DNA of 64,000 bases from Pelecanus crispus (taxonomy: Eukaryota > Chordata > Aves > Pelecaniformes > Pelecanidae). The stretch spans positions 47,430,346 through 47,494,345 of the forward strand of contig NC_134648.1 of the NCBI RefSeq assembly GCF_030463565.1, given 5' to 3'. Shown piece after piece: positions 1-64,000 of this stretch (the stretch's first letter is position 1; each line of letters opens with the position of its first letter). The position numbers and the translations under genes were made by a program. The notes under the pieces are model-generated. The model was not told the origin of the DNA. It saw only the letters and a program-made list of their open reading frames with translations, and did not search any database.

Positions 1-3000
1 GGGGATGTGGAGCAGGGGGACTCTGCCTGGCTGGGAGGCTCCTGCCTCACCCGGGAAGGGGTCTCACAGGAGGAGGGGTGATGTGGTGAGTCTGGGTGCC
101 TCTGCCAGGGTGAGCCTGGGGCCAAGCCCCTGTGCAGAGGCAAAGGATGTGCGCCAGCTCGCCCTCCCCATCCCGCTGACATCCCAGCAGGTTTGAGGTG
201 CTAGTTATTGCCTACAGAGAATCCTGTGCTTTTCCTCTCTCTGTCTCTGCATCGGTTGTGACAAGAGCTCGCGGCAGAAAAGCACCTCCCTTGCCAGCTG
301 GGGACCATTGCCAGATTTTGGCTCCATCAGCCTTTCTTCCCTCAGCGATGTACAGAGGTTTGTTCTTATACGTGCAGCTCAAAGGCTCTTCTGTTTCACT
401 TTCTTGTGAGGACTATCAAAGTGCTTGCAGATTTTTTTTTTCTTTTTTTTTTTTTAATGTTTAGCAGCTTTTAAGAGGGGTCCCAGCACAGGCAAGAGGC
501 TCTCATCAGGCACCAGTTCTGCCTCCCCCTCTGAGCAGCAGAAAGGCAGCAGAGAGAGAAAGTCCCTTAATTAGCGAGCTGGTGCTCTGCTTCCTTTCTC
601 TCCCTGCCCAGTCCCCAGCGAAAGGCCAGGAGCATCCATCTGGGGCACCAAAATCAGCTTCTGATGACAGTACCTCCCTTGGCTAGGCACACACATCTCC
701 TGGCAGCCCCGTGAAACTTTGAGGAAAACACATAGAACTTTCTTCTGCAAAGAGACCAAATCAGCTTTATCTACCCTCGGTATGTTCGTAGCCCTCTTTC
801 CTCCTAGTATCGCTTAGTTGTTAATGCAGGCAGACTCCTGCTGTGGCAAGCGCTCTTATCTCGGTATTACAGGTCATGAAGTGACATGAGCAAAGGTTGT
901 GAGCAAGCCGGCAATGTTAAGATGAGGTTATCTGTGTAGGCAGTCTCTGAAACAGGGCAATAGCACGGCCTGTACTGGGATCATCAGCCAGAAACATATT
1001 GGAGAGGCACACGCGTAGGGAGTATTAGGCTTTTAAGGCCATCCAGGTTATGTTTCCTCCCTCTCTTCTCCCACTCTCTTTCCTCTGGGGTAAATTCATA
1101 CAGAGAAAATCCTTTCCAGTGCTGCCAGCTCTGCCCGTGAAGCACACATGAGGCTGCTTGTGACTGAAATACCCAGGTCTGCGGTGCCTCTGCTAATAAA
1201 ATGGACCCCCCAGGAACCTGCCATCCTGTGATACTGGCCGGGCTGCACAGACCTGAGCGGGGGAGAGGAGGCTGGTGCTCAGATCAGACCAGAGACACTT
1301 TAGTGAGGCAGCAGCTGACCCACCGCACTGCCTGAGGCAGGGAAGAAGAGGTAGCAAGCCCAAGGGACAGACAAGTGCTGCCTGCAGCCCTCGCCAGGGA
1401 GAGGTGCGGTGCCCCTCGCACCAGTCTGGGAGAGGAGGGAGCCAGAAAGGGAGCTGCTCCCTGGCACTCAGCATCCCATTTCTATTAAAAAAAGGTGGGC
1501 GTTGTTTCGACTCATCCCCGAATCCTGGCTTTGATGTGACAACCTGCGCAGGGAGGTACAAAAGAAAGGAGGGAGATCTAGAAAATGCTTCTTGCCAGAG
1601 CCGGGGTTTAGTTAGACTCCTATAATTAACGACTGCGGCTCTCCTAAGAAAGATCCCAGCTGCTTTGCTCTGCAGCCTGCACTATCAATTTTTCTCTCAC
1701 GCAACCGACACGCACCAAAACTCATTCCTGTGAGGAAGGGAACGAGTATGTATAAATCAAATGCATCTGGAAAAGATGAGCAGGAGGGGAGGGGAAAAGG
1801 GAACACAGACTCCAAAGCAAGCAACACAAATCAGCATCCCTGGTACGATGCGATCAGGTTCCCCTGAGCCACAAGAATCTTGTACAGTCAAACGTAGCAA
1901 GCCCTTCACACCAGAGCATTAGGTGAGGAGCTCAGGCAGTGAGTGAGACCTCTCTGTGCCCAGCGTAGCATGTGCTGTGCAAGGTGTGCCCTCATTTTGT
2001 TTTGAGATAAACAACTCTCTCAATAAGCTGTCCTTCTGCTGAACTACTTTGTGTTTGGACCAGCCCTAGGGGGGCTAGGACCCCCTTTTTCCCCTCCAAG
2101 CCCCAGTCTTTAGGAAGACCTCCCAACCTGATGCTTCTAGTGGTCTCATCTGCCCTGTAAAATTATCACACTCAGCATGGATCAAGAGGACACCAACCCA
2201 CAATGCTCAGCATATTGTAGAAGAGGGCATCCTCAAGCAGCAGAATTCTGTTCCTCAACTCCTTACAACGGGAGCCTTTACTCATTTGGAGAACTAGCCC
2301 ACACTCCTAAGCATGTAACACATTGACTGAGGCTTTCTGTGCACCCTTGCTTTTCAGATCTGCTGCCTTTTCTCCCAGCCAGCAGGGCCCAGTCCTTGAA
2401 AAACAGGTAATTTTCCAGTCCTTTGGCAGATCTGTTTTTCACCTCTGAAACTTTGGCACTTTCCATTTGTTGAGAGTCCTTCCCCGCAGGCTGTCGCCAT
2501 CCAAAGGTCAGCCACGCAGAGCAGAGTGGGTCAGTGGCTTCATGGATCTGGCACCCCCATGGCTGTATCTCGGGGGGACGGCCACCCAGGGGGCATGGCC
2601 ACGGGCACGTACTCTGCTCAGCCCCTGCATCCCTTTGGTCTGGCTGCCCACTCCCTGTTCCTCCGTCCTGTTTGCTTTTCTCTACATGACCTACACCCTA
2701 TCTCTTCACCGATTTTTGTCTTCTCAGCGGCTCCCAGGTCTCACCAGGTTCTTTTGCCACTTACTATACCTGGACAGCTGTAAGCGCCCTCCCGCCTTCT
2801 GGCAGCCACATCCATCCACAAACCTGTGCTTCTGCAGCTGTGCTGGGGGAGGCTCAGCGCATACCTCCTGTTGCCTTCCGTCCCTGAGCATCTCTCTGGG
2901 CTATTCCCCTTTCTCCCACACCAGCCCATTTTGTCTTCACTCTCTCACAGTGCTAGAGCACCATTTGATTTGCAAACACAATTTTCTCCCATATAATTCA

Positions 3001-5152
3001 GCTCTGCCCTGTGAATTGGCTCTTCACTGATATGTTTTTGCTTAGCCCGAAGAGGATTAAGTAACTTCTTTCACCACAGCAGTCCTATTTCTGGCCTGCG
3101 CCTGTTATCTGGGAACATAGGACAGCGGCAGCAGGGGGAAGTGTTTTATTAAGAGGCAGAGGGATCTGCCATACAGTCCCACTGCTTCCCTGCTCCCCAC
3201 TAAGCTCTTGCAGGCACTGGTAGATAAAGTTCTGCTAACAATAGCATCGCCCCGTTATTTCTGCCTTTGTCACCAAAGGCAGCTACTGAATTCTCTTTTC
3301 CAAACGCTATTAGCTCTCCTCTGAAAAGTTTCTGTATTTAACACGAATCTTCCAGGTCTGAAGTTTGTGGCAAGTATGAGTGGGTAGACAGGGAGGCGAG
3401 GGGAAGCCTGCCACGCAGCCTGCTGGACACACTGGCCAGAGCACGGCCACCCTTGCCTAGACGCAGCTCAAGATGCCGGCAAGGAGAATTGACCCCCTGT
3501 ACCTAGGAGAGGTTGAACGAGGGGTTGTGTCGCTCCCTTGGCCAATGCCTGCTCAGCCGCTACGGACATGAGGGGAAGAGCCTAAAGCCACCCCGGCTGT
3601 GCAGCTCTGCGAGCCATGGCAGCAGGGCTATGACTGAGCCTGCAGGCAACCCCTCCTTATGGTTCTAGCCTATGGCACAAGCCTGCCAGCCCGCAGCGGT
3701 CCTCAGCAGAAGGATCCCAGGCTGTCCCTGCTCTCAGGCTGTATGCGGGGCACTCTGCTCCCCACAGCAGCTGAAGGGCAGCCACCACTTCACAGATGGA
3801 GCACATACAGCAAACCTTCCTCTGTACCATCCACCATGGCACCTCACAGAGCCAAGCTGGTGCCGTCTAGCACCAGGAGCACATCCTCTGGCAAACTTCT
3901 GCCCATGCAAACCATGCAGAGTTTGTCCCAGTGCTCAGCACCTCAGCAGCGAGGACCCCACATCTCAGGGACCGTTCTCAGTGTCTTCCAAGTGATAGCT
4001 CCCAACAAAACCCTGGCAGTGTGTCCAGGCGGTAATTCTTCCAGGGCAAAATCTTGCAAGTTCAGCAATGTACGGCACTCTGGTCTTTGTTCTCCCCTTG
4101 ATGAGACAACACAAACCCGGGCTGACTGTGACAGCTCTTTGTCATGTGCAATCAGTGCTGTGGTAGACTGCAGCAAGTAAAAGAGTTGTGCTTGAGCAGC
4201 ACCTGCCTCACCTGTTCTGAAGACCACATCTGCCTCCATGCTAACTCCTGAGCAGACAGACCTTTATTGTCCTCTGCTTCACCACCTGTGAAATGCTAGT
4301 GGGGCAGATGTGGAAGGAGAGCTCTACCACATCCTGTCCATGGGTGATTCTATTGCATCAGGCTAGAACAGTACAAGACGCAAGCTTTTTCCCTCAGTAA
4401 CCAAGATTAGACCGTGAATAAGAGGAATTAGCTAAAGGTCAAGCCAGCTAGAACAAGAATAATGAACACGGGCTTAAGGAACAGCTGTGTGCAATTGCTC
4501 GAAGTACAGCAGATTCTGTCCTTTTTTTGACTCAGTGGCTGGGGGAAGCAGAGATGTTAGCAGTGGCCAAGAGCACTTCTGGCCAGGGGGCTGCAAGACC
4601 CATCATACAGCAAACACCTGGTTTCTCTGCCCTGCATCCCCCGAGTCACACATTAAATAGATAAGCATCGCCTTTGATCCCTAACTCTCTGATGGGCACG
4701 ACCTCCTGGAGCAGTCCGTGCTGCCCCCTTGCAAGAAGGTCCCTCACTCCTGAGGTTAATGTGACTTGCCCTGGTGCCTCTGGTCCCAGCAGACAAAGGC
4801 TTCTCCTTGGAGTCTTAGACCCCATAATTAACCCTTGGCCCTTTGGACCAAAAGGAGCTGGGACACATTGACCTTTGGAACCCGTTGGAAAGTTCAATTA
4901 ACTTCAAGGGCCTTTTCTGGGAGCGTTAGTTGAGGAAACAAATAGCTCAGAGAAGTGCTGGAACATTGTCATCAAATTGTTCTGAATGTCTCTATTTTTA
5001 GAAGGGTGAAGGAGAGAAGGGGCTGAAGACAATACCTCGGAGTCCCAGCGCACAGGATGGCAGCAGTAGTCACGGGCCTCTCTCAGCCCCAAGCCTGAGC
5101 CAGAGGAGGAAAGGGGGGGGTGGTGATGGTGGTGGTAGCATCTTTCTTTTCC

Positions 5153-5172
5153 TTTTTTTTTTTTTTTTTTTT
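5153..5172. repeat. Poly-T run
   Basis: Twenty consecutive T bases, followed after a short break by a second T-run. It could be the tail of an old retroposed copy on the minus strand, but no recognisable body adjoins it. Confidence 0.8.
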
Positions 5173-5269
5173 AGATTTCATTTTTTTTAAGAGATGAAGT
5201 TCCATTTTCACCACCCCACCCCCATGGTCAGAAAATGAGACCCACAGATAGAGCTGAAGATAATGGCAG

Positions 5270-5314
5270 GTTGCCATGGAAATGTGCATTTAGTCTCACT
5301 GTTTCCATGGCAAC
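5270..5314. promoter_or_regulatory. Inverted pair of RFX X-box-like motifs
   Basis: Positions 5270-5282 read GTTGCCATGGAAA and 5302-5314 read TTTCCATGGCAAC, the exact reverse complement, separated by 19 bases. Each copy matches the first ten bases of the RFX-family X-box palindrome GTTGCCATGGCAAC. The DNA could also form a 13-bp stem. That it binds RFX proteins is inference; no nearby start site is evident, so a distal element is more likely than a promoter. Confidence 0.45.
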
Positions 5315-8300
5315 TGAAAGACATACCATTCTGTTCCTCTGAAGGATGCCAAAGGTAAATGAGCACTGATTAAAACAGGGGCACAAACTTGGGCTCTAAT
5401 CAACCACAAAGACTAGGGCCATAAACTCTTACTGCTCAAGCAGGAAATACTAAGAGCCATACAAGTGCTGGGAAGGCCAGAGGCAGGAAGCACTGCACGC
5501 AAACTGCTCCCCACAGGGCGAGGAATCACAGCCTTGGAGTAATGGCCCATCTCACTGTCATGAACAGCTTTGCTTCTGTCCATGGCTGGATGCTAAACCC
5601 ACCCCAAGTCCATGATCTACTCAGCTGTTTCCTGGGCAGATACCTGCCAGTTGCAGCCTAATCCTGGAAACCACACTGAGCAAACATATTCCTCAGAACC
5701 CAGCAAGATCCAAACTGCACCATTAATCTTACACTTAGCACCTAATGGTGTTTAAGGATTCATCCTCTTAAAAAAAAATTAGCAACAAAAAGATTACCCA
5801 AATAGAAGAGTTTGATACAATACAGGTGGCTGTAATTTATTCTCACCAATACTCTGTCTCCTTGAGTTGCAGTTCTTTTTCCAGGCTGGTGGACAGTCAT
5901 ATTGAACCCACAGTTACGTGAGGTTATCCCTTTCCCTGCTGCGTCTCTCCAGCAGCTACAGCCCATTCCAGAGGAGCATGCTGAATGCTGGGTGAGCACT
6001 TCAGCTGGTGTGCATGAAAACAGGCAAAGAGAACAAACCATCAAAATGGTGCACATCCTATCACACCCTCTGCAAATGAACCCGACTGCTGTGTTTGCTA
6101 GTGGAGAGAGCATGCAGTTCGGTCCTCAAGCATGTCCTGTAGCAGCTCATCCTGGAAATACAGCATGCTTGCTCTGAATTCAATAAACTTCTCTGGCCAG
6201 TCCCAGCTATGGGTGCGAATAGTGAGGTTTATACCACTCTTTTTTTACTTCCAGCTGCCAGTGGATGTTCAAAACGCTTGCAAGGCTGGAGACAGTCTGG
6301 ATATAAAAGCAATAAAAGCAGTTGTCTTCACAGTGTGGGGCACAGATGAGAGAAGCCTTCTTTCATGCACTTCTGCCTCCTGTTATTGCCTCCTCCATCA
6401 TTCAGTGATTCCTCCCCCAGGTGCTGGATTCAGGCAAGGCCTAAGGCAGCAGGAAATTATACTGCTGTGTGGGGGCAGCAGAAGCCCCAGTGGGTGTCAT
6501 CCAGGGGGTACTGGTTCTTCACCCCTAGCTGTCTTCCTGACTCACCCAACAGCTCTGTACCGACATAGAATTTCACAAGGAAGAGGACTGAGCTTAGCGA
6601 AATTCTGCAGATGAAAATTTGGGGGTGAGAAGGCCAGTTGTTCCCCTAACATCCACCCTAGGCTAGCCCTCGGTCTTATAGGAGCCACTCACCCCCAAAT
6701 GCTCTTTGTAGCAAATAATTCCACACAGAAGCCCACCAAGGTGAGTGTGGTATTCCCATGCATATCCCTAACCCATGAGAAAAGGGGCATGACAAAATTA
6801 TGCCATTTCTCTACCACTGCCTGGCCTGAAGCTTGGAAGAGGGACCCACAGTTAATACGCAACGGTAGATGCCCAATTTGAAGAACAGAGCCAGAGTCAC
6901 AGGCTAAGGATGTGCTGGTTGTCTACTAACAAGTCCCCGCAGAACTCCAACAAGCCCACAAAGTGAGAATTTCTATTCCATCCTCTTCTACACGCCTGTC
7001 AGTGACACTGATGATTGTGGCCTTTTCCCTTGAAGTTTCATCCTAACACAGGTTTCCATAAATATCTTTCTTGATCATTCATTCCTTGTCAGGTGGGTGA
7101 ACTGAGAGAATCCTCCTTCTTCATGTGGGAGCAGAGAAAGATTTTCCACTGCAGTTTCTCATTTGCAATGAAGCAAAGGCAGCACCTCCAGCTCCGTACT
7201 CCAGCTTTTTCTCGGTGGTTCAGTGCAAGTGCTCCCATCTATCCCCACACTGTAGGCATCTCACAGGTGTGCCTTGGCAGTCCCTCACAGCCCAGGCAGA
7301 ACCGAATCCCCTGTCTAATCCTCTGTACCCTTCTCTTGGGTGGTCTTGCCCCACAGCCTACTGTGTGGTGCCATCTTTGCCCCCTAAGGCTATTCAGCGT
7401 ACAAACCTTGACAGGTTGGGTGTTTCCTTCCACAGGAGCCAGGACCTAGCCTGCTCTGCCTACACAGCCAAAATTCATCAAGGTCACCCTCACCTCCCTC
7501 CACTAACATGACCCCCTTTGCTGACTTCCTAGACATGGACAGAAGTTTTCAGTTTCTGAGGTACTGACAGACTTTTTCAAGAGTCAGGAGGACTCTGGAG
7601 GTGGGTGACAGCCCTTTGCACCCATTCCCTGTTGGGAGCTGGAAGACTAGTAGCTTTGGCCAGTAGATTATAGCTACCCCCAGGAAGCAGGACTAGGAGG
7701 CCAAGAGCAATGTGTTGTACAGCTGCAACCTCTCCAGCTCCTGGCAGTTTCTCTGATCTAGAGACCACACTACTGCAATACCAGATGAACTCAGCTCCAG
7801 CCTGTCTCCAAAACAGGCAGCTGCAGAGAAACTTTTGCTCTTGCCTAGGTCCTGCATGAAGCAGATCTAACCTTAGCCCAGACAGAAGTTGAAATGCCTG
7901 TACATGTCCAGCGCAGCAACTCCCAAGGAGTAAGGGGTCCACCTAGTGCAGTTAGAGCAGTACTGCCAGAACAGCAAGCAAAGCAAGCCACACATGCAAG
8001 CTTCCCCTGCAAGCCCAGCAACGCTGCTGGTGACACCAGTGGGGACCCAAAGCCTCATCCTCTGTACAGTCCCTGGACTTTGGAGGAGGCAAATTCTCTG
8101 AAAGGGGTGGCACTCCACATGGACAGCACTTGCTTGATTTACTTCATCACTGCAGAGTGAGTGAAGGCAGGTGGAACCTGGCTTGGCTGAACAGACATGG
8201 CCTATTTACATTTACTAAAAACAGTAACCCAAGATGAAGGCTGCATGCTTACAGGTGCTGAAGGCAGGCTTTAATTCAGGAAAAAAGCTTTGGCAGCTGC

Positions 8301-9531
8301 TGGTTTGCTACCTCCCCAGCACTGCTGCTACACTTTCATTTCCCATAAAAGATCCCAAGAGAGACTTCACCAAGGTCAGACTGTGTGAAATGGATCAAGA
8401 ATGGATCTGTACTTCCTCATTCAGAAAGCAATTCCTCCCGCCAACTTTCATTGCTCAGTTATCCCAGCTGAAAGAAACTGAGTTTATTTAATGTCTTCTA
8501 CCTACACAAGCTTTTAGGTCTTATGCTTTTCAAAGGCAGTTCTGGCTGACATCACATTCAAGACCTAGGAGCATAAGGGTAGGGCCAAAACATCCTGCAG
8601 GGGTTTTGATAAGTCTTCTAATCACATCCTTTTACTTCCTTTTACAAAACGGTACAGTGCTACATCCAGCTTCCTCTGATAGCAACATAACTAGGAAGAA
8701 CTTGTTGATTGCGGCAAATGGAAAGGGCTAAACCAAAAGAGCTGCTGCTCCAAATCCTGTCCATATTCCTCACGTGACAAAGTCAGAGCAGATCACATAT
8801 GAACTCCAGTAACAGCTACGGATGAAACTGAAACTACCTGGCTATCAACTCTCTGAGTGCTCGAAATCAATAGGCAAATCAGTGCTGCACGTATGCACCA
8901 CTGATTAGTTTAGAAAGGCATCTGGGAAGCTTAACAACAAAAATGCCTGTGGCACAGAGTCTTAAAAAGCTCACGGTTTGCCACAAGCAGTTTCCTTGAG
9001 ACCAAAGTCATGCAGTGCTCCCACACTCACATGAAAGACTTGACTCTTAGACAATTTGGTTATGATCAGATAAAACACAAGAGAGGGAACAAAAATAGCT
9101 TCCCCATCTCTCCTTTCACCCAGAAGCAGGTGAATCACTTTGATTTAAAAGACATCTAGTGAAAGAAAAAATACAGAAAACAACTAATCAAAAGGATGTT
9201 ATTCGGGAAACTTTTGGATTTCCCATTCCATGTGAGTTTCAGAAAGGAAAGGAGCCATTTCATTCTTTCATCAAACCAGGCATAAGTTAGACAGAAATTC
9301 AACAGTGAAGCAAGCTATGGAAAAGATTCTCAGACAACTAAGTCAAAAGGACTTGAAGTCCCTTATGTAGTACTCCAGATCCTCCTCTGCCTATGTCACC
9401 TGAACTTCCCCTCCTGCTGGCAAGGGAAGGCAGCAGACACACTATGAAACCTGAGAGTCTGTATGACCTGAAATTCCAAGCCTGGTTTAGGAACAGCCTG
9501 AAATAGTACTGGGGGACAGAGGGCTGTATAT

Positions 9532-10260
9532 TTTATTTTTATATATATACAAGCCTTTTCTTTTTTTTAAATAAAATAAATAAGCTATTAATCCTTCCTA
9601 CCTAATTTTTTTTTAGCTTTACTCTGAACAAGTAAAAACTTTCATCCCAGGGACCGACAGCAACACCACTGTAGGTTCCTGGGCCCAAGAGAAGCCTGGT
9701 GGGTTAAGAGAACAGCAAAGTATCTAGAAAAGCCCGCTGTGAGTTGAGGATTGGAGAGCCAGCAACACTGGGAGGTGTATGGGAGAGAGACTCTGAGTGC
9801 CATTCAGCTGGGATACAAGGAATAAGCAACAGTAGCCTGAAAGAACTGATTCTACCCATGTGGGAACACATGAGCAACACCAATCAACCTCAAAGACTTT
9901 TTTTTAGTAAGAGCTTTCAATAAACACACACACATATACAGCCATCTCTTGCAGAGACAAGCAGTTAAGTGGTTCCACATTCAGAACAGGGTAGGAGAGT
10001 CAGCACCACCAGGGCGATGGTTCACAAGGCACTGGAGACGCTCTCGTGTGCGTGCTCATGGCTACTTCATGTTTCTGAAGGGAAGGCCAACAAGTCTTCA
10101 AGACAGGCTCAGTGCAGACGCACACTGCTGGAATCATGTGTAACAGCTGTGTTACAGGGTAAGGGAGGCGAGAGGGAGCAGCCGGGAAAAAAACGAGCAA
10201 AAACCCTCTGAAAACTGCCAGGAAGTGTCTGCAGACAGTGTCCATCCATGGGAAGTCCAG
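9532..10260 (-). other. ISCA2: Probable ISCA2 3' untranslated region with poly(A) signal
   Basis: Reading leftwards from the ISCA2 stop codon, the first AATAAA on the minus strand lies at 9537-9532, inside an AT-rich patch. This would give a 3' UTR of roughly 730 bases. The signal is canonical, but I cannot see the cleavage site directly, so the end is approximate. Confidence 0.45.
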
Positions 10261-11275
10261 TCAGAATTTGACAGAGAAGGAAGTCCCACATGAGCAACCC
10301 TTCTCTGCCTGGGGGTTGCTCACCACCTGGAAGGAGCTGCGAATCAGCTCCTGGCTGAAGTCCACCATGGAACCTTTCACGAAGGCCAGGCTGTCCACAT
10401 CCACGACCACACGGGCACCACCTTGTTCAAACACCCTGCAGAAAAGCAGCATGTTTAACCATTAACTGTGCTGCAGACCCGATAGAGAAGCACAGCCTGA
10501 GCACTTTTCTTATCTCACAGGCTTCTTCCCTTCAATTCAAGATACTGTCATGTCACGCACACCCTTCTTGTTACCTTTGCAAAGAACAGTCACACCCGAC
10601 CACCCTTACACCCCTTCGTCCTTGCCTGTCATCAGGATTAACAACTGTGTCCAAGGAAAACTTGTACTGGAATCCAGAGCAGCCACCTCCTTCCACCTGC
10701 AGCCTGAGAAACTCCGAGCCTTCCGTGATCTCCAGCAGCCTCTACAAAGAAAAAAAGGAAAGAGGATTAAAAGACCTGCTGAACAAACTGGTGAACACTC
10801 AAACACCTCCCCTACGTGCCTAGGGCAGGCCAGGCAGTTTGGAATCCCTCCCAGGCTCCCTACCTTCACACAGCTCTCGCTGAGGAAGACCTGTCCCTCG
10901 CTGGGGTCGCTGTTCCTCGGGCCCGGCTGGGAGGACGACATCCACTGCAGCGGGCGGCCAACCGCACAAGCAGGACCCAGCGGGGGCCTCGGCCGTCCTC
11001 GGCACAGCGGAGCGGGACACCAGCTGCGTCAGGGAGAGGGGAGGAAAGGGGAAGCCTCAGAGGGGTCCCCACCGAGGGCAGCCGGCCCGACCCCGCGCTG
11101 GGCGGCGCGCTCGGCCCCCACCCCCGCAGCCGCCACCACCCTCTGACACAGAGACACTCAACGCCCCCGACGGGCAAAGGGGACAGAGCGGGCCCGCCAC
11201 CGCCGCGGAGCGGTACCTCATCCAGCCTCCCAACACCAGCCTCCACCAAGGCCTCAGCGCCCCCGGCGCCGCCAT
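10261..11275 (-). CDS. ISCA2: Iron-sulfur cluster assembly 2 (mitochondrial A-type ISC protein)
   Basis: Four coding exons on the minus strand: 11275-11217, 11023-10864, 10741-10626 and 10435-10261. They total 510 bases, or 169 residues plus stop, against about 154 in human; the extra length is in the poorly conserved N-terminal targeting region. ISCA2 acts in the mitochondrial matrix with ISCA1 and IBA57 in maturing 4Fe-4S proteins. The C-terminal domain is nearly identical to the human protein: [19 protein letters not shown], then [25 protein letters not shown] and IRSSFQV. The three cluster-ligand cysteines are present, one in GGGCSGF and two in GCSCGTSF. The start ATG sits in a YY1-type context, as in many housekeeping genes. 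The third intron (10436-10625) uses a GC donor. The start of exon 2 is the least certain boundary. The gene is divergent from NPC2. Confidence 0.92.
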
Positions 11276-11420
11276 GTTGCCCCCAGCGCCCCGCCTCCAC
11301 CCGCCCATTGGCTGCCCGCCGCCGCGGCTTCCGGCGAGAGCCGCCATGGCGCCCGCCGAGGCGGAAGTGCGGAACCGGTGGGGGTTGCTAGGCAACACGC
11401 TGCCCGCCCCACCGGGCCGC
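11268..11420 (-). promoter_or_regulatory. ISCA2: ISCA2 core promoter (CpG island)
   Basis: GC- and CpG-rich sequence around and just upstream of the ISCA2 start codon. Visible motifs are a YY1-like site over the ATG (AACATGGCGGC on the minus strand), an inverted CCAAT box (ATTGG at 11307-11311), ETS-type sites (CTTCCGG near 11328 and CGGAAGT near 11361) and a perfect X-box palindrome at 11384-11396. There is no TATA box. The motif set fits a broad housekeeping promoter and may fire in both directions. Confidence 0.65.
11384..11396. promoter_or_regulatory. X-box palindrome (RFX-type site)
   Basis: GTTGCTAGGCAAC, a perfect palindrome with a three-base centre, about 110 bases upstream of the ISCA2 ATG. 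It fits the consensus for RFX transcription factors, which drive many ciliary and some housekeeping genes. Binding is inferred from the motif only. Confidence 0.55.
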
Positions 11421-14400
11421 GGCGGCGGCGGCACCTCCACTGTGCGGGCCGGGCGGCGCGGTGTAGCCCCGGAGGCAGCCTCCCTCCGCGGGCACAGCTC
11501 GGCTGATGGCTCGGTAAAGCCAGCAAAGGTGCTGGAGCTTTGCACGAAGGCACGAAGCTGCCGTTCGTCCTTGGGAGTGTTTGCTTCCACAAGCAGCGAC
11601 GCTCGTGGGAGGGAAATAAACAGCAATAAAACAATAAAAAGGAATAATCTAAATAGCGCGGTGCTCTCTAGCAGAGCGTGTTTGCCCTGGAATTAGCTGT
11701 GAGGGTTGTTTATTCTGAGCCATACCTAGAGACCCGGAGAGGAATGAAAACGGTGTTGCAGGGGGAGTTAGGCAAGCAGAGGAGCAAACACAGGGCCTGG
11801 GCTGGAGGGGATTTTAGGGTTTTTCCCTGATCTTGGCATTTCTGGTTTGCTTTCCTTTATCAGGCAGGGGCTCTGCTCAGAAATCCCTGCAGAGGCTGGT
11901 TTTCCTTCAGCTGGGTGCTTGTGGCCCTGGCACCGTGCACCCGTGCTCAGCCTCCCTTGTGCCCCCTGCCATTCCTCCCCTCTGCTCCTTGCTTCCCTCC
12001 TGCTGGAGCGGGGCCCCACGGCACCCGGCAGGCCCGGGGGCCTCCCCTGCAGCCTCCCCTGAGGCACATTGCCCTCCATGGTTTCACCACCTCCTGATCA
12101 TCTGGCATGTGACAGCGGTCTGGCCGGTCGCTCACAGATGGCGCCCGCAGTTAGAAGAGTCTGTCTCTTTCTTCCTCGTGTTTCTGGGGGAGGAATCTTG
12201 TTCCTCGCCCTGGGCCAGGCTTGTGGAGAGTCACACAGTGGGATGACAGAGGAAAAACAGTCATCCCAGAAGGAGGGGGTGATTGAACGTCAGGGGACCT
12301 CGGGACCCTGTGATGGTTTGCTTTCTCACCATTCCACTCCAAGCAAGGCGGTGCTTTTGCAACCATGTGCTTTTGCTTGTTAGTCCCACCTTGAGCATGT
12401 AAATAAAGACTGGTTTGAGCTGTTTGCTTTTGCTTGCTCCTGCGTTAACTCCAACGATGTTAGGATAAAGCCAGGAAAGTATCATGGGCAGGGTCCCAGG
12501 GTAATGCAGGTACCTGCAATGGTTGATGAATCCTCAATCAGGCATAACAGAACACTTAAGGTTTTAAAAAAACATATTGGGGTGTTCCTCCAGTTATTAT
12601 CAATGTGGTGTCACAAAAGCAGACAACTCTGGAGGAGGAAATCAAGAGCTCCTGGGAGAAAAGGCGAGGGATCATCACGCCTGCTTTCCATACCGCGCTG
12701 GCTTTCCTCCTCTTTCCTGCAGGCTGTATTAGACCGATCCCACTGCACTTCCCCATGTTGTGACTGCATTCACTGTGAACACCTTTTGGAGGATGGATGT
12801 AGCCCCCCGAAACAGACACTCTTACTTTCTAATTGACTTCATTTTTACCAGTGTTAAATGTCAGAAGTGTGACAAGTACCTTCAAGGCACTTTGGGATGC
12901 TGCTCAGATGGTTACTGCAGACTGAAAGAATGAGAGAGAAGCCAGCTGGCCTCACTCAGAGTTAATTGAATGTAATTAATAATCCACTACACTGAGGAGT
13001 GACTCAGGTGCTGGGGGCAAGTTTTTTGAGTGGCTAAGAGAGGTGGGTGGAACTAAGGAGAACAGCTACTGCTTTGTGCCTCTTTCTTATCACTGGCTGT
13101 TTTTTCCTTCTACAAGCTATATGGTATGGTGGTATTTTTCTGTCACCCAGAGTTAGGGTCTAGGTTTTCTTCCTTCCTGGGTTGTGATTGTGTTGATATC
13201 TTGTTCCTGATAGGTTAATCTAATTTGTTTTTAGGTTTGGTTGTGTTTTGTTTTCCCCTTCCTTTTCTGGTCTGTGGTATCTGGGTTTGGGGATTTCCTT
13301 TTGCTCTCTTTAAGCATACTGTGTTGAAAAGATTTGTCTGTGAGTTGAATTCTCTAGATATTTTGCTCTATTCTCCTCTGCAATGTGTATGCCTAAATCA
13401 TCTTCTATCGGTTTTGGTGGAAAACTGAGCTTGTTTCAGCAATTCAGAAACTGGTGATAATAAAATCTCTGGCGTGACGTTGAACACGAGAGCGGCTTGC
13501 GATGAATTTCAATGTGAATTCTGATGATCTGTAGCAAGAGGAGCATGTTCTGGCTGAAAGAACAGTAAAATTGATTAGTCTCTGTATGTGGATTTTCCCG
13601 AGAACCTGACTTCTGTATTCAGTGCTGCTGTAGTGCCTGCAGGTACATCTGTTTACTGAGCTGCAAGTGCAATGCTGTCAGAGGGATTTGGATTCATTGG
13701 GTGTAGCTAGCTCATAAAGTGGAACCGTAGATTTCTTCTTCATGTAATAGAGTTGGTTGGATTACAGAAATGAAGAACTCAAGTATCAGTCTTGCTAGAA
13801 AGGATTTATCTGTTGGCTTTCTTAGCCTTTTTTCCTGGTGTTTCTGCACCTTAACACAAGCTCCCCGTGATGTCAGTAATCTAGGAGCTCTACCCACCTG
13901 TCTGCCTGCAAAATAATGAGCCTAGCCTAAAGTTGCATTGATTATTTCTGAAGTATTTTGGTGAAATGGTGCACTCCAATGTGACCTGGAGGCCCACATC
14001 TTGTATCAGATGTCAAAAGGGGCATTTGCCTAAAACCAAGGTCTGTCAGGCTGATGATGGTTGTGCTGCCCTGGGGATTTCAAGCTTTAGTGCTGTTATT
14101 GCAAAACTGGCATAATGGTAATGCGTGTTACCAGCTAACAACCTTGGGCAGAAGGTTTCTGCTTCTTTCTTGTGTAAAGGCCTTGGCTGTAGTTTTACAA
14201 ACTTAGGCTTATTAGGCTTTTTATTAATCCAGTGCCGGGGGGGATAGATGTGTGTTAACTCTGATCCTCGATTCAACAATTTTTAGATCAAAGCCTTTGA
14301 AATACGTGTAGCCTTGTATGTATGTAGTCGCCACTGTTGCACAAAAAGGTCTGCAAAGCAAAGGCATCTGGAGAGCCATTTCACAGGGAGGTATCCTGAT

Positions 14401-15600
14401 TTAATGCATTGCAGAATTTGCTCCCAAGCATGACACTGCTTATCCTGTGAATGTGCAACTGTAGTTTATGGTGTTGCTCTGACCTGACCACACTTCTGTT
14501 CCCAGGGGTCAGATAAGCAGCTTTGTTTATCGTCTGTAAGACTTGAAGGATGGGAAGCAAAGCCTTTCTAAGGGCACAAGTTCCCACACGCAAGGAAAAG
14601 ACTTTGTGTGGGTTGGTTATGAAGAGTGCTAGGTGGGCTTAAGTATATGGCTTAGTTTCAGCAGGGTCTTTTGGGTGTTTTTATTTTGATAGGGCTGCCG
14701 TACGCACCCTGGTCTGCTTGCTTGAGGCCTCTGCAAACTGAATCTTAATTCAGAATCTTAAAAAAAAATGAAAGCCCCACTCTGCTTTCTGAAGGAAGGG
14801 ATCCGCTTTTTTCTGAAGACCTAAAGTGCTCAGCAGAGAGATGCACAAGAGCAAGTCCTGCTAACACCTCCGGGGTTTCTGGTGTGACACCCTTCGTGGA
14901 AAGCCTGAGCAAAGCGTGGGGGTTTCGCTTCTGAATCACTTGGCAGCGCAGCTGAAACTGAGTAGGCAGACACCTTACTGGGACAGAGGTCTGGAGGGGG
15001 GAAGCTGTGTCAGCTCTGCCGCGTTCCTACCAAATCAGCGCTCATGTGCCTTTATCTGTCTTCTGTTCTGAGGTGACCCCGCTAAGGGTAACACTTGCTG
15101 CCACGTGAAATTGATGAGCGGCTGGAAACTTTAGCTTTTGCTGAAGCATCTTAAAACATCCTCAGGTTTGTCTCGGCATCCACAGCACAAAGCTGGGAGT
15201 CTCCGGCATTTCACAAGTTTGAGAAGCGGGACTAACTTTTATGTGCTGTGAAAGGCAGCAACCACACCAATTACTTAGTGGATGTAACTCTTGGCACTCG
15301 GGTTACACAGCTTTCGACATACAAAACATCGGGTGTAGAACAAGTGACGAATAAGGCTACAGGCCAGCCTACCACGCTAGCTTCTTGATTTTTTTTTTTT
15401 TTTTTCCTCCCCCCTTTCAGTAGAGGCTGTGAAAGAGCTTGCCAGCCAGCCCATCGCGCTGGCCGTCCGTGGGCAAGTGCGCCAGCTGCTGCTGCCCTTT
15501 AGCGCTGAATGCACCAGCGTAGCCCAGGAGCGGGGATTTCCAGCACCAGCGCTGTCGGAGCGTGTGTCTGTCCGTCCGTCCGTCTGTCCCAGCACTGTGG
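11421..15600. other. Spacer between the divergent ISCA2 and NPC2 promoters
   Basis: No supported gene. An AATAAA at 12402-12407 on the plus strand could end a non-coding transcript running rightwards from the ISCA2 promoter, but there is no coding evidence. The part from about 12.9 to 14.7 kb is comparatively AT-rich. A long pyrimidine run ending in CAG occurs at about 15388-15420 and looks like a splice acceptor, yet nothing downstream confirms an exon. Confidence 0.6.
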
Positions 15601-16080
15601 CTTCAGCACAGCGCTCCGCCTCCCCCGCTGTCCTGCCCTCCCCGTACCGGAGGAGTCACGGCGGTGCACCCGCTGCCCCCCTGCTGCCGCCGCTCCCCTC
15701 CCCTCCCCTCCCTGCGTGGGGAGGACGGGGCTGCGCCGCTCGGCCCCGGGGCGGGCAGGGGAGCGCGGTCCGGCCCCCGCCGCCCCCGCCGAGCCCCCCC
15801 GGCCCGGCCCCGCGGGCGGGGCGCGGCCCGGCCCAGCTGACCGGCGGGCGGGGCCGCCGCCCTCATGTGACGCCGCCGGGAAGCTGCTGCTGCCGCCGCC
15901 GCCGTTCCCGCTCCCGCTCCTGCCGCCGCCGCCATGGTGCCATCCCCGCTCGCCCTGCTCCTGGCGCTGGGCGCCGCCGCCACCGCCCTGGCCGAGCCCC
16001 TCCGCTTCGTCGACTGCGGTGAGGGGCTCGGGGCGGCGGGAGGCAGCGGGGGGGGGGGGCAGGCGGGGAAGGCCCGGTGA
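15600..16080 (+). promoter_or_regulatory. NPC2: NPC2 CpG-island promoter
   Basis: A dense run of CpG with several GC boxes (GGGCGGG-type, for example near 15746 and 15843) surrounds NPC2 exon 1. No TATA box is visible. This marks the promoter and probably the 5' untranslated region directly upstream of the ATG. Confidence 0.75.
15863..15871 (+). promoter_or_regulatory. NPC2: M-box / CLEAR-like site upstream of NPC2
   Basis: TCATGTGAC lies about 63 bases before the NPC2 ATG. TCATGTGA is the M-box bound by the MiT/TFE family (MITF, TFEB, TFE3), and it is close to the CLEAR consensus GTCACGTGAC that co-regulates lysosomal genes. NPC2 is a lysosomal protein, so the placement makes biological sense. 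Function is inferred from motif and position. Confidence 0.5.
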
Positions 16081-17361
16081 GCCCGGCGAGCCCGGCTCTT
16101 CCTTGCAGGTTCCACAGACGGCGTCATCCAAGAGGTGAACGTGAGCCCCTGCCCCACGCAGCCCTGCCAGCTCCACAAGGGAACATCCTACAGCATCAAC
16201 GTCACCTTCGCCAGCAGTAAGCATCGCCCCCCCCCAGCCCGGGTGCCGGGGGTGGGTGGGGGGAGGTGATCCCCTCAGTGTCCCGCTGCTTGGAGGGGAA
16301 GGGTGGCTGGAGAGGGGTCCGGGTGGGAAGAAGTGGCCGGGGAGGAAGAGCGTCGCTTAGCTGTGTTCTCGCAGCTTCTAGGCTATGTCGAGGGCGGGGG
16401 GGGGTGTCAGGTGGAAACCTGTTCCCTGCTCCGGTGCCATGCTCGTGCTTCTCCGTGTTCTGCAGAGATCGAGAGTCAGGGCAGCAAAGCAAAGGTGTAC
16501 GGCGAGATGCTGCATGTAGATATACCCTTTCCCATTCCTGAGCCTGATGGATGCAAGTCCGGGATCCAGTGCCCAATTCAGAAGGGCCGTTCCTACAGCT
16601 ACCTGAATAAACTCCCTGTGAAGAGCGAGTACCCCAGTGTAAGTAAGCAGGCAGCTGGTCCGCTCCTCAGCGCTACGGTCCTTCCTGGGACAGTCCCACC
16701 ATCTGCCTTTAAGGAAGGATACCTTCTCCTGTGGTGGTGGGGAAGAGGTTAGAAGACTCCTCAGACTATCTGGTAGTGCTTCTGCTGTATGACTCTGTCT
16801 CAAGTTCCCACTTTGGGACAGACCCAGCAGAAGAAGCAGCCTGGCTGCAGCCCCTGAGAAGTGGCTTGAGCTGCCCAAGTATCTGCCTGTTCTGTACTAA
16901 GCTCATACATAGCCTCCCTGCAGAGCCTGCTGCATTCTGCCAAATGCTCCCAAACTGGGGCTGCTTGGCTCCAGGGTGCAGTTCAGCTGAGAGGTTGCAG
17001 CGTGTTTCCACTCTCTGAGTAAGCAGAGTGGGGATCCAAGTGCAATGTGTGGCTGTCTCACGTGCCACGCAGCAGAACCCTCCACCCATGTAAGGTACTC
17101 GAGGAGCCACCGCATGAGCGTGGCCCACCCACTGCAGTGGGGGTAATACCCCAGCTCAGTCCTCTTTGCGCAGAGCTCCCAGGACCTCCTTGCTCCGCAC
17201 AAGTAACAACTCCCCTGTGTCCTTGCCTTGCACTTTCCTGAATGCTTTCATTTCCCTCTACTCTTCTCTTTCAGATTAAACTGATTGTGAAGTGGGAGCT
17301 GGTGGATGACCAGGACCAGATGTTGTTCTGCTGGAAGATACCAGTTCAGATCACCAGCTGA
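15934..17361 (+). CDS. NPC2: NPC intracellular cholesterol transporter 2
   Basis: Four coding exons: 15934-16018, 16109-16216, 16466-16638 and 17275-17361, all with GT-AG introns and consistent phases. They give 150 residues against 151 in human. NPC2 is a soluble lysosomal ML-domain protein that binds cholesterol in the lumen and hands it to NPC1. The first 19 or so residues form a signal peptide rich in Leu and Ala. Next come [20 protein letters not shown], an NVT glycosylation site, the block [27 protein letters not shown] and the end [12 protein letters not shown]. The six cysteines expected to form three disulfides are present. The ATG has a strong context (GCCGCCATGG). Transcription runs away from ISCA2 and towards LTBP2. 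I see no damage. Confidence 0.96.
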
Positions 17362-17995
17362 GGAGCCCTGCCATTCGTAGGGCTTGGGGAGGGGAAAAAC
17401 AGAAGACAACACAGGCCAAATTCTTTTATATAATAAGCATTTCTTACTGCTTCCTTCAGAGCTCTGCAGCCTCTGAGCAGCCAGTACTGTGTTCCTGCAA
17501 GGTCAGCCATGGGTAGAGGGCTTTTACCCCATTTAGAGCCCCCTGGGGCGTTCTCACAGCAGCTCAAGCGGGAGCAGTGGCTGCTGCAGGAGTGACTGAG
17601 CATTGTCCTCTGGCCTTTGGCTGGTGTCTGAGCTGCTACCTGGTAACCCTTCAGTGCCTCTTCTAGAATGCTGGCTGCATCTGTCCTCCTGTGCTTCTTC
17701 TGCCATCCCCGGGATGCCCCTGGGAGACCTGCATTTGCCATCCATGCAGCTGAAGGAGAGGGAAGGAGAGGAGGCTTTCCCCAAGCTGGCAGCCTGCTCT
17801 GTCTTGTGCCCCTGTTTGAGCCAGCAGGACTGCAGCTGGGAAAACTTCCTTTTTGTGGATGCAAAGCCAAATGGCGTTCAGGGATGATTCTTTTTCTAAC
17901 CAATGGTTTGCACTACTACTAACCTGGAGCTCCTGGGAGCTCCTGAACCTCTTTTTATAACTTTCCTTTTAATAAAGGCTAGACAAAATCTGCTT
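17362..17995 (+). other. NPC2: NPC2 3' untranslated region with poly(A) signal
   Basis: Sequence after the TGA runs to a canonical AATAAA at 17971-17976, followed by a GT-rich stretch (TGCTTGTGTTGTCC) of the kind found just past cleavage sites. This gives a 3' UTR of about 630 bases. Confidence 0.8.
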
Positions 17996-18689
17996 GTGTT
18001 GTCCTCTGTGAGTGAAGAGGAGCAGGAGGAAAAACAGGGTGGCTGGGCATCTTCTGGTTGGGGCTGTGCTGGTCTTACTTCTCAGCTGAAGGCACGGATG
18101 GAGGTGGTATACTGGCCTGAGTGTGGGTGAACTGCGAACAGCCAGGCATCTCTGCTGATGGCTGCCAGGGTGTCCAGCTGGCAATGTCTGGTGGTGCTCT
18201 GGCCTTGCTGGTCCTGTGCTGGCCTGAAATTGTGTCATGGGCTCCCTGAGGAGGTGGTGGTGTAGAACATGGCCTTTGTTGCTGCAGCATAGGTAAAGGC
18301 CTTTCTAGTGAGGACTCTGGGGCTGGAAAAGCAGCTCCCAGACCTGTCCAAGTGCTCTTGCCAACTGCAGAAACTTACGTGCTCTCATGCTTAAACTGCA
18401 GCCCCCTCGTGTGTGAGCAGCCACAACCGCTGTGCTGTCTGCGGGGGCTGGATTTGGCTCCTGCGGCTGGCACTGGGCTGGGGCGATAAGCACGTATTTG
18501 GCCTGGCAAGGGTCTCTGCTCTGGCTCAGGAGAAGGAGGAGGCTGGGTGCCAGCATGAGAGAGGTAAGAATTGGCTTATGAGAGTGGGGTGGTCTTGCCA
18601 GGCTGGACCCACAGGGAGGACGTGGCTTTGGTACCCCTTGGCAGAGGCAAGACAAGCACAGTTCTGACCAGCCCCAGTGTCTTGAGCCA
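17996..18689. other. Short tail-to-tail spacer between NPC2 and LTBP2
   Basis: About 0.7 kb separates the two poly(A) signals. I see no gene, repeat or conserved motif in it. Confidence 0.6.
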
Positions 18690-19438
18690 CAGGGGCCCAA
18701 AATAAATGTTTTATTTAACAACATAAGAGAAGTTTCCAGCAGACTCGGTTAAAAAAAAAAAAAAGTCACCAACAACTTTACAAAAAGGAAGCTGGACCTG
18801 CTCCCTTGTCCCCCTGCCCAGCCAGTGCAGGGCATGAAGGCAAAGTGCGGGGCTAAGGGATGCGCCTGGGCTGGCTGCAGGGAGGGCTGGCCCTGGGGCC
18901 CCTCCAGCCTCTCCACCATGCCCCCCAAGGGTTAGGCAGCAGCTTTAGAAGGCTGGTGTTGACATCCCCCCCCCCCCCCCCCGCCCCATCTCAAAGCTCT
19001 GGCCTGGGGGCTGGATGCTTCACAAGGAGCGGGGCCAGCACTTGCGGTGTGGGTGAGGCTTGTTGCTAGGTCAGTGCAGCAGTGGTAGGGAGATGAACCC
19101 CCTTTTCGGCAAGGTGAGGTGGGGAGGCTGGGGCTGCGTGGCAGGGGAAGGTGTCTCGTGAGCCTTCTCAGCATGGGGCGATGCGACAGGTGCTGGGGGC
19201 CGGGGTGGGCTCTGCTGCGGCAGGAGCAGGGGCTGGCAGCGTGGAAGGGTGTGCAGAGGCTGGGAGCTCAGCCCTGGCCCGTAGAGAGAGGTGGCAGGGA
19301 AGTTGTGCGCTTCAGAGGGGAAGGAGCGAAGAGCCTCGAAGCACCCACAGCCCCGGGGGGCCTTTCTCTGTGCTCCCAGGTCCCAGGTGCCCGAGTCGTG
19401 TGCCGGAGGGGAGCACCTTCACCCCTGCTCCCCTAGAG
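18690..19438 (-). other. LTBP2: LTBP2 3' untranslated region with poly(A) signal
   Basis: An AATAAA on the minus strand lies at 18715-18710, about 725 bases past the LTBP2 stop. The UTR contains a pure run of 17 G in the transcript (C-run at 18966-18982 on the plus strand). The exact cleavage point is approximate. Confidence 0.7.
18966..18982. repeat. Homopolymer C17 (G17 in LTBP2 RNA)
   Basis: Seventeen consecutive C bases on the plus strand, followed by GCCCC. In the LTBP2 transcript this reads as a long G-run able to form a G-quadruplex. Such runs are also prone to sequencing and assembly length errors. Confidence 0.85.
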
Positions 19439-19605
19439 CTACGCTGCCGCTGGGCTCTGGACTGTCTGGGGCACGCAGTGGTGGGGCTGGGCCAGGGCCA
19501 CGTAGCCGGGCAAGCAGTGGCAGCGGTAGGAGCCCTCCGTGTTCTCGCAGGTGCCGCCCTGGCACAGGGGCTCAGAGCCGCCCACCTCCTCGCACTCATT
19601 GATGT
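19439..19605 (-). CDS. LTBP2: LTBP2 last coding exon: terminal cbEGF
   Basis: Encodes [15 protein letters not shown] and onward to the stop TAG at 19441-19439. It is the C-terminal calcium-binding EGF with six cysteines and a short tail ending SPAAA. The acceptor is a clean CTGCAG, phase 1. Human ends PHCTAKE, so the tail differs. Confidence 0.93.
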
Positions 19606-22600
19606 CTGCAGGGAGGAGAAGGACAGGAGTGAGCTGGTGGCACAGCAAGCACTTCCAGCCCACAGCCAGCATCTCCTTGTGCCCCTGCCACCCCCCCAGC
19701 TGTCCCCCACAGGTGCCCCATGCCCCCCCTGCCATACCCAGCACTTCCAGGATGCCCACTGCAATCCCGCCAGCCTCCCACACCCCTCAGCACATCCGCA
19801 GAGCTCCCTCAGTCCCCAAGGGTGACATCCCCAGTGTTTGGCATCCCCCAGCACAGGAGGGTGCCCCCCCAGCAATGCACACCCGATAAGGGCCCCCCAT
19901 GCTCTGCAGCTGGTGACATCCCCAGGTTAGCAGCTTCCTGCTAGTAAGTTGTGCTGGCGTAAGATCTGGGAGAAAGGCTGCCTCCAGCCTTGGAAAACAC
20001 CCTTTCCTGATCTGACAAGGCCGATGGTAGCCCTGAGAGGCCGATTATCACCTCCAGGACCAGAACACAGAGGGACCTCACTCTATACAAACAAGGGCTT
20101 GTTTTATCAACCTGCAAACTGTGCCAAAGGGCTCAGTCGGCCAGCTCACCGCTGGGCTAGAATGTGTACGCAAGCCCTACAGCAGTTGCCCCGCTGCGAC
20201 GGGTCTGCTCTGCTAAATGCACTTCCCTGCCTGAGCTACCCCAACTTGTGGTGGGGCCACCAGCTGGGAAGAGCATCCCTCTGCACCCCAGAGCCCTTGT
20301 TTGCACCCACAGGACCTCCAGAGCCCAAATCATCACCTGCCAAAGCAGGTCCAAGCCCTCTGACCACAAACTCCAGCCTCACCCCCCGCAGATCAGCAGG
20401 GAGCGGGAGTGGGGAGCAGCTGGTAGGTTCAGCTGGCCACCCAAGGGAGAGAGAAAGCCCCAGCAGTGACCGATGGACCCCAGGAGAACTGAAGAGCTCT
20501 GCCACCCCGGGGACCTCGGGTTATCCCTGGCAAAGGTGGAGGGGGCCATCTGGCAAAGAAAGGGAAGTGCAACCCCAGGGAGGGAGGCTGGAAGCAAAAC
20601 TTCCAGGTGCAGTGGGAGGAAGCACAGCAGTCACGGGAGGGAGGAGGAGGAGAGGGGTAATGTGAGATGAGAGAGCTTGGGGAACAAGGCAGCCTTCGTA
20701 CACAGCCAAAGCAATGACTGAATGGGCACTGCGGTCTTGGGCTAAACCTCAGGACCAGAACAGCGCCATAGATGGGATAGGCTTGCGCAGAAGCCCACGG
20801 AGGGGACGTTAGGCAGCACATCAAGGGAAATGTGCTCTGCAGCCTTGGGAAGTGGGCGGAGACAGCCTTGCTGGGTGCTTCAGGGAAAGGTAAAAGGGGG
20901 GAACAACAGGTAGGCTGGGCTGGCTGTGGACCACCAAATAGAGAGGGGAAGTAAAACAAGGCTACTTTAGCCCAGAGGCACCCGAAAACCAGAAGCAGTA
21001 GGTTTGTACTAGCAGTGCACACGAAGCTCTGGAGCCTGCCCGCTCAGGCAAAGCGGGGAGGCAGGCAGCCCCTCCTGCAGGGCGAGGGCAAGTTATCCCC
21101 ATAGGGAGGCGAGAGGGGAAGCACTGCAGCAGCCGCAGGAGTACTCTAAAGGCCTGAAATCAGCAAGGTAAAAAACACAGGGATGACTAAGCACCACGTA
21201 GGAGAACCAAAAGGAAAAAAAAACGAGACAGGCTTCAGTGTAAAATCAGTGCTAGTTAGTCCAGGACATGAAAAGCAACAAGCAAAGGCTCCATAAATAT
21301 GTTAGCAGGAAACAATGGGGAATGTCGGTCTGGTCCTTATCGGCGAAGGAAACAAAAGCCAGCCAAGCTGGCTGGAGCAGCTAATGCGGGCTTTGTTCCA
21401 GCCATCATAAAAATGCTCGTGGTCACCAGACAGGGTGCAGACCATGTTTGAATTGTTTAAATGAGGGTGCAGGAGCACAGGGAGGGAAAGGCCATACTGT
21501 GATGGAGAGGTTCGACAATCGGATAAAGCTGTTACATCCATATTGCTAAAGGCTTGCTGCAACTCATCTTCACATGCTTAATGCTCCTGCAGTCCCTGAA
21601 AAGTTGGCCGTTCTCTCTGACATGGTGGATAAAGGAGGTCTCGGAGACCCGAGGAAGGATAAACCTGGTATCTTCAGAAACAGAGATGGGAGAATCCAGA
21701 CTTACAGACTGCTCACCCCCATTCCCTTAAGCAGATCAGGTTTGTGAGTGATTAGGTCACGACCCTCCAAAGGATATCAGGGTCATTAAATAGTTGGTGC
21801 AGATCTGTTAAGGCCTGATTACGTTAAGCCCATCTGGTTCCCTTTGCTGACTTGATAACTGGTATGTCAGATAAGGGAGAAGCGGTGGATATGATGTGCC
21901 TTGGCGATGGCTAGGATTTCAACACGCTCTCACATGACAACTCAAGCAGACTGAGAAAATATGGTCTACGTGAAACCGTGGCAATTGCATGAGAGGCTGC
22001 AAAGCTGCACTCCAAAGATAATTAGCAATACCTGGCTGTTACAATAAAAGCCATTTAAAGCATAGCTTGCAGAGGTCTGTTCCTGACCCCTACTCTGTTC
22101 AATATTGTCATTAAGGTGGACAAAGGAAGAATCCCCATGATTATGAAATGTATGTGTGTGTGATGCCAGCACTCGGGGGGGAGGGGGGGGGCAGGGAGAG
22201 GGATCAAACTCATTCTGACCAAGAAGAGAAGCGATCCAAAATCAACCAGACAAATTCACTGAAGGTAAGTGCAAAGCACTGTGGCCAAGGAAAGGGAAAC
22301 AAAGTGCACAAATGCAGAACGGGGAGTAACAGCTCAGGCAGCCATTCTGCTCAGCAGCATTTGGGGAGGCAGAGACCATAGGTTCTGCAGGAAGAAGCTG
22401 CATGATTGTGTTGTGCAATAAGGATGCTGGGAGCTGGAGTTAAGTGCTGTGCCTAAGGAAAAAGAGGGTCTTCATCCGCCCTGTTGAGCGCCCGGGGCCT
22501 CAGCTGGCTGGGGGAGCTGCGCTGTGAAAAGGATGGAGACATGGCACAGGGGTGCAGAGGAGATGCAGAGAGAGGCTTTAGAGACCGTGTCTCATAGGGC

Positions 22601-25600
22601 AGGGTGGAAAGTGAGGAATTTCACCAGGGCAGTGGTGAACATAGAGGAAAGTAAGCAGGGATAGAGTAACAGCGGCTGGTGATGTACGAGAGTGTTATGC
22701 GACGAAGGGAGCGATCAGCTGCTCCCTGAGGTGCCCTGATTCAGCTGCCAGCAGAGAGCGGCCGGCTGAACCTCCAGGCCCGTCCTCCCAGCCCTGCGGG
22801 AGGGAGGCACCAGCTCTCGGGGGCTCCCCCGGCAGCTGTCCCGGCCAGCACCGCCAGAGAGCGGCAGCCGCCCTGGGATGCCGGGGCCGGGCTGCCCGCA
22901 CAGCCCCGGCGGCAGCTCCCGGCAGCTCCCGGCCTGGCCCCGGCAGCCACTCACCCACGCAAGCCATGCGGGTCATGTCCAGCTGGAAGCCATCAAAGCA
23001 GTCGCAGGTGTAGCCCTCCCGGACGCGCACACAGCGCCCGTTCTCGCAGCCATTGAGGATCCCGCACTCCTCAGCCTGCAGCCCCTCGAAGCCCTCGTAG
23101 AGGCCTGGAAAGCAGCAAGACGGTGTCAGAGCGGGGTGACCCTCTGCCCGGCCACGGAGGGGACGTCGGGCACGTGGCGAGATGGTGCTGGTGGGGCCAG
23201 GACCAACTCAGAGCAGCCAGGAGCAGAGCTTGCTCCAAGCCTGGAGCATCCCAGCTGGGGTGGGAGCTGCCAGGCAGTCCCCATGGACACAGGCTGGGTG
23301 GGAAGGCACCTCTCTGTGTCTCCCAGTACTCACCAGTTTGGCTAGGCAGGTAGCGGGGCGGGGACCGCCCTGGGCCATGGTGGAGAGGGCTGCCACGAAA
23401 CTCGCTGTTGGGTTCCCTCCGAGGGAAACCAGCATCGGGGTTTCCATACTCAGACTCCAGATAGTTGTAGTAGGGGCCCATATCTGGGCTGGGAAGGCCA
23501 TAGTGGGGGTCTTCCAAGCCCGGTCCATACTCATACCTAGGTCTTTCTCGGAGCTCAGCCCCTCTCTCACTGTCTTCGCTGGCCCCGTTACACAGGAAAG
23601 CAAAATCAGCTGAAGTGGTGAGAGAAAAGGAAGGGTCAGTGCAGCCTGGCTCAAGAAAGGTAGGTCTGCTATGGCCAGAGAGGGTGCGTCCACACCAGGC
23701 CAGCTGAGGCAGGCCTGCATTCAATGGCCTCCAAAACTGCAGCTCTGTAGTTTGCTGACGGCACCCCATCTTCAAGAAGACCAGCTCCTGTCCAGGGCCA
23801 GCAAGTCCTTGAGCAGTGAGAACCCCAGTTCCCAGTGTGCTCCCATCCCGGGGTGCCACTGCCTCACCTCTCCTAAGCTAACCAGGAGCAGCAGATGCAC
23901 AGAGCACTCCCCTCAGACATGTCTGACTCATTGCAAACCAGTTTCAGGTACATCCTACCCACTGGTGCAGCTCAGTCCTGGAGAAGTGGGGGGTTGACCC
24001 ACTCCTTGGGCTGGCTTTGGCCATGCAGACAAGAGGAGCCCTCTCTGCAGCCGTACGCAGCCAACCCTGCCCAGTCGACCAGCAGCAGCCCAGCCCATCC
24101 CCACCTCTGCCAGGGGATGCTTGCCCAAGCCACCCTGCTCACCGGAGGACCTGTCAGGACAGAGCGCGCAGTTCTGGCCCCAGGCTTCGCCGAGCCGGCA
24201 GCAACACTCAGTGTACGTGGTCTGCTCGCCGTGCAGCAGGTCTTGGCAGATGTAGTCGGCGACAGTCTGCCAGCAGACATCCAGGTGGATTTCATACTCC
24301 TCCAAGGCATCTGTGAGTGCCACGAGCAAAGGATGCCATAAAAATCATCCAGAACAGTGCCATCCCCCATTGTCCCAAGAGGGATAACCATGTGCCCCAG
24401 CTCCTGCCCCCCTGCCCTGGCTGCACGCTGTGCTGGCACTGGCACCCCTCAGCATGGCATCGAGCCCCCACCCGCTGCTCCCTCCTGGGAGAGCCAGCTG
24501 TGGGGTGAGATGTGTGGGGCGAAGGTGTGCTGCGGCAGGGGCTCGGGCTCACCTGCCCTGATGGAGAGGTTCACACACCGGTTGCCGGTGGCATCCAACA
24601 CGAGAGGGAGGCTGCAGAAGCAGTGGTAGGAGCCGTCTGTGTTCAGACACTCGCCATTGATGCAGTACACTTCGTTCTGACACTCGTCCTGGTCTGCCCA
24701 CACACAAGGACAGAGCAATGTTTCAGGCTGGCAGACACTGGCAATGTGACCCCTTCCCTGCCACCTCCTCTTTCATTCCCCGGGAGGGTCCCAGAAAGCC
24801 GGTCACCCAGAGCTGGCCCTGTAGCACGGGCAGCAGGGACAACTCTGGGTGCAGCAGCACAGGTGTCCCTCTGCACACGGTGGGGGCCCCCGCTGCGCTT
24901 TGAGGCCATCTTACCAACACACTCAAGCCTGCTGGAGTCATAGAAGTAGCCTGTACGGCAGAAGCACTTGTAGCCTGGCACTGTGTTCAAACACTGTCCG
25001 TTGCGGCAGAACTCATTGCCAAATATCTCACACTCGTCCATGTCTGAGAGGGATGGAGGGAGGGAGAGAGCGTCTCAGGGAGTAGAGCCGTAGAAGCAGG
25101 GCGGGCTGGGTGCTGTGCCCGCAGAAAGCCGGCATGGTACCTTGGCCTGGATTACTGTCAGGTCCCTGAGTGAGCCCCCCACCTCTCCCACCAGCCACAT
25201 GCCTGGGAGCACCCACAGGCAGAGCAGGAAGAGGGATGATGGGGAACAGGATACTTTCACAAATAGGAAATTCATGTGTGTTTCTGGAAGGTCAAGAACA
25301 CAACCCCCTGAAGGTGAAGTGCCAAAGACTGACCCAGTTGGCCACCAGGAGATCTATCAATAACTGGAAGGGTTGTGTCATACTGGACCCCACTCCTGGT
25401 TCGAAATGGGCATGGGGGATTTGCACTGAGAAGAGTCACTGCCAGCAGTGAGGCAGGACTGGAGGAAGGGGCACTTCCAGCTCGGTGATACTGGCAATCT
25501 GGGATTTCTCTGGATAGAGGAAAGCAGCAGCAGGATGTTAGCATCCTCCACCACAGCCCTGGGGAAGATATTCCTGTGGATGCATCTCCATGCAGGGCTT

Positions 25601-28600
25601 TGCACAGCACCCTCTCTCTTCCTTGGAAGAAATGAGAGAAATCAGTGGTAGTACCTGTGAAAGAGACTTTTCCTGAGAGCGGATCTTCCTGGGGAACATA
25701 GCCCTTCCCAAGGGGGCAGATCTCTCGGTATTCCACTGGCCAGGAGGCAGATGCCAAGGGGAGATGGGAAGAAAAGAAACGGCTCGTTAGTGCAACCAAG
25801 GTGGAGCTGGCAGACAGAGCACTGGCCTTGCCTGGTGTGGTGGGGCCACAGTCCTACCTGTGCCCGGGATGGGGCAGGGGTAGGTCTCACAGTTGTCACC
25901 CCAGGCTGCCCCCACAGTACAACAGCACTCCTCCTTGGTGATATTCTTGGCCAGGACGCTGTCACACAGGCGAACGTCGCTGATGTGATAGTAGCACTGC
26001 TTGCGCTCTGCACTGTCAGAGAGGTGGGCTGCGTGTGTCTCAGGGCCCTCTAGAAGACAGCAGAGCAGGGACGGGATGGGGTCCTTGGCACCCCAACACG
26101 GCATCCCACACCTAGGAGGTCCCAGAGCACATCCATCACCAGCAGCATGGCCTTCCCAGGTCCCCACTTTCAGGCTCCTCAGCTCTCCCCAAATGAAAGC
26201 TTGCCCATGCCTGTGTGGGCTTGTACATCCCTGGCAGCCCCTCAGCTTCATCTCACCCCAGCCAGGGCTACCACGCTCCTGCTCTAGCTGCCACCCATGC
26301 TTCTGTCATAGCTGCCTACTCACCCATGGCTGCTCGGGGCTGGCACTGCCCTGCCTCTGTGTCGTACTCCTCGTGGTCGCTGGGGCAGAGGCAGAGGAAG
26401 GATCCCTCCACATTCTCACAGAGCGCAGTCCCGCACACGGCGACCATCAGCTCACACTCATTCACATCTGCAAAGCAAGGGGCAGCGGTGGCAGCTGGAG
26501 CCCTGCCTCTGCACGGGCAGCCTGTGCATGGTCTGCAGCATGGGGTCACCCTTCAGCAGGGAGATGGAAGCTGCTACGGACAAGCTGAGAGCTCTGTTCA
26601 CACCATGGCTCAACACAAGTCTGGCAAGAGCTTCCTGCCCTGCTCTCAGTAGATTCAAGGAGCCTGAACTCCAGCTTGCAGTGAGTCACTGGATCACGGG
26701 ATCATCCAGGTTTGAAGGGACTGCTGGAGGTCTCTAGTCCAACCCCTGCTCAAAGCAGGGTCAGTTATGGGATCCCACCAGGATGCTCAGGGCATTGTCT
26801 TGTTAGGTCTTTAAAACCTCCAAGGATGGTGACTGCACAGCCATCTTGGGCATCTGTTCCACTGCCTGCCTGTCTTCATGGTGAAAACATTTTTCCTTAT
26901 ATTACACCCTGCTTGTTCTCTCTGGGCACCCATTGAAGTACCTCTCTAATACCTTCAGTGCCTCCAGCCCCCAAGCACCTCCTTTCCACCTGCACAGAGA
27001 AGGGCTCCATGTTCACTGGGAGCCGCTCGCTTTTTCATAGAGCCCAGCTCCTTTGCAGTCCCAAGGATCTGCTGTGCTAAGGGGAGGGGTTTTGCCTCCA
27101 TGAGCTGCCCTGTCCATTTCTGGGATTCTCCATGAGCGGGTGCAGTCGCCATCCATACCCCAGGAGCCGTCACATAGTGGGGACACTAGGCTGGCATCTG
27201 CCAATGGCTCTCCCTCACTGACTGGCAGAGCGATCGTGGGAGACTCACCGACGCAGTAGTGCCCAGAAGGCGAGCTCTCATAGCCACGGTCACAGAGGCA
27301 GCGGAAGGAACCATCTGAGTTCTCGCAGAAGCCGTGGCTCCCGCACAGTGTCTCGTTGGCGCACTCATCTATGTCTGCAGCAGAGCAGAGAGCAGGAATT
27401 GCCCCAGACCCCACCTCTCCCAATGGACCACCCCCCACCCAGGCCCTTCTGCTCTGACCCCAAGACCTGGGGATGAGGCAGGCATTCCCTTGATGTGAGG
27501 GACTAGGTCTTGCTGCCCCACTCACTCCCCTGCTAAGATTGTGTTAAGAGAAGCTGCCTGCAACATCCAGAGCTGCAGAGAGGCCACATGGATAGAGCGA
27601 CAGGAGCAGGGTGGGAATGGGAAATGGATAGGAAGCATGGGAAGTGGCTGGCAGGGCCAACTGAGGGTAGCGCAGGTCCTTGCAGAGGTGTAAAGGGACA
27701 CAGACCCTACAGGCTCACGTCAGCAGGAGATACAAGGGTACAGCTGAAGTGTATGGGGCAAGTGCAGACAGATCTAGGATGATGCCCTCCTGCCCCATTC
27801 TTCTTGATCTGTTCCTTCTTCAACTGCTACAGTGCCAGGGAAGTATCTCTGCCTTGCCCCAGCCTGGTGGGGTTGGACAGTCACAACTGTGTCCTCTGCC
27901 TATGGAGGGCAGGTTTACAGACCTGCTGGCTGCATCCCACTCCCCTCCTACCACTGCACAGGGCAGATTTCCCTGGAGCAGGCAGAGCAGCCACGTGCCC
28001 ACAGCCCACTACTCCCAAAGCTGGGAGCAGCTCCACATCCTAAGTCAGTCCTGGCGCAGCCCTCAGCCCAGCAGCTGGCAGCAGCTCCTCCTTGCTGCAG
28101 CCTTCCCTGAGCTGGGGGGAGCCTCAAAAACTGCAGAAACTCCTTTGCTCTTTCCTCTTTGCTGGAGCCTGAACTCCAAACCCAGACTCCCCAACCTAGC
28201 ACATAGCAGCCTTTCCCCTCACCCAGCCCTGCCAGGCAGGTGACTGGCACAGGCAGCAGCCCCAGGAAGCACAGCTTACAGGGAGCTGTGGTCCAGCCCC
28301 AAGCCTGGAATGGCTGTAACCTGCCCAGGACTCTCCCCCAGCGGAAAGCAGCACAATGCGGTGTCTGTTCCAGATGCCAGGAAGAGAGAAGTCTAGACAC
28401 AAGCAGGCAGCTCAGCCAAGAAAACAAACTCTCAGCATTATCTGCCTCTCCACCAGCCACACGCTTCCTCCTTCTCCTCATTCTCCTTCTTCTCCCCCGT
28501 GCCACTTGCAGAGATGTCCCACAGCCACCCTGTCCCTGCCAGGAGGAAGGACAGGGACACCCGGGGTTGTACTCACCAATGCAGTCACCCAAGGGGGTCC

Positions 28601-31600
28601 AGTGGAAGCCAGGCTGGCAGCCCATGATACAGCGGTAGGAGCCCAGGCTGTTCTGGCACCGCCACGTGCCACAGATGGCATCCCCATACTCTTTACACTC
28701 ATCCACGTCTGCAGGGAGGAGGGCAAGGAGATGAGGATGGTCAGATGGGGACCCTGCTTGCTCACTGCAGCACCTTGGTCAAGTTCAGTTGGCCAGAGGC
28801 CCTGAGCCATTGCTAGTCCTCCTTACAAGTCACCAGCAACTTTGGGTGCTGGGAGCAGAACTGCCCTCCCCCCTGCACTGGCTGCATCCATCCCCCCGAA
28901 TCCCAGGGGGCTGATCTCCCCAGTGATGAGCTCTCACCCACGCAGTCATCAATCTCCTGGGAGTGTTTGAACCCATTTTCGCACAGACACCTGTAGGAGC
29001 CTTCTGTGTTCAGGCACTGGCCTTGCGAGCACCGGGACTTGTCTGCGCATTCATCCACATCTGCAAAATCAGGCCGAAATCATCAACCTGGATCTCACAG
29101 CAGGGGAGGGAGCAAAGGGCAGGACCCAAGGTACATCCCTGCCATCCTCCAGCTCACCTTGGCAGCTGACTCCGCCAGCCGTGTTTGAGAAGCCAGGAGC
29201 ACAAATGCAGAAGTAGGATCCGTGACTGTTGAGACACTCACCATTGGGGCTGCAGATCTCGCTGTTCAGGCACTCGTTCACATCTGCAGAGGGAGCAGAG
29301 TCAGGGCCATACACCCAGCTCTGGGGGACATCCTTCACCTAAGCCACATGGATTCCCTCTCCCCGGTCTCTCACAGGCAGCCCTTGCAGGGCTCCTGGCC
29401 CCTGGTTTTCTTGTCATAGAGACAGAGATCTTCCCTGTCCATGGTGACCCTGCATGTGGCTACAACCTTATGGATGTGCCATGCATGGTGGCACCATCTG
29501 CCTTGCCACTGGCATGGTCCCTTCTGAGAAACAAGGAGGATCTATAGGGAGGCTGTATGGCCTGGACGCAGAGGGCTGCAGGGATGGGGTTCGTACCTTC
29601 ACACACAGTGCCGTTGATGAGCTCAAAGCCAGCCCGGCAGTGGCACTCGTAGGAGCCCAGGGTGTTCCTGCACTCTCCCCCCAGGCACTGAACAGCAGGG
29701 TCCTCACACTCATCCATATCTGCCAAGCAGAAGGGCACAGCACAGAGTGAGGCCCCAGCTCTTGCCACCACTGGAGATGATCCCCATCCAGAGAAGCCAT
29801 CACCCAGCTGTTGGCCTGCAAGGTGGGTTTGAGCTGCCCTCCCAGACCATCCCGACACAGTGAGATGAGGGCAGGCACTCCCTGTTACTGGGGTGCGAGG
29901 AGTCAGCCCAGACCCTTCACTCCCCTCCCTCATAGGGACCAGGATAAACTGGATCACAGCACCAAGTCAGTGGTGCCCAGTGACAGGACCAGAGGCAATG
30001 GGCACGAACTGAAACACAGGAGGTCCCATCTGAACATCAAGAAACACTTTTTTACTGTGAGGGTTACTGAGCACTGGCGCAGATTGCCCAAAGAGGTTGT
30101 GGAGTCTCCCTCCCTGGAGATATTCAAAAGCCATCTGGACATGGTCCTGGGCAACCAGCTCTAGGTGGCCCTGCTTGAGCAGGGGGGATGGACAAGATGA
30201 TCTCCAGAGACAAATGCTCTCTTCAGCCAACGGCACAAGAGCAAACATCAGGAAGTAACCCAGCACCGGCCATACCTTCTGCAGCTCTGCTTTCCTACCT
30301 GCCAGGCTTGCCTACAATGTCCTTCTCTTGGCAAAGCTGGCCAGGGGCCTACATCAGCTCTTACCCAGCTGCAGAGCTCCTCACAAACCCTCTCCCACCC
30401 AACTCCCCCAGGCCTTGCTGGCACTCTGAGGGTTTTGCTCCCAGCACAGGAGGGAGGGGTGCCTTCCCTCTAACAGAGGGCTGCAACATGCCAGCAGACT
30501 GCCGTTGCCTGGCCCATGAGGTAGGGGGAAGCATTGGAGGACGCTGCTAATCAGAATGATGGGCTGGTGTGCAGGCAGCAGAAGACACACTGGTGGAGAA
30601 GGTCCTGCTGTACTCTCCTCCCCTGCCAAGAGTTAAAGCCCTGAGACTGGCAGCTCCTGAGGGCAAGGCAGGGACCTTCTCTTCCCCTTCACAGGGCACT
30701 GAGCACACCACAGGCATAGACAAGCATTGAGCATTGCTCTCTATTGCCTTGGGGCAGGATTCCCAGCTGTTCAGTCTCAAAAGGTTACAAGTAGCAATAT
30801 TCTTGAATCCTTCTGGAGATGAACCATAACCTAGTTTATTTATCACAAAACCCTTATCATTTTTCAGATATGAAACCCAGATCCACAGACAAGGCCACCA
30901 GCCAGGGCAGGGAAGAACATACCATCCTGCCATTGGGTCAGTGTGACCCAAACAGTATCGAACACTGATAAGGTGCCCTAGTGACATGGCTAGGGCAAGG
31001 TGGCCAAGAAGGGGCTCACATGGAGTCTTGGGAAAGGGGGAGGGCAGACCGAAGGGATCAAACCATGGTTCTTCCATTGCACCCAAAAATCAGATGGAAA
31101 ATAAGCTCATTTCACGATGGCTTTTTCAGACACCAAAACAGAGGAGAAGAGAGGGAGGAAAGCCTCCCTCTCCTCCCCCATTGGAGGCCCCCATGCAGGG
31201 GGGTCTTCCGAGAGTCACATCAAAGGCAAGATCTTCTGTTTGCCAGCTATGTGCAGGCTGCAGAGCTCTGCAGTGCTCCAGAAAGAAATTTGCAGCACAT
31301 GGCCAATCTTTAAACAAATACCTTTGCCAGCTCTGCTCCCTCCCTTCCCTTGCCCCAAACAGGGAATTTGCATCAAGCCATCTCAAGCCCAGGACATCCC
31401 CTGGGGACAGCCACCGGGAGGGAGTTTTCCTGCCTGCGCTGGGGCGGTCAGGCTCTAAGGCTGGGACAGGCCCTCCTCATGTCTGAGCAAAGCAACCAAC
31501 ACAGATCCATGCCAGTGTTAACTCTCTGCCATGCATACCTGGCACAGCAGAGCCCTTGAACTCTTTCCTTTTTAAACACGTCCAAGTTACATTAGGGGCT

Positions 31601-34600
31601 GGGGAAAAAAGATGAACCCTGAGTGCCCACAGTCTCCACTGGCTGTGGACCCAAGGTTTCTCCCTCTGTTGAGGACCTACATTTGGGGCACACGCTTCCA
31701 GGCACACGGTTCTGAACTGAACCACACACAACTCCTCTCTGTCCATGTTTCCAGGCCTCCTGTACTCCTCTGGCCTTTGTCAGCATCCCCCAGGTCACCA
31801 TTAGTCCAGGAGTCTAATCAATGAGTCCTTGCCCCCCATCCCTTTCCTGGGTGAGGAAGATCACCTTCCTGCTGCTCTAGGTGACATCTGCTTGCAGCCC
31901 CCCCACCTCTGCTATCTGCTGATCAGAGAGCTAAGGAGCTGGAGAAGGATCTTCAGGCTAGGTAAGTCCCCAGCCCCTACCAATAACACAGCTATTGCAA
32001 TGTGTCTTCCCTCATTCCCTCCAACGCCTGCTCTTCTGTCCCTGGGAAAGGGATACCTTCACATGTGCTGCTATCTCTGGACACAGCGTAGCCAGCGTCA
32101 CAAGCCATGCAGGAGTAGGAGCCCTCGGTGTTGAGGCAGAGTCCGGAGGGACAGGAAGCCTGGGCAGTGCACTCATCGATGTCTGCATAAGCACACAAAG
32201 GAGAGTGGGATGAGTGAGAAGGGTGCGGAGGAACCATGACCAGGGGCAGATGTGTTGAGGGAACCAGCCAAGATGGTGGCCAGGACTCGGGCAGAGCCAA
32301 GTGCTCAGGAAGAGCCCAGAGAAACCTCGGGACTGGGTGTGTGACACTTCAGAGGGTCTGGACTCACAGCTCCCCTGTACCTTGGCAGCTCTTCCCATCA
32401 GGTGCCACCTCATAGCCCCGGTAGCAGGAACAGCGGAAGGAGCCATCCAGATTGACACAGCGCCCGTGAGCACAGGTCCCCTCCGCAAGACACTCGTCCA
32501 CATCTGTGTGACACAGCAGAGAGCAGTGTGGAATGGAAGGGTGCTCAGGGTCATCCCTGCCACCCAAAATTGCAAGGGCACTGTACCCTGGCCACGCAGG
32601 CTGGCTGCCCGCGGGAGGAGCATGCTGCCCGTGCCGCTGCTCCTTTTGAGGTTGCAGGGAGCACTGCTGCAGGGGCCGAGGGTGCCGCCCAGAGACAGCC
32701 CACATTCCTCACCAACACATCTCCCGTTCCTGGGCCGGTAGCCATCCCCACAGCTGACACACTTGTAGGAGCCTAGCGTATTGACACACTTCCCATGGGG
32801 GCAAGGGCTGGGATCCACGCACTCGTTGATATCTGCCAAGAAACACATTCCTTTCAGGCTCCCAAAGGTGAACACTGCAACTTTCTCCAGGATGTCCCCT
32901 CCAGCTGGATCCTCAGAGTCCCCCCTCCAGGGGACAGCAATGCCCAAAAGGAGGTGAGACAAGTTTGCCAGGGCTTGGGAAATACTCCTTATAGTCCCAC
33001 TTACCACTCAGGAGCCTACACCCACACCTGAGGGCTCACATAATCCAGCAGCGAAACCCGCTGCCGCAGGATGTTGCCAAGGCCAGAAATGTGCATGGGC
33101 AGAGAAAGGGATCAGAGAACATCTGTGCAGGGCTGTTTCATCAGGGACTTTCATAACTATGATTAGGATGCAGCCTCCAGCTCAGGAAGTCCTTAAGGCA
33201 AGTGCTTTCTGGAGGCCGTGCAGGGGGAGCGGCATTCTGTGCGTGCCCTGCTTCCCGTACCGCCTCCTAAAATAGTCTCCCAGTGTTGGAGACAAGCCAC
33301 TGAGAAAGGGGGATCTTTGATCAGGCACATTGCATGTTCACAAGGTTGAATGCTCGCAAGGGCCCAGGCTGTGCCACGTGAGTGGGATGCTGTGGGGACA
33401 GGTGGCCTGAGTCTCTGCAGCCTGCTCTCCCTGCAGCCCACTTGCCAGCACGAGGATCCGGTGACAGAGTCAAACTAGCACGAAAACGCATGGGCATCTC
33501 CTCCCAGAATGGGAAGCCGATACAGGCTGATCATGGGGGGATCTCCCTGGGGAGGTGGGAGAGTATCTCAGGAGAACTGCCCTCTCCCAGCCCAGGAAAA
33601 CCTGTTCCTCCTGCAGGCAGAGGAGAGGACAGGCAGCCCTCAGGGGGGGCACAGGGCAGACAAACATGGGGGGGTCCTTCTTCCCTTCCAGGAGGAGACA
33701 GGTAGTGGTGAGGAAAGAAGGTGTTCAGCCCTGCACAGGGTGGGTTGGAGGGGCATGGGAACAGGGCGCAGCAAGCTTCACCTTCACACTGTCCTCTGGG
33801 GCCCATGGCAAAGCCCTTCTTGCACTCGCAGCGGTAGGAGCCGGGGGTGTTGATGCATCGCTGTCCTCTGCAGGTAGAGGGCTGCTCACATTCGTCGCGA
33901 TCTGGCAACAGACAGGGAGACAGTCCTAAAGTCTTCCCCCTCCAGCGTGGGGAAGGCTGGGTGCAGGAGAGGAGCTGCCTCACCTGCAGCAGGCTCTGCC
34001 CAGGGCACCCGTGCTGGGGCTCTCCTCCATCCCCCATCTGTCCTAGCACCCCCCTTGCCATGAAGCAGTGATCAGGGCTGGCATCACAGGCTCCTGCCCA
34101 GATCATCATGGGCAAGGTCCTGTCCCTGAGCAAGCAGAAGAGGATGATCCCCATGGATCAGGCTGTCCGTGGGCAGGCTTGCGGGGAGGACATGTGGGCA
34201 GGTGTGCATGTGCACTGTGTGCGTGTGTGTACGTGCATGAGACGGCGTGAGGGTGGGAGACTGGGAAGACCCTGGGGAGGTGGCAGCCCTGTGCCAGGCA
34301 GGCACCACTTACCCTCACAGCTCTGCTTGCCCTCCGAGAGAGCCAGCATGTACCCAGAGTAGCAGAGGCACAAATAGGAGCCCACGCTGTTGATGCAGCG
34401 ACCTTTTCCAGCACAAGGATCTTTCAGGCACTCATCTTCATCTGTGCCCAGGCAAGGGGCAAGGAAGAAAGACAGGCAGTCACCACCTGCAGCTGCCTGC
34501 CAGCCCCCTGCCAGCCCTGTGCGTAGGGGCTCAGCAGAGCTGCCAGAAAACCTTCCCCCAGGAGCCTGAAGGACCAAACGGTCCATCGAGACGCAGCAGG

Positions 34601-37600
34601 CAGAGAAGGTGCCAACCTACCGATGCAGCGGAGGCGGCTGGGGTCCAACGTGTAGCCGGGGTGGCACAAGCAGCTGTACCCCTCTGGGGTGAGCACACAA
34701 GCGCCAGCTCCGCAGGAGAGGGGAGAAGAAGCACAGCCGCTGACCCCTGGGAGGAGAGAACACAGGGTTGGGGGCAGCACTGAAAGGGTGCATGGAGTCT
34801 AGCATCTGCCTTCTGTCCCCAGCACCACGCCGGGGAGGCTGCTTTTCCCCTTCTTGGAAATGGTGAGCCTGCTCCTCTACGTCTTCACGCATCTTGCAGT
34901 TGTAGGGCTGCAGGGAGGACACAGCAGACCCTGCCACCTCCTCCGGCCTGAGCCCAGCTTGGATGCCCCAGGCCCCTGCGCCGTTCACCTGTGCCCCAGC
35001 CCCACAAAAGGATGGCGAGGAACCCTACCAGCCCCATGCCCTGGAGGAGGGCTGGCAGCAGAGCCTGGCACCTGTGAGGGGGCTCTTTTTGGGGTGACAG
35101 CAGGGCTCCCCCCGCCCACTGCCCTGCTAAGCGGGGCGCAGGCGGCAGTGGGGGGCCACAGGGCACTGCACACCCCGGCACTGAGCCGGCTGTGGGAGGG
35201 GGCAGCCCAACCCCAAACAAAAGGCTATTGAGGAAGACGCATTCCTCAGCAAGGTGCCTCCGCCAGGCCTGCTCCCCAAGGTGCTCCAGCCCCCGGCGGA
35301 GGGCAGGGGCCGCGCTCCCAGACACTTGAGCAACCCTGGAACAAGAGGGCCCTTGTTTCCGGCGCAGTAAACAAGCCGCCCCGGGAGCCACATGCCTCCC
35401 CTCGCGCTCCCCCTTCCCGATGAGTCAGCTCGCGCCGCGGCGGAACGAGGCCAAAGCCACCGCAGCGGGCGCGTGATCCCCATCGCCCGGCAGCCGCTGC
35501 TGCACCGGGCGAGTGAGCTGCAGGCGGGGAAGGGCCCAGAAAGCCAAACATTTCGCTCCCTGTACGGAACCGCTCTCGTGCCTCCCTCCCCACGGCCGGC
35601 TGGTTTTCCCAGGCTGGCAGCAGTCGGGACCAGCAGGGACAACACCCCAGGGTGGTAGGGCAGGGACTTTTCCTTGGGAAGGCAAGGGGGGCATGTGGGA
35701 AGACAAGCAGGCTGGGGAAGGGAGAGAGACCCTGGGCAGAGCTCAGGGCATAATTTTCCCATAGTGCGAGGCAGAGAGAGGAGGGAAATCCCCGAGAGCA
35801 GTGGACACACACCCGAGCCCTGTGCTGGCATCTGTGTTGGAGCAGCAGCATCCCAGGTGGTGGTTGGGCCAGGCTGGGGAGGACCACGCCAGGATTCCTC
35901 TTCCTCTGCTGAGGAAGAAGATAGGTAAGGTCCAGTGCCTGATCCCAGGCAGAGGCGCCTGCCCAAGGTTTACCTGTGCTGGGTGTCCCTGCATCCACAG
36001 CCCCGAGAAAGCACATGGGAAGGGGCTGCAGGGTGGATGCAGCAACCTCATCATCTTGTTATTTAACACATCATCCCATCCTCCACCTCGCTGGAAATCC
36101 ACCACCTCCCTGCATCCCTACAGCCCCACATCCACCCCTCCCCGGTGTGGCAGGGCTCTCCTGTGCCACCCTGCAGCCAGCCCAGCTGGGAGCCCGTCCT
36201 GCCCAGCTCCAGGCAGTGCTGTACAGAGGAGGCACCTCCCAACCTCTCCGCTCTCCTCCCTCCTCGTTGCCCCTGCCCTCTTCCCCACGACTGCCCTGCT
36301 CTTCCGCCAGCCGGGTGCTCACCTCTGCGTGCGGCAGGCTCTGCGGTGGCATCAGCAGCACCCTGAGGGACAGAAACATAGGACTGCCTCTATCAGTGTG
36401 CATGTAGCTGGGATGCAGCATCCCTGAGACATTTTCCCATGCACCTCCTGGCTCCTTTTGCTCCCCAAGACAGCATCCTGTGAGGAGAAGCTGCCGTGCC
36501 TGGGTACAGCTGGCAGGGCCACTCTGTCCTGAGCACATCGTCCTGAGCACAACACAGCTCCTGGCTGTGCCCGGGGGCTGCCTACAGAGGGGCCATGCCA
36601 GCATGCCGTGCAGGTGAGACCCAGGGCACTGCTACCTGGCAGGCATCTCCACAAGGTGGCTGGGAAGGGCATCCGGGCACGTTAAATACTGCCACTGTCA
36701 CCGGCGGCTCTGGAGGGCTGAGGACAGCCACTGCTTTGACCTGCCTCGAGTGCTACCTACTAGAAGGGTGCTTGGTGCTAGACACTCTTTCTCAGCATCC
36801 CCTCCTGGCAAACCCATGGCTGCCAAAGGAGATTTTCGAGCACAGCCTGGGTCTCTGCTCTGAGGATCTTTCTGCAATGGGTGAAGAAAACAGCTCTGCT
36901 TCAAATTTGGAAGCTTTCGTTCAAATTTCTGCCCTGTCTTGAGATTTCTCATGTGTCCTTGGGAAAGCCACTTCATGTCTACGAACCAGTGATGATGGCA
37001 GTGCTGTCCCCTCTCTCAGAGAAGCTGCAAGTATGTTCTGAGGGCTGGGCTGCTATAACAAGGGGGCACAGAGATGCTCAGGAGAGATATGGCCCAACTT
37101 CTACTGGCAGCAGGGATCAAGAGACACGTATTTTTCAAGTAAGACTCAATAAAGAAACCCAGCCCCAGGAGAGCCTGGCAGAGAATCAGTCCCCAGGCTG
37201 CTCCCATCAGACAGGGTGGATTCACACAGCCAGTGTGGGAGACCCCTGCCCCGACTGCTCCAGTGGAGTTTCTGCTGCACCCACAACAGCACGGGGAGAC
37301 CTACCTGTGAGCTGGGCTTGAACACAACACCAGGCTCCGTGAGAGGAGCACTCCCTAAGCTGACTGCAGCAGTTCCCCTTCCCCTGCTGCCCATCAGCCC
37401 TACAGCCAGGCCAGGCTGACAGCAGGGAGTGAGCACTCACACCTCAGCCAGCTCCAGCCTCAGCCTGGGCTGCTACCCCAGTTCCAGCAAATGCCAGCTG
37501 GAGCTAACGCTGACCATGACCTAGTGCAGCAGAGCCCTCAGCTCCTGTTGGTTTGAGCTAATGGCCTCTTACCAAGGGCTGAGCAGGCACATGGCACAGT

Positions 37601-40600
37601 GCCTTCAGCCACGGCAACTCAGCCAGGATGATAGGGTTTGCAGTTCGTATGCTGTTGCCTCTGCAGCAGCTACTTGCTCTCTTTAGTGCGCTCTCTGACC
37701 GCATTGTACACCTCCCTGTCACCTATCTGTATGACATCCCCCTTCCTGCCCATCAAGCTACCACAGATGCACCCAGATGTAGCAAGACAAACCGTACTCA
37801 CGTGCGCAGCAGGAGAAAGTTCACCTGGAAAGTGAAATAGTGCGTGGTGAGTAGAGACAAGGCAGGCAGGCATCTTCCTCAAACCCTGGCTGCCCTATCT
37901 TCACCCCACCTCTAAGACGCTGCTGCTCAGTCCCTCACGCTCCTCTGCAGGAGCTTGTTCCCAAAGCCAACACACATGGACTCCTCTCCTGGCACTGCGC
38001 AGACCCCAGGAGCTTCCGCTCCAGCAGGTGCTGGCACAAGCAGTTGGTCACACTTCCCTCCAGCTGGGCTGGACAAAAGCCAAGGACTGCAGTGCCAGGG
38101 CTGCCACGCAGACCCGAGGTCCCAGTGGAGGCAGCCTGGCCAGCCAGCACCAACTGCAAAGATGCAGTCGCAGGAGCCTGAAACACTCAACCTCCTCTCC
38201 AAAGGCTTGAAGACGTGGTATCTCATGCCCCAGGAACACTAGTAGGGCTGAAGAACACCTTGCATATTCATATAGATGTGGAAAGCTAGAATTCCATCCA
38301 CAGGGGGCATGGCAGGACCTGGGAATTTGCCCACCCTTGCTAGGGGCCCAGATGGACCAGCTTGAAGCAGGAGACCCCACACTACCCTCTCCTGCCAAGG
38401 TGCCAGGGTGGGGGAATGACTCCAGGATGCTCCCACGCAGGCTGTCTTGCAGTTGCTGTCTTCTTGCTGCCCAGTCCAATGTCCAGTTGCTGCTCTCCCC
38501 TTGCTCTTCCAAGCTGAGGGGCAGCTCTTCTGCCTCTGCCTTCCTCATCGACAGGCGGATATCAGAGCTGGAGTAGGTGTAGCCATGTCCTGCTGGGCAA
38601 ATCTCCTTGAAGGCTTCTGTGAGGAAAAATCAAATCAAAGCTTTAGAGGGCAGAGGTTGGAAGGAAGAGGCTGGTGCGGGGATCACATGGCTTACTGCAC
38701 CCAGACATGATGGTGGGACAAGTGGAAGAAAGGAGTGAAGATGGACAGGCAGGTATGTGAATGCAGGTACCCATTTCTCCCATCCTATCATTTTCTGCAG
38801 ATTTCTAAGGGTTAAATCCTTATAGAAACACATCTGGGCTGTAGTTGGTGGATGTTTTGAGCAGAAGGATTCTGCTCATAGGGCATGGTGGGTTTCTAAT
38901 AGGCACTGGCTGGTACCCCCAGACACCAAAAACTAAATGCCTCCCGTGGGTCAGTACTGCTAGGAAGGGATGATGCCACAGGAAGGTCCAAGCTGAGCAA
39001 GGGAGCAGATAAAAGTGAACCCCTGTTACCTTGGCACTGAGCACTTTGCACATCACTCAAGGTGCTCTGCACAAACCACCTGAAGATTTTCCCCAGCCCT
39101 GAGGATTTCAGTGCTTTCCCCTCCACCCTTCCCCATGCTGAGATATGCCAAACTCATCCTCACCTGGCTTTCATCCAGCAGAAAATGTACGAGAGACAAA
39201 AGGGCTGTCGAGCAAAGCCAGGCACAGACATGGCTGTGCCTTCCCTCTGGTACAGTGGTTTCCCATCAGTGATTTCTCTATCTTCCCAGTATTATCCAGG
39301 TCTGTTTCCTGGGCTGCTGTACCCATCTCACAGGCCAGCATTTGCACAGCTCAGCTCTGGGGACTGCAGCCATCTGCGTGGCAGCAAGTTCAGGCAAGCC
39401 CAAACCCCGGTCTAACCAGAGCAGGCAAAGACGAAGCGGGCACATCTCACCTGAGCCGGGCATGGGGCATTCCTCGCAGTTCTTCCCCCAGCCCTTGCCG
39501 ACACGGCTGCAGCAGCAGATCTGCTGGGTGATGTGGTGGGAGAGGGGGAAGGAGCACACACCTCCGGCTGCCGAGCGGTAACACAGCCCCTGCTCCATTG
39601 ACACTGCTTTGTCCGCTGAAACACAACGGCAGGGCCAGTGCCGGAGGTCAAGCTCTATGCTCTCCAAAGAGAGAACGGAGGACACTTGGTCTCTCCACCT
39701 CGAGCATTTCTCTGCCCATGCCTCCCAGCCTGTCCCAAAGGCTGCCCCATCCTCTCCCCAGAACACCCCCCAGCCTTCAGCCATTGGGCCATCCCCCCAG
39801 CAGCAACAGCCCCAAGCAAATCCAGCTACTGTGGGAGGAGTGTGTCCTCTGGTGCCGCACCGCAGGCACACCCCCTCCAGGCTCTGCAGGGGCCATGAGA
39901 TGTCCGTGGAGAAGAGCAATGCATGAAGGGAGCCTGAGGCATGGGGACCCCATCCTGCACACAAGCGCAGGACAGCCTAACTCAACCGCACTTGCAAGAG
40001 ATACGAAGCATGTTGCAGTCTCCACTCAGCCATGGGGTACTGCTCAGGCACCTTCCCACACTGAGGTGTTCCTTGGAGCACTTACAGATGCAATGGCTAC
40101 GGGACGGGTCCAGCATGGTGCCAGGCTTGCAAGTGCAGCGGAAGCTGCCACGGGTGTTCATACACTCAGCATCTTTGCACAGGCCCTGCATCAAGCACTC
40201 GTTGATATCTGTGGACAGGAGAGAGCCTGGTGAGATGTGAGGAAGCTGAGGGTGAACTGAATCTCCTACCCAGTGCCTCCCATTCAGGCGCTGCAGACTG
40301 AGGGGGTCTTAGCCGGGCTGGCGTCCGAGGCAGCCTCTGCACCAAGCGGCGCAGTGGGGACCTCCGTGGCGACAGCAGTCCCATATCTGTGGTGCAGAGC
40401 TCACTCGCTGCAGCTGCAGGGATGGCTCGTGAATGACTGCTCTGCTTCGCGGTCCTTGTGGAAAACAGATGTGGCCCCTACAGTAAGCCGCCCCGATAGG
40501 CTCACTCTTACAGCCATCACGGTGGTTGTTTGCAAGCCTGGACTGGTCAGTCCTGTCCTTTCACCTGATCCCTGGTCCTGCTCATATGGAGCCATCATCC

Positions 40601-43600
40601 ACAGAGGATCCTTGTTGCGAAACTCAGTGCCAGCACGCAGGGAGGGCAGTGACTGATCCCTCTGGAGGCAGAGGGATGGTGGGCCAGGCTGTGGCTCACT
40701 GCTGTAGTGTATTCTTGTAGGAACAGGTTGAGCAAGTAGGAAGTCACCAAGCTCAAGCCCTGCCTCAAGCTCTGCCCCTGCCCCTGACTCAGTATGCATC
40801 AGATGCAGTCTTCAGTAAGGGAGCTGGGCTTATCCCAGGGAAACACCATCAGGCTCCCCCATTTGGCCTGCAGTAAAGCCTTTCCTACAGCACCACATGG
40901 GAATGTATGAGCCAAGCCAGAGAAGACAGGGATTGGTAAAAAGGTGCATAAGGGGGAGCTGAGGGCAGCTTTCATGGTGGAGTGAGGACGAAGCCCTCCT
41001 CATGGATTGATATAACTTTATATCTTCACTAAAGAGTTTGGCCCAGAAAAGTCAGCATAGTGATGAAACATGCTGGGTCAGGACACACAAGCAGTGCTGG
41101 AAGAGCTGCATGGGAGCATGGAGCAGCAGGAGTGGGATGAACCTCAGCACCACCCCAGGACAAATCACAGGAACATTTACACAAGCTAAGAGGTGGAGCA
41201 GGCAGTAGGAGGGACCTGAGCACACTCGCTGCTCACAGAACAGCTGCAAGCTGCCAGGACCAAGAAATACCAATGTGATGCTAGGCAGCACAAACGGTTT
41301 CCAAAGACACAGGGCAGTCCCAACGCCAGGGTACAGGGCCCTGGTGAGACCTCAGGTGCCCTGAGAGGTCCCAGCAGTGCTCCAGAGAATGTCTCAAGGT
41401 GGAAGGGGTGCAGAGGCAGGCTGCTGGGACACTCGGAAGAATGGAGATACTGGAAGAGCCTGACTGAGAGCAACTAGGCTCAAGAACGGCTTTCCCAGCA
41501 CTACTTTAATCCTGAGAGCTGAAGCATCGCTGCTTGGTGGAAGTGGGTGTGTCAGACAGCCAGCTATAACAGCTAGAGTTCAGACTTAATGACCTGAGAG
41601 CTCCTCCCCAGTCCTGTGCTTTTAAACTCTCCCATTCACCCCACTGGCTGCCCCATATGTGGTTGAGACACACAGGGGCCATCAAGACCAGGCCATGATG
41701 TTCAGTCAATTGGAAGTAGCAACGCTACAGGGATGTGCAGCAGGCCAGGGAGGAGTAGGGTTTGGCTGCATAATGTAATGGTTTCCTGCTCCATACCAAG
41801 CACAGGACAGTTCATGAGAACAACCAGTGGCCAGACCCCAAATGTGCTGGGAACCCCACTCAGAGAAGAGGCTTGGGCTCTCTGGAGAAGCCGTGGGGCT
41901 CATCCCTATCACTCCCCAGCACAGTCGGAGCACCGCGTCATTCCAACACACCAACTGGACAAAGTGTTTGGCCTCCACATAAGCGAACGGATTGAAGGGA
42001 TTAGAGAAATGAGAGCACAAAACAAACAAGCACCAAGAGCTGGACTTTATGAGCTTAATTTAAAACAGGGCCACGTCCCAGCCTCAGTACAACCCCCTCT
42101 ATTCCACTGGCAGCAGAGGACCCACCCACAGTGGAAATCCCCACAGGGAACAGAAGCAGGCAGGCGCACTCGGGGCCACACACTCCTACCCCCTGCACCA
42201 TGCCAGGGACGGGGCTAGCCCACAAGAAGAGGCCTCAGGGACCATAAACCGAGATCCATACGCTGTCTCAGCTGCTGCTTCCCACCCCACACAAGCCTGC
42301 TGGTGCTCCCCAGAAAGAGCCACGCAGGGTCAGGCAGCCTGTGGTGGAAAGGTGCAGGTTGGTTTACCCTAGTGCTTGGTGAGCAGAAAGGTCCTGAGTG
42401 AGCAACAGACAGCGAGGATATACGGACACCAGGGATATACTGACACCAAGGTGCCAGTGTGTGTCCTGTGCCATGACCCCTGTGCATGCACACCTCCCTA
42501 CCACTGGCTCCAGGCACTGCAGCCTGCAGCCTCCAAGACAAGCTTTGCCTCATGTCTAGCAACACATTATCCCTTCCAGTGCCATCCTTCTTGCTGGTTC
42601 CAGCAACACTGGGAGGCTTCCTGACTGGGTCTGCCAGGCACTCTCAACTCAGACTCATTGCAGCCTTGTTCCTGGTCAATGGGATGCAGGAAGGAAAGGA
42701 AGGGAGATCTTGCAGAGATAAGCCATTTGTTCCTCTGGAGAAGGCACCAAAGATGACCCTTTCTGTCCATACAGAACAGAGAAAAGTGGGCTCTTGCCAC
42801 GGCCCCCCTCCAGTCACTCATCTGCGCTTTGATAGCCTGCAAAGCCAGAGCTCAGCTTCTTCCCAGCTCAGCTGCTCTCCTACAGCCAATGACCTCAGGA
42901 ACCATCAGCTGCTGTCCAGCCCCTTGGCTCCCCTCCTACCAGGGCTGGCAAGAGAAGGCCCCATGTAGTCTCTCCCACAGTCTATCAGCCAAACTGATCA
43001 CTTTGGACCCTAAGTGAGGTGCTGGGCTTCCTGACACACATCCTGCTGCAACAGCAGAGATGGGAAAAGAACTCATGGCAGCAGACTGTCTGCAGAACAG
43101 TACTTCTCCAGCCCGGCTTACGAAGGAGCATGCAGAGGCACAAATCTCTGGTTCACGTGCAAAAACATCTTCCTAGCCAACTCCACATTGACATCTCCCT
43201 CTGCTCCTCAGAGTGCTGAGCCTCTCCCTGCTCCAGAGGGGACACAAATGCAGAGCAGGTGCCGCAGGTCTCTGCTCGCTGACATGAGTCCCTCAGCCAC
43301 TCTGCGCCTCCGACTCCTACCTGATGTCTGGAGTAGCTCCTCATACCCACAGCGCTACCTGTGGCCACATAAGGGATGAGATATGAGCACCGAGGAGAAT
43401 AGAAGCTGTTGCCTCGTTGAAAGTTCTCCCTGAGGACAACGTGGGGAGGTTGAATCATTAATTAAGTAAGCATGGTGGAAAGTCCCAGCTAAAAGAGATG
43501 AGTCACTGGATTGCTAGCCCTGAGTTTGTTTGCATGGCCAGGGCCCAGGCCCCCTGCTGCATCTTTGAGATGACACCTCTCAGCTTATCATGAATCATGA

Positions 43601-46600
43601 GAAGGGAACCGTAAAATTCCACTTCAGTCAGAGCACGGAAAACCACAAGGCCTGTGGGCCAAACGATGCCGAATAAACATGAACCAGAGAGAAAAGTGGA
43701 GTGATGGTGCCTTCCTCATACAGAGCTGAGGGACCGCAGGAGCGAGAAATGGATAGACCCCAGCAGCATGGGGCAGGCAGGGCAGCCTGGCAGCATGGGC
43801 AAGCGACATGCTTGGAACAGAAGGATTTGCTTTTACGGCACTCTCCCACTTGAAAATGAACAACTGAACAAGCCAACAACCTTCCCAAATGTTTTCAGAC
43901 AAAAGAATTTCTGTTGCTTCAGATGAAGTGAGAAATGTTTTTACACTCACACGTAGCAGAGCAGCAACATAGGTCCTTACTGTGTCAGTAAGAGTTAGTA
44001 GGTGAGTTTTCTTGTGCTGGCCCAACTATGTACCGACTATGCTTATCAGCTGAGTCATGTAACAGCATTACCTGTTTTTTTTTCATGCTTGATGAAAGCA
44101 CAGGGATTTTTATAAGTCACGTTCTTTGTAGATCTGTATCAGGGAGTTACGTAACTGTATTTTACTTGTGTAGATAATTACAGCTCTGACAGTGGATGTG
44201 GGAAGGAGAGAGAGAGATGAAAGCAGCATCCTTACCTTGGCAGTGGCTCCGGTTCAGCCTCTTGTATCCTTGGGGACACTCCACCTGCCCATTCTCAATC
44301 ACAGGATGTGCTGGGAAGAAAGCAAACAGTGTGGGATGCCAGCAGTAGAGTCGGCCACCAGCATCTTACCTTCTTTCTGCCCTCCTTGCGGAAGGGAAAG
44401 GGTCCCTCGGTCTGCCTTGGTTGGGCCTCTAATGACTCCCAGGGCAGAGGCAAAGATGGAAGCCGCCACATTTCCCTAAGCGGTGTCTTCTGCTGCTTGG
44501 CAGGTGCCAAAATGGTGACCCAGAGGTGCTGCCAGTGCTTCATATCTATCACTGTGTCACCTTGGCTCCTCCTAGACCAGCTTGGATAGCCAGGTGGCAC
44601 ATGACAAGGGGGATCAGAGTGAAAGGAATGACAGTGGCCCTTGACAAGATGCTGAAATAACAGCCCAGGGCCTGTTTATTACATTTTCCTCCTTTTTTAC
44701 TGCATGTGATTTCCTGCCTTGATCACTCTCATCAAAGAAAATTTCAAATCACTGCTTGAAATAGTTTTGTGGGTTTCAAAATGGCCTATAACCCGTACAA
44801 TTAAACCTCTCCAAATTTTTTAAAGGCATGTAAAATGTGGCCCATAAATTCCAAGGAGGTCAAATTTAGGCACCATGTTTTGGAGCAAGGGAAAGGGAAT
44901 TCGGAATGTGATGGGCTGGGATGTGAGTAAGCATGGGGTGGGGTAGGAAGAAGGGTGTTTTGCCTAAGGATGGGATTTTCCCAGGGTGGAGTTTCTTTTT
45001 AATTTTCTGGACCGTACGCTTGGAAACAAGAAGTGCGTTTAACAGCTAAGTGACTGTCCAGCCGTATTCCCACCACTCGAATTCCTGCTGCCTGGCATCA
45101 GTAGCTCACACCCTGGGGTCATACATGGAAAACCCTCCATGGCAATAGCTGTATCGAGGATCTGGAAGATTGCTAACGCATTGCAACTTTCAAGAATGAA
45201 GGACAGATTGAGACCATCCTTGCGGCAGTCAGAAAGAGCCTGCAAAGGTTAAGAACACAAACAATGTGCTGCGGGCAGAGAACAGGCTCTTTGTCCTGGA
45301 CACTTTGACCCTATAATGCAGTTTAAAGCCATTCTAGGACACTTCTTGAAAGGCAAGAGTTAGGCACCAGCCTCCTAGGGTAAGGCGCTTGAGAAATAAA
45401 AGACTGGAGAACAAGCAGCCATTCACCAGCTTGTACCAGGAAGGAGAATAGAAAGCCTGGTTTCCCCAGGTGTATTAAATGAAGCTACAAGGTTTTCCAG
45501 GTGCAGAGAGATCCTCAGTGGCTGGATGAATGACGAAGACAAAAAACCTATTCACGCCCTTCAACAGTTCAGTCATGAATTGTAAGCAGGAGGTGCTTAC
45601 AAATATCGGGATGTTAGGGGTGAGGGGGTTGCTGGTGATATGGGGAATAGCTGGGTACATTTCCAACCTTCTGGGAAGGGAACAACAACCTCTGGCTCAT
45701 GGGCTCCACGTTCAGTGCCCCGGTGGGATTCTAGGTCCTCCCGCACTACAGCCTGTGGGCTCGGGGCAGCCAACAGGCATTAACTGTGCTTGGAAGCATC
45801 TGTCAGCTTCAGCACGATGTGATAACAGATGCTCAAATGAAGCAGCATTGTTATGTGTGAGCCCTCCAACAGGGAGCCAAGCATGCTGGAGATCAAACAG
45901 CGATGACATGTGTCAGAGCCCCGCTCCCTCTCTGAAAAGCCTTTGCAGAGAAACAGATCCTGCAGCATCCCTCCGCCAGATGCTGCTGGGGAGAGGGCAA
46001 GGCAGAAAATACCAGTGATGGTGGATGAGCACGCAGGTCTCGTGACACCTCAGCACTCATACGGCTCCAGTCTGCAGAAACCTGCGGCTTGCTACTGCAG
46101 CAAATCACTTGTGAGGCTGCGGACAAATGTCTTAATTTTGCAAAGACACTCACATTCCCTGGAAAGAATAACTGTAATGTAATGTGAGCAGATCTCTCTG
46201 TACCAAGGGGAACCAAGACAGTTTCTGAAGTACTGGATGGAGGCTGCTCTCTTTCTGCCAGGACCTGGCCACAAGGGAAGACAGCATGTGGCTGCAGGAG
46301 GATGTAAGCTATTAACTCTCAGCTTTGTACTTGGTTACTCGAGCAGAGGACCATTTCCTTCCATGAGCTCTGATGTTGCCGAACTACAGCAGAGATGGCC
46401 AAAACCCCCTGAAAAAGCAGCCTAGGACACCTGAGTTTCCTGCAAAGGGGATCAGTATCCACCCCTCTCCCATGCAGCTGGGAGGCTGTTCCTCTGGAAC
46501 CCAGCAAAGGGCAACGCCTGGGAGAAAGCTGATCTGATGATCAGAGATGGCAGAAATCTGTCAGCACCCACAGCCAGAGGGGACCCGGCCTCCTGTGTCT

Positions 46601-49600
46601 GTCTGTCTGTCTGTCTACACTCTCTCCAGGAAGGGCTGCTCCCAGAGCCTGAGGCTGGGGACAGAGCAGCTGAGCTGCATCTGTCAGGCAGAGGGATTTC
46701 AGGCTTGCTGAGGGTGTGATTTTGGAGCCTCACTGGCCGGCACTTCAGCCCCACAGGTGCTGCACTGAAGCGAGGTGCTCACCAGGTACCTGCACACCAG
46801 GACTGCCCCTCGGCTCTCCTCATCACTCTCTCCAGCTCTGCTTCAACCCACTGCTCAGTGCTGCTTTCTGCAAGCTCTGCAGGCACCGGGCATCCCTGGT
46901 GGGGCTGGGCTCTCACAGGGGAGCATGCGTGCAGTAAGCTCACACATCCAGAAAGGAGGAGGTGAGCACAAAGCAGCCACAGCACAGGACTCCCACCAGC
47001 ACCTTTGTCCCCAGCTAGAACAATACTTAAGCACAGCAGAATGAGAAGGGAAATGAACGCACAGAAATCAGGCAGAGGGATTCTGCAGCCTAGCAGGATG
47101 ATCTTTCAGCAGCAAAGCACACTTCAGAAGTTGTCCATTGCTTCACAGGAGAAGAGGCTTTACCCATCCATTGCTTCACAGGAGAAGAGGCTTTACCCAC
47201 ATACCCTGGCTCCCCAAACACTTTCTGAAGCTGGGATGAAGCAGCTTAGGCTGATGGTGAAGTGGAAAGAAACCACTTCTAGTGGTGGTAGCCACAAGGG
47301 CCTGAGCAAGGCAAGGTTTGTAGGGTGGGATTATATCACTCTGTTAAAAGGGGAAGAGGAAGCCTGTGGTCAGATGAGAAGTGAAGAAATGCTTGGCTGC
47401 TGAAAGCTAGCCCATTTCTTTCAACTCTTTCCATTTATCATACACAAGGCATTATCGCTCTGAGAAACCAGCCCTTCTTTACTGTCTCTGACAGACTCCC
47501 TGTGGCACATGGTGTAGCAGTGGTAGAATCAGCCCCCTCCATAGGCTCCTTCCCGTATTTTTAGGGGTTTTTTTCCCTGTATCCTCCCTGATCTGATCTG
47601 AACAAGAGCAGACCAGGGGGCTGATTTTCAAGGGGCTTCCTGTGGCTGTTTCAATGCCTGCAAGCACAGCGCAGGGGAGCTTGCAGCTTGTGGAGCTGCT
47701 CAGCGTTTCTGATGACGACGGCTCCATGGGTGAGCTGCCACCCCTCTCGCGGTGGGAGGTCTGTTTGGGGAGCGCTGCAGACGCCAAACCAGACATTACA
47801 AGATCCAACTTTCCAGTGAAATTCAGACTTTTCTCTAGGACAAAAAACTTGAAAAAACACGGGGAGTGGGAATAAAAACAAAACAATAGCCTTCAAAGAC
47901 TTGTTTCTTAATGCAGTTAAAACCCATAGGCAGGAGGAGAGAAAGCAGCCCAGGAAGATCTGCAGTGAGCACAACTGGTGGGTGTGCAGCCCAGCACACT
48001 CTCAGGCTGACCGCAGCCTGAAAAAAGGGACAGCAGGCAGTGAAAAACCAGGACCTGGAAGATGCAAGTTTGCTGCTGCAGCCAGAAAGTCCTGCAAACC
48101 CCTGCAGAAAGGTGAGACTTGTAGCTCCTGCACAGTACAGAAGAGGGTGTCCATCACTGGTATGGGCTTCTTCTGGAGCGCTGCTGGTCACAGAGCTGTG
48201 TGGTCTCAGCGACAGCGAGGAGGTAGGAGGGCTGCGACCCCCCCGGGCAGACTGCCTCGCCCTGCCTTCAGAAAAAACTCTGCTACCAGTTTCCTTTATC
48301 CCCGCACGCCTGAGGAGGGCCAAGGCTTCAGGGAAAACAGTTTCCAAATCCACACCTGCCCTGGGTCTATGTTGTCCTGCAGCTTGGGTCTTGTTGGTTT
48401 TAGTTTCCACGGACCATCTCTTGACCTTGTTCCAGGATGTTCTTCTCCACAGACCACTGTATACCCCAAAATAGTACATGGTCTGGCAGGTAAGCAGGAG
48501 TAGCTCTGCCGAGCAGTGTGCCTGCTACTAGCCCCACATCCTGAGCTTGCCATGGGACAGGACATTGCTTCAGTGCAGCTTCCTCACCAGCACTGCTCAA
48601 ATACCCTGCCGGTCCTTGGGCTTCCTACCAGCCATGTCCAAGTGTCTCTACATCAGCTACTTCCTCAGCCTCTGATTCCGTTCTGCCTCTGTCAGTCTTC
48701 TCTGAGTTTTACCTTTCAGCTCCCATATCCTCCTACCTCTGTGTTCCAGCTTTTCCGTGTGTGCTCCAGCACCTCCTCCAAGTACTAAAGACCCAGGAGG
48801 GTCATTGGATGTCTCCATCTGATTTATCCTATCTTGCACCGCAGCAGACTTCATCCAGCCATCTCCAGCCGGAGCTGAAGGACTGCAGCTGCCTGACAGC
48901 ACACGGGTGTCCTGCCACTCTCCAGGGCCCTGCCTCTGGCTTATCTCTTTCTTTCACAGGCTGGGTGACAGCCTTTGCCCCAACAGCTCATGGAGCAAGG
49001 TCCCGGCTCTCTCCTTTCTCCCAAGGCTGTCTCTGACGTATCCTGGGGATCCCACCTTCAGTTCTCACTTACATGAGCAACAGCAAACTCACAGCGACTT
49101 CTCCTAACAGCCTGCTTGAATACCCATCTCTCTGCCCACTTCTCTGAAGGGGCCTAACAATATACACCCTCCCAGCAGCAAACCAGACAGCCAAAAGCCT
49201 GAGCAGAGCCTAAGGAAACCTCTGAGACTAATGTAACACCCGCTACAGAGAGTCCTGGCCACGTCAACCCCACGTCTACCTTAATTCTGAACTCAGCTTT
49301 TAACATAGTCTCCTCAGGATGCAGGCAAAACATTCAAGTGCCTTGGCTTTTCTGATGTTGGGCAGAACACAAAAAATAGTGGGGATTGGTCACGGCAGGT
49401 TCGCTCGGACAGATGCCCGCCTCCGATTCTTCTTCTTCTCTGATGTCTTTCCGCACACAAACACGTACCAAACATGAAAGCTGCAGTCGACGGAGACATC
49501 CGGACATATCCAGACTCTACTAACAATCAGTGTCTCGGGCAGACAGTCAATCCAAACAAGTTCTCCATTTGTCTAGCTCTTGCCTGGCTGCACTTCTGTA

Positions 49601-52600
49601 CATTTGTAAGTGTTTACACTGAACTAGCTTCTGCCATTTCTGTCTCTGGTTGCTGGAATTAAATTCCCAGTGCTGTCAAGTCTGCTCTGGTGCACGCCTC
49701 CCCAGGACACATGAGCGCAAGGAGAAGTTCTCTCCGAAGACCACAGTGCCAAGAAGAAAGCTGGAAACATCCGCTGGACACATTATCTCTGTGCACGAGA
49801 CACCAGGTCACTGAACTACAGCCCAGTGACTCTGAGTGAGCACAACACAGACCAGCAAGACCAGGACACAGAAGGGATTTGAGTGTGGGATGTGGTCTAC
49901 AGGCAGGAATGATGCAGAGCAATGCCTTCACACTGGACAGGCATGGACCTGGGAGCCCTGGCAGAGGAGGCACGGGGCAATGAGAGGTCACAGTGCTCGG
50001 TGGTTCTGTTAGAGCACTAAGATCATGGAGAAAGAACTGCTTCCCTGGCTCCACTCTGGGGTGAGATCTCTTGTCTGCAAAGACAGCATGCCAGAGAAAA
50101 GCATGCCAGCCACCTGGGCTTCTCACTTCACAACAGCCGGGCTCTCTCAGGCTGCCTCCATTGAGTGTCTGCCTTACAGCGCCCTTCACTTGCACTGTGT
50201 GGTCTCCTGCATGTGGGGCTGGTTACCGGGCAGTCAGTCAGAGGTAGCCAAAGGCAGAAAATACTTGCATACGATTAAAAAAGATGAAAATGGCCCCTTC
50301 AGCTAGCCTGAATTCCTGCCAAAATCAACAAGCGCCATTTGGTCTCCCAGGGGGAACTTTATCACCCAAAGCCAGAGGGACTGAGAATGGGATTTTCTTG
50401 TGGCACAGGAAGAGAGAAGACCCACAGGGATACATTTTTCTTATCCTCATGGGATTAATCTGAAAAAAAAGCCAGGCAAGCATCTATCCACTCAGTGAAG
50501 ACCAGCAGTGGCAACCTCCCTTGAGTTTCAGCTGCTGCTGGGACACAGGGCATGTGCTGAGCTGTGGAAGTGGGACCTGCTGGCAGCTAGGAGGCATTTT
50601 TCAAGTGCATTTGCTGTACTGGCTGGCTGACTGCAAGGAGCACATGGGGGTATTTCGTGCCTGTTTTCATGTCTTGGAAGCCTGTGATTAGAGACACATT
50701 TTGAAGCCTGGAGATCTAAGTCCAGCAGAGCAATCACTGCTGCAGCTCTGGCCACTGAGTGATATCTGCCATCCTGGCACGGAGAAAGAGAAAGGAGGTG
50801 CAGAGATTTTGCAGCCATCTGCAGCCTAACCGAAGTGTTAAGTGCCCCCCCCTGCTTCCTAATGGGGGGATCACAGAGAGACAGGGTGAGTAACGGGGAG
50901 ACTGCCGTGAGATGGAGAGGAGAAAGCCATGACTGGGGATGTGAAAGTTAGGGACAAAGAGGAGGTGGCTGAGGACTATGTGGGGCATTTCCTTGTTTGT
51001 GCTGAACCTGGAAGACCCTGTGGGTCACCCACATACCGCATGTGCCCAAGGGTCCCTTGGGACTGGCACATGGACGAGGGCAGGCAAGCAGCAGCATGGC
51101 TCAGGGCCACAGCAGAGCCATGCAGAGCAGGAAGATGACAGCAATCAGAGCTCCCCAGATTTGCGCTGGGTTCCAGGATGCTGACAAACTCGTCTGTGAT
51201 TGTGAGGAATTTGGCTCCAGCCAGCCCTACCCCTGGCTGTGGTGGAACCGAATCGAGGGAGGACGAGATGCAAACAGCTCTTGGGAGCATGCATGCGAAC
51301 GAGCGGGACAGCCTCTGGGCAGAGCTAGGAGGCACCAACACCACACTTGCTTGCACAAAACCTGGCACCTTGGACACCTCCACTCTCTGCAGGTGTCAAA
51401 GTCTCCTGGACCATGGGGTCTGTTTACTTTAGTCCTTCAATCCAGTGAAGGCATGTGAATGAGCAGCCAGGCAGTGATGAAAGGGGGCAGGCAGGCAGGC
51501 AGGCATGCCTGTGTTGCACTGGACGTGTACCTTGCCCTGCAGTGGACCTGGTCAGCACTGGCTGCCCAGGGGGCTGCCTCCCTCCAGCCAGGAGTCCTAC
51601 AGCACAGCCTCTCCACCACAACGCGGGAGGGGGGCTGCGGCGCAAGGGGCCGTGCCCATCACGGAGCACCCTGAGCGAAGCAGCCGAGGAATCCCCATCT
51701 CCCACTGGATCATCCCATTCAGCTCCCAAGCGCAGCAGAAACAGGGCTGGACGCCCATGCCCCTGGAACGGACCCCGTGTGCACTCCTGCCAATTGTTTG
51801 ATGTAGTGTTATTTCCAGAGCCCCTGCCAAGCCCATGTCGGGCCCAGAGCAAGCCCGTAACTCTATAGGGCCGAGTCTGCAGCCTCCTCCACCGATCTAG
51901 GACTGCACCTCCTAAAAAAGTGGCCACTCTTTTCCTGTTTCTCCCTCTGAACGGGGCTGGCATGGCGGGAACCACTGGCTGCACCAGGGTTTCGCAGGGG
52001 CGGTTTTGGGGAGAAAGCACTGAACCTGGGGCCAGCACCCAAACCAGAGCACTCCTCAGGGCAGCAGCGGAGCAGGCATGGCCCTGTGTGCTGCCCTGGA
52101 CACGCTGCCCATCCCCAAGGGCCTTGGGCAAAGGAGAGCCCCATGGCAGGGGACCCATGGCTCTGCTCCATGCCTCCTTGGCCGTGCAAAGCAGCCCGAC
52201 CATTTTTGCTTGCCGAGGGTGCAGGCTGTTCCTCACGCCGTCCCCTGTGGCGGCAGCACTCACCTGGCCGGGGGGGGCAGGCCAGGCACCGGTCCACACC
52301 CCAGAATAGCCCCACGCTGCCGCAGCAGTCCTCCAGCTTGGTCAGCCCTGGCAGGGGGTTGGTGCACTGCGGAGAGAGGACCAGAGGATCAGGCTCCTGC
52401 GGGACGGGGAGGGGACGCGTGCCCGTCCGCTGTGGCTGGCTGGCACAGTGGCGACAGAGCCGGCACGTGGGACAACGGTTTGGGGTCAGATGCTGGCACA
52501 GCCCTCCTGGCACAGCTCCCCACCGGGACCGGGGATGCGGTTTAAGACAGTAAACAGTTGTGCAGACAGAAAAACACGAGACTCCCTCGACTGCACCCCT

Positions 52601-55600
52601 CGGAGGGGAAGGGGACATCAAACGGAGCAGGAGATGAACCAGAGATGATATCACCAGGCAAAGCCCTCAGTTCAGCCCCGTGCCTGGATGATTAGCCAGC
52701 GAAATGGGTGCACCACTCCAGCCCGGCGGGGAGCTTGCGGTCAGGCACTTTCCTCTGCTTAATGAGTCTCTCTTTCCCGCCCCCCCCCCCCCCCCACCTC
52801 CCCGCCACGGCAAGGCCCTCTGGATTACAGGCTTCCCCATTAGAGCGGAGCCGCCACGGCCCACAGGCCGGAGCTGGCCCCCGTCCAGGCGCGCGTGGCC
52901 GCCTGCCCAGCGCTCACATACCGATCGGCTCGGCTGCGGCTGAGCGGGGAGAGGCAAGCGCTCTGCACCGGGCTCCTCGCCCTCTCCCGGGCACAGCATC
53001 ACCCCGGCTGGGTGAGGTGTGAGCACAGCAAGGGTACCCCCCGCCACCCCCCTGAGTGGCTCCCGCAGCCTCTCTGGGCATCCACGAGCATCTCCGTGCA
53101 TCATCGTTTGTTCCCAGGCGCAGAGACCTGCTGTCTCCCCACGGAGGAGCCAGGCTTTTCCAGCCCCAAGGTCTGATCTTATTTATTTTTGCACTAGGGA
53201 ATGGCTGAGAATGCATCCCGCTAGGAACAATTCTGATGGGAGCGACTGAAGTATGGGATGGGAACGGGGAGCAGCCCCCCAGAAAAGGCTGGGGAGCAGT
53301 GGGGAGGGGGCCGAGTCCCAGGCTGCCCAGCCGGGGGTTTTCGCTGAGCGTGAGCTGCGCCAGGGGAGCTCACAGGTGTTCCTGTGGGTGCCAAAAACCT
53401 CCAATGCTTTTCCAGTGACGCAAGAGAAACATATGGGGAAAGACAAAATAAGAAGTTACGATGACTGTGGGACAGGGGTGAGAAAGCCCCTCACGTGCGT
53501 TTGCTTCCCAAGCCCCGACCGAGCTGCCCGGGAAGGCATCGTTCCATGGAAATCAGACTGTCATTTATCGTCTGAGAGGGAAAGGAATTTTCCTATGTTT
53601 TATACGTTTCCTACAATAATCACAGAGCGTGGCTGTAAATGTTGCTATAAATAGGGCACCCTTTTTAAACGAGACTGTGTGTGAAAGCCATCAAGTCTGG
53701 GTTGTGCTGCCCCAGGGCACAGCCTGCTTAGGGCAAGGCAGCGAGGTCTCCCTGTTGGGCCAAAACAAGGGATTTTCTTCCCAAGTACTAACACACTGCT
53801 GCCCGTGCCCATGGCACCTGGGTGATGCCCACGCTGATGCTGAAGAGCTTCATGCAATGAAAAGCCACCCTCCCTGCCCCATAAGCCAATGCATCCGTAC
53901 CCCAGAACAAGAAACGTATCTCCACACACACGCTCCAACGCTTGATGGGTGACCCCTTACCTGCCCATGGAGAGCCTCCCGAAAGCACCTCCCCAGCAGC
54001 TCCGGGGCTCTCTGCTGCTGCTGGCCGCTCTCTGTGGCAATGCTGTTGCCGTTCCCGTGGGTGTAGGTGTACCAGGGCACAGCAGCCAGCTGAGGCACCA
54101 GGACCGCCTCCACGCTGTTCTCCTCCGACACCTCTGCGTCACCCCGCACCCTGGCCACCTGGTGAATCTGCACAGTGGCTTCTGGAGGGTGGTTGATGTG
54201 GACGTTCACCAGGGAAGGGTTTAGGGAAGCTGGAAGATGAGTTTATACCACAGTTGTGACAATCTGGCAACAATTTGGCACCCAAAGAGCTTCTTGTCAT
54301 CAACAAAGTCACAGGGGAGGAGAGGTAGACTGACCTCACCAGGAAATCTAGAGGAAGATTGCATCTAAGAGAAAACACTTTGCTGGCCCAAAACCAGGAC
54401 AAACCTACCAAAAACTTTCCCCGGCAACCCGAGCCCTTCAGAAGCTAAGGGCACCACTTTTCTAACAACCTGGCCTGAAAAGGCAAGCATAAGCAGGTAG
54501 TGGCCTCCTCACACCTGTTAATGAAGCTCTGAGGAGCACCCAAGTAGGAGGACTCAGAAGTATGAGGGAGATATGGGGTCTGGAGGCCCCAGCCATACTT
54601 ACCCAGCTGGTTGGACAAGGGCAGGGTGTAGGTGGAGTGCTTCATGGAGCCGCTGGCCGGGGTCTTTGGGGCTCTCCCTCCTTGCTTCTTTTCCAGAGAG
54701 GGAGCTGGCAGGTGGCAAAACTTCCCCGTGGAGTTGGAGGGGCACCAGCACTCATCCCGGCCCACGCACCGCCCTCCATTCAGGCAGGGGATCTGGCAGA
54801 AGTCTGCAAGGCAAAGAGAAGTCTGCTTAGCAGAGAAACTGAGCCACTGCCTCTAGCCAAGTGGTGGCTGGGGGAGGCCAGGCAGCTGGATCTGGGCCAG
54901 CACTAGCCCCGTACTGCCCAAGGAGGAGACCCAGCACTGGGCTGGGGTCAGCACTTGCAGCCTGGAGGCAGCCCAGGGTCCCTGCTGCACACCACCATCC
55001 AGCAGGCAGCAGGTGGAGAAGCCAGGGTCCTCCCTGAGCTCTGTTCAGGGTTGGAGTCATGCGTTGAAGATGATGAGCCCTCCCTTGGGCTCTGGGGCTA
55101 TGGCCAGCCTGAGGCACCCATGCCCTATGGTGCAACCCCCCAGGGCCAAGGTGGTGTTGCTGGCACAGCAGGACGCCTTGGAGTGGGGCAGGAGCTACAG
55201 CAGCCACATGCAGCTGAGTCAGCACAATTCCTTCTCTTCTGCATTGCCCCCTCCCCATTTGGCAGGGTTTTTACTCCCAGCCCAGAAGGGAGCTCAATGG
55301 GGATGGGAGAGGCAGAAGGAGAGAACGGGCAGAGAGCCACGTCCTCAGAGCCTGTCTGCTGGCCAGCCCTGGCCCTGCCAGCAGCTCAAGTGGGAGAAGC
55401 TTGGAGTGGGACAAAAGAATCGGGAGCAATTCGTCTGCACAGGCTCGGAAAAAGCATCCACAGATGAAACTGAATTCATGCCTTTTCTGGCCTCATCAGA
55501 TGCTTGGAGCAACCCAGAGCGTCTCAGTGTGAGCAACACTCGGGCAAGGCACGGGACTTCCTGACAGATCATCCTGACTCATTTCAGCGTAGATGAGACG

Positions 55601-58046
55601 CTGCTGCTACACATCCCAGGATGGCTTGTTAGGTTCATCCCACCCTGCTCCAAGTTCATTTGCTCAACCCCCAGCAACCAGTTTTGGGGGGACGAGACAC
55701 ATCTTTGGACTGGGATCTAGGGAGAAATTCCCATGAACCCTGTATCAGTTGGTGTCCACAACAGCCAGACTTTGCACTCTCTCAGTGTTAGAAGAACTTG
55801 AGAGTTAGAGGCTTTCAGAGGATGAGTCCCACCAGCTCCTGCGGGCTGCTCCCACCAACTGGCTCCAAGAGGATGTGCCCAACCCACAGCTGGGTACCCC
55901 AGTGACCTGACAAGCAATCCCAGAAGCTCTGAAAGGCGAGCAGAGGTTTCAGCAGCCCTGTTTATAGGAACAGCTTGCAACCTGCAGCCAGCTCTTCTGG
56001 CTGCCACGTGAGTGAAAGGAGAGAACAGGAGGAAATTAGGTGATGAAAGTCAGCCCCAAGACTGGATGCCAACGAAAGCAGTGAGCTGCCTCTGAGAAGG
56101 AGGGGGTGGCGAGGCTTGGCTGCAGGCCTGACTCAAACACAGGCGTCCCCCCTACCTGGGGTGGAATGGAAACAGAAGTTGCTTGCCCAGGAAAAAGAGC
56201 AATGAGGCAAGGTCTGCCTTCCTCCCCGAGAGACAGAGATGGAATAAGCCCCAAAGACCCCAGGAGACATCTTCCGCGGCACTGGGAGAGGCCACCTCCT
56301 CCCATCCCTACAGCCCTCAGCCTGTAGAGGCAGGAAAGGCAGAAGGAGGAGAGTGGGAGAGCAGGCAAGAAGATGGGCTGGGGGCCTTGGGATGCTCACA
56401 GATGCGGAAGCCGGACTTGGGATCGTGGTTGTGCCCCCCTTGGCTATAGAGAGTGGTGGTGTCTCCTTTCTCGCAGCTGTTGTAGCAGCGCCCGCTCCGG
56501 CATGTCTGTTTGCAGATGGTGGGTGTGAAGACGATTTTTATCTTCCTAATCTTCTCTGTCAGGTTGGCCCCTATGAAAGAAAAAGACAGTGCTAAGTGGA
56601 AACAGCATCTCCAGGACAGAGGGCTGGTAATGTGCAGCTCAAGCTCCAAAGCATTCCCAGAGCAAGGAGGGGTCTGTGTCTCTCCCCAGGGCAGTGTCTC
56701 TTCTTGCCCCTTGCTCACTCCAGCCTGTCCTCTGCTCCAACATCAGTAAGGGTTTGTCAACACATGAAAAATGGCCAGCAGCATGCTCTGCCTGCCCCTT
56801 TCTAGCGGCATAACTCCCTGTGAGGGGACACACATGCACTAACTCCGGTATAAAGAGTTTTTTTCTGCTTTAGACTCTTTCTCAAGCCATGTCAGTAGCT
56901 GGGAGACTGGCTGCCCTTAAACCACTGGAATACTTCCCGCATGAACAGCCATGCTGGTAGCCATCAAAGAGAGCATCAGAGCTTGAGAAAACCAATGTCT
57001 CCCTGTAAGCATCCCCTGACATCCTCCAGTTACCTGCGGACCCCTCCTGGTCTCTCACCACCGTCACATTAGATACGGAGGGAAATGGCACTCAGAGCTC
57101 TTGGGGGCTTGCGGAAAATGGACAACAGGCAGAACTACTGTGTAACCATGATCCAGCAGGCTCAATACCATAGCCATCCATCTCTGCTCGGCAAGAGAGC
57201 TGTTTCTGCGGGTGCCTCCTTTGGTGTGCTCACCCCCGACTCTCCCTATTTCAATCCCCACTTTCAGATTACAGCTTCAGTCAGGCTCATGGCCCTAATG
57301 ATAAGGGCTGAGGTGCCACATGGTGCCTCCTTGGGGAAGCACGGTTTCAGGGGGAGCCAAGCTGCAGAAGACAACTTGCATCTGTCCTAGCTGGGGAGCT
57401 GCTGAGGCTCTGCCTCAGCAACCGCACGTCCCAGCAGCCTGGCCTGATCCCTGCTCATGTCAGAAGGCACCAAGGGGGCAGCCAAAGCTGGTTGCACAAT
57501 CTGACCTCAAGGGCTGCTCAGACTGAGGAGGAAGTTGGGAGACACCATTCCTACAGACTGAGGCAATTGCCCTTCAGGGCAGCAGTCCTGGGGTGATGTT
57601 CAACACCTCTGTGAGGCATCTGTCACATCCCCCTGGCTCCTCTCCCTGCTGTCAGCATTTTGCTCCCCTGATATATCCTTCTTTGGTAGGGACTCTTTCT
57701 TCACCAAGCCCAGCAATGCCCATGCTGGCCTTCCCTTTCCATCCCACCCAAGAAGCACATTCCTGGGAGTCCAGGGTTTCTTGGGGATCTCCAGTCACAC
57801 CATTACTATTCCCCAGGACACCCCAACAAGAAGCCCCAAAAGAGTGCAGCCCTGGAGGCCTTACCCCTTGCAGACAAGGTGTGCTCCTGGGAAACCACGT
57901 GTGGCCCAGAGCTGCTCTGCTCATGTCCGTTCCCATTGGGGAGTGCATTAGAGGTGAGTTGGCCATTGCTGGCTGGGTAGCGTCGGACAGTCCGTGATGG
58001 CCCTGTGTGCTGGGGGGAGACAGGAGAGCCAATTCTGCTCTGAGTC
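19439..58046 (-). CDS. LTBP2: Latent TGF-beta binding protein 2 (5' end beyond window)
   Basis: Thirty-one coding exons, listed individually, cover about 1,490 residues. The first exons (signal peptide, basic N-terminal region, first EGF) lie past base 64000. LTBP2 is a secreted microfibril glycoprotein that binds fibrillin-1 and fibulin-5; human mutations cause congenital glaucoma and lens or Weill-Marchesani-type disease. Domain order here: linker, cysteine-rich block and EGF, linker, an eight-cysteine TB-type domain, cbEGF, TB, proline-rich hinge, twelve cbEGFs, TB, two cbEGFs, TB, Tyr-rich linker, EGF and terminal cbEGF. Assignment to LTBP2 rather than LTBP1, 3 or 4 rests on paralogue-specific strings ([21 protein letters not shown]-type linker) and on NPC2/ISCA2 as neighbours. 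All 31 exon phases fit end to end. Differences from human: one cbEGF missing, a Tyr-Pro insertion in a TB domain, and an RGD. The two hinge exons are tentative. Confidence 0.95.
19606..22954 (-). other. LTBP2: LTBP2 intron containing an old CR1 fragment
   Basis: A 3.3-kb intron with no further exon that I can support. It holds the old CR1 remnant at about 21720-22130 and a G-rich patch near 22177-22190. Confidence 0.7.
21720..22130 (+). mobile_element. Ancient CR1-type LINE fragment
   Basis: The sequence follows, with many changes, the reverse-transcriptase part of old amniote CR1 elements: GATAAGGGAGAAGCGGTGGA, then CTCTCACATGAC, and finally CTGTTCAATATTGTCATTAA. It lies antisense to LTBP2. 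High divergence implies an old insertion. The outer limits are approximate. Confidence 0.65.
22955..23104 (-). CDS. LTBP2: LTBP2 exon: penultimate EGF
   Basis: Encodes [20 protein letters not shown] and an EGF with [20 protein letters not shown], ending MACV. Nearly identical to human LTBP2. Donor GTGAGT, phase 1 at both ends. Confidence 0.95.
23334..23609 (-). CDS. LTBP2: LTBP2 exon: end of last TB domain and Tyr-rich linker
   Basis: Supplies the eighth cysteine of the last TB domain (DFAFLCNG), then an acidic linker with [14 protein letters not shown] and [11 protein letters not shown]. Human LTBP2 has YEYGPGPDDLHYS and FYNYLGPED at the same place, so parts of this otherwise variable linker are conserved. 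Confidence 0.93.
24143..24310 (-). CDS. LTBP2: LTBP2 exon: last TB domain core
   Basis: Encodes [20 protein letters not shown] and the diagnostic CCC triplet in [20 protein letters not shown]. This is the C-terminal eight-cysteine (TB) domain. Acceptor CACAG, donor GTGAGC. Confidence 0.95.
24553..24693 (-). CDS. LTBP2: LTBP2 exon: cbEGF between the last two TB domains (second)
   Basis: Encodes [20 protein letters not shown] and on to CVNLSIRA, a calcium-binding EGF with an NLS glycosylation site near its end. Confidence 0.94.
24915..25043 (-). CDS. LTBP2: LTBP2 exon: cbEGF between the last two TB domains (first)
   Basis: Encodes [20 protein letters not shown] and [16 protein letters not shown]. 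Corresponds to human DADECVIFGPGLCPNG. Confidence 0.94.
25655..25735 (-). CDS. LTBP2: LTBP2 exon: end of TB domain
   Basis: An 81-base exon encoding [18 protein letters not shown] and SGKVSFT, carrying the eighth cysteine of the preceding TB domain. The donor GTACTA is weaker than the others, but the phases on both sides fit. Confidence 0.85.
25858..26049 (-). CDS. LTBP2: LTBP2 exon: TB domain with Tyr-Pro insertion
   Basis: Encodes [32 protein letters not shown] and [10 protein letters not shown]. The Tyr-Pro (codons 25882-25877) sits between cysteines 6 and 7. LTBP1 reads CEIFPCP here, and human LTBP2, as I recall it, reads CDLCP with no dipeptide. An NIT sequon is present. Confidence 0.94.
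26324..26467 (-). CDS. LTBP2: LTBP2 exon: cbEGF before the TB domain
   Basis: Encodes [20 protein letters not shown] and [16 protein letters not shown]. Human has [20 protein letters not shown], almost identical. Confidence 0.95.
26693..26950 (-). mobile_element. CR1 LINE 3' end, minus orientation
   Basis: Reads as the reverse complement of the avian CR1 3' region: AGGTCTCTAGTCCAACCCCT, CAAAGCAGGGTCA, then the block with ACCTCCAAGGATGGTGACTG. It is 5'-truncated, as usual for CR1, and sits in an LTBP2 intron in the same direction as the gene. Boundaries are approximate. Confidence 0.85.
27249..27374 (-). CDS. LTBP2: LTBP2 exon: cbEGF
   Basis: Encodes [20 protein letters not shown] and [20 protein letters not shown]. 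Human has [20 protein letters not shown]. Confidence 0.95.
28577..28708 (-). CDS. LTBP2: LTBP2 exon: cbEGF
   Basis: Encodes [20 protein letters not shown] and [15 protein letters not shown]. The CGTW and GCQPGFH strings match human LTBP2 specifically. Confidence 0.95.
28938..29060 (-). CDS. LTBP2: LTBP2 exon: cbEGF
   Basis: Encodes [20 protein letters not shown] and [20 protein letters not shown]. Six cysteines; phase 1 at both ends. Confidence 0.94.
29158..29283 (-). CDS. LTBP2: LTBP2 exon: cbEGF
   Basis: Encodes [20 protein letters not shown] and [14 protein letters not shown]. Matches the human repeat [20 protein letters not shown]. Confidence 0.94.
29597..29719 (-). CDS. LTBP2: LTBP2 exon: cbEGF
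   Basis: Encodes [20 protein letters not shown] and ends ELINGTVCE. Human has [20 protein letters not shown], ending LANGTVCE, so the alignment is unambiguous. Confidence 0.95.
29720..32056 (-). other. LTBP2: LTBP2 intron where one human cbEGF exon is absent
   Basis: Human LTBP2 has a further cbEGF (DLDECAFPGVCPSGVC) between the repeats flanking this intron. I find no xDxDEC-type exon, no six-cysteine frame and no matching splice pair in these 2.3 kb. A CR1 copy lies at about 29935-30210. Confidence 0.65.
29935..30210 (+). mobile_element. CR1 LINE 3' end
   Basis: Clear avian CR1 sequence in sense orientation: GGTTGTGGAGTCTCCCTCCC, GGAGATATTCAAAAGCC, then GGTGGCCCTGCTTGAGCAGG and GATGATCTCCAGAG. 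The element is 5'-truncated, its terminal repeats are missing or worn, and it is antisense to LTBP2. Fairly low divergence suggests a younger insertion than the two older copies. Confidence 0.9.
32057..32182 (-). CDS. LTBP2: LTBP2 exon: cbEGF
   Basis: Encodes [20 protein letters not shown] and [20 protein letters not shown]. Corresponds to human [20 protein letters not shown]. Confidence 0.95.
32381..32503 (-). CDS. LTBP2: LTBP2 exon: cbEGF
   Basis: Encodes [20 protein letters not shown] and [20 protein letters not shown]. Corresponds to human DVNECLTPGVCAHGKC. Confidence 0.94.
32713..32832 (-). CDS. LTBP2: LTBP2 exon: cbEGF
   Basis: Encodes [20 protein letters not shown] and [20 protein letters not shown]. 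Corresponds to human DINECRHPGTCPDGRC. Confidence 0.94.
33782..33901 (-). CDS. LTBP2: LTBP2 exon: cbEGF
   Basis: Encodes [20 protein letters not shown] and [20 protein letters not shown]. The usual D-[IV]-[DN]-E-C start has Arg at position 2, which leaves the calcium ligands in place. Confidence 0.93.
34313..34441 (-). CDS. LTBP2: LTBP2 exon: cbEGF
   Basis: Encodes [20 protein letters not shown] and [18 protein letters not shown]. Corresponds to human [20 protein letters not shown]. Confidence 0.95.
34621..34746 (-). CDS. LTBP2: LTBP2 exon: first EGF of the long array
   Basis: Encodes [20 protein letters not shown] and [20 protein letters not shown]. It lacks the D-x-D-E-C start; human reads GIDRCAAGATNVC here, also non-consensus. 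Confidence 0.9.
35290..35600. promoter_or_regulatory. CpG-rich island inside an LTBP2 intron, with AP-1 site
   Basis: CpG density rises sharply above the surrounding intron, and ATGAGTCAGC at 35420-35429 is an AP-1/NF-E2-type site. No exon is supported within it. It may be an internal promoter or enhancer; the motif and base composition are the only evidence. Confidence 0.4.
36323..36362 (-). CDS. LTBP2: LTBP2 candidate exon: hinge piece 2
   Basis: A 40-base exon (phase 0 in, phase 1 out) encoding [13 protein letters not shown]. It has a good acceptor (TCTGTCCCTCAG) and donor (GTGAGC), and it is the only frame that joins both neighbours without a stop. Human has a Ser/Thr-rich linker of unrelated sequence here, so homology cannot confirm it. 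Confidence 0.5.
37305..37399 (-). CDS. LTBP2: LTBP2 candidate exon: hinge piece 1
   Basis: Encodes [18 protein letters not shown] then [13 protein letters not shown]. The donor (CAG|GTAGGT) is excellent and its phase matches the next exon. The left limit (37399, acceptor CTGTAG) is uncertain; CTGTCAG starting at 37415 is an alternative that would change phase. Confidence 0.45.
38386..38616 (-). CDS. LTBP2: LTBP2 exon: end of TB domain and start of hinge
   Basis: Encodes [20 protein letters not shown] and [14 protein letters not shown], matching human [20 protein letters not shown] and [12 protein letters not shown]. The upstream end is sure; the donor (GAGG|GTAGTG at 38386) was chosen by phase and may be wrong. 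Confidence 0.85.
39451..39615 (-). CDS. LTBP2: LTBP2 exon: TB domain
   Basis: Encodes [19 protein letters not shown] and [20 protein letters not shown] with the CCC triplet. Human has DKAISMLQGLCYRS and [16 protein letters not shown]. Confidence 0.95.
40086..40208 (-). CDS. LTBP2: LTBP2 exon: cbEGF between TB domains
   Basis: Encodes [20 protein letters not shown] and [20 protein letters not shown]. Human has [20 protein letters not shown]. Confidence 0.96.
40209..44235 (-). other. LTBP2: LTBP2 intron, 4 kb
   Basis: No exon found. The stretch at about 41290-41480 vaguely resembles the middle of a CR1 element but is too worn to call. An imperfect 18-bp tandem repeat lies near 42415-42450. 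Confidence 0.6.
44236..44310 (-). CDS. LTBP2: LTBP2 exon: linker before first cbEGF in window
   Basis: A 75-base exon encoding [19 protein letters not shown] and RSHCQ. Human has [19 protein letters not shown]. Acceptor CCCAG, donor GTAAGG. Confidence 0.95.
46594..46616. repeat. Tetranucleotide microsatellite (TCTG)n
   Basis: About five and a half units of TCTG/GTCT in a row within an LTBP2 intron. Likely to vary in length between individuals. Confidence 0.8.
47135..47200. repeat. 33-bp tandem duplication
   Basis: Two adjacent 33-base units beginning CCATTGCTTCACAGGAGAAG that differ only at the last base. This is a recent local duplication in an LTBP2 intron. Confidence 0.9.
51487..51507. 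repeat. Tetranucleotide microsatellite (GCAG)n
   Basis: About five units of GCAG in an LTBP2 intron. Confidence 0.75.
52264..52366 (-). CDS. LTBP2: LTBP2 exon: TB-type domain core
   Basis: Encodes [20 protein letters not shown] and [14 protein letters not shown]. Phase 0 in, phase 1 out. Human has [20 protein letters not shown], then FWGVTLCAPCPPRP. Confidence 0.95.
52690..53110. promoter_or_regulatory. CpG-rich island inside an LTBP2 intron, with C18-type run
   Basis: CpG-dense sequence between two LTBP2 exons, containing a long C-run near 52780-52797. No exon is supported. It could be a minor internal promoter or simply GC-rich intron. Confidence 0.3.
53961..54229 (-). CDS. LTBP2: LTBP2 exon: linker with RGD and start of TB-type domain
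   Basis: Encodes [40 protein letters not shown], a QQQQ run and [13 protein letters not shown]. The Arg-Gly-Asp codons lie at 54146-54138. Human (from memory) reads QVAQVRGGVEE at this point. Phase 1 in, phase 0 out. Confidence 0.94.
54603..54803 (-). CDS. LTBP2: LTBP2 exon: EGF (non-calcium) and linker
   Basis: Encodes [32 protein letters not shown] and [12 protein letters not shown]. The EGF lacks the calcium-binding start. Nearly identical to human [23 protein letters not shown] is a potential glycosylation site. Confidence 0.96.
54804..56399 (-). other. LTBP2: LTBP2 intron, 1.6 kb
   Basis: No exon, repeat or regulatory motif that I can support. Confidence 0.6.
56400..56570 (-). CDS. LTBP2: LTBP2 exon: cysteine-rich block before the EGF
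   Basis: Encodes [40 protein letters not shown] and [16 protein letters not shown]. Human has [23 protein letters not shown] is a potential glycosylation site. Confidence 0.96.
57865..58046 (-). CDS. LTBP2: LTBP2 exon: first one in window, Ser/Thr-rich linker
   Basis: Encodes [40 protein letters not shown] and HTLSAR. It aligns with human GLSRTVRLHPTATASSQLSS, NALPPG. Phase 2 in, phase 1 out. The exon before it is not in the window. Confidence 0.88.
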
Positions 58047-59090
58047 CTGTGGAAGAGAAAAATGAACCGATACTCCTCACAAGTAACTGTGCTGACCCAC
58101 AGTGCCTGTCCACCAGGATGCCCTGCAGCAACCTTCACTGCCCAGCTGCCTGAGCCACCACGTGAACACAGAGCTCAGCCTGCCTCAGCAGCGTCCCACT
58201 CCTCACCTGCTTTCAGTCATCACGATGGCACCATTTCACTCTAGGGACTGTGCCCCACACCCTGAGGCTGGCAGGGCAATAGTCCTCACCAAGACACCCT
58301 CCCTGTACCATCACATCAGGCTGCCCCACCACAGGGACGCCCTGGCTGCCTTGCAGCACCTCTGTCTGCCCATCACGCTCAAGGGCTGCTCCTTGCCCCA
58401 CCACATCCCTCCCCCAGAAAACACAAGGAGCTCCAAATCAGTTCATTCTTACAGTGGGAGCTTTCTCAGGACCTGTCTTCCCAGCCCCAAACGAGCACTG
58501 AAAAAACAGCAAGGCAGCCAGAAGAGAAGCCAGGCCAAGCAAATAAACAAAACTTGGCCCACGAGAGTCACAAACAAGAGAATATGACCAAGAACTCACT
58601 CTGGTAAGTGCAGTTACAACTTCTTGCAGTAATTGCATTTATGGCTTTTGGTGTTTTCTGGGGACTAAGCATGGAGCAACCAGCTCACAAGGTCACACTT
58701 CTTACACTTTGCAATAAAGCCATGTAGACCACTAGGCAGAGCTCTTTGCATTTGACCGACATAACAGCACATCTTGCTCTACTGCACTTGCTCCCATTCC
58801 TTTTTACTGACTGGCAGCACTAAGCCTCCAAGTGGTTGCTCTGTGCTTACCACCAAATGTCTCCCTCACTCTCACCTGCACCACCTGCAAGGAAAAAGGC
58901 TTTAGTACCAACCAAAATAGGTTGGCTGCCCATAGGCCCCTTGAATTTCTTTTAAAGTTCACGCCTTGGATTCCTCTGCAATCGAACTTAAGCACCAACA
59001 GGTCTTCTGCATACCCTGTCCGACACCTCCATCTCTGACCAAATGGCTGGGGCAAACTAGCTCTGTCCCACCAAAGTGCCCAGAGAGGTC

Positions 59091-59134
59091 CATCCCACTT
59101 TATGGTTGTCACCATCCCACTTTATGGTTGTCAC
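59091..59134. repeat. 22-bp perfect tandem duplication
   Basis: Two identical adjacent copies of the 22-base unit starting CATCCCACTTTATGGTTGTC. A recent local duplication in an intron. Confidence 0.9.
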
Positions 59135-59739
59135 CATTTTCCCTGTCACAGTCGGCACAGGGGAGGTGTTTCTAAACCCAACAGGACTGGATGATCCAAC
59201 GAGAGTTGGCTGCCAGCAGCTCTCGCTCACTGACATTTCTGGCTTAGATAGCTTGGAATAATACTAAGATTTGGGGAGATGGAAAGGGAGCTAATGCTGC
59301 GCTGGTATTCAAATAGGTCAAGTGCGATACACAAGGTAGCTGTCAGCCAGCAAGCCCAAAATCAGCCTTGAACAATGGAATGGAAAAAGGTGACGAACAG
59401 GTCAATTAATTGGGAACTAAAGGAAAGGAATATAGAATTGAGGTCAAGTCAATGGGGTCTATGGAGAACCACTCTTGTCAAAGGAGTCCATTTTCATAAT
59501 TTGCTAGAATTACATACATGCACACCGACAGGCTGAGAGCCCATGCTATTCTGATAAAAAAATAAACAGGGCAATACGATGTCAATCAGGCACATGTGAA
59601 ACAAATAACAAACTGGCTGTGTGACAGAACACAAGAAGCAGTTGTCGCTGGGGAGGGAATTAGATGGGTTCCAGGGTGATCAGTACGAGGCCTGGCACAG
59701 TTCAAGGATTTCATCTGGAAATAAATATTTTTATTTCGA

Positions 59740-60690
59740 AATAAACATACGATCAACATTGATAATGTGTGCTGCTGACACAAAAATTTGCAGTGTGGTG
59801 TATCGTGATGAGAATAGAGCAATCACACAGAGCAGTTTGGATCACTGTGGAGGGCAAACCCATCCAAGCAATATGGGATTTTAATAGAGCCAAATGCAGA
59901 ATTACACTTCTAGGAAGAAGGAATGCAGGCAGCAGCTGCAGATAGAAGGAGATGATCCTGGAAACCAGCAATTCTGAAAAGATTTCAGGGGTAATGACAA
60001 GCAATTAAATATGAACTGTCAGTTCAATGCCCTGACACTGGGGCAGTGAAACACTGCAGGAACAGGGAGGTATTTTTTCCTCCCCATACATCCTCATCAC
60101 AGCAGGGAGTATGTATGCTAAAATATCACATCTAGTTCTGATGTGAAATATGTCACATATTCTAAGGGATGTTGAAAAACTGAAGAGGATACAAGAAAAA
60201 ACATGACAGAAGTAATTTGAGGGCTGGTGAAAATGCCTTTCCGTAAGAAACCTGAAGTATTCAATCTCTTCAATTTAGCAAAAAGAAGATGAAGATGTGC
60301 TCTGATTACAGGGCACACGTTTCTCCACCGGAACAAAACGCCAGGTGTAAAGAGCCTTGTAATCTAACCAAGAAAGGCAAACCATGAAACAACATCTGCA
60401 AATCGAAGCCAAATGATTCCCTACTAGAAATCACGCTCACACGCAGCAGTATAGCTGTTTGCCTTCTGCAAAAAACGCCACAGTAGTGGATTCCCCAACT
60501 CCCAATTCACTTCAGGAGAGGAAAGTGTGCTGCTAGTAGATGAGATATCACTGGAACGGCACAAATATAACTAAATAAAGATGCATAATCGGTGCTGTCC
60601 TGGAGGTGATTTTAGATTATCTGCTGATCTATTGACCATTTCTGGCCTTGAGCTGTAGGAATCCAAGAATGAACGGTTTTATCCCAGAGA
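59740..60690 (+). mobile_element. Ancient CR1-type LINE remnant, 3' half
   Basis: Follows old amniote CR1 over nearly 1 kb with heavy divergence: TTTTAATAGAGCCAAATGCA, AATTCTGAAAAGATTTCAGG, TTCAATCTCTTCAATTTAGC and GTGGATTCCCCAAC, ending in TTTCTGGCCTTGAGCTGTAG. It is sense on the plus strand, so antisense to LTBP2. Its wear suggests insertion before modern birds diversified. Ends are approximate. Confidence 0.75.
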
Positions 60691-63600
60691 CAGAAGTCCC
60701 CGGTCTAGATACTCATTACCTAATTGTTTCTAAAGCCGGAAAACCTTGAAAATGAGTGGCTGAGCTGCTGGGAGGAGGCATGAACAGGGGTCCTGAGAAG
60801 CAGCAGCGCTGCTGGGCAGACACCCAGCTTTGCAGGCTGAAGGTTCATATGCTGTTTGGAGTGGAGTCTGGCTACAGGTCATTCAGGGATGGAGACAGAG
60901 CAAGTGGGATTGGTCGAAGAGCACAGATGGATAACAAAGCTATTATTGCTGATAAAAATATTTGTTGTCCTGTTAAAATCAAGATCTAAACTGAGATGAG
61001 GACAGCAAACAGTGCTTGTTCTTCAATAATCAGCAAGGCTAACCAGAATAATTGCAGAGAAGTGAACTCTGCATTTCAGAAATTTCAGTCCTACCTCAGT
61101 CCCTACCAGCCTCTTTCAGAAGCTCTCCTGAGCTTCTGCAGAGTACCACCTACCCCTGATGGCCACGGGGGCCAGGCATGACCTGCATGACATTTCTGAG
61201 CTAATAATCCAGCCCTGCTGCCAGCAAAGGAACTTCTGGTGCCTGCTACCTACTGCTTTGTTACCTAGTATGCTACTGCTGGTTTTGTTAGTGACAAAGG
61301 AGAAGTTGTGTGGAGCTCTAGGGAGACTAGGTGAGAGCTACCAAGCCCTGGAAGCTCAGGCACATTTGTTCTCTGATCTCTGCTGAGAGACCCCAAGCAT
61401 AGTCCTATGGGCGAATGTGGCTGGGGTTCCAAGGTCTTTTACTGCATAGATGGAAGCACCCCAAGGAAAAGAGGTGAGAGTTCCCCAGCCTAGCAGCGCT
61501 GACTGTCCTAGTGCTGGTCACTTGAGTGCAACTTCAGCCCTGAGTTTTGAAGAATCGCTGGGTGAAGGTGACCGGTGGCATAAGACAGGGAAATATCAGC
61601 TCTTGTGCTTGAAAATACTCACTCCATATCTATCCTTGAGGAAGGGAGCATGCTACATGCAAGTAGCAGGGCTTGGCTGGGCACTACCCATTGCCTGCCT
61701 GAAGGAATTCCACCCCCTGGCTTTACGGACAGCTCCTGTCATTCCCAGGATCATCTGATTTTGTTAAAAAAAAAAAAAACCAAACCAAAAAAACCAACAT
61801 ACGAAGGGCTTTAAATAAAGTAATCATTAGCATTTCAGTTACAATGAAAAGTGGATTATATGCGCTTACTGTGAGGGGCGGTGCCAACTTCACAAAGGAA
61901 AAATGGAGGAGGAACATTACTTCATGGCTTGCAACACTTGAGGAAAAGCCATCCTACTGGGATCCTGTTGGCAAAGCATTCCAGTGTGTGTCACAGAAGG
62001 GGGAGGCAGATTTGCTTTGAATTAATTTGTTTATTTGGTTCTATTCTAGGCAGATGAGCTCTGGGATTTGTAGACTTGAGTTGAGTAACACCATCCTACC
62101 CCGGGCCACAGAAATCAATGGCAAAGGGCGTCTTTCCATCTCAGTTTGTCAGTCTCAATCCATCCCCAAGTCACGCCAAGCGGCTGGCTCATGGTCAGGG
62201 AATTCAAAACAGAGTTTCTCCCCTCCAAATCTTCAGAGTTAGTCCATGCTGGGCAGACAGGGACTGGCTTGCTTGAAAGATCTCAGGGAATGGACCTGAG
62301 CTCATCAAATCAGTACAGACCTGGCTAGAAGGCATTAGCAACCCCTAACTATCTGGTGGATCTTAATATCTATATGGCTGGAGCTTGTCCACTTCCCAGG
62401 GATCTGCATTGCCATAAGTTCTCTCCTGGGTGTGGCTGTCCTAAGGGTAAGAGTGAGGATGGAAACAGATGGGGCAGCTCCAGATCAGCAAAGTGGGCAG
62501 CTTGCGCTACCACTTTCCATGCATCCACCTGCTCAGGTTGAGAGGTTGAGACCTCAAGGACTACATTCTGGGAGATTTAAAGTCCCAGGGCTTCACATTC
62601 ATTCAGTCTTACAGCCTCCCTCCGTGCAGTATTACTCACTTCCACTCTTCCAGCCAGGCACGTGGCCAGCACAGATCTCTACAAAGAGGCAGTGGTCTCT
62701 TCCTTTATAGGCGACCGCCTGCCAAGCAGCTGGTTTCCCTGCTCTTCATCCGTCACAGCTGCTGACAGCTTTCTCGGTGTCAGGCACAGCCTGTGGGGCA
62801 GAAACAGCATGCAGACTCCTGGGACACCTCTCCTTCTGGGATGTCCTGGGGCACCCACCTCTGCGGTGGCTGGCTAACAGCAGCAGCGGTCCAGGGGAAA
62901 CACGGGCCAAAGAGGGAAGGTAGAGGGAGCCAGCATTCTCCTTCCAGGAGCATGGATGTGCATGCTCCTGCTGATCTCTAACAGGCTGACAGCTGAAAGG
63001 TCACTGGCTGAGAGACCTCAATCACCAGCACGTGGGAAGTTTCACTCCTATAGGTATTAGGTGCTAATCAAATAAAAATTAAAAGAGATTCATTATGGGA
63101 GGGACCTGTGCAGACAGAGTGACCTGCATCTACAACAGTTCAAAACTGCCCAGCCAGTACTTGTAGCTGCCCTCTTCTGAGGTGTGGGTCAAGAACCTGG
63201 ATTCCCCATAAGTCCCTGAGGACACATGCCAGAAGTCAGGAGAACCAAGGGAGAGCTGGTCCCTTACATTCTAGTGCTACACATCCCTACGGGATCCAAA
63301 TGATACCTGTATGACTTCCAGCAAGGGAACTGCACACCTACCATGGCACCTTCGTCTGTGTATAAACACTTTATTTTTAACTAGGTTTTGTTGCCGGTTA
63401 CACTCTGCTCTGTATTTACTTCAGAGACAGCAGGCTAGAGAAGGTGCAAAACTGTTGTACTCCCTGGATACGATGGCTCTCCTGCCCAGTCCCAGAAGAA
63501 CCTGCAAGGTGCCTGTTCCCTGCCCAGAGGAGGTGAGTGGTATCTCTCACCCTGCTGAGGACAGCAAGCAGAAGACCAGGCTGGCAGGCTCATGGCAACC

Positions 63601-64000
63601 ACACAGATGGACATGAGGACTGCTGTTTTCTGAATCAACCACAGGCTTTTTTAAAAGCCTGCAATTTCAAGACCAGGTACACAGGATCACAATAACCAAG
63701 TCTAAATCACCGAGACCACAGGGTCCAGAAAACAATACTGTTTTTCTAACCTACTGTATATAGAAAGCATTTTTCAAATCTCCGATCACTTTTGATGATC
63801 ATGGTTCTCTGGGTAAGCAAAAGCCACAGTGAATCCAGGTGGGTATATAGCTGTGGCTTCTCTTAGTGACCTAAGGCCAGGCATCCTCCTTGGGGCTGGA
63901 GGCAAAGGTGGCAAACTCTTCAAAGCACTTCCCTCTCCCCAGCAGCAACACCTCAGTCTTTCCTGGATTTAGCTTCTATCGGCTGCTCTTCATCCAACTG

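Follow-up and report, generated by a model that had tools for sequence, protein, structure and literature searches.

The third TB domain of pelican LTBP2 keeps an insertion missing from sampled eutherians and may be a latent TGF-β docking domain

In LTBP1, the loop between cysteines 6 and 7 of the third TB domain (TB3) is longer than usual, and this longer loop opens the disulfide between cysteines 2 and 6 to exchange. (The same domain goes by TB2 where the hybrid domains are counted apart.) In the available text of PMC9713452, the second and sixth cysteines of LTBP1 TB3 bond Cys33 of TGFB1, and the docking site is described as five acidic residues, E5, D12, D17, D39 and E42. The accessible passages of PMC8322146 and PMC8224675 say that LTBP-2 is without the two-residue insertion of the other LTBPs, and those of the same two papers and of PMC5666796 give LTBP2 as lacking the insert or as non-binding for TGF-β, with no range of species. 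Excerpts from a zebrafish ltbp1/ltbp3 study invoke the lack of binding by LTBP2 in picking a paralogue for a compensation test (PMC8990920), and mammalian LTBP2 is described in part of PMC12247642 as a rival of the LTBP1 complex for fibrillin-1. A portion of a 2012 paper (PMC3306419) credits a 2011 review by Robertson et al. with the observation that the insert is conserved in the LTBP-like proteins analysed; the idea pursued here is therefore partly anticipated, and the review may already state that the insert was lost in mammalian LTBP2. The portions of the literature that our search reached contained neither a report of the insert in LTBP2 of birds, reptiles or fish nor a TGF-β binding test of LTBP2 from these groups.

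We analysed a 64,000-nucleotide stretch of the Pelecanus crispus genome (hereafter, the window), which contains the C-terminal part of LTBP2 as 22 exons chained in phase 1 (19440..40208, minus strand). A second TB2 exon, at ~38.6 kb, was joined to the chain later, and more exons may be absent from it. This part of the gene encodes cbEGF repeats, TB2, TB3, TB4, an LTBP2-type linker and the two last EGFs, followed by the stop. TB3 is an eight-cysteine TB domain, the third 8-Cys repeat, after which come two EGFs and the last TB. Its cysteines 1–7 lie in an exon (25858..26049, minus) bordered by the splice sites ctag/AGGG and ACAG/gtagga, in phase 1 at both ends; coordinates 25858-26049 are therefore those of the exon itself. 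The minus-strand translation of 25859-26047 agrees with the exon reading quoted in the initial annotation. Cysteine 8 is carried by the next exon (25655..25735, minus). Four residues, Glu-Thr-Tyr-Pro (ETYP), separate cysteines 6 and 7 (CETYPC), and the Tyr-Pro codons before cysteine 7 (25877..25882, minus; TAC at 25880-25882 and CCC at 25877-25879) align with a gap in eutherian LTBP2. The counterparts of the two cysteines to which the available text of PMC9713452 assigns LAP bonding in LTBP1 are cysteine 2 (25964..25966, minus) and cysteine 6 (25889..25891, minus). The exons of TB4 (24143..24310, minus) and TB2 (39451..39615, minus) served as internal controls, and both have two-residue intervals (NCALC and NCEEC, respectively). 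The TB3 exon scored 48.8 bits against the Pfam TB domain (cut-off 22.2), and its best PDB matches were LTBP1 structures, 9r3s (E 7e-26) and 1ksq (E 2e-23). An AlphaFold2 model of the lone 63-residue exon, built on an 11-row alignment, was uninformative (pLDDT 44.5, pTM 0.20).

The identity of the gene was assessed with trees from which TB3 was excluded. On TB2 and TB4, and on these domains together with the C-terminal EGF pair, the window gene falls among the bird LTBP2s. In a 30-row tree, the bird LTBP2 clade had a support of 100/100, and sauropsid and eutherian LTBP2 were united (97/94), followed by ray-finned fish LTBP2. The split between LTBP2 and LTBP1/LTBP4 (94/82) was slightly below the starred support level, and the single LTBP1 row formed a long branch. 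The LTBP2 C-terminus is 94-96% identical to those of Amazona, Phalacrocorax and Gymnogyps. Beyond the 3' end, a stretch on the plus strand (16465..16644, within 16270-16749) matches NPC2 (ML domain), which presumably adjoins LTBP2 in the human genome as well, so that synteny favours LTBP2 orthology. ISCA2, which we took to be a further expected neighbour, was absent beside LTBP2; the sole PF01521 match in the assembly is on C46. The 38 TB matches of the assembly comprise LTBP1 (C3), LTBP2 (C6), an LTBP4-like gene (C37) and three fibrillin-like loci (C7, C20 and C46). LTBP3 was not identified among these 38 matches and is missing either from the assembly or from the matches.

Protein searches were seeded with the LTBP2 C-terminus only, which kept TB3 from biasing the sample. 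The first listed 120 of 1215 matches and the second, seeded with a match that turned out to be mammal-like, 120 of 1134. Among the matches listed, the four-residue interval was present in 34 of 34 readable bird entries (39 entries, 5 unreadable), in turtles (8/8), alligator (1/1) and squamates (9/9), and in 58 of 59 ray-finned fish. In the one fish entry that departs from this, Chanos (P0087), the interval is EDR, possibly through an error in the gene model. All 34 birds read ETYP; together with the translation, they bear out the Tyr-Pro that the initial annotation had placed between cysteines 6 and 7 of bird LTBP2 TB3, and they rule out an assembly error as the source of the insert. In contrast, eutherian LTBP2 had two residues in 118 of 118 readable entries among those listed (119 entries), which include elephant, aardvark, sengi, mouse and orangutan. 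The initial annotation had also given the human protein as lacking the insert (WGDACDLCP); among the eutherians compared, none (0/118) is long, and a great ape, Pongo, reads WGDACDLC, the form given there for human.

A third search, length-padded toward full-length LTBP2 with marsupials and monotremes as its target, listed 120 of 569 matches, mostly fibrillins, from which a background was drawn. Fibrillin TB domains share the TB fold and the eight cysteines, but in 119 proteins of fibrillin length, a two-residue interval was present in 699 of the 701 TB domains with a triple cysteine, and the two exceptions look like gene-model skips. The TB2 and TB4 domains counted among the LTBP matches likewise have two residues. 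The four-residue interval of the bird is therefore not a matter of chance. Taxon groups were set from the entry names, and unnamed rows were assigned by similarity (P0051, P0094 and P0110 to fish, P0055 to squamates, and P0179, P0202, P0205 and P0213 to eutherians). P0040 and P0047 (both LTBP4-like, the latter named 'hypothetical protein') and P0050 (a beetle fibrillin) were left out of the counts, and P0080, an unnamed row with a short interval that groups with shrew, was held separate. The counting rule left TB3 unreadable in five bird entries and one eutherian entry; one of the birds, P0037, gave ETYP under another reading rule. The rows are database entries, several per species, and hence not independent, and the named eutherians include no xenarthran.

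Among the sequences sampled, the constant feature of the LTBP2 insert is its length and not its dipeptide. Tyr-Pro is not confined to birds: cysteine 7 is preceded by Thr-Tyr-Pro in two squamates, Varanus and Pogona, as in birds (ETYP), by Thr-His-Pro in turtles and most squamates (ETHP), and by Thr-Leu-Pro in alligator (ETLP), while fish have EIHA (35 entries), EIHP (12) and others, including EIYP in gar and bowfin. Mammalian LTBP3, a latent TGF-β binder, also has Tyr-Pro at the insert. The exact Phe-Pro is absent from the insert of bird LTBP2 and present in LTBP1 of the same genome. With the dipeptide varying at constant length, the suggestion that Tyr in place of Phe may weaken binding is therefore unsupported in either direction.

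The five acidic docking positions of LTBP1 were numbered by hand on the 1ksq sequence, where all five land on Asp or Glu. By this placing, turtles and alligator keep 5/5 acidic residues and birds 4/5 (D12, D17, D39 and E42). Position 5, just before cysteine 1 (25997-25999, minus), is Gln in 33 of the 34 birds and Lys in the other, and Glu in turtles, alligator and 53/59 fish; the acidic residue was lost on the bird line. In eutherian LTBP2, position 12 is Gly in 110/118 and position 17 Ser in 112/118. Bird LTBP2 TB3 thus shares with LTBP1 TB3 (1ksq, 9r3s) the 8-Cys TB pattern with its triple cysteine, cysteines 2 and 6, the four-residue interval, Pro before cysteine 7, the WGDNCE context and four acidic residues, and differs in having Tyr for Phe and Gln for E5; for the bird domain, binding is predicted. 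Eutherian LTBP2 TB3 has the orthologous position and the same domain order, but its interval is of two residues, D12 and D17 are mostly gone, and it diverges within the clade more than TB2 and TB4. LTBP4 TB3 has the four-residue interval, but with PAQP (CPAQPC in the bird gene on C37, which groups with Latimeria LTBP4) or QLQR (Latimeria, P0040) instead of ETYP; of docking positions 12, 17, 39 and 42, two are acidic in Latimeria.

Mapped on the 30-row tree without TB3 (8 eutherian rows and 22 others, from birds, reptiles and ray-finned fish among them), the interval label changes once, as a single loss of the dipeptide on the eutherian branch (100/99). When the labels were shuffled, 0/500 arrangements had as few changes. 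The LTBP1 and LTBP4 outgroup rows carry the four-residue interval, and the long form is therefore ancestral and the short form derived. On the sample seen, it is well supported that the insert was ancestral in LTBP2 and was lost on the eutherian branch. The loss falls after sauropsids and mammals had split and no later than the ancestor of the sampled eutherians; the interval is this broad because the matches listed included no LTBP2 from marsupials, monotremes, amphibians, lungfish or sharks. The proposal that the bird keeps an ancestral insert is borne out by the distribution and by the single change on the tree. This evolutionary half of the initial interpretation is well supported and wider than first thought, extending to birds, reptiles and fish; its functional half, binding of the TGF-β propeptide, is plausible.

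The insert would be trivial if the window gene were a mislabelled LTBP1, and many bird UniRef entries of this gene do carry that name. However, LTBP1 proper has its own locus in this genome, on C3, of which the TB2, TB3, TB4 and C-terminal exons could be read (TB3, CEIFPCPVFGT), and this distinct locus refutes the mislabelling. The LTBP2-type linker, the adjoining NPC2 and the position of the window with LTBP2 in the tree without TB3 (94/82) point the same way, and we give this explanation practically no credence. An origin of the bird insert by secondary gain, or by gene conversion from LTBP1, is suggested by the resemblance between the two TB3 domains within this genome, which are identical at 26/41 positions. 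That figure has to be set against the 37/41 positions shared by bird LTBP2 TB3 with turtle (Caretta) and with alligator LTBP2; moreover, fish LTBP2 also carries the insert, and the tree, with its long LTBP1/LTBP4 outgroups, requires only one change. Conversion is disfavoured by the much closer match to turtle and alligator and by the single change, and we regard either form of secondary acquisition as very improbable. Retention of an ancestral LTBP2 insert is the reading followed below.

Within sauropsids (49 entries), the mean identities of TB2/TB3/TB4 were 83.0/91.2/82.5, within fish (59 entries) 84.1/91.1/75.8, and within eutherians (117 entries) 90.5/81.8/93.1; three sauropsid entries and one eutherian entry, with unreadable TB2/TB4 or an odd-length TB3, were set aside in this comparison. 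TB3 is the most conserved of the TB domains compared within sauropsids and fish, and the least conserved within eutherians. By column permutation, TB3 exceeded TB2+TB4 in fish (0.911 and 0.799, p 0.007) and, only just significantly, in sauropsids (0.912 and 0.828, p 0.048), and fell below it in eutherians (0.818 and 0.918, p 0.005); given non-independent entries, the p values should be taken as guides. The eutherian contrast differed from those of sauropsids and fish in all but 0.02% and 0%, respectively, of 20000 bootstraps. Between clades, TB3 identity was 48.7% for sauropsid-eutherian vs 63.8% for sauropsid-fish pairs, with no mammal-side deficit in TB2 (68.4 and 65.9) or TB4 (66.0 and 56.7). 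A Tajima test on TB3 (26 entries) leaned in the same direction as the constraint contrast and was borderline with turtle/alligator as the reference (p 0.053 on mean counts, 0.003-0.26 per triple); with a bird reference, p was 0.086 on mean counts (0.004-0.37 per triple). On the entries sampled, TB3 is more constrained than TB2 and TB4 in the groups that kept the insert, and less constrained than these in the group that lost it.

From these comparisons, TB3 of bird LTBP2 is probably a retained and maintained docking domain for latent TGF-β that was abandoned toward placentals. Its constraint would then reflect the function that the domain has in LTBP1. The longer loop between cysteines 6 and 7, together with the acidic ring, would dock the N-terminal association region of the TGF-β propeptide dimer, and disulfide exchange between the pair of cysteines 2 and 6 and the two cysteines of the propeptide would yield the covalent large latent complex. 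We infer such covalent binding for bird LTBP2. Candidate partners are encoded in the same genome, where four N-terminal exons were read among 29 propeptide matches. Two of these encode propeptide starts with the association cysteine and are, to judge by their sequences, TGFB3-like (SSCTTLD; L047, C6:48116808-48117068) and TGFB2-like (STCSTLD; L048); the other two resemble GDF8/GDF11, and TGFB1 was not among the four. The TGFB3-like exon lies on the same chromosome as the window, ~0.62 Mb away, and TGF-β3 is perhaps the partner of bird LTBP2. More tentatively, LTBP2 might be a true carrier in birds, reptiles and fish, additional to the others and forming covalent complexes with latent TGF-β; on the placental line it would have dropped this role, disarmed by loss of the two-residue insert and of acidic docking residues, and become a competitor for fibrillin sites.

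Against docking, the first residue of the dipeptide varies (Tyr, His or Leu), and the Pro gives way to another residue in most fish entries; the insert is thus less constant in surface chemistry than in length. In addition, the PAQP loop of the bird LTBP4-like gene comes with none of the five acidic residues in a by-eye reading, and a long loop alone is therefore no proof of strong binding. The constraint on TB3 could serve a different partner. The ancestral domain might have been kept for some other purpose, such as fold stability, a different TGF-β family propeptide, or contact with fibrillin, heparin or an integrin, with LTBP2 covalently complexing TGF-β in no vertebrate. The variable dipeptide, the acidic residue that birds lack and the retention of loop length without acidic residues in the LTBP4-like gene all suit this explanation, as does the description of LTBP4, in the accessible part of PMC8224675, as binding TGF-β1 only, and inconsistently. 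Such a purpose accounts less readily for the joint retention of loop length, the positions of the LAP-bonding cysteines and D12, D17, D39 and E42. Eutherians, whose LTBP2 reportedly does not bind, have lost the insert along with most of D12 and D17, and TB3 is their least conserved TB domain of the three. We consider the other-purpose explanation possible but rather doubtful. If, as the docking proposal would have it, LTBP2 was disarmed solely on the way to placentals, the general statement that it holds no TGF-β may be valid for mammals only, and work on TGF-β storage in chick, reptiles and fish would have omitted a possible carrier. The long and short forms would then amount to a natural experiment on the residues that make the latent complex.

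Two observations concern the loci themselves. Bird LTBP2 is labelled 'LTBP1' in many UniRef rows (e.g., P0001, P0010, P0012, P0013 and P0015), and several bird LTBP2 gene models lack the TB3 exons or Gly-Thr at the exon joint; automatic annotation at the bird LTBP2 locus is unreliable. The LTBP4-like gene (C37:150500-180200) sits on a 189 kb contig, and its introns are rich in short repeats that are open in several frames.
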